Origin: an uncultured Erysipelotrichaceae bacterium
GTDB taxonomy: Bacteria > Bacillota_I > Bacilli_A > Erysipelotrichales > Erysipelotrichaceae
NCBI GenBank assembly: GCA_946537255.1
Contig: CAMNFS010000018.1
Span: 1 to 32,986, forward strand
DNA: 32,986 nucleotides
Direction of reading: 5' to 3'
Below the pieces are notes generated by a model, which did no database searches, had not been told where the DNA came from, and saw only the letters and a program-made list of their open reading frames with translations. Below are positions 1 to 32,986 of the stretch, piece by piece (the first letter of the stretch is position 1; each line of letters begins with the position of its first letter). A program made the translations under genes and the position numbers.

Positions 1-1
1 G

Positions 2-475
2 GGAAAGGAACTGCCGTTTGTAAGAGCGGATTTCAGCAGAGTGAAGGCCATGAAGTATGATTCTCATCCTGCTGTTACCTATCCGGTCATGGGAATGTGG
101 AAGGCCTATTATGACGCGTATCGGGATGAAGCAGCGGTTAAGAAAGCAGTTCTGAAAGCAGAAGAGACGGATTGTCGGATTCTGATGATCTGCGGACAGA
201 AAGATGAGGCGTGGCCTTCGGAACACTCAGTGAATGAGATGCTCAGAAGACTGAGGCAGAAGAATTACAGAAAGGAAGTCAGAACTGTCCGCTTTCCCCA
301 TGGAAGCCATCTGACCGGCATGATGCCAGACCGGGACAGAGAGAAACAGCTGTACCGGATGATTCCGCTGGTGGGACTGATGTATCGGACATTCGGGAAA
401 TACCGAGAGGAAAACCTGGAATACTTCAGGCAGGCAGAAAGCGAAATCATCCGCTGGCTCAGAAACCCACTTTGA
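2..475 (+). CDS. BAAT/acyl-CoA thioester hydrolase family protein, C-terminal part (5' end outside window)
   Basis: The reading frame is open to the left edge, so only the C-terminal ~157 residues are present; the GTG at 41 is probably internal. The fragment looks like the alpha/beta-hydrolase C-terminal domain of acyl-CoA thioesterases and bile-acid-CoA:amino-acid N-acyltransferases. It has a strand with ILMICGQKDEAWPS, where the Asp would be the acid of the triad, and later FPHGSHLTG, where the second His would be the catalytic base. In this family the domain hydrolyses, or transfers the acyl group from, acyl-CoA thioesters; the nucleophile would lie upstream of the window. An aldo/keto reductase follows 64 bases downstream in the same direction. 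The family call is fairly secure; the substrate is unknown. Confidence 0.75.
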   Translation, partial: GKELPFVRADFSRVKAMKYDSHPAVTYPVMGMWKAYYDAYRDEAAVKKAVLKAEETDCRILMICGQKDEAWPSEHSVNEMLRRLRQKNYRKEVRTVRFPHGSHLTGMMPDRDREKQLYRMIPLVGLMYRTFGKYREENLEYFRQAESEIIRWLRNPL

Positions 476-545
476 ACGGACAGGGTACGGTCGTCTGCTG
501 TAAAATACATGGGAATCACAGGAATTCAGAAGGGAGACTATGGGA

Positions 546-1685
546 ATGAAGAACCTTGGCTTTGGCATGATGCGGCTTCCGGTATTTTCCGGACCGGCCG
601 ATTTTGACTATGAAGAGCTGAATCGGATGGTGGATGCGTTTCTGAAGGCAGGATATACCTACTTTGACACCAGTTATGTGTATCATGATGGAAAAAGCGA
701 AGAAGCTGTCCGCAAAGCCCTGATTGAACGGCATCCGAGAAACACGTATACGGTTGCGACAAAGTTCCCGACGTTCATGATGGTACCGGAAGAACAGATT
801 GAAGACATCTTCCGCAGCCAGCTCGAACATCTTGGGACGGATTATGTCGATTATTATCTGCTTCACAACATCCAGAACGTGTATTACGACGGTTATGACG
901 GAAAGGGCGGAATTGTAAAGACAACGCATCTGTTTGAGCATGCGAAGAAGTGGAAGGAAGAAGGGAAGATCCGTCATCTCGGTATTTCATTCCATTCTTC
1001 CGCAAAGCTCCTCGATCGGGTATTAAGCGAACATCCGGAAATTGAGTTTGTGCAGATCGCGCTGAATCCGATCGACTGGGACAGTGAACTGGTGCAGGCC
1101 GGACCGTGTTATGAAGTGATCCGCCGACATGGCCGCAAGGCTGTCATCATGGAAGCGGTAAAAGGCGGCGGACTTGCCAGTCTGCCGGAAGAGGCCGAGG
1201 CAGTGCTGAAAGCCGTGCATCCGGACTGGAGCATAGCGTCCTGGTCGATTCGTTTCTGCCTGGAGAAAGAAGATGTGATCGCGGTTCTCTCCGGCATGAG
1301 CACACTGGAACAGGTGCTGGATAACGTAAAGACCAGTGATGAGGCGCAGCCGCTTACTCAAGAAGAGAGGGAAGCGCTTGAAAAAGCAATGAAGATCTAC
1401 CGCGAAAGTGCGCCGATTCCGCAGAGTGAAATCGATCAGTATCAGGGACTGATGTATCATGGCGTTCCGGTAACCGCAATCCTGCAGGCATACAGTATCT
1501 GCCAGATTCAGCCGGATCCGGGATTCTCCGATGACAACAACTATCTGAAGAATGCCATCGCGGAAGCCGAGCACAGAGACTTTACCAAAGGTCTGGAAAA
1601 GCAGACGGTCATTACTGCCGACGGCAGGGATATCACGGAGAAGGTGGAGACCGCGGCTGCGTGGCTGATCGAACATACGTTCTGA
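546..1685 (+). CDS. Aldo/keto reductase, COG1453-like, with degenerate ferredoxin site
   Basis: This is an NAD(P)H-dependent carbonyl reductase of the TIM-barrel aldo/keto reductase superfamily. Counting from the upstream ATG at 540, the catalytic tetrad is visible as Asp43 (YFDTSY), Tyr48, Lys75 (VATKFP) and His109 (YYLLHN). The nearest relatives carry a C-terminal [4Fe-4S] segment reading roughly C-x2-C-x2-C-x3-C-P followed by GIPI. Here the matching stretch (residues 293-312, IPQSEIDQYQGLMYHGVPV) keeps the flanks but has Q, I, Y and M where the four cysteines are expected. AGGGAG at 531-536 is only 3 bases from ATG 540 but 9 bases from ATG 546, so 546 is preferred. A terminator follows at 1716. 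The substrate cannot be predicted. Confidence 0.88.
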   Translation: MKNLGFGMMRLPVFSGPADFDYEELNRMVDAFLKAGYTYFDTSYVYHDGKSEEAVRKALIERHPRNTYTVATKFPTFMMVPEEQIEDIFRSQLEHLGTDYVDYYLLHNIQNVYYDGYDGKGGIVKTTHLFEHAKKWKEEGKIRHLGISFHSSAKLLDRVLSEHPEIEFVQIALNPIDWDSELVQAGPCYEVIRRHGRKAVIMEAVKGGGLASLPEEAEAVLKAVHPDWSIASWSIRFCLEKEDVIAVLSGMSTLEQVLDNVKTSDEAQPLTQEEREALEKAMKIYRESAPIPQSEIDQYQGLMYHGVPVTAILQAYSICQIQPDPGFSDDNNYLKNAIAEAEHRDFTKGLEKQTVITADGRDITEKVETAAAWLIEHTF

Positions 1686-1715
1686 TTCAGAAGAACCACT
1701 GCTCAGACATCTTGG

Positions 1716-1745
1716 AAATCATCGCTTCACGCGGTGATTTTTATA
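1716..1745 (+). terminator. Rho-independent terminator after the aldo/keto reductase
   Basis: Ten-base arms AAATCATCGC (1716-1725) and GCGGTGATTT (1731-1740) pair with one G-U wobble around the loop TTCAC, and run into a T-rich tail (TTTTTATA). The hairpin starts 30 bases after the stop codon of the plus-strand reductase. Confidence 0.8.
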
Positions 1746-1857
1746 TACAGGCGAAAATGGCGTGAAGTCCTGCCTGAAAGTCAGAAAAACCTGAAATGGC
1801 AGTTCATTCCAGGCTGAGCTTTCCTGAATCAATAAGGGCAGTGAATTTCCGCATGAA

Positions 1858-1875
1858 ACCGGATGAAAGTCCGGT
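1858..1875 (-). terminator. Possible weak terminator of the 107-aa companion gene
   Basis: Read on the minus strand, ACCGGA and TCCGGT form a six-base perfect stem with a six-base loop, about 28 bases past the stop at 1903, followed by TTTCAT. The short stem and broken T tract make this a weak candidate. The rest of 1746-1902 shows no gene. Confidence 0.35.
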
Positions 1876-1902
1876 GATTTCCACGGATCAAAACACAGAG
1901 AC

Positions 1903-2226
1903 TTACTCCCTGGCTTCTCTCAGTCTTCTGAGAATCTCGGTATGCCAGAAGTGTCTTTTGTTCCGGTAACTGTCATCTTCATAGCCCAGATAGCTGTTCG
2001 GCATCCCGCCATGATTCAGAACAATGTGATCCATGAGTGCTTCGTTCTGAAGGATATAGCCGATCATATACTGATCGTCAAACTGAGGATGAGCGGATCG
2101 GAAATCTTCCCAGGAAGCTTTCAGATAGGGATTGGCAAAAATCGCATCCTTGAGTTCCTGTATTTCCTGATCAGAAGCGCCGTTCACATAGTCAAGAATA
2201 TCGTCATTCAGTTGTTCCTTTTTCAT
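1903..2226 (-). CDS. Hypothetical 107-aa protein next to the Cys-rich peptide gene; leader-like N-terminus
   Basis: The family is not recognised. The protein is acidic, soluble-looking, free of cysteine and without a signal peptide. Residues 6-18 (LNDDILDYVNGAS) resemble the L-S-D-E-E-L-x-x-V-x-G-G end of double-glycine peptide leaders, but the second Gly is Ala and no Cys-rich core follows. The remainder is predicted helical, with a mid-section (HPQFDDQYMIGYILQNEALMDHI) and a basic C-terminus. The start ATG has a good CGGAGAAG site 7 bases upstream. It lies 118 bases downstream of the Cys-rich peptide gene on the same strand with no terminator seen between them, so the two are probably co-transcribed. 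Possible roles are immunity, an accessory factor, or a relic precursor; the sequence does not decide. Confidence 0.6.
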   Translation of the reverse strand: MKKEQLNDDILDYVNGASDQEIQELKDAIFANPYLKASWEDFRSAHPQFDDQYMIGYILQNEALMDHIVLNHGGMPNSYLGYEDDSYRNKRHFWHTEILRRLREARE

Positions 2227-2344
2227 GAAATCTTCTCCGTTTCCATCTGACCAGGAGATCTGTTTTCCTGGCGGGAACCCGTCAGACAGGGCTGATCCTG
2301 CACTGCCGGGACTTCCGGCTTATTTTTCCTTGGGAAGAGCCTTA

Positions 2345-2761
2345 TTATCTCCAGGCTTTGGAGCAGTCCTGCTTGTTGATGTATTTTACGGAATAGCAGA
2401 CACACGCGTCACTTCTGTTGCACCAGCTGCCGTCTTCGACGGTTGCCCCGCAGTTGGCAAATCCGCTGCCGCCGTAGATATCTCTGAATTCCGCCGAGCT
2501 GCAGTTGTTGTTTGCGTCATTGTGGCAGACAAGATCCTCGCCGCCGCTGATGGCTGTCAGCTCTGCGTCAGAGAGGGTCTGAGAAAAGACTCCCTGTTCC
2601 TTCATGCCGGTGAAAGCCTTGAAAACAGGTTCGAAGGACGCCTCATCCATTCCAAGCTTTTCACAGAGTTCTTTTTCATTGATGTGTTTTCCCTTCACTT
2701 CTTCCAGAATCGCTTTCTGTTTTTCTGTAAGGGTATCCGGTATTCTGATGGAATCAGACAT
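2345..2761 (-). CDS. Cys-rich double-glycine-leader peptide (putative RiPP precursor A)
   Basis: The product has 138 residues. Residues 1-74 look like a leader: a helical region ending in LSDAELTAISGG, the consensus form of double-glycine leaders cleaved after GG by C39-type peptidases. Residues 75-138 are a hydrophilic core of 64 residues with seven cysteines (79, 87, 104, 114, 120, 122, 133) and many Gly, Asn, Asp and Ser. From Cys104 to the end it aligns without gaps to the peptide at 20339-20731, with 17 of 35 residues identical. The start has AAAGGAAG about 9 bases upstream. No maturase or transporter is adjacent; the only SPASM radical SAM gene in the window lies 16 kb away. Modification is inferred from the homologous peptide's neighbour. 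A secreted disulfide-bonded peptide is the main alternative. Confidence 0.72.
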   Translation of the reverse strand: MSDSIRIPDTLTEKQKAILEEVKGKHINEKELCEKLGMDEASFEPVFKAFTGMKEQGVFSQTLSDAELTAISGGEDLVCHNDANNNCSSAEFRDIYGGSGFANCGATVEDGSWCNRSDACVCYSVKYINKQDCSKAWR

Positions 2762-2808
2762 TTTCTTATCTTCCTTTCTGTCGGTTCATGATCGAGATGT
2801 TCATCAAC

Positions 2809-2837
2809 ACATTAATTCCAAACGCCATGCATATCAA
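2809..2837 (-). promoter_or_regulatory. Possible promoter of precursor A
   Basis: On the minus strand TTGATA (2837-2832) is followed 17 bases later by TAATGT (2814-2809), about 50 bases before the start codon. The -35 box matches well (5 of 6) and the -10 box only 3 of 6. The same area shares short elements with the upstream region of the second peptide gene. Confidence 0.35.
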
Positions 2838-3132
2838 GCGGTTTTGAAAAGAGCGTGTATCAGGAAACATTCTCTTTTTCATATACGCAGGAAAGACCCC
2901 GGATCCATAAACAGCAGAAATACAGTATGCATGCCTGAGCCGGCCGGATTCTTTCAGATCTTTCTGACTTCACTCAGAAACAGGCCGTCTGCGTTGAAAG
3001 ACAATGAAAGGAAAAAAGAGAACGGCTGAAGGAAGATGGCGGGGCATTCGTATATATACTGGAAGAGGAAAGGTCTCTGCGATCAGACAGCTGAAAGAGA
3101 CAGAAATCCGTAAACGGATAAGGAGGATGGCC
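2838..3132. other. Intergenic region between divergent precursor A and GTPase genes
   Basis: Together with the promoter above, this forms a gene-free stretch of about 370 bases. An ATG at 3004 is in frame with the GTPase and would add 43 strongly basic residues, but it has no good ribosome binding site, while AAGGAGG stands at 3120-3126 just before the preferred GTG. No clear plus-strand promoter, repeat or RNA gene was seen. Confidence 0.5.
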
Positions 3133-4362
3133 GTGTTTGGATTTGAGAGAAAACCGAAACAGAATCGAAAAGTGATTGATTTCTCTGATGACAGAATCAA
3201 TGTTCTGCTTCTGGGAAATTCCGGATGCGGAAAAAGCACCCTGATCAATGCGCTGCTTGGAAGAGAAGAAGCGGAAACCGGGGCCGGGACAGCGGTAACC
3301 CGGAATATCGAAGTATATGAGGATGAGAAGCTGCCGTTTCGGATGATCGATACGGTTGGCTTTGAATACGGGCTGTTCCGGCAGTACCGCATCCGCAATG
3401 ATCTCGCGAAGTTCAGCCAGGAGAGTATTAAAAACCGGGATGTAAGGAAGCTCGTGCATGTCATCTGGTACTGCATTGACGGCACCTCAAAGCGGGTGGA
3501 TCCCCAGGCGATGGACTATATCCAGAGTGTTGTCGGGTCCTGGAAGGAAATTCCGATTATTTTTGTCATTACCAAATCCTATTCCGAAAAGGAGATGGAA
3601 GAAAACACCGCCATCGCGCATGACGCGCTTGTGGCATATAACGCAAGACACCCCCGGAATCCGCTGAATGTAAAGGATATCCTCTGTGTTGTTTCGAAGG
3701 AATATCCGATCAGCGATGATCTGACCGTGCCGCCTTATGGCCTGGATACGCTTCTGAACCGCACAAACGAACTGGCGCCGGCCGCAAAAAAAGCGGCGGA
3801 TTCCGCCATGCTTGAAATTGATCTGAAGCTGAAGCGGGATAAGGCCGATTTCAGTATCAACGCTTCAACAGCCGCGTCCATTGCGGTCGGGGCCGTGCCG
3901 ATTCCGGTACCGGATTCCACTGTCCTTGTGCCGATTCAGACCAAGATGTTTCATGATATTCTAAGTGCCTATGAACAGCAGGAGGATGACATGACCCGGC
4001 AGATTCGGAAGTATATCGTCCAGGCCGGGGCCACTACCATTGCCGGAAAGACACTGGTAAAAGCTCTGAAGCAGATCCCCGGCATTGCCATCGCGGCTTC
4101 GGTGATTGACGCGGCCGCGGCCGGAGCGGTGACCTTTGTCTCCGGCAAAACCGCTCAGATTGTTTTTGAGCGCTTCTATACCGGCGAATGGAGCCGGGAG
4201 GGATTCAATGTGGACGCGGAGATTCAGCAGATTCTGAAGGATCTGATTCCCGATCTGACCAGCCAGCTGAAGGAATATCTGGAAGGGTTCCGGGGGACTG
4301 TTTCCGCAAAGGATATTGTGTCCTTCTTTCATGATCTGATTCAGAAAAAGAAAAACGGATAA
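3133..4362 (+). CDS. Era/dynamin-like GTPase with DUF697-like hydrophobic C-terminus
   Basis: This is a small GTPase followed by hydrophobic helices. Counting from the GTG at 3133, the P-loop is GNSGCGKST (28-36), a switch-I Thr lies in GTAVTRN, and G3 is DTVGFE (73-78). The G4 position reads ITKSY (146-150), lacking the usual Asp, as is common in such families. The C-terminal half has hydrophobic, proline-rich segments (AVGAVPIPVPDS and later PGIAIAASVIDAAAAGAV) like DUF697 proteins, which act at or insert into membranes. The GTG at 3133 is chosen because a near-perfect AAGGAGG ends 6 bases before it; ATG 3127 touches the SD, and ATG 3004 lacks one. The gene stands alone and ends in a strong terminator. 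Its cellular role is unknown; membrane remodelling or stress response are only guesses. Confidence 0.8.
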   Translation: MFGFERKPKQNRKVIDFSDDRINVLLLGNSGCGKSTLINALLGREEAETGAGTAVTRNIEVYEDEKLPFRMIDTVGFEYGLFRQYRIRNDLAKFSQESIKNRDVRKLVHVIWYCIDGTSKRVDPQAMDYIQSVVGSWKEIPIIFVITKSYSEKEMEENTAIAHDALVAYNARHPRNPLNVKDILCVVSKEYPISDDLTVPPYGLDTLLNRTNELAPAAKKAADSAMLEIDLKLKRDKADFSINASTAASIAVGAVPIPVPDSTVLVPIQTKMFHDILSAYEQQEDDMTRQIRKYIVQAGATTIAGKTLVKALKQIPGIAIAASVIDAAAAGAVTFVSGKTAQIVFERFYTGEWSREGFNVDAEIQQILKDLIPDLTSQLKEYLEGFRGTVSAKDIVSFFHDLIQKKKNG

Positions 4363-4382
4363 CCGACTCTGTATGTTTCCAT

Positions 4383-4421
4383 CCCTTCCGATGATTCCAT
4401 GAATCCGGAAGGGTTTTCTTT
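4383..4421 (+). terminator. Rho-independent terminator after the GTPase
   Basis: Perfect eight-base arms CCCTTCCG (4383-4390) and CGGAAGGG (4406-4413), followed by TTTTCTTTC. It starts 20 bases after the GTPase stop. The minus-strand side lacks a T tract, so it serves the plus strand. Confidence 0.8.
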
Positions 4422-4482
4422 CGGGAATTCATGCAGGAATGGATGGAATCTGCACGCATTCAGGAGATGGCTGATCTGTTTA

Positions 4483-5823
4483 TTATCCGGCAAAGCGGCC
4501 GTATTCCTCATTGCAGAAGATATGGGCATACCCGTCGGAATAGCTTCCGGATCCGCCGGCCGGGGCAGTGAGGGTAAATCCTGCCTTCTCTTCAAACAGC
4601 ATGACACAGTCGGATCCGCCGAACAGAAAGTATCCGACCTCATCTCCTTTTTCGATCCTTGCGCCAGGCTGGATTCTTTCGACAAAGTTGACGCTGGATA
4701 CCTGGCCCATGCCCACAGGAATCAGGGCCGCCATGCCGTGATCCGTTTCAATGAGCAGAACGCCGCGGGTTTCGCAGCACTGCCAGGAGAGGGAACTGGA
4801 GGAAAGCACATACAGCTGCTTCTGAGGATCCCAGTACACAACGCCTCCGACCGCGTTGGCGTAGGGAATGATATAGACCGCTTTTACGGTGCCGGATACC
4901 GGACTGTGATAGCGGTGATAGTCATCATAGTTCAGATAGGTGTGGGTCAGCCGGCCGCCATGAAACAAAGGCGCGTAGTCAGCGCCCGGTTCTCCCAGCA
5001 GCTGCTCAACGGTAACGAAGGTGGAGTCCTTGATCGTTACGCCCTGTTCCGTCTGAATCGGATCCGCTTCAAATCTTCCGTCCTGATCGATCTGCCAGAC
5101 ACCCTGAGGAAGCGAGTCGGCAGGGGAAACCACAACCGTGCTGTCATCCTTTCCGCTGACAGGCCGGACGGAAGCGCTGGAAAGCTTCCTGGAGAAAAAC
5201 TCATTGAAGGTTGTCCAGTGATCCCGGGATTCATACCACCCCTGGTCAAGGTGCCACGTGGGATCCTTTGCGAGCATGTCGCAGTATTCCGGTTTCCAGG
5301 ATGCTTTCGTATCGAGAAAATCCCGCCAGGAATTGTTGTAGGTGCTGAGCCAGGTGTAGACCGGCTTCAGATACTGCAGGGAAGGGTAGAACAGATCTTC
5401 CTTCTTGAGACACTCCAAGGGCTGATCGAAAAGCCAGTAGAGATAGAGAATGCTCTGATCGCACATGGTGGCGAAGTTCTTATACCGCTCATTCTGCATG
5501 ATGTTCCATGGCATGCAGGTTACGGAGTAGTCCAGAAAGGGATACAGTTCACTGAGACTCTGCACCGGATTGGTTTTTCGGTCCGGATTGATTTCTGCCG
5601 CTGCGGCGATGGACTGTTTCACAAGATCTTCCATTCCTTCGTTTTCCTCCAGCATGGTCCGGAAGGAAACGGAAGGAAGGTCTTTCTGAGCGAGCGACGC
5701 GGAACTCTGATTTTCCTGAGCAGGCGGTACACTGCCAGTGGGATAAAACGTAAAATTCAGGACGAGGCAGATCAAAGATACCGCTGTCAGTCCGATTACC
5801 CATTTTCTGTCTGAAGTTCTCAT
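4483..5823 (-). CDS. Membrane-anchored phosphatidylserine decarboxylase-like protein
   Basis: The protein has 446 residues. The N-terminus has one hydrophobic segment (about 9-27) that should anchor it with the catalytic part outside. The C-terminal half carries the marks of phosphatidylserine decarboxylases: FNEFFSRKL (206-214), SPADS with Asp236, HRYHSPVSG with His303 and His306, and near the end FGGSD (401-405), matching the LGST self-cleavage site whose Ser becomes the pyruvoyl group. Asp, His and Ser of the self-processing machinery are all kept. The family converts phosphatidylserine to phosphatidylethanolamine; some relatives act on other amino acids or peptides. The ~200-residue N-terminal extension has no recognised domain. 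GGAGGG precedes the start at good spacing. It lies 89 bases downstream of the nucleosidase gene in the same direction, possibly one transcript. The substrate is uncertain. Confidence 0.82.
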   Translation of the reverse strand: MRTSDRKWVIGLTAVSLICLVLNFTFYPTGSVPPAQENQSSASLAQKDLPSVSFRTMLEENEGMEDLVKQSIAAAAEINPDRKTNPVQSLSELYPFLDYSVTCMPWNIMQNERYKNFATMCDQSILYLYWLFDQPLECLKKEDLFYPSLQYLKPVYTWLSTYNNSWRDFLDTKASWKPEYCDMLAKDPTWHLDQGWYESRDHWTTFNEFFSRKLSSASVRPVSGKDDSTVVVSPADSLPQGVWQIDQDGRFEADPIQTEQGVTIKDSTFVTVEQLLGEPGADYAPLFHGGRLTHTYLNYDDYHRYHSPVSGTVKAVYIIPYANAVGGVVYWDPQKQLYVLSSSSLSWQCCETRGVLLIETDHGMAALIPVGMGQVSSVNFVERIQPGARIEKGDEVGYFLFGGSDCVMLFEEKAGFTLTAPAGGSGSYSDGYAHIFCNEEYGRFAG

Positions 5824-5840
5824 TCATCCCTCCTGCTCAT

Positions 5841-5855
5841 TGAAACGCTGTTTCA
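5841..5855. promoter_or_regulatory. Short inverted repeat before the decarboxylase gene
   Basis: TGAAAC-GCT-GTTTCA is a perfect six-base inverted repeat 18 bases upstream of the decarboxylase start, flanked by a direct repeat TCATTGAA. It could be an operator or a small mRNA hairpin near the ribosome binding site. No T tract follows on the minus strand, so it is not a terminator. Confidence 0.3.
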
Positions 5856-5912
5856 TTGAACCGATGTGCTGTTTCTCCGCGCGCAGCTGCCGGTTTACTG
5901 CGAATGTGTGAA

Positions 5913-6707
5913 TTACTGTCCCCTGATCATCGCATGAATTACAGCAGCGCATTTTTCCGCTGCCTGAGCTTCAAAAAGCGGATAATCAGTGACTTCTTCT
6001 CCGCCGCCCGGTTTGTCGGAAATACAGCGGATGATCACAAAGGGAGTGCTGCTGAGCCAGCAGGCCTGGGCAATGGCAGCGCCCTCCATCTCACAGCACA
6101 TTCCGCCGAACTCGGAAAGGATCTTTTCCTTCTGCGCATCCGAGGAAATAAACTGATCGCCGGAACAGACGCGCCCTTCAAATACCTTTGTGTCTTCCGT
6201 ACTTTCCTGTACTGCCTTTACCGCCATGGCACGCAGGGATTCATCCGCCGGGAATGCCGCAAGACCGGTATAGGGGATCTCACCCTTCTGAAATCCGACC
6301 GGAGAAACATCAAAGTCGTGCTGAACCGCGTCGGTGGAAACGACAATGTCGCAGATATCGATCTCTTCATCAAGAGAGCCGGCGATTCCGGTATTGATGA
6401 TTTCCGTGCAGCCGAATTCATGGATCAGCGTATGCGCGCAGATCCCGGCGTTGACCTTGCCGACACCGCATTTTACAACCACCGCTTTCTGTCCTTCGAG
6501 GGTTCCTTCCCAGAACTCCATCTGGGCAATTTCCGTTTTTTTCGTAACCTTCATCGCTTCCTTCAGAGAACGGACTTCCTCATCCATCGCTCCGATAATA
6601 CCGATCTTCCGATCCGATACAGCCGGTTTTCCATTCCCGCATCCTGCCAGGATGACCATCGCCGCTGTCAAAAGAATCCGAATCAGTACTGCAGTCATTC
6701 GTCTCAT
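5913..6707 (-). CDS. mtnN: MTA/SAH nucleosidase with lipoprotein signal peptide
   Basis: Predicted 5'-methylthioadenosine/S-adenosylhomocysteine nucleosidase, which cleaves adenine from MTA, SAH or 5'-deoxyadenosine. The catalytic core reads IGIIGAMDEEV (Glu44 matching E. coli Glu12), CCEMEGAAIAQ (substrate-binding Glu) and IIRCISDKPGG (catalytic Asp), so the active site looks complete. Unusually the mature part is preceded by a lipoprotein signal: basic MRR, a hydrophobic stretch, and lipobox LAGC with Cys23. The start at 6707 is chosen for AAAGGAG 6-7 bases upstream; an in-frame ATG at 6740 has no SD and would bury the signal peptide. A TATAAT promoter lies just upstream. An outer-face nucleosidase would act on extracellular nucleosides, a salvage role that is inferred. 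Confidence 0.87.
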   Translation of the reverse strand: MRRMTAVLIRILLTAAMVILAGCGNGKPAVSDRKIGIIGAMDEEVRSLKEAMKVTKKTEIAQMEFWEGTLEGQKAVVVKCGVGKVNAGICAHTLIHEFGCTEIINTGIAGSLDEEIDICDIVVSTDAVQHDFDVSPVGFQKGEIPYTGLAAFPADESLRAMAVKAVQESTEDTKVFEGRVCSGDQFISSDAQKEKILSEFGGMCCEMEGAAIAQACWLSSTPFVIIRCISDKPGGGEEVTDYPLFEAQAAEKCAAVIHAMIRGQ

Positions 6708-6738
6708 ATACGCTCCTTTGTCTGAAACATCCGGATTC

Positions 6739-6768
6739 ATTATAAAGACCCGGCCGCAATCCTGACAG
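6739..6768 (-). promoter_or_regulatory. Promoter of the lipoprotein nucleosidase gene
   Basis: On the minus strand a perfect TATAAT (6744-6739) lies 18 bases after CTGTCA (6768-6763), a 4-of-6 match to TTGACA. The start codon is about 31 bases downstream of the -10 box. The -35 box touches the tail of the upstream terminator. Confidence 0.55.
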
Positions 6769-6806
6769 GGAAAGAGAAAGAAAATAACAGTCCGAAGACG
6801 GTTATT
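6769..6806 (-). terminator. Rho-independent terminator of the small membrane protein gene
   Basis: On the minus strand AATAACCGTC and GACTGTTATT pair with one mismatch around a stable TTCG tetraloop, then run into TTCTTTCTCTTT. It lies 12 bases past the stop at 6818. Confidence 0.8.
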
Positions 6807-6817
6807 CCTGGAATTCC

Positions 6818-7297
6818 TTATTCCTCCTCATGCGGGCGTTCTGTGAGAATTCCTTCCCGGATCATCATCTTTCGATAACGCCAGAACCCCGGGGTGTACA
6901 TCTTTTTATTAATGGCGGCTGCGTACTTCTGAACGGAAAGCTGATTTTTCTCTGCCTTTTTCAGAAGGAACCGGAAGAGAAGACCGGTAAGGATCAGGGT
7001 AAGAACGGGCACAAGCGGATGAACCGTATCGGGATCCTGCAGACCGAGATCACAGAGCCAGGTATTGAGATTGCCGGAGAAAAGGACGGCACAGAGCAGA
7101 ACGACCAGGGCGTTGCAGATGACGGCCATGAAAAGCATGCTTGTTTTTTCCTCTTCCAGCACACACGCGGCCATGCATTCGCAGTTGATGATCAGAAGAA
7201 GAAGGAACAGGAGAATGGGAAAAGGCCCGGGAAATCCGGAAAACAGGGAAGTGAGAAGGGCGGTGATCACCGCCGCGGTCATGGAAATGACAGTCAT
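6818..7297 (-). CDS. Small hypothetical membrane protein (159 aa)
   Basis: The family is not recognised. The protein has about four hydrophobic segments: roughly residues 4-22, 26-45 (PILLFLLLLIINC), 53-75 (SMLFMAVICNALVVLLCAVL) and 92-112. It ends in a basic cytoplasmic-looking tail of about 45 residues with several Lys, Arg and Tyr, and an acidic end. The CECMAAC cysteine group sits at the end of segment two. The ribosome binding site is modest (AGAGG about 10 bases upstream). It stands between an OYE relic and the nucleosidase gene, with its own terminator. Function cannot be inferred. Confidence 0.65.
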   Translation of the reverse strand: MTVISMTAAVITALLTSLFSGFPGPFPILLFLLLLIINCECMAACVLEEEKTSMLFMAVICNALVVLLCAVLFSGNLNTWLCDLGLQDPDTVHPLVPVLTLILTGLLFRFLLKKAEKNQLSVQKYAAAINKKMYTPGFWRYRKMMIREGILTERPHEEE

Positions 7298-7322
7298 GGG
7301 TTCTTGCCTCTTTTACTTATTA

Positions 7323-7565
7323 TTACCTGAATCGTACACAGCTGCTTAAGGGCTGCCGTTTGTCAATCGCAGACATAGCCCGATCATACGCCGGGTGCAG
7401 GGTGTCAGAGATCTGACCTGGCCGGGCGGCGCAGTACTGAATGATGCGCTGGCCGGCTTCACCGGAGGCTTCTGCGGGCGAGCAGCCCATTGCGGGCATG
7501 ACAGTACGGTTTTTCAGCTTCAGACCGCCGATTCTGCCGGGTTCAAATAACCTGGTATACGTCAT
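7323..7565 (-). pseudogene. Old Yellow Enzyme (NADH:flavin oxidoreductase) relic with internal deletion
   Basis: From ATG 7565 the first ~52 residues match the N-terminus of NADH:flavin oxidoreductases of the BaiCD/2,4-dienoyl-CoA reductase type: YTRLFEPGRIGGLKLKNRT, then VMPAMGCSPAEA and GQRIIQYCAARP. Full-length members exceed 350 residues, but this frame ends after 80. The last ~25 residues (ISDTLHPAYDRAMSAI) resemble the helix that closes such flavoproteins, so an in-frame internal deletion joining both ends is likely. GAAGGAAGGGGAAC precedes the ATG, so it may still be translated, but it lacks the flavin-binding barrel. Assigning the 3' piece to the same gene is less certain than the N-terminal match. 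Confidence 0.75.
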
Positions 7566-7650
7566 GACTGTTCCCCTTCCTTCTGATAACGACGTGTCCC
7601 TTTCATGAAGTGTCATGTTAAATCCTGTAATTTCAATATAGCGGGACTCA

Positions 7651-7681
7651 CAGGAAAAAGACAGGGATATGCATGTCCTGT
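7651..7681 (-). terminator. Possible terminator of the hypothetical gene at 7736
   Basis: On the minus strand ACAGG and CCTGT (7681-7677, 7665-7661) form a short stem around an ATGCAT-centred loop, followed by CTTTTTCC. The stem is only five pairs, so confidence is low. Confidence 0.4.
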
Positions 7682-7735
7682 TACAGGCCGGCTCCGGTAA
7701 TCCTTCCAGCCGTGTCTTTGATGACGCGTATTCTC

Positions 7736-8599
7736 TCAGCATTTTCCGAAGGGTGTTTCCGCTGCCTCAAACAGCTCCTGTCCGACGCAGAACCAGAGCT
7801 TTGTTCCATCCGTTTCCTCTTCCGGATGTTCCATCTCCAGCTTCAGCGGTGTGAATCCGATCCGCTCGGCAATCCTGGCGTTGCGTCTTCGTACGGGCTC
7901 ATCTGCTTCATAGCTGTAATAATACGGCTCATCTTCCGCATCCGGGCCGAAGCAGGCAATATCCGGATCCAGAGAAAAAACGGAATATACCGGCAGGATG
8001 CCGGTCGCTTCCTGAAAGACATGACAGCTGACACTTTCCAGCATGGCGCGGAAGATATGCTGTCTTCGCATTGCTCGCGAGACATAGGCATTGACATAGA
8101 TCAGTACCTCTCCGGCTTCCTCTGCTTTCTGACTGCTCAGGCAGAAGGGATAGGGATACATATGAAATACCGTACTGCTGAGCACATAATGCTCAAGATA
8201 CATCCAGTCACTTTCTTCGCTGAGATAATCGTAGATTTCCCGGCTTTCAAGAAAGGATTTCGCGTCCGTATGATAGGCACCGATATCCGCGATGATCTGC
8301 CGGCTGCTGTCAAAGACAAGCAGAATGATCCGCTCAAGGTCCGAAAGAACCGGCCAGGTGAAAAGACAGAACACATGGTCCCCGATGGTTTCCACACAAT
8401 ACCGGCGGCTGTCTTCCTCATATTCCTTCATCAGTGCCGCCGGTGTCATCGGCAGTACGTCCTTCAGCCGTTCGAGTGAAAGAGCGAGTATTTCCCTGTC
8501 AAACGCATCCATGGTTTCATGATAATACGGATTTCCTTCCTGCCGGAAAGTTCCGGAAGTTTTCTTCTGAGAACCCGTGTGTCTGAAAGAAACACGCAC
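7736..8599 (-). CDS. Hypothetical protein, probably 5'-truncated by a frameshift
   Basis: The family is not recognised. The frame gives 287 residues; protein-like sequence starts around NPYYHETMDAFDREILAL and runs through DSRRYCVETIGDHVFCLFTWPVLSDLERIILLVFD to a tyrosine-rich acidic C-terminus. No signal peptide or membrane segment is seen. The GTG at 8599 has no ribosome binding site, and its first ~20 residues (MRVSFRHTGSQKKTSG) look unlike a natural N-terminus. A second frame on the same strand (8787-8464) supplies a more natural upstream part ending RRKLPELSGR, which would join this frame around 8536-8560 with one base gained or lost. The original protein would then be about 340 residues. 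It is divergent from sbcD. Confidence 0.6.
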   Translation of the reverse strand: MRVSFRHTGSQKKTSGTFRQEGNPYYHETMDAFDREILALSLERLKDVLPMTPAALMKEYEEDSRRYCVETIGDHVFCLFTWPVLSDLERIILLVFDSSRQIIADIGAYHTDAKSFLESREIYDYLSEESDWMYLEHYVLSSTVFHMYPYPFCLSSQKAEEAGEVLIYVNAYVSRAMRRQHIFRAMLESVSCHVFQEATGILPVYSVFSLDPDIACFGPDAEDEPYYYSYEADEPVRRRNARIAERIGFTPLKLEMEHPEEETDGTKLWFCVGQELFEAAETPFGKC

Positions 8600-8787
8600 A
8601 GCGAAGGATGATCGAAGGAAAGAAACATCATGGTCATCTGATTCATAAACCCATGGGCAGTCTCTTCTGAAAAGAAACGGGCCTGTGACCGCACCATGCG
8701 CGCATGCTTTCCGGCATCGGTCTGAATCCTGACACAGGAACTCATGAGGTGCGGAAAGGTTATGGATGTTTCTTTCTGATTTTTCAC
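8464..8787 (-). pseudogene. Probable 5' portion of the frameshifted hypothetical gene
   Basis: This frame encodes ~82 plausible residues (such as FFSEETAHGFMNQMTM and CVFLSDTRVLRRKLPEL) that lead into the 7736-8599 frame; beyond about 8545 it is the wrong frame. Neither GTG 8787 nor ATG 8745 has a clear ribosome binding site. The pairing is inferred from sequence texture and from the missing start of the downstream frame, not from a recognised family. A sequencing error would look the same. Confidence 0.4.
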
Positions 8788-8831
8788 AGAGTGTTAAAGT
8801 AGAGACAGAAAAAGGAAGGAAAGCAGCAATT

Positions 8832-10070
8832 ATGAAGTTCTATCATCTGGCGGATCTGCATTTCGGCAAATCCATATACGGGCTGTCCATGCTGGAAGAT
8901 CAGCGGTACTGGAGCGCGCAGTTTCTGAACCTGTGTGAGAAGGAAAAGCCCGACGCGGTTGTCATTGCCGGGGACGTGTATGACCGCTCTGCCCCGGGCA
9001 TCGAGGCGGTATCCCTGCTGGACGGGTTTCTGACACGGCTTTCCCAGCTGGAAATTCCGGTTCTTCTGATTGCGGGCAATCATGACAGCGGCGAGAGACT
9101 TTCCTTCGGCAGTTCCATTTTCGCGAAGGAAAACATTCATATCTCCGGAAGAGCGAAAAGAGAACTGGATCATGTGACTTTTGAAAACCCGGACGGATAC
9201 GGACCGGTAACCTTCTGGATGCTGCCATATACGTATCCGGAACAGGTATGTGAGATTTTTGAGGAAAGGGATATCCGCACCTATGATCAGGCACTGCGCC
9301 GGCTGCTGGAAGCGCAGGATGTGGACTGGAAGACGCGCAATGTGATCATTGCCCATCAGAATGTGACCGCAGATGGCATGGAGGTGGAGCGGGGCGGGTC
9401 CGAGTCGATGGTCGGCGGTGTCGGCCAGGTGGATTATTCCGTCTTTGACGGATTTGAATACGCTGCGCTCGGTCATATTCATTCCGCCTACCCGGTGGGG
9501 CGCACGGAAGTCCGCTATGCCGGAACCCCTCTGGCCTATCATTTTTCAGAGATCCGCCAGAAAAACAAAGGTCTGGTTCAGGTGGAACTTGGCGCTAAGG
9601 GAGAAAAGCCGAAGATCTCCTTTCTTTCCATTGCGCCGCTTCATGCCATGCGGTATTTTTCCGGGCCGAAGGAAAAACTGTACGAAGAGATACAGAAAGA
9701 CACCGCAGGAGAGGAATATGTCGGTGTGACCATAACGGATGAGCGGATTACTCCCGAGATCAGCAGCTATCTTCGAAGACTCTTTCAGAACCGGGGCAGT
9801 GTGCTTCTCGAACTGATCTCAACCTATACCTCCTTTTCCGGTCATGCCGCCTCAGCGGAAAAGGAAGCGGTGGAGACCCGGGCGGTGGAAGATCTGTTTT
9901 CCGATCTTTATACCGAACAAAGCGGCGGGATGCCGCCGCGTGATATGGAATACGATGTCATGAAGTATGTCGGTGAGCTGGTCCGGCATACCGACTGCCA
10001 TGAACCATTGGATACTGAGGATGTCAGGAAAATCATTGCATATGCAAAGCAGTGCGGAGGGAAAGAATGA
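8832..10070 (+). CDS. sbcD: Exonuclease subunit SbcD (Mre11-like)
   Basis: SbcD is the nuclease of the SbcCD complex, a metal-dependent 3'-5' exonuclease and hairpin endonuclease that opens DNA hairpins and protein-blocked ends. All metallophosphoesterase motifs are present: DLHFGK (Asp8, His10), GDVYDR (Asp48), GNHDSG (Asn83-Asp85), AHQN and GHIH. The length of 412 residues is typical. The start at 8832 is chosen because MKFYHLADLHFG is the family N-terminus and GGAAGGAAAG lies upstream; the earlier in-frame ATG at 8766 would add 22 unlikely residues. Its last four bases overlap the sbcC start (ATGA), implying translational coupling. Confidence 0.97.
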   Translation: MKFYHLADLHFGKSIYGLSMLEDQRYWSAQFLNLCEKEKPDAVVIAGDVYDRSAPGIEAVSLLDGFLTRLSQLEIPVLLIAGNHDSGERLSFGSSIFAKENIHISGRAKRELDHVTFENPDGYGPVTFWMLPYTYPEQVCEIFEERDIRTYDQALRRLLEAQDVDWKTRNVIIAHQNVTADGMEVERGGSESMVGGVGQVDYSVFDGFEYAALGHIHSAYPVGRTEVRYAGTPLAYHFSEIRQKNKGLVQVELGAKGEKPKISFLSIAPLHAMRYFSGPKEKLYEEIQKDTAGEEYVGVTITDERITPEISSYLRRLFQNRGSVLLELISTYTSFSGHAASAEKEAVETRAVEDLFSDLYTEQSGGMPPRDMEYDVMKYVGELVRHTDCHEPLDTEDVRKIIAYAKQCGGKE

Positions 10071-13000
10071 AGCCGCTGATTCTGGAAATGCGTGCGTTTG
10101 GGTCCTACGCGGATCATACGACGGTGGAATTTGAAAAATTCAAAAGCGGTCTGTTCCTTGTGACCGGGGATACAGGCGGAGGAAAGACAACCATTTTCGA
10201 CGCGATCGTCTTTGCGCTGTACGGCAAGTCGAGCGGAGATGAACGGACGCTTGAAATGATGCACAGCGACTATGTCGGAAAGGATACTGAGACATCGGTA
10301 AAGCTGAAGTTTGAACAGAATGGCAGGACCTATACCGTATCCAGGACACTTTACTTTCCGAAAAAGCGGGGAAAGACGGAGGAATACGGCTCGGCAAAAA
10401 TCAAGGCGGTCCTGGTGGAAGAGGGTGGAACGACCTGGAATGTACCGTCTCAGGTCACTGCGAGAATCACGGATATCCTTGGTCTTGACGCGGATCAGTT
10501 CCGTCAGATTGTCATGCTCGCTCAGGGAGAGTTTCAGAAATTCCTGAAATCCGACAGTGATGAAAAGAACCGGATTCTGGGCAGGCTGTTTGATAACACG
10601 GTTTATCTGCGCTATGAGGAACTGATGAAAAACGCGGCGGACACCCTGCGCAATGAGCGCAGAGACAGCCTGGAAAAAATGGAAACGATCATGGAACAGG
10701 TCTTCGTTCTGCCGGATGGGGCGGATGCGGAAGCGTTTCTGGCGGGAAGTCCGGTCCTTCTTTCTTCCCTGAAGGATCTGATGGAAGCGGAAGAAGGCAC
10801 CGTTCAGAAAGCCGGGAAGAAAAAGAATGAAAAGAAGCAGGAACTGGATCGTCTTCATACCTCATGGGGAAGCGCGGTTACGCTGAACAAAGCCCTGAAA
10901 AGCCTGGAGGAAAAAAGAGCGTACCGGATCGTATTGGATTCAAGGAAGCCGGAAATGGAGGCACTTGAAAGAAAACGCGCGGAAGCGGAAACGGTCTTTC
11001 AGAAGATTCAGCCTGCGGATCAGGCATATGAAGAGGCGAAGAAGGATCTGAAGCTGCTGGAGGAATCCATTGATTCCCTTCAGGAAAGAATCAGGAAACA
11101 GGAAGAGATTCGAAATAAGACGAAAGAGAAAACCGCAGGGGATGAAGAGAAACAGAAGACTGTCGAAGACATCACCCGGCGCGCACAGTCTCTCTCTGAC
11201 TCCCTTGGACAGTATCGAACGCTCAGGGAACTTGAGGAAGCGCTCCTGGATCGAAAGAAGCAGCTGACAGAAGATCAGAATACCCTGAAGAAGGTAATTG
11301 CGGATCTTGAAACGCTCCAGGAGCGCATGGAGAAAGATCAGTCCGAGTCAGAACGTCTTAAGACCGCTGAGGCAGTCCGTATTCAGAAGGAAGCGGAAGC
11401 CGCAAAGCTGCGGGAGATCCTTCAGGAAATCGAAGGAGAAGAAGGTCTTGAAAAGCGGGCTGCCCGCATCCGGATTCTCGAAAAGAATTACGAAGCACAG
11501 GAAGGGAAGCTGAAGAAAAGCTCGGAACAGACGCTTGCGGCAAAGGAGAATTATGACCGCTGTTACCGGCTGTATTTTGAAGGACAGTCCGGCCTTCTTG
11601 CGGAAGAGATCAGAACCCGGCTGAAGGAAACGGGAGAAGCGGTCTGCCCGGTCTGCCGGACCCGTTTCACATCCGGCGCGGAAGATCATTTTGCCCGGCT
11701 TTCCGAAGAAGTTCCGACGGACGCCGAGGTGGAAGAAGCGAAAAAAGCATTTGAAGAACAGGAAGCGCTGCGTCAGACTGCCTATGCGGAAAAAACCCGT
11801 CTTCATACGGCAGTGGAAACGGCAGCCACGGAAGCTGCCGCCGCCGCGGATCGAAGGTTCAAAGACTGTCCGGACTGGGAAACACTCCGGAATCCTTCCT
11901 ATCTGAAAGAAAAGTCCGTTACATTTCATGAACAGCTGAAGAAGACGGAGGAGGCGTCAGAGAAAGCCTCACGGGAAGCCAGGCGGTATCAGGATCTTGT
12001 AAAGGAACTGCAGAATCTGCAGGATCTATGGACCAGGGATACCGGAAGACAGCAGGCACTGACTGCCGGTATTGAAAAAGAGAAGCAGGAACTGAAAGCC
12101 CGGGAAGTCGAAATTGAGGAAAACCGGAAGCGCCTGCCCTTTGCGACCGAAAAAGAGGCAAGACAGAAGATACAGAGTCTGCAGAAGGAAAAGGACGCGC
12201 TGAGCCTTGCGATAGAGGAAAACCGGAGGGCATATGAGGAAGCGGAGAAAGCTCTGAGTGCCTTGAAGGGGGCTCTGGATACGGAAGTGAATAAACTTCC
12301 CGCGGGAAAGACAAAGGCATCGGAGGCAGAAAGGAAGCTGTCCATGATCCTGAAGGATTCCGGATATGATTCTGTTTCCCAGGCCCTGAGCAGACTGGAG
12401 GGAATAGCGAATCCGGAACACTGGCTGAAAGAGAAAGCAGCAGAGCTTCGTGCCTATGAAGTGGAATGCCGGGGCATTGATCAGAGTATTCAGGATCTTG
12501 AAGCACAGACAAAGGGACAGAAGCAGGTGGATCTTCAGATCCTTCAGGGGCAGATTGATGAAGCGGAAAAGGAAAGCGCCGAGGCGGAACAGGCGCTGAA
12601 CAGCTGTCAGAATCTTCTGCGGAATCATCAGTCCGTCTATGAGACCATCCGCCATGAAAAGGAAATCCTTGCCGGGAGCGATCAGGCTTATGCCGTATTG
12701 AACCGGCTGAGTGAGCTCGCGGTCGGATCCAACAGCGAAGGCGGCAAGCTTTCCTTTGACCGCTATGTCATGGGCGCGACCTTCCGGGAGATTATTGAAA
12801 AGGCGAATATCCGTCTTGAGATCATGTCCGGCGGCCAGTATCAGCTGGTGCATCAGAGTGAGAGCCATGCGAGAAACCGGATCGCGGGTCTTGATATTGA
12901 GGTGCTGGACCGCAATACCGGTGTACAGAGAGAATCCTCTTCTCTGTCAGGGGGTGAATCGTTCATTGTATCCCTGGCTCTGGCCCTGGGGCTTTCCGAT

Positions 13001-13246
13001 ACCGTACAGAGTCACTCCGGCGGCCAGGCGCTCGATACGATGTTTGTGGACGAGGGCTTTGGAACCCTGGATGACAATGTGCTGGACAAGGCGGTTCAGG
13101 TTCTGAACAGTCTTTCTGACGGCGGTCATCATCTGGTCGGCATTATCTCCCATGTCAGCCGTCTCGAAGAAAGCATTCCCCAGAAGATTTCGGTTTCCAA
13201 AGGGGAACGCGGAAGCGTGCTTCGCGTAATGGGAACGGAAGGCTGA
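10067..13246 (+). CDS. sbcC: Exonuclease subunit SbcC (Rad50-like ATPase)
   Basis: SbcC is the SMC-like ATPase partner of SbcD. The N-terminal ATPase half has Walker A GDTGGGKTT (34-42) and the family Q-loop region LAQGEFQKFLKSD. Two long Lys/Glu/Gln-rich coiled-coil arms surround the zinc hook CPVC (Cys527, Cys530). The C-terminal half has the signature SLSGGESF (about residue 960) and Walker B/D-loop DTMFVDEGFGTLD (about 990). The length of 1059 residues is typical. ATG 10067 follows GGAGGG at 6 bases and overlaps the sbcD stop; GTG 10052 is not needed. No terminator was seen after it, so transcription may run into the truncated lipoprotein gene. Confidence 0.97.
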   Translation: MKPLILEMRAFGSYADHTTVEFEKFKSGLFLVTGDTGGGKTTIFDAIVFALYGKSSGDERTLEMMHSDYVGKDTETSVKLKFEQNGRTYTVSRTLYFPKKRGKTEEYGSAKIKAVLVEEGGTTWNVPSQVTARITDILGLDADQFRQIVMLAQGEFQKFLKSDSDEKNRILGRLFDNTVYLRYEELMKNAADTLRNERRDSLEKMETIMEQVFVLPDGADAEAFLAGSPVLLSSLKDLMEAEEGTVQKAGKKKNEKKQELDRLHTSWGSAVTLNKALKSLEEKRAYRIVLDSRKPEMEALERKRAEAETVFQKIQPADQAYEEAKKDLKLLEESIDSLQERIRKQEEIRNKTKEKTAGDEEKQKTVEDITRRAQSLSDSLGQYRTLRELEEALLDRKKQLTEDQNTLKKVIADLETLQERMEKDQSESERLKTAEAVRIQKEAEAAKLREILQEIEGEEGLEKRAARIRILEKNYEAQEGKLKKSSEQTLAAKENYDRCYRLYFEGQSGLLAEEIRTRLKETGEAVCPVCRTRFTSGAEDHFARLSEEVPTDAEVEEAKKAFEEQEALRQTAYAEKTRLHTAVETAATEAAAAADRRFKDCPDWETLRNPSYLKEKSVTFHEQLKKTEEASEKASREARRYQDLVKELQNLQDLWTRDTGRQQALTAGIEKEKQELKAREVEIEENRKRLPFATEKEARQKIQSLQKEKDALSLAIEENRRAYEEAEKALSALKGALDTEVNKLPAGKTKASEAERKLSMILKDSGYDSVSQALSRLEGIANPEHWLKEKAAELRAYEVECRGIDQSIQDLEAQTKGQKQVDLQILQGQIDEAEKESAEAEQALNSCQNLLRNHQSVYETIRHEKEILAGSDQAYAVLNRLSELAVGSNSEGGKLSFDRYVMGATFREIIEKANIRLEIMSGGQYQLVHQSESHARNRIAGLDIEVLDRNTGVQRESSSLSGGESFIVSLALALGLSDTVQSHSGGQALDTMFVDEGFGTLDDNVLDKAVQVLNSLSDGGHHLVGIISHVSRLEESIPQKISVSKGERGSVLRVMGTEG

Positions 13247-13289
13247 TCCCATGAGACTGGAAAATAAGCAGGCAGGATTGGAGAGGAAT

Positions 13290-13496
13290 ATGCAGTTCAA
13301 ACCATTCTGTTTCAGACTGTCTGTTATTTTTCTGACCGGGTTTATTCTGCTGTTCTGCGGCTGCGCCATGAACCAGAGCAAAGAGGAACAGGCAGAACCG
13401 GTCAGAAAGGAAAAAGACCATGATACCGTTGTTCTTCTGCATACCAATGATGTCCACTCAGAAAAGTTCATTGAAAGCGCTGAAATTTACAGTTGA
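13290..13496 (+). pseudogene. Truncated 5'-nucleotidase-type lipoprotein (N-terminal remnant)
   Basis: This short frame (68 residues from ATG 13290, or 81 from ATG 13251) has a lipoprotein signal with lipobox LLFCGC, a charged linker, and then VVLLHTNDVHS, the first metal-binding motif of secreted 5'-nucleotidases/2',3'-cyclic phosphodiesterases. Those enzymes normally continue for 400-600 residues. Here the frame stops 12 residues after the motif, and no continuation was found in the other frames before the next gene. GGAGAGG precedes ATG 13290. It starts right after sbcC. It is best read as the surviving 5' end of a deleted gene. Confidence 0.75.
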
Positions 13497-13636
13497 TAAA
13501 ATATATTTTCACTTAATGACGTAAGGACTTTCTGAGGCAAGGAGAGAATCAGCAGACAAGGCCATCGGAAATACATGCAGGAATGGAAAATGCCGGAAAC
13601 AGACTGGTCTTATCATTTTGTCTGATTCTGGAACTG

Positions 13637-13663
13637 TTGCAATATCAGAATGTTTCCTATACT
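13637..13663 (+). promoter_or_regulatory. Possible promoter of the pyridoxal kinase gene
   Basis: TTGCAA (13637-13642) and TATACT (13658-13663) lie upstream of the kinase start, with a short 15-base spacer. The -10 box matches 5 of 6. The rest of 13497-13636 is relatively AT-rich and shows no gene. Confidence 0.4.
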
Positions 13664-13689
13664 TGGATCATTGAAAGAAGGGGAACGCT

Positions 13690-14520
13690 ATGAAGAAAGT
13701 CGTTACAATGCAGGATATCTCCTGTGTCGGGAAATGCTCACTGACTGTCGCCCTGCCGATTCTTTCGGCAATGGGAATCGAAACTGCGGTCATTCCGACC
13801 GCGGTATTATCCACACATACCATGTTTCAGGGCTTTACCTTTCATGATCTGACAAAGGAAATTGTTCCGATCATGGAACACTGGAAGAAGGAAGGGTTCC
13901 GGTTTGACGCGGTCTATACCGGATATCTTGGATCTCTGGAACAGCTGGACTGTGCCGCGGCGCTGTTTGATGAATTCGGAAAAGACGGACTGAAGATTGT
14001 GGATCCCTGCATGGCGGACGCGGGAAAGCTGTACGCCGGGTTTTCGGAACAGTTTCCGAAGGAGATGGCAAAGCTCTGCGCGAAGGCGGATATCATCTGC
14101 CCGAATCTGACCGAAGCGTCCTTTCTTCTGGGTATTCCGTATGTGACTTCTTATTCGGAAGACGATATCCGGGAGGTGCTGAAGAAGCTGACGGATCTTG
14201 GGGCAGAGAAAGCTGTCATTACCGGGGTTTCTCTTGATGGCGTGCGTCTTGGCGCATACGCCTATGATTCTTCGGAAGACCGGTATCTCAGTTACTTTAC
14301 GGAACGGGAAGCACAGCAGTTCCACGGGACCGGGGATATCTGGGCCAGCACGATGTGCGGCGCGCTTGTAAATGGAAAAAGTTTTGATGAGGCAGTCGCG
14401 ATTGCCTGTGACTATGTGAAGGAATGCATTCATATCACCCTGAAGGAAGAACATCACAATACATATGGCGTGAATTTCGAAGAAGCGATTCCTTTCCTTT
14501 TAAAGCAATCCGGAAAATGA
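13690..14520 (+). CDS. pdxY: Pyridoxal/pyridoxamine kinase (PdxY/PdxK type)
   Basis: A ribokinase-superfamily kinase that phosphorylates pyridoxal, pyridoxine or pyridoxamine with ATP in vitamin B6 salvage. Visible marks are MQDISCVGKCSLTVALPIL at the N-terminus, YTGYLGS, IVDPCMAD (the VxDPV-like magnesium/ATP site), CPNLTEASFLLG, and the C-terminal anion hole and catalytic base HGTGDIW. The length of 276 residues fits. AAGGGG precedes ATG 13690. The gene stands alone, followed by two hairpins. The family is close to certain; which vitamer is preferred, and hence pdxY versus pdxK, is not determined. Confidence 0.92.
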   Translation: MKKVVTMQDISCVGKCSLTVALPILSAMGIETAVIPTAVLSTHTMFQGFTFHDLTKEIVPIMEHWKKEGFRFDAVYTGYLGSLEQLDCAAALFDEFGKDGLKIVDPCMADAGKLYAGFSEQFPKEMAKLCAKADIICPNLTEASFLLGIPYVTSYSEDDIREVLKKLTDLGAEKAVITGVSLDGVRLGAYAYDSSEDRYLSYFTEREAQQFHGTGDIWASTMCGALVNGKSFDEAVAIACDYVKECIHITLKEEHHNTYGVNFEEAIPFLLKQSGK

Positions 14521-14526
14521 AATCTG

Positions 14527-14553
14527 CAGAGCATGCATGCAGTTCATGCTCTG
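14527..14553 (+). terminator. Perfect hairpin after the pyridoxal kinase gene
   Basis: CAGAGCATG and CATGCTCTG form a perfect nine-base stem with a nine-base loop, 7 bases after the stop. No T tract follows, so it may be a 3'-end stabiliser or an imperfect terminator working with the next hairpin. Confidence 0.45.
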
Positions 14554-14575
14554 ACTGAATACGGATCTCTCAAGT

Positions 14576-14610
14576 GCAGTGAAAACAACCTCTTTTTGAT
14601 CATTCACTGC
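14576..14610 (+). terminator. Second hairpin downstream of the pyridoxal kinase gene
   Basis: GCAGTGAA (14576-14583) and TTCACTGC (14603-14610) are perfect eight-base arms with a 19-base loop, followed by GTTTGTTC. The tail is weakly T-rich, so termination is possible but not certain. Confidence 0.4.
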
Positions 14611-14704
14611 GTTTGTTCAGCATCGCTGATGGTCAGGGTATGAACGGAGACAATCCATATCGCGGATGGAACAGTTTTGTACAGCACAGTAGTTTTTTTT
14701 CCTT

Positions 14705-14710
14705 TATAAT
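14705..14710 (+). promoter_or_regulatory. -10 box upstream of the clostripain-family gene
   Basis: A perfect TATAAT after a T-rich run lies 52 bases before ATG 14763. No convincing -35 box stands at the standard distance; TTGTAC is 22 bases upstream. Confidence 0.45.
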
Positions 14711-14762
14711 AACGTTGGTTCAGAAGAACTGCCTTTTTCCGGCGGTTTTGCAGGAGGATAGT

Positions 14763-17417
14763 ATGTTTCTAATCTTTTTCATGAGGAATCCTGTTGCCTA
14801 TGTTGTGCTCTGGGTTCTTCAGATGATCGGTTATTTCGGTATTCTGAAGAAACTGGATCTCGACAAATGGCTTTGCATTATTCCTTTCGCAGCTGAAAAG
14901 CAAATCGGAAAAACGGAGTTTCAGACAAAATACGCGTTCTGGCACCCGTTTATTCTGGCAGCCTTTTTCGCGGCAGTCGGTCTTTACATGGACCCGTTCA
15001 CACTCCGCATCGGCACCCAGCAGAGACTGGTTTCCCTTGGCTGTCTGTTTCTTGCCTTTGCGAACTACTACGGATATCTGATCCGTCTGTACTGGCGGCT
15101 TGGCAGAAGTTTCGGAAGAGGCGTTCTGTTCCGGATCGGTCTGATTCTGTTTCCGCCGCTGTTTCTGAGCATTCTCGGCTACAGCAAAATCAGATACAAG
15201 CATGGTACGCCGATCAAGCTGACTCCGTTCAATAAGAACAAGTTCATCCGCAGAGTTCTGGTTCTGGGATCCATCCTGTTTTTCCTTCTGGAAACAACCG
15301 TCAGTGTACTGGCAGTCGGGTATATCACCCTGCAGACCAATGTTCCGAAGCCCGTTGTCTATTTCTTCCTCAATGACATGAAGGAATCCGCCAAAAATGT
15401 GAAGAGCGACATGTCTCAGGTCATTACAAGAGAAGAAAGCATGGGCGATCAGTACAGCAGCTTCGCTTCGATGAAGCCCACCCGGGATAAGTTCAACGAC
15501 AGCTCGGATGACAAATCCGCGGTTGTCATGGTCTATCTGAACGGATCGGATCTCGAGCAGAGAATGGGCTTTGCCTCCCTGAACGTCGAACAGATGCTGG
15601 AGGGCAGTAAGAACGCTTCCGGCATGAAGATTGTCCTTGAGGCCGGCGGATCGCAGCGCTGGTTTACCAATGGCATTCCGGACAACTCCGTAGGCAGATA
15701 TGAAATCTCGCAGGGTCAGCTGAAGAGTGTTCTGCCGATGGATACCTATACCTGCATGGCAGAGAAGGACGCGCTGAAGGATTTCATTACCTGGACAAAG
15801 GAAACTTATCCGGCTGACAGGTACTTCCTGGTTCTCTGGGACCATGGCGGATCGCTTGGGTACGGATACGGTGTGGATGCGCTGAATGTCAGAAAGGATA
15901 CACCGGCGAACGCGATGCCGGTCAATGAGATCGTCGAAGCCATTCAGGAAAGCGGCGTGAAGTTCGATATGGTCGGCTTTGATGCCTGCCTGATGCAGGA
16001 TGTGGAAATCGCTGCTTCTCTGGAACCGTGTGCGGATTATTATCTTGGATCGGAAGAAACCGAACCGGGCGGAGGATGGTTCTATACGGACGCAATCCGG
16101 GCGCTGAATGAGAATCCGGCAATTCCGACCGAGGAGTTCGCGGGTCATATCGTCGGCTCCTATGACCCCTACAACACGGCGATGAGTGAAGGAAAACAGT
16201 CGAATACCTGCACGCTTTCACTTCTGGATCTGACATATATCAAGCCGGCATATGAGAAGCTGGGAAGTCTGTTCAATTCCATGAAGGAAGCCATTCCGGA
16301 GTCGGAAAACAATTACGCGGATATTTCCCTTTCCGCGGGACAGACCTACCACTTTGCAATGGATGAACAGCTGGATCTGATTCATTATCTGAATAACCTG
16401 AAGGCGGCGGACTATGACAAATCCGTTATCAAGGATGAGGACGCGGATGAGCTGATCCGGCTTCTGAACGGGGCAATTGTCATGCGCAACCGTTCCACCG
16501 CGGACGGCATCAACGGCATTGCCTTCGCGTTCCCTTACAGCGTGCTTGATAGCTATGACGATATCTACACGCAGCTGAAGGCACTGAAACTTTCCGAACA
16601 GGAAGACTTCTATGATGACTACTTCTCGATCATGGCGGTTTCCCATGCGAAGGAACTGGAAAGCAAGCCGAAGGAAGGTCTGGCAGCCCTGATTCCGGGC
16701 AAGGACTACACCCAGTCGGAATGGTATCGGAAGGGCTTTGAGAACTATGTCACCACAGTCCCGATGATCCAGATCCCGATTGTCCAGAACGGAGACGGAT
16801 ATTCCGTACAGCTCGATGACAATATCTGGAAGATCATCAGTGATTCCAAGCAGATTGTCTATCAGGAAACCGAGGATGGTCTCAAGTATCTCGGTATGGA
16901 CGCTTCCGGACGGGATGACGAGAACGGACATCCGATGATCACCTCTGACGGAACATGGATCTTCGTGGAAGGAAAGCCGGCGTTCTATGAAGCAACCGGC
17001 AGCTATACGGACAACGAAAAGGTGATCTTCACCGGTATCAGTAAGGCAAGACTCAACGATGACCGGGATATTATTCTCTACATCGAATGGGATCCCGTCG
17101 GTCAGGGAGATGAAGCTCCTGCGAAAGGAAGAATCATCGGCTATGACTTTGCGGATAATGAAGACGCGTTCATGGCCAAGGGTCATGAGCAGTTCAACAC
17201 CGGTGATTCCTTCGAATTCGTGTTTGACTACTATGATGAAGAAGGCAATGTCATCGATACCAGGCCAAGCGGCGGAGCAATCCGGATTGTCAACAACGAC
17301 ACTATCAATGTCAGGGATGAACCGCTGAAAAACTGCACGATCAGGCATGGTCTCATTCTTACGGATATCTATCAGAGAAAGTTCCAGACAGAGCTTGTGG
17401 AAACCACTCTGAACTGA
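14763..17417 (+). CDS. Membrane-anchored clostripain-family (C11) cysteine protease
   Basis: The protein has 884 residues. The N-terminal ~210 residues contain about five hydrophobic segments (residues 8-28, 60-80, 90-112, 120-140, and 160-185 with VLVLGSILFFLLETTVSVLAV). The large remainder is likely outside the cell. It contains the peptidase C11 catalytic dyad: His361 in LVLWDHGGS and Cys409 in MVGFDACLM, followed by GSEETEPGGGW typical of the fold. C11 proteases cut after Arg or Lys and often self-activate. The start at 14763 is set by CAGGAGGA five bases upstream; the longer frame from 14613 crosses the promoter. A strong terminator follows. Whether it processes the nearby Cys-rich peptides is pure speculation. 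Confidence 0.9.
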   Translation: MFLIFFMRNPVAYVVLWVLQMIGYFGILKKLDLDKWLCIIPFAAEKQIGKTEFQTKYAFWHPFILAAFFAAVGLYMDPFTLRIGTQQRLVSLGCLFLAFANYYGYLIRLYWRLGRSFGRGVLFRIGLILFPPLFLSILGYSKIRYKHGTPIKLTPFNKNKFIRRVLVLGSILFFLLETTVSVLAVGYITLQTNVPKPVVYFFLNDMKESAKNVKSDMSQVITREESMGDQYSSFASMKPTRDKFNDSSDDKSAVVMVYLNGSDLEQRMGFASLNVEQMLEGSKNASGMKIVLEAGGSQRWFTNGIPDNSVGRYEISQGQLKSVLPMDTYTCMAEKDALKDFITWTKETYPADRYFLVLWDHGGSLGYGYGVDALNVRKDTPANAMPVNEIVEAIQESGVKFDMVGFDACLMQDVEIAASLEPCADYYLGSEETEPGGGWFYTDAIRALNENPAIPTEEFAGHIVGSYDPYNTAMSEGKQSNTCTLSLLDLTYIKPAYEKLGSLFNSMKEAIPESENNYADISLSAGQTYHFAMDEQLDLIHYLNNLKAADYDKSVIKDEDADELIRLLNGAIVMRNRSTADGINGIAFAFPYSVLDSYDDIYTQLKALKLSEQEDFYDDYFSIMAVSHAKELESKPKEGLAALIPGKDYTQSEWYRKGFENYVTTVPMIQIPIVQNGDGYSVQLDDNIWKIISDSKQIVYQETEDGLKYLGMDASGRDDENGHPMITSDGTWIFVEGKPAFYEATGSYTDNEKVIFTGISKARLNDDRDIILYIEWDPVGQGDEAPAKGRIIGYDFADNEDAFMAKGHEQFNTGDSFEFVFDYYDEEGNVIDTRPSGGAIRIVNNDTINVRDEPLKNCTIRHGLILTDIYQRKFQTELVETTLN

Positions 17418-17437
17418 CTTTCAGAAACAGAAGCCAA

Positions 17438-17482
17438 AACGGTTCACGGACAAAGAGATGTCCGCGGACCGTTTCTTTTTCT
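17438..17482 (+). terminator. Rho-independent terminator of the clostripain-family gene
   Basis: Fifteen-base arms at 17438-17452 and 17459-17473 pair with only two non-Watson-Crick positions, around a six-base loop, then TCTTTTTCT. It lies 20 bases after the stop. Confidence 0.85.
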
Positions 17483-17495
17483 CCGCATGACCCGA

Positions 17496-18428
17496 TCAGA
17501 ACGGACAGGGTTCAGCGCCCCATGGGAGTTGATGCGGAAGAAGCCTCTTCCCGCCGCGGCACATCCTCCGGAGCTTTTCTCATCGCCTGGAAAGGAGATG
17601 CAGACCATCTCCGGATGATCTCTTCTCAGCCGGTCTATTTCCCGGGAAAGACAGGCTCTTTCCTTTTCAGACGGGGCAGGATGGGCGCTTTCTTCCGTGA
17701 CCGGAACGAATTCAACGAAGATGACAGCCCTGCATCCCCGCTCCGAAAGCTGTTTCAGAAAGGCGTCCGAGGTGACTTCATGAATGTTTTCAGCTGTCGC
17801 CGTCACGGAAGCCCCGAAGATGAGACCTCTCTCATGCAGGGCATTCATGGTTTCGATCAGGCAGTCATATACGCCTTCCCCGCGGCGCATGTCGGTCCTG
17901 TCCTTTTCTCCCTCAATACTGAGGATTGGAATCAGGCTGCGGCAGTCATCAAAGAGATCATAGCAGCGGCGGCTCAGAAACATGCCGTTGGTGAAAATCG
18001 GAAACAGAATATTCCGGACTTTTCCGGCTGCCTCAATCACATCCTTCCGAAGCGTCGGCTCTCCGCCCGCAGGCAGAATGAAACTGATGCCAGGATCGTC
18101 CGCTTCCGCAGACAGCCTGGCCCAGTCTTCCGTGGTCAGCTGCCCGGAAGGCACTTTATCCTCGGTGGCGTGATTGGAGAAGGAACAGCATCCGGCACAG
18201 TGAAGACTGCAGGAGCTGGTAATACCGGCAGTCAGAAACGGAGGGATATGTTCTCCTTTTCCTTCGGCAGTCCGCCGCTTTCCGGAGGCTCTGACACTGG
18301 CGGCCGCGGATTTCACCATGAACGCGCTTTCTCCCGGGTCCTTGAAGGCTGCCTTCAGGGCAGGAGACAACCCGCTCCAAACCCTTTGTCATATATTCCT
18401 GAATGTCGAACGCTTCATTCTCTTTCAT
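17496..18428 (-). pseudogene. Radical SAM protein, pseudogene with two frameshifts and a premature stop
   Basis: The middle frame (17444-18370) reads as a radical SAM protein: HIPPFLTAGITSSCSLHCAGC with the CxxxCxxC cluster, followed by AGGEP and GCAAAGRGFFRINSHG. Its N-terminus is missing. The expected start, MKENEAFDIQEYMTKGLERV from ATG 18428, lies in another frame and would join at about 18368-18378. Near the 3' end the family motif G-x-x-EPCPF is broken: EPCPF appears in the original frame and is followed at once by TGA (17498-17496), where relatives continue for tens of residues. The two shifts compensate each other. Such proteins are found in many Clostridia, with unknown function. A sequencing error cannot be excluded, but two shifts plus an early stop favour decay. 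Confidence 0.78.
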
Positions 18429-18588
18429 ATGGATTCTTCTTCTCTGGTTTCTGCAGAGAATGTAATATGTTCTTCCTGACCCATACAATGAAAGTACTCA
18501 GGATCTCTCGCGCAGTGTTCAGAAAAAACATGGTAAGGATTGATGCATTGTCATGCGTATATGAAAAGAAGAAAAAAGGAGCGCTCTT

Positions 18589-18619
18589 TTGTCTTGTCAG
18601 CTGGACTGCATGATAAAAT
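18589..18619 (+). promoter_or_regulatory. Possible promoter of the SPASM maturase gene
   Basis: TAAAAT (18614-18619, 5 of 6) lies 19 bases after TTGTCT (18589-18594) or 14 bases after TTGTCA (18594-18599). Neither spacing is ideal. The maturase start is 72 bases downstream. The rest of 18429-18690 shows no gene. Confidence 0.35.
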
Positions 18620-18690
18620 GGGCGTCAGACAGCAGAAGAGACGGGCCGTGCACGCATGTACTGGCAGGGTCTGACCGGGAGGAACTTGAA

Positions 18691-20130
18691 ATGGCATATT
18701 ATGTACTGAACAAGGGATACAGGCTGCGGGGATGGAAGGGTCTGCCGTTCGGGCTGACGCATCCGAATCCGCGTTTAACCGATTTCTTTGATAAAGAAAC
18801 ATACCGGGTTGTCTATGAGATGGATGGCCTGCACGATATTCAGGAAGAAAAACTGAGCGAAGCGCAGAAGCGGATGCTGGACCGGCTGCTGAAACTGGAG
18901 TTTGCGCATCTTTCCGATGGAAAGGAACGTCTGGATCCGGATCAGGAATACCACCGGTATCCGGGCATGTACAAGAAGTCCGTACAGTGGTCCATTACCG
19001 GCCGGTGCAACTACAACTGCCGGCACTGTTTCATGAGCGCTCCGGACTACAGGGGCGAGGATCTTTCGCTGGAGGATTCGATCCGGATCATCAATCAGCT
19101 GGCGGACAACGGGATTATGAATGTTTCCCTGACCGGCGGCGAGCCGTTTGTGAATCCCCATTTCTATGAAATCCTTGATGCCCTGAAGGAAAAGGGGATG
19201 ATTCTTGAAACGCTGTATTCCAACGGAAAGATGGTGGATGAACATCTGCTGGATGAGCTGGAGAAAAGAGGGATGCATCCGGCGTTTCATATCAGCTTTG
19301 ACGGTCTGGGATGGCATGACTGGCTGCGCGGTGAAAAAGGCGCGGAGGAAGAGGCCATCCGGGCATTCCGGCTGCTGAAATCGCGCGGCTATCAGATCAG
19401 TACCTCCTTCTGCCTGCATAAGCACAATATCAACGATCTCAGAAAGAACATCAACTTCCTCGCGGATCTTGGTCTGGTGCATGTCAAGATGAATATTGCC
19501 TCCCCGACCGGCCGATGGAAGAATGAAACCGAACACTTCCTGAGTCAGGAAGAGGCACACAAGGCGATTCTGGAATATCTTCCGCACTATTTCGAAGACG
19601 GGATGCCGGTTTCCGTACAGCTGTGCACCCTGCTGGAAATCAATAAGGATACCGGGATCATGCGGGTTCCCGCCAGAAAGTACGGCGGGAATGAAGGCAG
19701 TGAAAAAGCATTCGCGTGCGGAGTTGTCAAGGACTCCATGTATATCAGCCCGACGGGCAAGGTGCTTCCCTGCATGACGATGGGCGGAACCGCCATTGAC
19801 GCGAAATTTGATTCGATGCTGGAAAGAGATCTGGGAGACATCCTTGCGGATTCCTATTACCGGGATATGTGTCTTGTCAAAATGGGCGACTGCATTACGC
19901 ACAATGAGAAGTGCCGTGACTGCAGGTACCGGCTGATGTGCGGAGCCGGCTGCCGGGCTGCCGGATGCGGTGAGACAAATACGGACTATCTTTCCGTTGA
20001 TGAAGACTGCTGCAGCTTTTTCCTGAATGGCTGGTATGAAAAGGCACAGGAAGCGATCGAAAAATACAGGGATCAGCTCCGTGCCGCCGCGGGATCTTCA
20101 AAGCCGATCGAACTTTCCCAGGACTGCTGA
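18691..20130 (+). CDS. Radical SAM/SPASM peptide maturase with RRE-like N-terminus
   Basis: The protein has 479 residues. Residues ~25-80 (DFFDKETYRVVYEMDGLHDI and a following LDRLLKLEF helix) resemble the winged PqqD-like recognition domain that binds peptide leaders. The radical SAM core starts at WSITGRCNYNCRHC (Cys106, Cys110, Cys113), with GGEP at 149-152. A C-terminal SPASM region has Cys343, Cys361, Cys394, Cys401, Cys408, Cys411, Cys417, Cys421, Cys426 and Cys440/441, enough for two auxiliary [4Fe-4S] clusters. This layout is typical of enzymes that install thioether or carbon-carbon crosslinks in ribosomal peptides. The start at 18691 follows GGGAGGA about 8 bases upstream; the frame from 18589 overlaps the likely promoter. 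A Cys-rich double-glycine peptide gene follows 208 bases downstream. The exact chemistry is not predictable. Confidence 0.9.
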   Translation: MAYYVLNKGYRLRGWKGLPFGLTHPNPRLTDFFDKETYRVVYEMDGLHDIQEEKLSEAQKRMLDRLLKLEFAHLSDGKERLDPDQEYHRYPGMYKKSVQWSITGRCNYNCRHCFMSAPDYRGEDLSLEDSIRIINQLADNGIMNVSLTGGEPFVNPHFYEILDALKEKGMILETLYSNGKMVDEHLLDELEKRGMHPAFHISFDGLGWHDWLRGEKGAEEEAIRAFRLLKSRGYQISTSFCLHKHNINDLRKNINFLADLGLVHVKMNIASPTGRWKNETEHFLSQEEAHKAILEYLPHYFEDGMPVSVQLCTLLEINKDTGIMRVPARKYGGNEGSEKAFACGVVKDSMYISPTGKVLPCMTMGGTAIDAKFDSMLERDLGDILADSYYRDMCLVKMGDCITHNEKCRDCRYRLMCGAGCRAAGCGETNTDYLSVDEDCCSFFLNGWYEKAQEAIEKYRDQLRAAAGSSKPIELSQDC

Positions 20131-20146
20131 GATCCGAAATTCAAGC

Positions 20147-20178
20147 GCATCTTCTGAAAAACGGAGGTGCCTTTTTAT
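20147..20178 (+). terminator. Terminator between the maturase and precursor B
   Basis: GCATCTTC and GGAGGTGC form an eight-base stem with two G-U wobbles around an eight-base loop, followed by CTTTTTATT, 16 bases after the maturase stop. It suggests precursor B is transcribed separately or by partial readthrough, an arrangement that can raise peptide over enzyme levels. Confidence 0.65.
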
Positions 20179-20338
20179 TCTCGAAATGCTTCCTGTCAGA
20201 AAGCTTCCATATTCCTGTTCAGGAGCACCGGAACGATGCGATGCATGCAGGAAAAGCATTTAATGGACCTGACGGGATGAACAGACATGCATGAATGAAA
20301 TGTGCTGAACAAAGTTTCAAAGAACAGGGAGGATGCGC

Positions 20339-20731
20339 ATGCGCGATCAGGACAAAGAAACAAAGGTATTTGAAGAGAATGTTTCGGATGCGGAAGGGTC
20401 CGGAATTACCGGCGGGGATGGCGCCTGCCCAAGCGGAGTTCATGAGGAAAACTGCCGGATTGAGCATTTTCGAAACAGGCAGGAAAGCGGAAACGACAAC
20501 TGTGCCGCGACCGCAGAAGACAGCAGCCGGTGCAGAGACAATGACGCATGTGATGATTACGCGGTGGTTTACCGCGGCATGAAGGACTGTAACAGAGCCT
20601 GGAAACAGCGGCAGGAACAGATCAGAAAATCACATAATTTTCCGAAATCCTGCCATAATTCTGAAACAATTGATTCCTATATTGTTCATGTACAGGGAGA
20701 TGAATTCCCCCAGATAATCCCTGTGAAGTGA
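20339..20731 (+). CDS. Cys-rich double-glycine-leader peptide (putative RiPP precursor B)
   Basis: The product has 130 residues. The short leader (26 residues) ends VSDAEGSGITGG. The core has cysteines at 30, 39, 55, 65, 71 and 84, plus an extra Cys105 in a C-terminal tail. Residues 55-89 align without gaps to residues 104-138 of the peptide at 2345-2761, sharing NC-x-AT-x-ED-x-S-x-C, DAC, Y-x-V-x-Y, DC and AW; six of that peptide's seven core cysteines are kept. It lacks the ~48-residue N-terminal helical region of the other leader, and continues 41 residues past the point where the other stops. ATG 20339 lies 6 bases after AGGGAGG; ATG 20333 touches the site. It directly follows a SPASM maturase, its likely partner. 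It could also be a diverging, partly decayed copy. Confidence 0.75.
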   Translation: MRDQDKETKVFEENVSDAEGSGITGGDGACPSGVHEENCRIEHFRNRQESGNDNCAATAEDSSRCRDNDACDDYAVVYRGMKDCNRAWKQRQEQIRKSHNFPKSCHNSETIDSYIVHVQGDEFPQIIPVK

Positions 20732-20773
20732 CTGGATTCCCTTTCCCGGTCAATGAAATCCCCTTTGTAAATG

Positions 20774-20816
20774 ATGAGAAGAGCCTCCTGCCGATGCGGG
20801 AGGTTTTCTCATTTTA
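20774..20816 (+). terminator. Rho-independent terminator after precursor B
   Basis: CCTCCTGC (20784-20791) and GCGGGAGG (20796-20803) pair with one wobble around CGAT, followed by TTTTCTCATTTT. Outer ATGAGAA and TTCTCAT can extend the stem. It lies about 50 bases after the precursor stop. Confidence 0.8.
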
Positions 20817-20908
20817 CGGATATCCATGATACATTGGTATCGGACCTGCCTGTCTTTTCTGATGGAAGGAACAGGAATCTTCTGCTGAGACATGGCAGTC
20901 AGTGAAAC

Positions 20909-20928
20909 CTCATGGTCATTTCCATGAG
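20909..20928. promoter_or_regulatory. Perfect inverted repeat upstream of the prephenate dehydratase operon
   Basis: CTCATGG-TCATTT-CCATGAG is a perfect seven-base inverted repeat about 100 bases before the operon's first gene. It may be an operator or an RNA hairpin in the leader. No T tract follows it. Confidence 0.35.
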
Positions 20929-20965
20929 ATTCTCTGTACGGACCAGTTCCCACAGATTCTGCAGG

Positions 20966-21022
20966 ATGAAAGGAGAAACGGCCTTCTCCGATCTTTTTAA
21001 AAGAAAAGAGAATGGCCGATGA
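20966..21022 (+). other. Possible 18-codon leader ORF overlapping the leader terminator
   Basis: ATG 20966 opens a frame for MKGETAFSDLFKRKENGR that runs through the terminator-like hairpin and stops 8 bases before the prephenate dehydratase start. It has only two Phe codons and no good ribosome binding site, so translational attenuation is a weak hypothesis. Confidence 0.2.
20972..20998 (+). terminator. Terminator-like hairpin in the operon leader (possible attenuator)
   Basis: GGAGAA-ACGGCC-TTCTCC is a perfect six-base stem followed by GATCTTTTT, 33 bases before the first gene of an operon. The sequence CGGCCTTCTC can instead pair with GAGAATGGCCG at 21008-21018, giving a mutually exclusive fold. 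This is suggestive of attenuation but not proven. Confidence 0.45.
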
Positions 21023-21030
21023 AATGATTG

Positions 21031-21963
21031 ATGAAACAGACCATTTGGCTTTCTGCCATTGTTTCGGCAGTGCTGCTGAGCGGATGCGCCGGAAGCTCTC
21101 AGCCGGTCAGTACACCGGACATCAAAAATGAAATAGAGAGCGGCGCAAAAGTCAGCTATCTTGGCCCGGCCGGTACCTATACCGAGGAGGCTGCGCAGTT
21201 TTTCTTTCCGGACGCGGGGGAGATGCGCCCGCAGAAAACGGTGGAGGAAGCGATCGCCGAGGCAGCTGATGGCCAGGCGGACTACGCGGTCATTCCTCAG
21301 GAAAATACAGTCGGCGGCGCTGTCATAGCCTATGTGGACGCACTGATCAAGGAACAGCGGATTCATGTGGTCGGAGAGGTGATTCTTCCGATCAGTCAGA
21401 CCCTCATGGGAGTACCTGGTGCAGAGCTCAGCGACATTCAGACAGTATGCTCGCATACCCAGGGACTCAGTCAGAGCGAAACATGGCGCAGAGAACATCT
21501 TCCCAATGCGGATGTGAAGGAAATGCCCAGTACTGCGGCAGCCGCGGAATATGTGGCACAGCAGAAGGACAGAACCATCGCGGCGGTGGCGGCGCCGGGG
21601 GCTGCGAAGCTGTATGGACTGGATGTCCTTGCGGAGAATGTTCAGATTACAATGGCCAATAAAACCCGCTTCTATGTACTTGCGAGAGGGAAACTCCCCG
21701 ATTCCGGGCACAGCCGGGCGGTGTTTGTGGCGGACTGCCGGGCAGACCGACTCGATGATCTTATGATTACCATTCATAATTCCGGTCTTGAGCTTGAAAC
21801 GGTACACGATCGTCCGGAGGGAAATGAACTTGGAGCCTACAGCTATATCATAGAAGTAAAAAATGAAGCCGGAATTACTGAGAAGCAGATTCAGACCGTG
21901 GAAAAGGAAGAGGGGGTGCGCTTTCTCGGGAGCTTCGCGGTCAGAGAGAAGAACGTACAATGA
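21031..21963 (+). CDS. Prephenate dehydratase-like lipoprotein
   Basis: Prephenate dehydratase turns prephenate into phenylpyruvate in phenylalanine synthesis. The catalytic part is recognisable: VSYLGPAGTYTEEAAQFF, YAVIPQENTVGGAV, GEVILPISQTLMG, VCSHTQGLSQ and NKTRFYVL, with the catalytic Thr-Arg-Phe kept. A C-terminal ACT-like region (HNSGLELETVHDRPEGNELG) matches the Phe-sensing domain in degenerate form. Unlike the usual cytosolic enzyme, the N-terminus is a lipoprotein signal with lipobox LLSGC (Cys19) and a short polar linker. ATG 21031 follows in-frame TTG 21028; the ribosome binding site is weak. The stop overlaps the acetyltransferase start by ATGA, so it is the first gene of a four-gene operon. 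An extracellular role is inferred from the signal only. Confidence 0.85.
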   Translation: MKQTIWLSAIVSAVLLSGCAGSSQPVSTPDIKNEIESGAKVSYLGPAGTYTEEAAQFFFPDAGEMRPQKTVEEAIAEAADGQADYAVIPQENTVGGAVIAYVDALIKEQRIHVVGEVILPISQTLMGVPGAELSDIQTVCSHTQGLSQSETWRREHLPNADVKEMPSTAAAAEYVAQQKDRTIAAVAAPGAAKLYGLDVLAENVQITMANKTRFYVLARGKLPDSGHSRAVFVADCRADRLDDLMITIHNSGLELETVHDRPEGNELGAYSYIIEVKNEAGITEKQIQTVEKEEGVRFLGSFAVREKNVQ

Positions 21964-22577
21964 CAGAAAAGGAAAAGATGATTCAGGGGCTTCTGTATGA
22001 TCCGTCTGACCCGGAACTGTACAGACTTCAGATCCGGGCAAGGCGTCTTGCAAGAGCGTACAACGCGATCGATGAGGAAGAGGCGGAAAAACGGGAAGCG
22101 GTACTGAAGGAACTGCTGTGTGAAAGTGAGAATATTCCGTATCTTGCCGGGCCGATCCACTTTGACTACGGGTTCAATACCCGGTTCGGGAAATACTGCT
22201 TCGCAAATTTCAACTTCATCTGTCTGGATGTGGCACCGATTACAATCGGAGAGAATGTGCTGATGGGGCCGAATGTGACACTGGCCGCGCCGATGCACCC
22301 GCTGATGGCAGAGGAGCGCAACATCCGCTTTCACAAAGACGGCTCGATCTATAATCTGGAATACGCGAAGCCGATTGTGATTGAAGACAGCTGCTGGCTG
22401 GCAGGCAATGTGACAGTCTGCGGCGGCGTAACCATTCATGAGGGTGCCGTGATCGGCGCCGGAAGTGTTGTGACAAGGGACATTCCGCCCCGCTGTATCG
22501 CGGCCGGCAGTCCCTGCCGCGTGATTCGTCCGTTGACGGAAGCGGATTATATGGAAAAGGAGAAACAGCTGGTATGA
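21960..22577 (+). CDS. maa: Maltose/galactoside-type O-acetyltransferase
   Basis: A left-handed beta-helix acetyltransferase of the LacA/Maa/NodL group, which moves acetyl from acetyl-CoA to sugar hydroxyls. It has the N-terminal helical MAC domain (EKEKMIQGLLYDPSDPEL), hexapeptide repeats (ITIGENVLMGPNVTL, IVIEDSCWLAGNVTV), the catalytic His113 in APMHPL, and the usual C-terminus AAGSPCRVIRPL. The length of 205 residues is typical. It overlaps both neighbours by four bases (ATGA), so it is translationally coupled to the dehydratase-like lipoprotein and the PTS permease. Acetylation of sugars that enter through that permease is the usual interpretation for such pairs. Confidence 0.93.
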   Translation: MTEKEKMIQGLLYDPSDPELYRLQIRARRLARAYNAIDEEEAEKREAVLKELLCESENIPYLAGPIHFDYGFNTRFGKYCFANFNFICLDVAPITIGENVLMGPNVTLAAPMHPLMAEERNIRFHKDGSIYNLEYAKPIVIEDSCWLAGNVTVCGGVTIHEGAVIGAGSVVTRDIPPRCIAAGSPCRVIRPLTEADYMEKEKQLV

Positions 22578-24256
22578 GTGAGGGGAAAAAGAAAGGATTT
22601 CTTCCGATTGATTTTGAGTTTCTCCAGAAACTCGGAAAGGCGCTGATGTCCGTGATCGCCGTCATGCCGGCGGCGGGGCTTGCGATCAGTCTCGGCAATG
22701 TGATCATGATGATCTTTCCATCCGGTCTCGGAAATCAGATCGGATCGGTGGTTTCCAGTCTTGGCTGGGGTGTCATTACCAATCTGCATATTCTGTTCGC
22801 GGCCGCGATCGGCGGATCCTGGACGAAGGACCGGGCCGGGGGAGCGTTCGCGGCAGTCATCTGCTTTATTCTCATCAATATTCTGACCGGCTCGATGCTT
22901 GGAGTCAGCGCGGAAATGCTGGAAACAGAAGGGGCAGTGACGCATACCTTCTTTGGAAAGGCAATTCCTGTCAGTGATTATTTCGTCAGTGTGCTCGGCG
23001 CTCCGGCACTCAACATGGGTGTCTTTGTCGGAATCATCTCCGGCTTTGTCGGAGCGGCTGCCTATAACAGGTACTATAATTTCCGCGGCCTTCCCGCGGC
23101 ACTTTCCTTCTTCAACGGCAAGCGCTTTGTGCCGCTGGTATGCATGGCCTATTCCGTTCTGGCAGCTCTTGTGATTTCGCTTTTCTGGCCGGAGGTTCAG
23201 GGTCTGATCAACGCGTTCGGCATCTGGATCGCCAATTCCTCCTCAACCTCGCCGATTCTGGCTCCGTTTATCTATGGAATGCTGGAACGACTGCTTCTTC
23301 CGTTCGGGCTTCATCACATGCTGACGATCCCGATGAACTATACCTCCTTCGGAGGCACCTATATCATCGCGACCGGCGCGGATGCCGGGAAGGCGGTCTA
23401 TGGCCAGGATCCGCTCTGGCTTGCCTGGGTGACGGATCTTATCAACTATAAGCACGCTGGGAATATGGCTGCCTATCAGAACCTTCTGACCACCGTGACC
23501 CCGGCCCGTTTCAAAGCCGGACAGATGATCGGCGCGAGCGGCCTTCTGCTTGGTGTGGCCCTTGCCATGTACCGGCAGACGGAACCGCAGTACCGGAAAA
23601 AAATGCACTCCATGTTTCTTTCCACGGCAGCGGCAGTTTTCCTGACCGGTGTGACGGAGCCGATCGAATTCATGTTCATGTTCTGCGCAGTACCGCTGTA
23701 TGTCGTCTACGCCATCCTGCAGGGGATTGCGTTCGCGATGGCGGGTGTGATTCATCTGCGGGTTCATTCCTTCGGCAATCTGGAACTGCTCTCCCGCGTT
23801 CCTCTGGCTGTGGAAGCGGGACTGACGGGTGATCTGATCAATTTTGTGATCTGCACGGCTGTCTTTTTCGGGGTCGGATATTTTACCGCCTTCTATATGA
23901 TCAAGATGTTCAACTTTGCTACACCGGGGAGAAACGGAAACATTCCGGAAGAGATGTCGGAGAAAGCTCAGCCTCAGGATTCACCTTCCGCATCCGTTTC
24001 TTCTGAGGAAAAGAAACCGGCCGGTTCTCAGGCGGAGCGCATCATCGCTTTGCTTGGCGGCAGAGACAACATCATCGATGTGGACGCATGCATGACAAGA
24101 CTGCGGGTAACGGTAAAGGATCCTGCCGCGGTAGCGGAGCTTTCAGACTGGAAGGCGGAAGGAGCGCTTGGCCTCATTAAAAAGGACAACGGCGTGCAGG
24201 CAGTATACGGACCGAAGGCGGATATCCTGAAATCGGATATTCAGGATATTCTATGA
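22574..24256 (+). CDS. PTS sugar permease EIICB (glucose/maltose/N-acetylglucosamine superfamily)
   Basis: A phosphotransferase-system permease that imports and phosphorylates a sugar. Residues ~15-450 form the multi-spanning EIIC domain, including AVMPAAGLAISLGNVI, the substrate-loop region LLLPFGLHHMLTIPMNYTSF and GVTEPIEFMFMF with the conserved Glu. A Ser/Pro/Lys linker leads to the C-terminal EIIB domain, whose phospho-Cys is Cys506 in VDACMTRLRVTV. There is no EIIA domain, so a separate EIIA must serve it. It overlaps the acetyltransferase and the next gene by ATGA on both sides. The HHMLTIP motif suits the maltose/glucose branch (MalX or PtsG-like), but substrate is uncertain. Confidence 0.93.
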   Translation: MSEGKKKGFLPIDFEFLQKLGKALMSVIAVMPAAGLAISLGNVIMMIFPSGLGNQIGSVVSSLGWGVITNLHILFAAAIGGSWTKDRAGGAFAAVICFILINILTGSMLGVSAEMLETEGAVTHTFFGKAIPVSDYFVSVLGAPALNMGVFVGIISGFVGAAAYNRYYNFRGLPAALSFFNGKRFVPLVCMAYSVLAALVISLFWPEVQGLINAFGIWIANSSSTSPILAPFIYGMLERLLLPFGLHHMLTIPMNYTSFGGTYIIATGADAGKAVYGQDPLWLAWVTDLINYKHAGNMAAYQNLLTTVTPARFKAGQMIGASGLLLGVALAMYRQTEPQYRKKMHSMFLSTAAAVFLTGVTEPIEFMFMFCAVPLYVVYAILQGIAFAMAGVIHLRVHSFGNLELLSRVPLAVEAGLTGDLINFVICTAVFFGVGYFTAFYMIKMFNFATPGRNGNIPEEMSEKAQPQDSPSASVSSEEKKPAGSQAERIIALLGGRDNIIDVDACMTRLRVTVKDPAAVAELSDWKAEGALGLIKKDNGVQAVYGPKADILKSDIQDIL

Positions 24257-25125
24257 AGCTGCTTACATTGAATCTGCACAGTCACGACCGCAGCTTTGAA
24301 AAGTCTCATCTGCAGGCGCGGCTTGAGATCCTGGCGGAATTCATACGAAGTCAGAAACCGGACGTGATTGCCATGCAGGAATGCAGTCAGGAAAAGGACG
24401 CCCCGATAATGAAAACACCCGGGCAGGGATTTGTGCCGCTGAAGGAACAGATGCCGCTGCGGGAAGGAAATGCCGCCGCCCTGCTCTGCGAGCTGCTTCG
24501 GGAAGAGGATGGTTTCTGGAACTGGAGCTGGTGCGGTGTCAAACTCGGTTATGACATCTTTGAGGAAGGGCTTGCGCTGTTCAGCCGGATTCCGATGACA
24601 TCGGTTTCGGATTACTGGATTTCCACAGTCCGGGACAGATCGAACTGGAAAAGCAGAAAGGCGCTTGTGGCTCAGCTGGAAAATCATCTCTGTGTCTGTG
24701 ATGTGCATATGGGCTGGTGGAATGATGAAGAAGAATGTTTCCATGATCAGATGAACCGGCTTCAGAATATTCTTTCCGGAAAAGAACAGGTGTTTCTGAT
24801 GGGAGATTTCAATTCTCCGTCCGATGTCAGGGGAGAAGGCTATGACCGGATGAAGGAACTTGGCTGGATCGATACCTATGACCTGGCACAGGAAAAGGAC
24901 AGCGGGATCACCGTACCGGGAGAAATTGACGGATGGCGGGACGGAAAGAAGAACGGGAAGCGTCTGGATTATATCTGGACAGACCGCCTATGTTCTTTCA
25001 AACGCTCCCTTACGGTATTCAGCGGTATCAATGAACCGGTGATCTCAGATCATTTCGGCGTTCTTCTGGATGGATTCTCACCGGAGGATGCGCGTGATTC
25101 CAATCTCAGAGAAGAAAAGATATAA
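24253..25125 (+). CDS. Endonuclease/exonuclease/phosphatase family protein
   Basis: An EEP-superfamily metal-dependent phosphodiesterase of 290 residues. Visible active-site pieces are LTLNLHS (Asn7), IAMQECSQ (Glu43), CVCDVHMGWW (His), LMGDFNSP (Asp and Asn) and VISDHFGVL (Asp-His pair). It has no signal peptide. It is the last gene of the overlapping operon with dehydratase, acetyltransferase and PTS permease. The substrate could be a sugar phosphate, a phospholipid head group or nucleic acid; the operon context favours a metabolic substrate, but this is inference. Confidence 0.88.
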   Translation: MKLLTLNLHSHDRSFEKSHLQARLEILAEFIRSQKPDVIAMQECSQEKDAPIMKTPGQGFVPLKEQMPLREGNAAALLCELLREEDGFWNWSWCGVKLGYDIFEEGLALFSRIPMTSVSDYWISTVRDRSNWKSRKALVAQLENHLCVCDVHMGWWNDEEECFHDQMNRLQNILSGKEQVFLMGDFNSPSDVRGEGYDRMKELGWIDTYDLAQEKDSGITVPGEIDGWRDGKKNGKRLDYIWTDRLCSFKRSLTVFSGINEPVISDHFGVLLDGFSPEDARDSNLREEKI

Positions 25126-25212
25126 GGTATGTTTTTCATTGTAATTTAGGGTTTTCTTCAGAATAACTTCACACTGCCGGAGTACATTTATGACTGTCAG
25201 ATGGAGGTCATT

Positions 25213-26691
25213 ATGACGAAGAAAACATTCAGAACCTGTCTGAAGCCGGCAGTATCCGGACTGCTTGCGGCTGCGCTGCTGATGGGATGCTCTGCATCGA
25301 ATGAATCAGCGGAATCGAAAGAGACAGAAAAAACAGAAGAAAAAGCACCGGAGATGAATTCTGAGCCGATGGAAAAACCGGATGGCGGAAAGCCGGAAGG
25401 AACTCCTCCTGAAAAACCGGATGGACAGGGAGGCCCGGGCGGCGGTCCCGGCGGAGCACCGGGCGGAGGGTCTTCGGATATCACTTATAAAGGCGCTGCG
25501 GAGATCACTTCCAAGACTGAGGAAAAGGATCAGACTTACGCATCCTCGTCCGCGGATGAAAGCGCTCTGATTATTTCCGGTACGGAAGAAGTCACCATCA
25601 CCAATCCTACCGTAACCAAGAGCGGAGATTCCGATGGCGGTGACAGCTGCAGCTTCTATGGCGTGAACGCGGCGGTTCTTGTCAAGGACGGCGCCAGTGC
25701 CGTGATCACCGGCGGTACGATTACCACCGGTGCCGAGGGAGCCAACGGTGTCTTCTCCTATGGCGGTAACGGCGCTCAGAACGGAGCCAGCGGCGATGGG
25801 ACAACGGTGACAGTCCGGGATACTCATATTACAACGACCGGCAACGGGTCCGGCGGAATCATGACAACCGGCGGAGGCGTTACCCTTGCCGAAAACCTCA
25901 CGGTTGAAACCAGCGGACGTTCTTCCGCGGCGATCCGTACGGACCGGGGCGGCGGAACGGTTACTGTGAATGGCGGTTCCTATACCACAGGCGGTCTTGG
26001 TTCCCCGGTGATTTACTCGACCGCGGATGTTACCGTCAGTGATGCCGTACTGGTTTCGAATCTTTCCGAAGGCGTATGCATTGAGGGAAAGAATTCCATT
26101 ACCCTGAATCAGTGTGATCTGACTGCGTCCAACACCGACCGCAACGGCAACGCGTCCTTTCTGGATACGATTATGATTTACCAGTCCATGTCCGGTGACG
26201 CGGACTCCGGAACCTCGTCCTTTACGATGAACGGCGGCAGTCTTACCAGCAAGAGCGGTCACGTATTCCATGTGACCAATACCAACGCCGTTATCTCGCT
26301 CAGCGATGTCAGGATTGTCAATGAAGACAGCGGGAATATTCTTCTTTCGGTCTGTGCGGACGGCTGGAGCGGAGCGGCGAACAAAGCGGAATTCAACGCT
26401 TCGAAGCAGACGCTTGCGGGAACGATTCTGGTCGGAGAGGATTCCGAACTGACCCTGAATCTGAAGGACGGATCTTCCTTCACCGGCGCGATCAGCGGTA
26501 ATATCACCGACGCCTCCGGCAATACAGTTTCCTCGGAAGTCGGAACCGTATCGGTCAGCCTGGATGAAAGCAGCACCTGGACGCTCACGGAAGATACATG
26601 GATTACTTCCTTCAGCGGCAGCGCGTCCTCCATCATCACCAATGGACATACGCTGTATGTAAACGGAACCGCGCTGAGCGGAACCAGATAG
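25213..26691 (+). CDS. Beta-helix surface lipoprotein, carbohydrate-binding-domain-like
   Basis: The protein has 492 residues. A signal peptide ends in lipobox LLMGC (Cys26), followed by a Glu/Lys/Pro-rich stretch and a flexible Gly/Pro linker (GGPGGGPGGAPGGG). The rest is built of short Thr/Ser/Gly/Val-rich strands with repeated patterns such as VTITNPTVTKSGD, AVITGGTITTG, VTVNGGSYTTGG and FTMNGGSLTSKSG, typical of right-handed parallel beta-helices. Such lipoproteins are large-surface adhesins or glycan binders in gut Bacillota. No catalytic motif was seen. ATG 25213 lies 5 bases after GGAGG; ATG 25201 precedes that site. A perfect terminator follows. Confidence 0.85.
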   Translation: MTKKTFRTCLKPAVSGLLAAALLMGCSASNESAESKETEKTEEKAPEMNSEPMEKPDGGKPEGTPPEKPDGQGGPGGGPGGAPGGGSSDITYKGAAEITSKTEEKDQTYASSSADESALIISGTEEVTITNPTVTKSGDSDGGDSCSFYGVNAAVLVKDGASAVITGGTITTGAEGANGVFSYGGNGAQNGASGDGTTVTVRDTHITTTGNGSGGIMTTGGGVTLAENLTVETSGRSSAAIRTDRGGGTVTVNGGSYTTGGLGSPVIYSTADVTVSDAVLVSNLSEGVCIEGKNSITLNQCDLTASNTDRNGNASFLDTIMIYQSMSGDADSGTSSFTMNGGSLTSKSGHVFHVTNTNAVISLSDVRIVNEDSGNILLSVCADGWSGAANKAEFNASKQTLAGTILVGEDSELTLNLKDGSSFTGAISGNITDASGNTVSSEVGTVSVSLDESSTWTLTEDTWITSFSGSASSIITNGHTLYVNGTALSGTR

Positions 26692-26720
26692 TCACTGACG
26701 GAATCAGATTCATAAGTAAG

Positions 26721-26748
26721 GCTCAGGGTTTTGTGCCCTGAGCTTTTT
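26721..26748 (+). terminator. Rho-independent terminator of the beta-helix lipoprotein gene
   Basis: Perfect eight-base arms GCTCAGGG (26721-26728) and CCCTGAGC (26736-26743) with a seven-base loop, followed directly by TTTTT, 29 bases after the stop. Confidence 0.92.
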
Positions 26749-26856
26749 CAGCAGGTGTTCCCTGATGGATTCATGATGTTCTGTCACCCTCAGCGACCGC
26801 ACGCAGAAGACAGAAAGGGGTTTTCATTAGAAACTGATCAATGTGGTTTTTTTCAG

Positions 26857-26862
26857 TATACT
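26857..26862 (+). promoter_or_regulatory. -10 box of the DUF1349 gene
   Basis: TATACT lies 32 bases before ATG 26895, after a T-rich run. The -35 region (CTGATC, about 18 bases upstream) is a poor match. Confidence 0.4.
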
Positions 26863-26894
26863 TCTGGTAACGGAACCCTCGAAGGAGACAGAGA

Positions 26895-27509
26895 ATGAAA
26901 TTCACAGACAGACTGAAATGGACAAGAGAACCGGAACAGTACCGGATTGAAGAGGATCGGATTGAAGTGACAACCATGCCGCATACGGATCTCTGGCAGA
27001 GAACGTATTATCATTTCCGCAATGACAGCGCTCCCGTTCTGCAGATGGAGATTGAGGAACCGTATTTTTCCTTTGTCGTCAGAACTGATTTCAAAGAGAG
27101 TCATCATCGGTTTGATCAGTGCGGAATTGTCATGTATCTGGACGCGGAGCACTGGATCAAGGCTTCGGTGGAATACGAAAATGAGACGTCTGCCCATCTT
27201 GGATCGGTTGTGACGGATCATGGATATTCCGACTGGGCGACGACAGAAATCCCGGCTTCTGTAAAAACCATGTGGTATCGCTTCAGCCGCAGGCAGGATG
27301 ACTTCCGTCTGGAATGTTCCAGGGATGGAAAGACGTTTTCACAGATGCGGATTGCGCATATGTCCATCGCAAAGGGCAGGATTGCCTTCGGCATCTATGC
27401 ATGCAGTCCGGAGGATTCCTCCTTTACCGCGGTTTTTACGGATATGAAGATCACGGAATGTGCCTGGGCTGCCCATGACGGACAGCAGCCGGATGCTGAA
27501 GAAAAATGA
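26895..27509 (+). CDS. DUF1349 family protein (concanavalin-like fold)
   Basis: The protein has 204 residues and no signal peptide. The pattern WQRTYYHFRNDSAPVLQ, FVVRTDFKES, DQCGIVMYLDAEHWIKASVEYEN, LGSVVTDHGYSDWAT, MWYRFSRRQDDFRLECS and IAFGIYACSP is that of DUF1349, a beta-sandwich family related to the accessory domain of beta-xylosidases. Cytosolic stand-alone members are common and their role is poorly known; sugar binding is likely. AAGGAGA is 6 bases before the ATG. It is a single-gene unit, upstream of the MATE gene, with no terminator seen between them. Confidence 0.85.
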   Translation: MKFTDRLKWTREPEQYRIEEDRIEVTTMPHTDLWQRTYYHFRNDSAPVLQMEIEEPYFSFVVRTDFKESHHRFDQCGIVMYLDAEHWIKASVEYENETSAHLGSVVTDHGYSDWATTEIPASVKTMWYRFSRRQDDFRLECSRDGKTFSQMRIAHMSIAKGRIAFGIYACSPEDSSFTAVFTDMKITECAWAAHDGQQPDAEEK

Positions 27510-27600
27510 GATCTTCAGGCAGATTCAGCCGCTGAACGGTTCTGAGAAATTCAGAATCGTTTTTCGAAAACGCATACATTCCGGAAAGCAAACGGTTACA

Positions 27601-27641
27601 TTGAAAGTCTGCTTTTTCAACGGATAATCGAAGGATATAAT
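27601..27641 (+). promoter_or_regulatory. Promoter region of the MATE-ATPase fusion gene
   Basis: TTGAAA (27601-27606) and GATAAT (27623-27628) stand 16 bases apart, a good promoter. A second -10-like TATAAT lies at 27636-27641. The start codon is at 27676. Confidence 0.6.
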
Positions 27642-27649
27642 GCACGGTT

Positions 27650-27664
27650 GTATGCAGTGCATAC
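27650..27664. promoter_or_regulatory. 15-bp perfect palindrome, candidate operator of the MATE gene
   Basis: GTATGCA-G-TGCATAC is a perfect inverted repeat. It begins 8 bases after the TATAAT and ends immediately before the AGGAGGA ribosome binding site at 27664-27670. The position suits a repressor site at or after the transcription start, or an RNA hairpin controlling ribosome access. Confidence 0.5.
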
Positions 27665-27675
27665 AGGAGGAACCC

Positions 27676-29442
27676 ATGGATTTCAGATTAGACGATGCCA
27701 GGCTTCTGAAGGACTTATACTTCAAACTGCTTCCGATACAGATCCTTCTGGCAATGGTGGGAGCGGTGAACGGAATCATATCCGGTCTGTTCGCGACAAA
27801 CTTTGTCGGATCCCACGCAATGACCGCGATCGGACTGTTCACGCCGGTTTTTACATTTCTCGGCGCGGTGATGGCGGTTCTGATCGGAGGCTCTGCGCTG
27901 TTATGCGGAAAGTACATGGGAAACAATCATGTGGAAAAATCCCAGAGTATCTTCTCTGTCAACTTCATTATTTCCTTTGTTCTGTCCCTGATCATCAGCG
28001 TTCTGCTGGTGATTGCGGTATGGAGCGGATTTACAGGGACCATGACGCAGGATCCCATGGTTCTAGCGTCATTCAACAGATATCTGCTGTATATCGCGCC
28101 TGGTATTTTCCCGATGCTGGCAAGCGGACAGCTCGGCGCGTTTCTGTCTCTTGAGAATCAGAGCCGCCGCAATACGGTCTCCGGCATTGCCTTCATCGGC
28201 GTCAATACGCTGCTGCACTTTGTTTTTGTGGCAGTGCTTCATATGGAAGCGGCAGGGCTTGCCCTTGCCTCAACCATCGGCGCCTGGATCTTCATGTGCA
28301 TGCTCGGACAGTATTTCTTCACTTCCAGATCTTCTCTGAAGTTTTCCTTCAGGGATTATGCGCTTTCCGATATCCGCGATATCTTCGTCATCGGCTATCC
28401 GGGCGCGCTTGGCAATCTCTATCAGACGGTCCGGGCCCTTCTGCTCAACGGCATGATTCAAAGAGGCATCGGTTCTGCCGGTATTTCCGCCTTTACGACG
28501 GTCAATTCCCTGCTGGGAGTATTCTGGGCGGTACCCGGGGGAATGCTGACGGTATCGAGAATGCTGATAGGAATCAGTATCGGAGAAGAAGACCGCAAGT
28601 CACTGATTGATGTCATCCGGATCTGTTTCTTCCGGTGCGTACCGATTCAGACCTTCATTTCTGTTCTGATCGCGGTTCTTGCGGTGCCGTTTACAATGAT
28701 GTATTACCAGAACCCGGCGGAACCGGTATTTCAGATGACTGTGGACGGCTTCCGGATTCTTCCCTTCGCGATGCCGTTTGCGATCATTGTCACCAATATG
28801 GTCTGCTATGCGCAGGCATCGGAAAAGAATATCCTCGTGCATGTTCTATCTGTTCTTGACGGGTGGATCAACATCTGCGCACTTTCAGGTATTCTGATTC
28901 CTTTCTTCGGCATGAACGGAGTGTACTGGGCAAATGTGATCAATGGCCTGCTCTGTGTTCTGGTCATTCTGATCTACGCGACAGCGGAAGGCAGGAAATT
29001 CCCGCGCTCCGTGGAGGAACTTATGGCCATACCGAAGTCCTTCGGAGTCAATGAGGATGAGCGGGTTGACATCGCGGTTCATAATCTCGATGAAGTGGTG
29101 AAGGTATCACAGACCGTCGGTGATTTCTGCAGGGAACGGGGAATTGACCGGCGCCGCAGCTTCTTCGCTTCGCTTGCCCTTGAGGAAATGGCAGGATATA
29201 TTGTCGCCAATCGGTTTCATGGAAAACCTCATACAATTGATATCCGTGTGACTCACAAGGAGGATGATGTGATTCTGCGCATCAAGGATGACTGTGAACC
29301 ATTCAATCCGGAGGATATGGTGGAGCTGGTTGATCCGGATGATCCGGTAAAGAACATGGGAATCAAGGCAGTCTACCGATCTGCCAAAAGCGTGCAGTAT
29401 CAGAATATTCTGGGACTGAATGTACTGACCATGCGCATCTGA
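27676..29442 (+). CDS. MATE family transporter fused to a histidine-kinase-type ATPase-like domain
   Basis: The protein has 588 residues. The first ~450 form a 12-helix MATE exporter, which uses cation gradients to expel drugs or metabolites; typical pieces are LLPIQILLAMVGAVNGIISGLF, IAPGIFPMLASGQLGAFLSLENQSRRNT and GYPGALGNLYQTVRALLLNG. The last ~130 residues are an RsbW/HATPase-like domain with SFFASLALEEMAGYIVANRF (N-box), ILRIKDDCEPFNP (G1-like) and a final MGIKAVYRSAKSVQYQNILG. At the N-box the usual Mg-binding Asn after LEEMAG is Tyr, so ATP binding may be lost. ATG 27676 follows AGGAGGA at 5 bases; the longer frame from 27640 crosses the palindrome. The fused domain may sense or regulate; this is inference. 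Confidence 0.9.
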   Translation: MDFRLDDARLLKDLYFKLLPIQILLAMVGAVNGIISGLFATNFVGSHAMTAIGLFTPVFTFLGAVMAVLIGGSALLCGKYMGNNHVEKSQSIFSVNFIISFVLSLIISVLLVIAVWSGFTGTMTQDPMVLASFNRYLLYIAPGIFPMLASGQLGAFLSLENQSRRNTVSGIAFIGVNTLLHFVFVAVLHMEAAGLALASTIGAWIFMCMLGQYFFTSRSSLKFSFRDYALSDIRDIFVIGYPGALGNLYQTVRALLLNGMIQRGIGSAGISAFTTVNSLLGVFWAVPGGMLTVSRMLIGISIGEEDRKSLIDVIRICFFRCVPIQTFISVLIAVLAVPFTMMYYQNPAEPVFQMTVDGFRILPFAMPFAIIVTNMVCYAQASEKNILVHVLSVLDGWINICALSGILIPFFGMNGVYWANVINGLLCVLVILIYATAEGRKFPRSVEELMAIPKSFGVNEDERVDIAVHNLDEVVKVSQTVGDFCRERGIDRRRSFFASLALEEMAGYIVANRFHGKPHTIDIRVTHKEDDVILRIKDDCEPFNPEDMVELVDPDDPVKNMGIKAVYRSAKSVQYQNILGLNVLTMRI

Positions 29443-29587
29443 TGCATGGATGCATGCATCTTCCCGGACTGAGAGAAACGCGGAAAAGATGGTGAGTACG
29501 GAAATCCCCGCAGATCCACCCACAGTCTTCAACGATTCCGGCGGAAGCTCCGAATCTTCTGACTTCTTACCGCAGATAAGACAGGAT
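29443..29587. other. Gene-free stretch after the MATE gene
   Basis: Both strands of 29443-29784 lack a believable gene; the frames present have no ribosome binding site and random-looking composition. It starts with clustered ATGCAT words (29443-29460) and then holds two terminators described separately. Nothing else was seen. Confidence 0.5.
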
Positions 29588-29625
29588 CCCCTTTGGGCAG
29601 GCAGTCTCTTCCAAAGGGGTTTTTC
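29588..29625 (+). terminator. Rho-independent terminator downstream of the MATE gene
   Basis: Perfect nine-base arms CCCCTTTGG (29588-29596) and CCAAAGGGG (29611-29619), then TTTTTCC. It lies 145 bases after the MATE stop, leaving a long 3' untranslated region. Confidence 0.85.
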
Positions 29626-29752
29626 CTTGTCAGGGAACTGTCCGTTCATCCGGATCGATGTACGGGCATCTTTCCGGCAGCGCATCCCGATTGAATGCAT
29701 CACATGCGGAAATGTGAAATCTCAGGTTCAGGAGGTACTGTACCCGGATTCA

Positions 29753-29778
29753 TAAAAGAACCCGGCTGGCATGCCGGG
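29753..29778 (-). terminator. Rho-independent terminator of the HEXXH protein gene
   Basis: On the minus strand CCCGGC and GCCGGG form a perfect six-base stem with a six-base loop, followed by TTCTTTTAT, just past the stop at 29785. Confidence 0.7.
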
Positions 29779-29784
29779 GAACTC

Positions 29785-30702
29785 TTATATGGTTTTCCAC
29801 CACTCCGGGTATTTCTTCTCCAGCCGGACCGCGAGATCCCAGGGATCGCGGAAGGTTTCGGATGAAATCCAGGCAGAGAAGCGGTTCAGTACCTCATGAA
29901 TCCGGGCAGCTGTATGATCGAGCGCTTCCGGAGTTTTTTCTTCTTCCTTCCTGATGTAGTTTTCAAGCCGCCCGCCGACATAACGGCTGTCCCTGATGCC
30001 AAGGAACAATTCCGCAAGAGTCTGGTCATAGCGGCCAAGCGCCGCATGGATTCCCACCGCGTCGGCTGTAAGCTCATCCCACAGCGGATCAATCCATTCC
30101 GGAAACAGGCGGCGGCAGATAAAGTGCGTACACTCGTGGGTTTTCCGTATGATCATGGAATACTTCTTCCAGTCGGTTTCCGAAAACCCTGCCTGTTCAT
30201 GGGTTATGGCGGAATAGGGGCCGCTGGAAAGCAGAATCAGGGCATCCGTATAGTTCCTTTTGCTGGAGGTGAAGGCTTTGAATTCACTGTCCCAGTCCGG
30301 ATCTGTATTTCCCTTCGCGGCTTCTTCTGCCCGGAATGATGCTTCATGCGCCCGGATTTTCTGCCAGCTGATCACTCCGTCGAGAATGGACGCGCCTTCC
30401 GTCGCGGGAATTCTGTCATTCCGGCATTTATGGCCCATGATCTGCGACATGGTTTCAAAATCACTCCGGCTGATCAGGGTGACGGCCATGACGTCTCCGG
30501 CGGGAGTTTCCTCCATTGTCAGAAGATCACCGGGATCCTTCTGAAAATGATCCAGTGAATGAGACGGCGCATCTTTCCCGGCAAGCACAATCTTCCGGTA
30601 CAGAGGATTTCCGCCTTCCTGCGGAATGAGATAGATCTGTGGATAGATTCCGGCAAGATAGGGAATTACGTCAGTTCCCTTCTGAATTACTCTGCTTGAC
30701 AT
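29785..30702 (-). CDS. Hypothetical protein with HEXXH metallopeptidase-like motif
   Basis: The protein has 305 residues, no signal peptide and no membrane segment. The key feature is KTHECTHFICRRLFP, an HEXXH zinc site (His189, Glu190, His193), followed 17 residues later by WDELTADAVGI, whose Glu210 could be a third zinc ligand. This layout is like gluzincin-type metalloproteases, but I cannot name the family; it resembles conserved uncharacterised proteins in Clostridia. The N-terminal half contains no recognised domain. ATG 30702 is chosen because AGGAG is about 9-10 bases upstream; an in-frame alternative at 30732 has none. Proteolytic activity is inferred only from the motif. Confidence 0.75.
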   Translation of the reverse strand: MSSRVIQKGTDVIPYLAGIYPQIYLIPQEGGNPLYRKIVLAGKDAPSHSLDHFQKDPGDLLTMEETPAGDVMAVTLISRSDFETMSQIMGHKCRNDRIPATEGASILDGVISWQKIRAHEASFRAEEAAKGNTDPDWDSEFKAFTSSKRNYTDALILLSSGPYSAITHEQAGFSETDWKKYSMIIRKTHECTHFICRRLFPEWIDPLWDELTADAVGIHAALGRYDQTLAELFLGIRDSRYVGGRLENYIRKEEEKTPEALDHTAARIHEVLNRFSAWISSETFRDPWDLAVRLEKKYPEWWKTI

Positions 30703-30740
30703 ACCATTACACTCCTGAATTCTTCCTATCAAACATTATG

Positions 30741-30790
30741 ACAGGATTGATTTCGGAATCCGCACAAATCCTGAAAAAAGGATCCTGTCT
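30741..30790. repeat. Nested inverted repeats upstream of the HEXXH gene
   Basis: GACAGGAT (30741-30748) and ATCCTGTC (30783-30790) are perfect eight-base arms. Inside, GGATT/AATCC (30745-30749, 30758-30762) and ATCCT/AGGAT (30769-30773, 30779-30783) offer competing stems. It lies in the minus-strand leader of the HEXXH gene, and could be a folded leader or the end signal of the DUF1287 gene. Confidence 0.35.
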
Positions 30791-30850
30791 GATGGGAAAA
30801 ACAGCCAGGTTCCAGAATCCATTCCAGCATGGAAGAGTCTGAAAATATGT

Positions 30851-31438
30851 TCAGGGCAGTACCCGCACATGAAGAACCAGGTCGTTTCTTGTTTCGAGAA
30901 TATCTTCCTCATAGCGCATCTGAAAGGAACCGTAATGATGAATGACATACGGAGTGCCGCGCGGATTGCGCCGGTCACTGACAACACCGATATGATTTCT
31001 GAACAGCACCAGGTCGCCGCCCTGCCATTCTTCCTGTTCAGAAAGATCATTGGTCAGAACAATGGCGTTGTACTGAAAGTAGGGAATCAGATTGCGGACA
31101 CGGCGGAAATCGATATTGATGTCCGGTTCTTCAATGGCATAGCGCTCCCGGTGCAGAAGAATGTCCGCATGGACCTTTTCGCGCAGATCATATCCGCAGG
31201 AAAGCAGCGCAAACCCTGCCAGATCCGTACAGGTGCCGCAGCCATCATCCGGCCATCCCCCGGCGTAATAGCGGCTTCTGTAGACAGGACGGGTATTGAT
31301 ATACGCGATCGCTCCCTGCAGAACGCGGGAGGGGGCTTCCTTTTCCCTGCTGAAATCCTGAAGTCTTGCGGGACTGGTGCGAAAGGTCATGACAGATGCC
31401 AATACGGCAGCGATGAAAAGAATCAGAAGATGTTTCAT
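30851..31438 (-). CDS. DUF1287 family exported protein
   Basis: The protein has 195 residues with an N-terminal hydrophobic signal or anchor (residues 3-18). The rest matches DUF1287: GGWPDDGCGTCTDLAGFALLSCGYDL, then EPDINIDFRRVRNLIPYF, WQGGDLVLF, NHIGVVSDRRNPRGTPYVIHHYG. Known members look like NlpC/P60-type papain folds, with the Cys of GTCTD and the His of NHIGVVSD as likely catalytic pair, so a cell-wall hydrolase or amidase role is plausible but not shown. The ATG has no clear ribosome binding site. It is divergent from the diguanylate cyclase gene and 148 bases upstream of the HEXXH gene on the same strand. Confidence 0.82.
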   Translation of the reverse strand: MKHLLILFIAAVLASVMTFRTSPARLQDFSREKEAPSRVLQGAIAYINTRPVYRSRYYAGGWPDDGCGTCTDLAGFALLSCGYDLREKVHADILLHRERYAIEEPDINIDFRRVRNLIPYFQYNAIVLTNDLSEQEEWQGGDLVLFRNHIGVVSDRRNPRGTPYVIHHYGSFQMRYEEDILETRNDLVLHVRVLP

Positions 31439-31481
31439 GACATAATCATAATCGATCAGAAAACCGGTAAAAATAGAGTTC

Positions 31482-31501
31482 GTTCAATTGTCTGTTTGAA
31501 C
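31482..31501. promoter_or_regulatory. Inverted repeat in the divergent DUF1287/GGDEF intergenic region
   Basis: GTTCAA-TTGTCTGT-TTGAAC has perfect six-base arms with an eight-base centre. It sits midway in the divergent intergenic region, a usual place for an operator controlling both genes. Confidence 0.4.
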
Positions 31502-31520
31502 AAAGGGAACTAGAATGAAG

Positions 31521-31556
31521 ATACATGGATAAAAAATGCCTTTTTTATCCATGTAT
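31521..31556. repeat. Perfect 16-bp inverted repeat upstream of the diguanylate cyclase gene
   Basis: ATACATGGATAAAAAA (31521-31536) and TTTTTTATCCATGTAT (31541-31556) are perfect complements separated by TGCC. The hairpin ends 36 bases before ATG 31593, with a further TTTTTT run at 31568-31573. It could be a leader terminator/attenuator, an mRNA stabiliser or a protein site. No gene ends just upstream on the plus strand. Confidence 0.7.
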
Positions 31557-31592
31557 ATCAGGATTCCTTTTTTCTGTGCGGGGGTGGAAAAC

Positions 31593-32960
31593 ATGAATCT
31601 GATCAAAAAAGCAAAACAGGAAGGCCTGTCGCTCAGGGTGACATTTGCGCTGATGCTGGCAGTATCCATAGCCATTACCATCATTCTGCTTGTGACCACA
31701 TACAGCACGATTCAGTCATTTTACGCGCTGAGCCGGGCAACGGATACCTATATTGAACTGGAGGACGCAGCTTCCAGTCTGATGAGCGCATCGGATTATC
31801 TGACGGAAGAGGCGCAGGCCTATACCGTCATGATGGAAAGGGCTCATCTGGATCATTATTTTCATGAGACAGAGGAGGCCCGAAGAAGAGAAACCGCGCT
31901 TCAGATCATGGCGGAAAAGGCGCCGGACAGCGCCGCCCTGAAGGATCTGGAAGCGGCGATGAGCGAATCCGTGGAGCTGATGGAACGGGAATACTACGCC
32001 ATGCGTCTGATTCTCGATGTGACGGAGGATCCGGATATTCCCGAGCAGCTGAAAACGGTTGAACTGTCCATGCATGACAGGGCCCTGAGCAATGCCGGGA
32101 AGAAAACAGCCGCGCAGCAGCTGGTTCACGATGCCGGCTACTATGAGAAGAAAAACGAAATCCGTTCCAGTCTTTCCGCCTGTGTGGAAGAGCTGAAAAA
32201 AGGAACCCACGGGACGGAAGAGGAAACGGCACGGAAGCTGCGCACGGATCTGAGGTGGATCACGGTCATGATCATCATGCAGTCGGCAGGCATCATCCTG
32301 ATGCTGTGGCTGACGACAAAGCTCGGCATCAATCCGCTGCTGATAGCGGTTGAACACATCAAGAAGGATCAGAGCCTGCCGATCATCGGCGCCAATGAAT
32401 TCCGCTATCTGGCCGGCACCTACAACAAGATGTATGCCGCCTACAAGCGCAGTATTGAAAATCTGTCCTACAAAGCAAGCCACGATGAGCTGACCGGTGT
32501 ATACAACCGGGCCAGCTACGATCTGATCAAGGAAAGCGTGGATCTTTCCACGACCGCCTTCCTGCTGATCGACGCGGATCATTTCAAGGCAGTCAACGAT
32601 TCCTGCGGGCATGCGGACGGAGACGCGGTTCTGAAGAAAATCGCGGCGGTACTGAAGCGGAGCTTCCGTTCGGATGACTATATCTGCCGGATTGGCGGAG
32701 ATGAGTTCGTGGTTATGATGGTTCATGTCGACAAGGATGTCCGGCCGCTGATTGAACAGAAGATCCGGCAGATCAACAAAGAACTGTCTGATACATCCGA
32801 CGGACTGCCTCCGATCACCATCAGTGCCGGTATTTCTCTCTGCCGGTCGGATGAAAACGCGGTGGAGGTATTCCATGAAGCGGATATCGCGCTGTACCAT
32901 GTCAAGGATCATGGCAGAAACGGGTGCTGTTTCTATGATCAGAGTCTCTCGCAGGCATGA
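31593..32960 (+). CDS. Membrane-bound diguanylate cyclase (GGDEF domain)
   Basis: The protein has 455 residues and is predicted to make cyclic di-GMP from two GTP. Layout: transmembrane segment ~15-36, a helical extracellular sensor region ~40-220 without a recognised fold, a second segment ~225-247 (WITVMIIMQSAGIILMLWLTT), a HAMP-like linker, and a C-terminal GGDEF domain starting ASHDELTGVYNRASYD. The active-site GGDEF (368-372) is intact and the inhibitory RxxD site (RSDD, 359-362) stands exactly five residues upstream, so product inhibition is expected. ATG 31593 follows GGGGGTGG; the in-frame ATG 31536 lies inside a perfect hairpin and is unlikely. A terminator follows at once. The signal sensed is unknown. 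Confidence 0.93.
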   Translation: MNLIKKAKQEGLSLRVTFALMLAVSIAITIILLVTTYSTIQSFYALSRATDTYIELEDAASSLMSASDYLTEEAQAYTVMMERAHLDHYFHETEEARRRETALQIMAEKAPDSAALKDLEAAMSESVELMEREYYAMRLILDVTEDPDIPEQLKTVELSMHDRALSNAGKKTAAQQLVHDAGYYEKKNEIRSSLSACVEELKKGTHGTEEETARKLRTDLRWITVMIIMQSAGIILMLWLTTKLGINPLLIAVEHIKKDQSLPIIGANEFRYLAGTYNKMYAAYKRSIENLSYKASHDELTGVYNRASYDLIKESVDLSTTAFLLIDADHFKAVNDSCGHADGDAVLKKIAAVLKRSFRSDDYICRIGGDEFVVMMVHVDKDVRPLIEQKIRQINKELSDTSDGLPPITISAGISLCRSDENAVEVFHEADIALYHVKDHGRNGCCFYDQSLSQA

Positions 32961-32963
32961 AGG

Positions 32964-32986
32964 AAACCGGCGGCGCCGGTTTTTCT
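32964..32986 (+). terminator. Rho-independent terminator of the diguanylate cyclase gene
   Basis: AAACCGGC (32964-32971) and GCCGGTTT (32975-32982) form a perfect eight-base stem with a three-base loop and T-rich tail running to the window edge. Confidence 0.85.

Follow-up and report, generated by a model that had tools for sequence, protein, structure and literature searches.

Prephenate dehydratases inside and outside the cell

Prephenate dehydratase (PDT) of the PheA type is viewed as an intracellular enzyme that carries out a step in the synthesis of phenylalanine. Dehydratases beyond the cytoplasm are represented by PheC, the periplasmic cyclohexadienyl dehydratase (CDT) of Pseudomonas aeruginosa, and by exported fusions of chorismate mutase with CDT (PMC10520331); that 2023 work did not settle what extracytoplasmic enzymes of the shikimate pathway do. 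The PDT effector EqPdt, from a powdery mildew, acts outside the fungal cell, is not inhibited by phenylalanine (Phe) and carries NSRP in place of the ESRP motif (PMC11980547). GqqA of Komagataeibacter (PDB 7alz, 7am0) is reported to be an acyl-homoserine lactone (AHL) acylase that retains PDT activity (PMC8192741). We found no report of a secreted PheA-type PDT in bacteria, or of a PDT–phosphatase fusion, in the open literature searched, and the exported PheA-type form presented here appears to be undescribed so far.

The window that we analysed, a stretch of 32,986 nucleotides, corresponds to contig C18; its genome, 2.44 Mb in all, carries two PDT genes. One of these, on the plus strand of the window at 21031–21963, encodes a 310-residue PDT-family protein predicted to be exported as a lipoprotein. 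It resembles PheA-type PDTs (E. coli PheA; PDB 3mwb, 6vh5, 2qmx, 2qmw and 4lub) in its fold, its order of PDT and ACT domains and its catalytic residues. Unlike them, this protein and its exported relatives form a separate clade, are mostly predicted to be lipid-anchored, have lost the ESRP and GALV motifs and, in one family of bacteria, are often fused to secreted phosphatases. With PheC and the chorismate mutase–CDT fusions they would share an extracytoplasmic dehydratase, freedom from Phe feedback, a place beside a cytosolic PheA and a proneness to fusion (PMC10520331), whereas PheC descends from solute-binding proteins, is joined to chorismate mutase rather than to phosphatases and belongs to Gram-negative hosts. 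The exported PDTs would thus be an independent, Gram-positive case from another protein family. EqPdt is likewise a PDT-family enzyme outside the cell with an altered ESRP (PMC11980547), but it is fungal, lacks a classical signal peptide and enters plant cells, whereas signal peptides and the sequence HDRP mark the bacterial clade.

A predicted surface lipoprotein beside a cytosolic PheA

The gene is intact, running from an ATG at 21031 to a stop codon at 21961–21963, with an in-frame alternative start (TTG) at 21028. Its product consists of a signal peptide, MKQTIWLSAIVSAVLLSG, followed by Cys19 (together 21031–21087), a short linker, the PDT domain and an ACT-like C-terminus (21712–21948). 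The lipobox LLSG/C (residues 15–19) closes the first hydrophobic stretch, as in bacterial lipoproteins, and Cys19 is predicted to be lipidated. Residues 41–220 (21151–21690) match the PDT catalytic domain PF00800 over model positions 1–179 of 181 (E 3.8e-55; 186.9 bits against a curated cut-off of 25.2), the sole family matched by the protein in the Pfam search.

A signal is present in all 53 exported members that we examined, which comprise the relatives found in a contig scan, same-genus genomes and a Lachnospirales sample. The best N-terminal hydropathy over 12 residues is 1.8–3.5 in 53/53 of them, compared with at most 1.2 in 21 cytosolic PDTs. About 40 of the 53 are predicted lipoproteins and the remainder look like signal-peptidase-I substrates; in nearly all relatives the signal stands just before the PDT domain, and in one (L030) before a fused HAD domain. 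The product of the other PDT gene of the genome (L002, L097) is 284 residues long, lacks a signal and retains both ESRP and the Gly loop; the gene immediately precedes aroB, and aroC follows beyond it. A second PDT was found in 28 of 33 genomes. The original prediction, made from the letters of the window, had proposed a lipoprotein start, which the lipobox and the 53 signals bear out, and the relocation of a PDT-family enzyme to the surface, which the cytosolic paralogue and the signals support; the genome search that it suggested for a second, cytosolic pheA found one.

Clear membership of PF00800 would also suit an ordinary housekeeping PheA with a spurious N-terminal extension, a reading that we consider scarcely credible. 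It conflicts with the second, cytosolic pheA beside aroB and aroC, with a signal that is found in all relatives and is absent from cytosolic homologues, and with the loss of the feedback site. Because a cytosolic pheA lies elsewhere in the genome and the export signal is conserved in more than 50 relatives, the gene is neither a sole pheA without membrane processing nor the product of a false start codon. The protein also departs from a Phe-regulated biosynthetic PheA in lacking ESRP and GALV, in its predicted localisation, with a signal rather than a cytosolic start, and in narrowly missing the NCBIfam prephenate dehydratase equivalog NF008865 (209.7 bits against a cut-off of 219).

Catalytic domain and fold

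In E. coli PheA, the catalytic residues reportedly identified in a study by Zhang of 2000, which PMC8192741 cites, are N160, S208, Q215 and T278, together with the TRF motif. Our alignment to E. coli PheA (taken from NC_000913) pairs N92, S141, H142, Q148, T212, R213 and F214 of the window protein with N160, S208, H209, Q215, T278, R279 and F280, and these residues are identical in 52/52 exported sequences. They fall in the blocks P89-Q90-E91-N92-T93-V94-G95 (21295–21315), S141-H142-T143-Q144...Q148 (21451–21474; E. coli S208, H209, Q211 and Q215) and T212-R213-F214, the TRF motif (21664–21672). The expectation that TRF and the other conserved blocks are kept holds for the catalytic blocks and fails for the regulatory ACT block. 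Within the PxEN block, Q90 (position of E. coli I158) is invariant in the exported clade, as opposed to I, L or V in 39/39 cytosolic PDTs, a replacement that could change the substrate; S167 is a second clade-specific invariant change in the catalytic domain.

The AlphaFold2 model of the window protein (pLDDT 87.4, pTM 0.79) has solved PDTs as its best PDB matches, with TM of about 0.8. GqqA, at 0.80, shares this PDT-family fold, but it is only 25% identical and falls outside the exported clade. Binding proteins match the model weakly (TM of about 0.3), and this, with PF00800 as the only family, sets the protein apart from PheC-type CDTs and their descent from solute-binding proteins.

A binding role, raised in the original prediction, would make the protein a binding or sensing lipoprotein whose PDT fold serves uptake or signalling merely by holding an aromatic ligand. 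The predicted lipid anchor, a fold of the type II binding-protein kind and the weak structural matches are in keeping with this, yet the catalytic residues, needless for binding alone, are invariant in 52/52 sequences and the structural match to PDTs is far closer. Across the wider exported clade no neighbour is conserved beyond close relatives, and no ABC transporter, chemoreceptor or kinase was found in such a position; the proteins are joined to hydrolases, not to transporters. A pure binding role thus becomes the less likely one, and we rate it as unlikely.

Loss of the phenylalanine feedback site

The Phe-binding ESRP is replaced by HDRP in the window protein (21805–21816). At the position of E329, His is present in 52/52 exported sequences, compared with Glu in 35/39 cytosolic ones; the S330 position is Asp in 48/52 exported sequences, and the G309 position, Gly in 39/39 cytosolic PDTs, is Asn, Ser, Asp or Glu in most exported ones. 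The Phe-binding motif GALV is lost as well, and reads DRLD in the window protein. Alignments with the Phe-bound structures 3mwb and 2qmx display the same replacement. By these alignments the Phe-feedback site is gone from the exported PDTs, and because of this loss the enzyme is predicted not to be shut off by phenylalanine. Such a feedback-free state would be expected of an extracellular enzyme.

The ACT domain is also the more diverged one: the window protein and the cytosolic PheA of its own genome agree at 62/178 positions (35%) of the PDT domain and at 10/79 (13%) of the ACT domain, whereas between that cytosolic PheA and E. coli PheA the identity is 33% in the PDT domain and 35% in the ACT domain. 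The ACT domain of the exported clade has gained conserved residues of its own, namely C236 (41/52), D242, D243, E254, H259 and D260.

A clade of dehydratases with export signals in gut bacteria

One scan of genome contigs returned 33 relatives, 52–72% identical over the best segment; they belong to rumen and gut Firmicutes that include Solobacterium, Lachnospiraceae, Erysipelotrichaceae, Oscillospiraceae and Christensenella. The gene is also carried by Lachnospiraceae bacterium JC7 (L011). An exported PDT was found in 11/392 genomes of the Lachnospirales sample, and in the query genome alone in a phylum-wide sample of 398 genomes. A tree of 52 exported sequences and 39 cytosolic PDTs is split between the two by a branch with a support of 100 (SH-aLRT, quick search) and a length of 1.28 changes per column; because of this long stem, the exact attachment of the clade is unsure. 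Within it, two subclades are marked by GTYTEEA and GTY[TS]QEA.

The members turn up in scattered families, in each of which they are rare, a pattern suggesting that the exported PDT spread horizontally among gut bacteria. For close pairs, dN/dS is 0.07–0.21, the mark of purifying selection. That selection maintains an exported, feedback-free clade across dozens of species from the gut would imply that prephenate, arogenate or a relative is available outside the cell and worth processing there.

Two apparent further forms were set aside. One (G449 C117) is a degenerate, weak match. The other, in a Lachnospiraceae genome (G440 C187; L179:1291-2976, minus strand), is a cytosolic PDT with ESRP, and is an odd fusion in its own right, its 561 residues joining domains that look by eye like the folate enzymes FolB and FolK to the PDT.

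Fusion with secreted phosphatases

Within the family of genome G450, which belongs to the rumen Clostridia, 37/300 genomes carry an exported PDT, and 11 of 38 exported-PDT loci are fusions, 9 of them with secreted phosphatases. A HAD domain precedes the PDT in three (L030, L214 and L217) and follows it in two (L215 and L218), and an Agp-like glucose-1-phosphatase follows it in four (L178 and L219–L221; E 6.5e-68 to a glucose-1-phosphatase in the PDB). The PDT is otherwise fused to a propeller-like protein, homologous to the gene just upstream of another exported PDT (L026), in L216, and to a domain of no assigned kind in L213. At three further loci a HAD gene adjoins that of the PDT, co-directionally in G1351 and G1257 and convergently in G1514. 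About 0.06 phosphatase-associated loci would be expected by chance, compared with the 9 fused and 3 adjacent among 38, although the relatedness of the loci lowers the number of independent events.

Three fusion architectures imply at least three separate joinings; parsimony on the fusion tree gives 7 label changes, a number not forced by well-supported branches. As raw counts that ignore kinship, HAD occurs in 30/37 genomes of the family with an exported PDT and in 4/20 without, and acid phosphatase in 21/37 and 3/20, respectively. We know of no other case in which Agp or a secreted HAD is joined to a prephenate dehydratase. The recurring association appeared in this rumen family alone, and even there the PDT stands alone at most loci. 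The window protein is itself a stand-alone PDT: the domains of Agp glucose-1-phosphatase and secreted HAD hydrolases (1nt4, 3ntl and 4ovy) that are fused to the PDT in relatives are absent from its locus, which has no HAD or histidine acid phosphatase domain. A single secreted Agp-like phosphatase (L225) is encoded at another place in the window genome.

Another apparent fusion, L212 (open frame of 731 residues), proved to be merely a long upstream open frame. The same family holds further combinations of phosphatase domains, of the HAD–HAP and HAD–HAD kinds, and a genome with an exported PDT (G1477) encodes a secreted triple fusion of 1,092 residues in the order HAD, Agp-like phosphatase, HAD (L227:1026-4304).

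Substrate and possible role

We infer the localisation, activity, substrate and role of the exported PDT from these comparisons. The protein would be secreted by the Sec route, receive its lipid at Cys19 and stay anchored to the outside of the membrane, where its active site would most likely convert prephenate to phenylpyruvate, or arogenate to phenylalanine, by decarboxylation and dehydration. The charged metabolites that escape from rumen microbes by lysis or overflow might in this way become products fit for import, alongside the work of the secreted sugar-phosphate phosphatases to which the same protein is joined in related bacteria. The company of exported phosphatases, a nucleosidase and a deoxyribosyltransferase would fit such salvage, the weakest step of the scheme. 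An extracytoplasmic, membrane-anchored and feedback-free dehydratase of the PDT family, serving surface salvage of leaked metabolites beside phosphatases, is the reading that we put forward, with confidence that stands about midway.

The supply of substrate bears on this reading. The only chorismate mutase found in the window genome has 105 residues and no signal, and no exported one was found among the readable chorismate mutases of these genomes, which are short or fused to cytosolic domains and lack signals. Prephenate or arogenate would consequently have to come from other cells. In acid, prephenate also decays to phenylpyruvate by itself, so that an enzyme would be less needed.

An exported enzyme that keeps the scaffold and catalytic residues of a PDT but has taken on a new substrate, possibly a product of the fused phosphatases, is a possibility that we hold tentatively and think rather improbable. 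It would account for the stem of 1.28, for the invariant Q90 and S167, for the rebuilt ACT domain (C236 in 41/52, D242-D243 and H259-D260), for repeated phosphatase fusion in several architectures and for the failure to find an exported chorismate mutase that would supply prephenate; GqqA, with its cleavage of acyl-homoserine lactones, offers a precedent (PMC8192741). Against it, the E. coli catalytic residues are all unchanged, the L-G-G pattern after EN occurs also in the Chlorobium PDT 2qmx, and the PDT is alone at most loci of the phosphatase family. In a more specific form, to which we likewise give limited credence, rumen and gut Firmicutes would hold an undescribed extracytoplasmic system in which a repurposed PDT and secreted phosphatases (PDT-HAD, HAD-PDT and PDT-Agp, accompanied by HAD-HAP fusions) process a single chain of extracellular substrates, perhaps one without prephenate, with a new ligand for the rebuilt ACT domain. 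The repeated joining with secreted phosphatases would be a direct lead to the substrate.

A different use, proposed for chorismate mutases that are secreted and for the PDT of powdery mildew, is that of an effector, which would deplete or produce aromatic metabolites so as to influence neighbours or a host. EqPdt is active outside the fungal cell with its ESRP likewise changed (PMC11980547), but most members of the bacterial clade are predicted to be lipid-anchored, the bacteria that carry them are commensals of rumen and gut, and no exported chorismate mutase partner was found, which makes an effector highly improbable here.

Neighbouring genes in the window

The PDT gene is followed on the same strand by genes for a maltose/galactoside-type O-acetyltransferase (21960–22577), a glucose-family PTS permease IIBC (22574–24256; TIGR02003, above cut-off) and an endonuclease/exonuclease/phosphatase (EEP) family protein with no signal (24253–25125). 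The overlapping operon with acetyltransferase and PTS permease described in the original prediction is real: the ATGA that joins the first two genes (21960–21963) is repeated down the row at 22574 and 24253. As a clue to function, the sugar context did not hold up. No PTS or EEP neighbour was found at the other exported-PDT loci examined, where the sole acetyltransferase match (L028) is 37% identical and more than 5 kb away, and related Erysipelotrichales genomes have the PTS–EEP pair with no PDT; we therefore reject the sugar operon as functional evidence. The arrangement is peculiar to the window genome.

Upstream of the PDT gene, a terminator-like hairpin (20780–20807, plus strand) is consistent with the gene heading its own unit, although the excess of such hairpins is weak (11 found against 5.0 expected by chance). 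No RNA leader such as a T-box was found: neither the window nor any of six related loci matched Rfam.

The window also encodes the lipoprotein nucleosidase that the original prediction had paired with the PDT, and this second case of a cytosolic enzyme family with a predicted place at the surface is real too: the MTA/SAH nucleosidase-type protein at 5913–6740 (minus strand) matches PF01048 (E 2e-56) and has a lipoprotein signal with the lipobox VILAGC. Adjoining it at 4483–5823 (minus strand) is a protein of the phosphatidylserine decarboxylase family (PF02666) with a long extra N-terminus and an N-terminal hydrophobic segment. Two plus-strand genes were also noted: a 496-residue lipoprotein (25201–26691; LLMGC) has a Gly/Pro-rich linker and a repeat-like body and matches no Pfam or NCBIfam family, and a MATE transporter (27640–29442) ends, in an unusual architecture, in a HATPase_c_2 (anti-sigma-like kinase) domain. 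At other exported-PDT loci, the gene directly upstream of the PDT encodes a secreted propeller-like protein (L026:1654-2592) or, in a likely operon, a lipoprotein of the nucleoside 2-deoxyribosyltransferase family (L167:1224-1895, minus strand).
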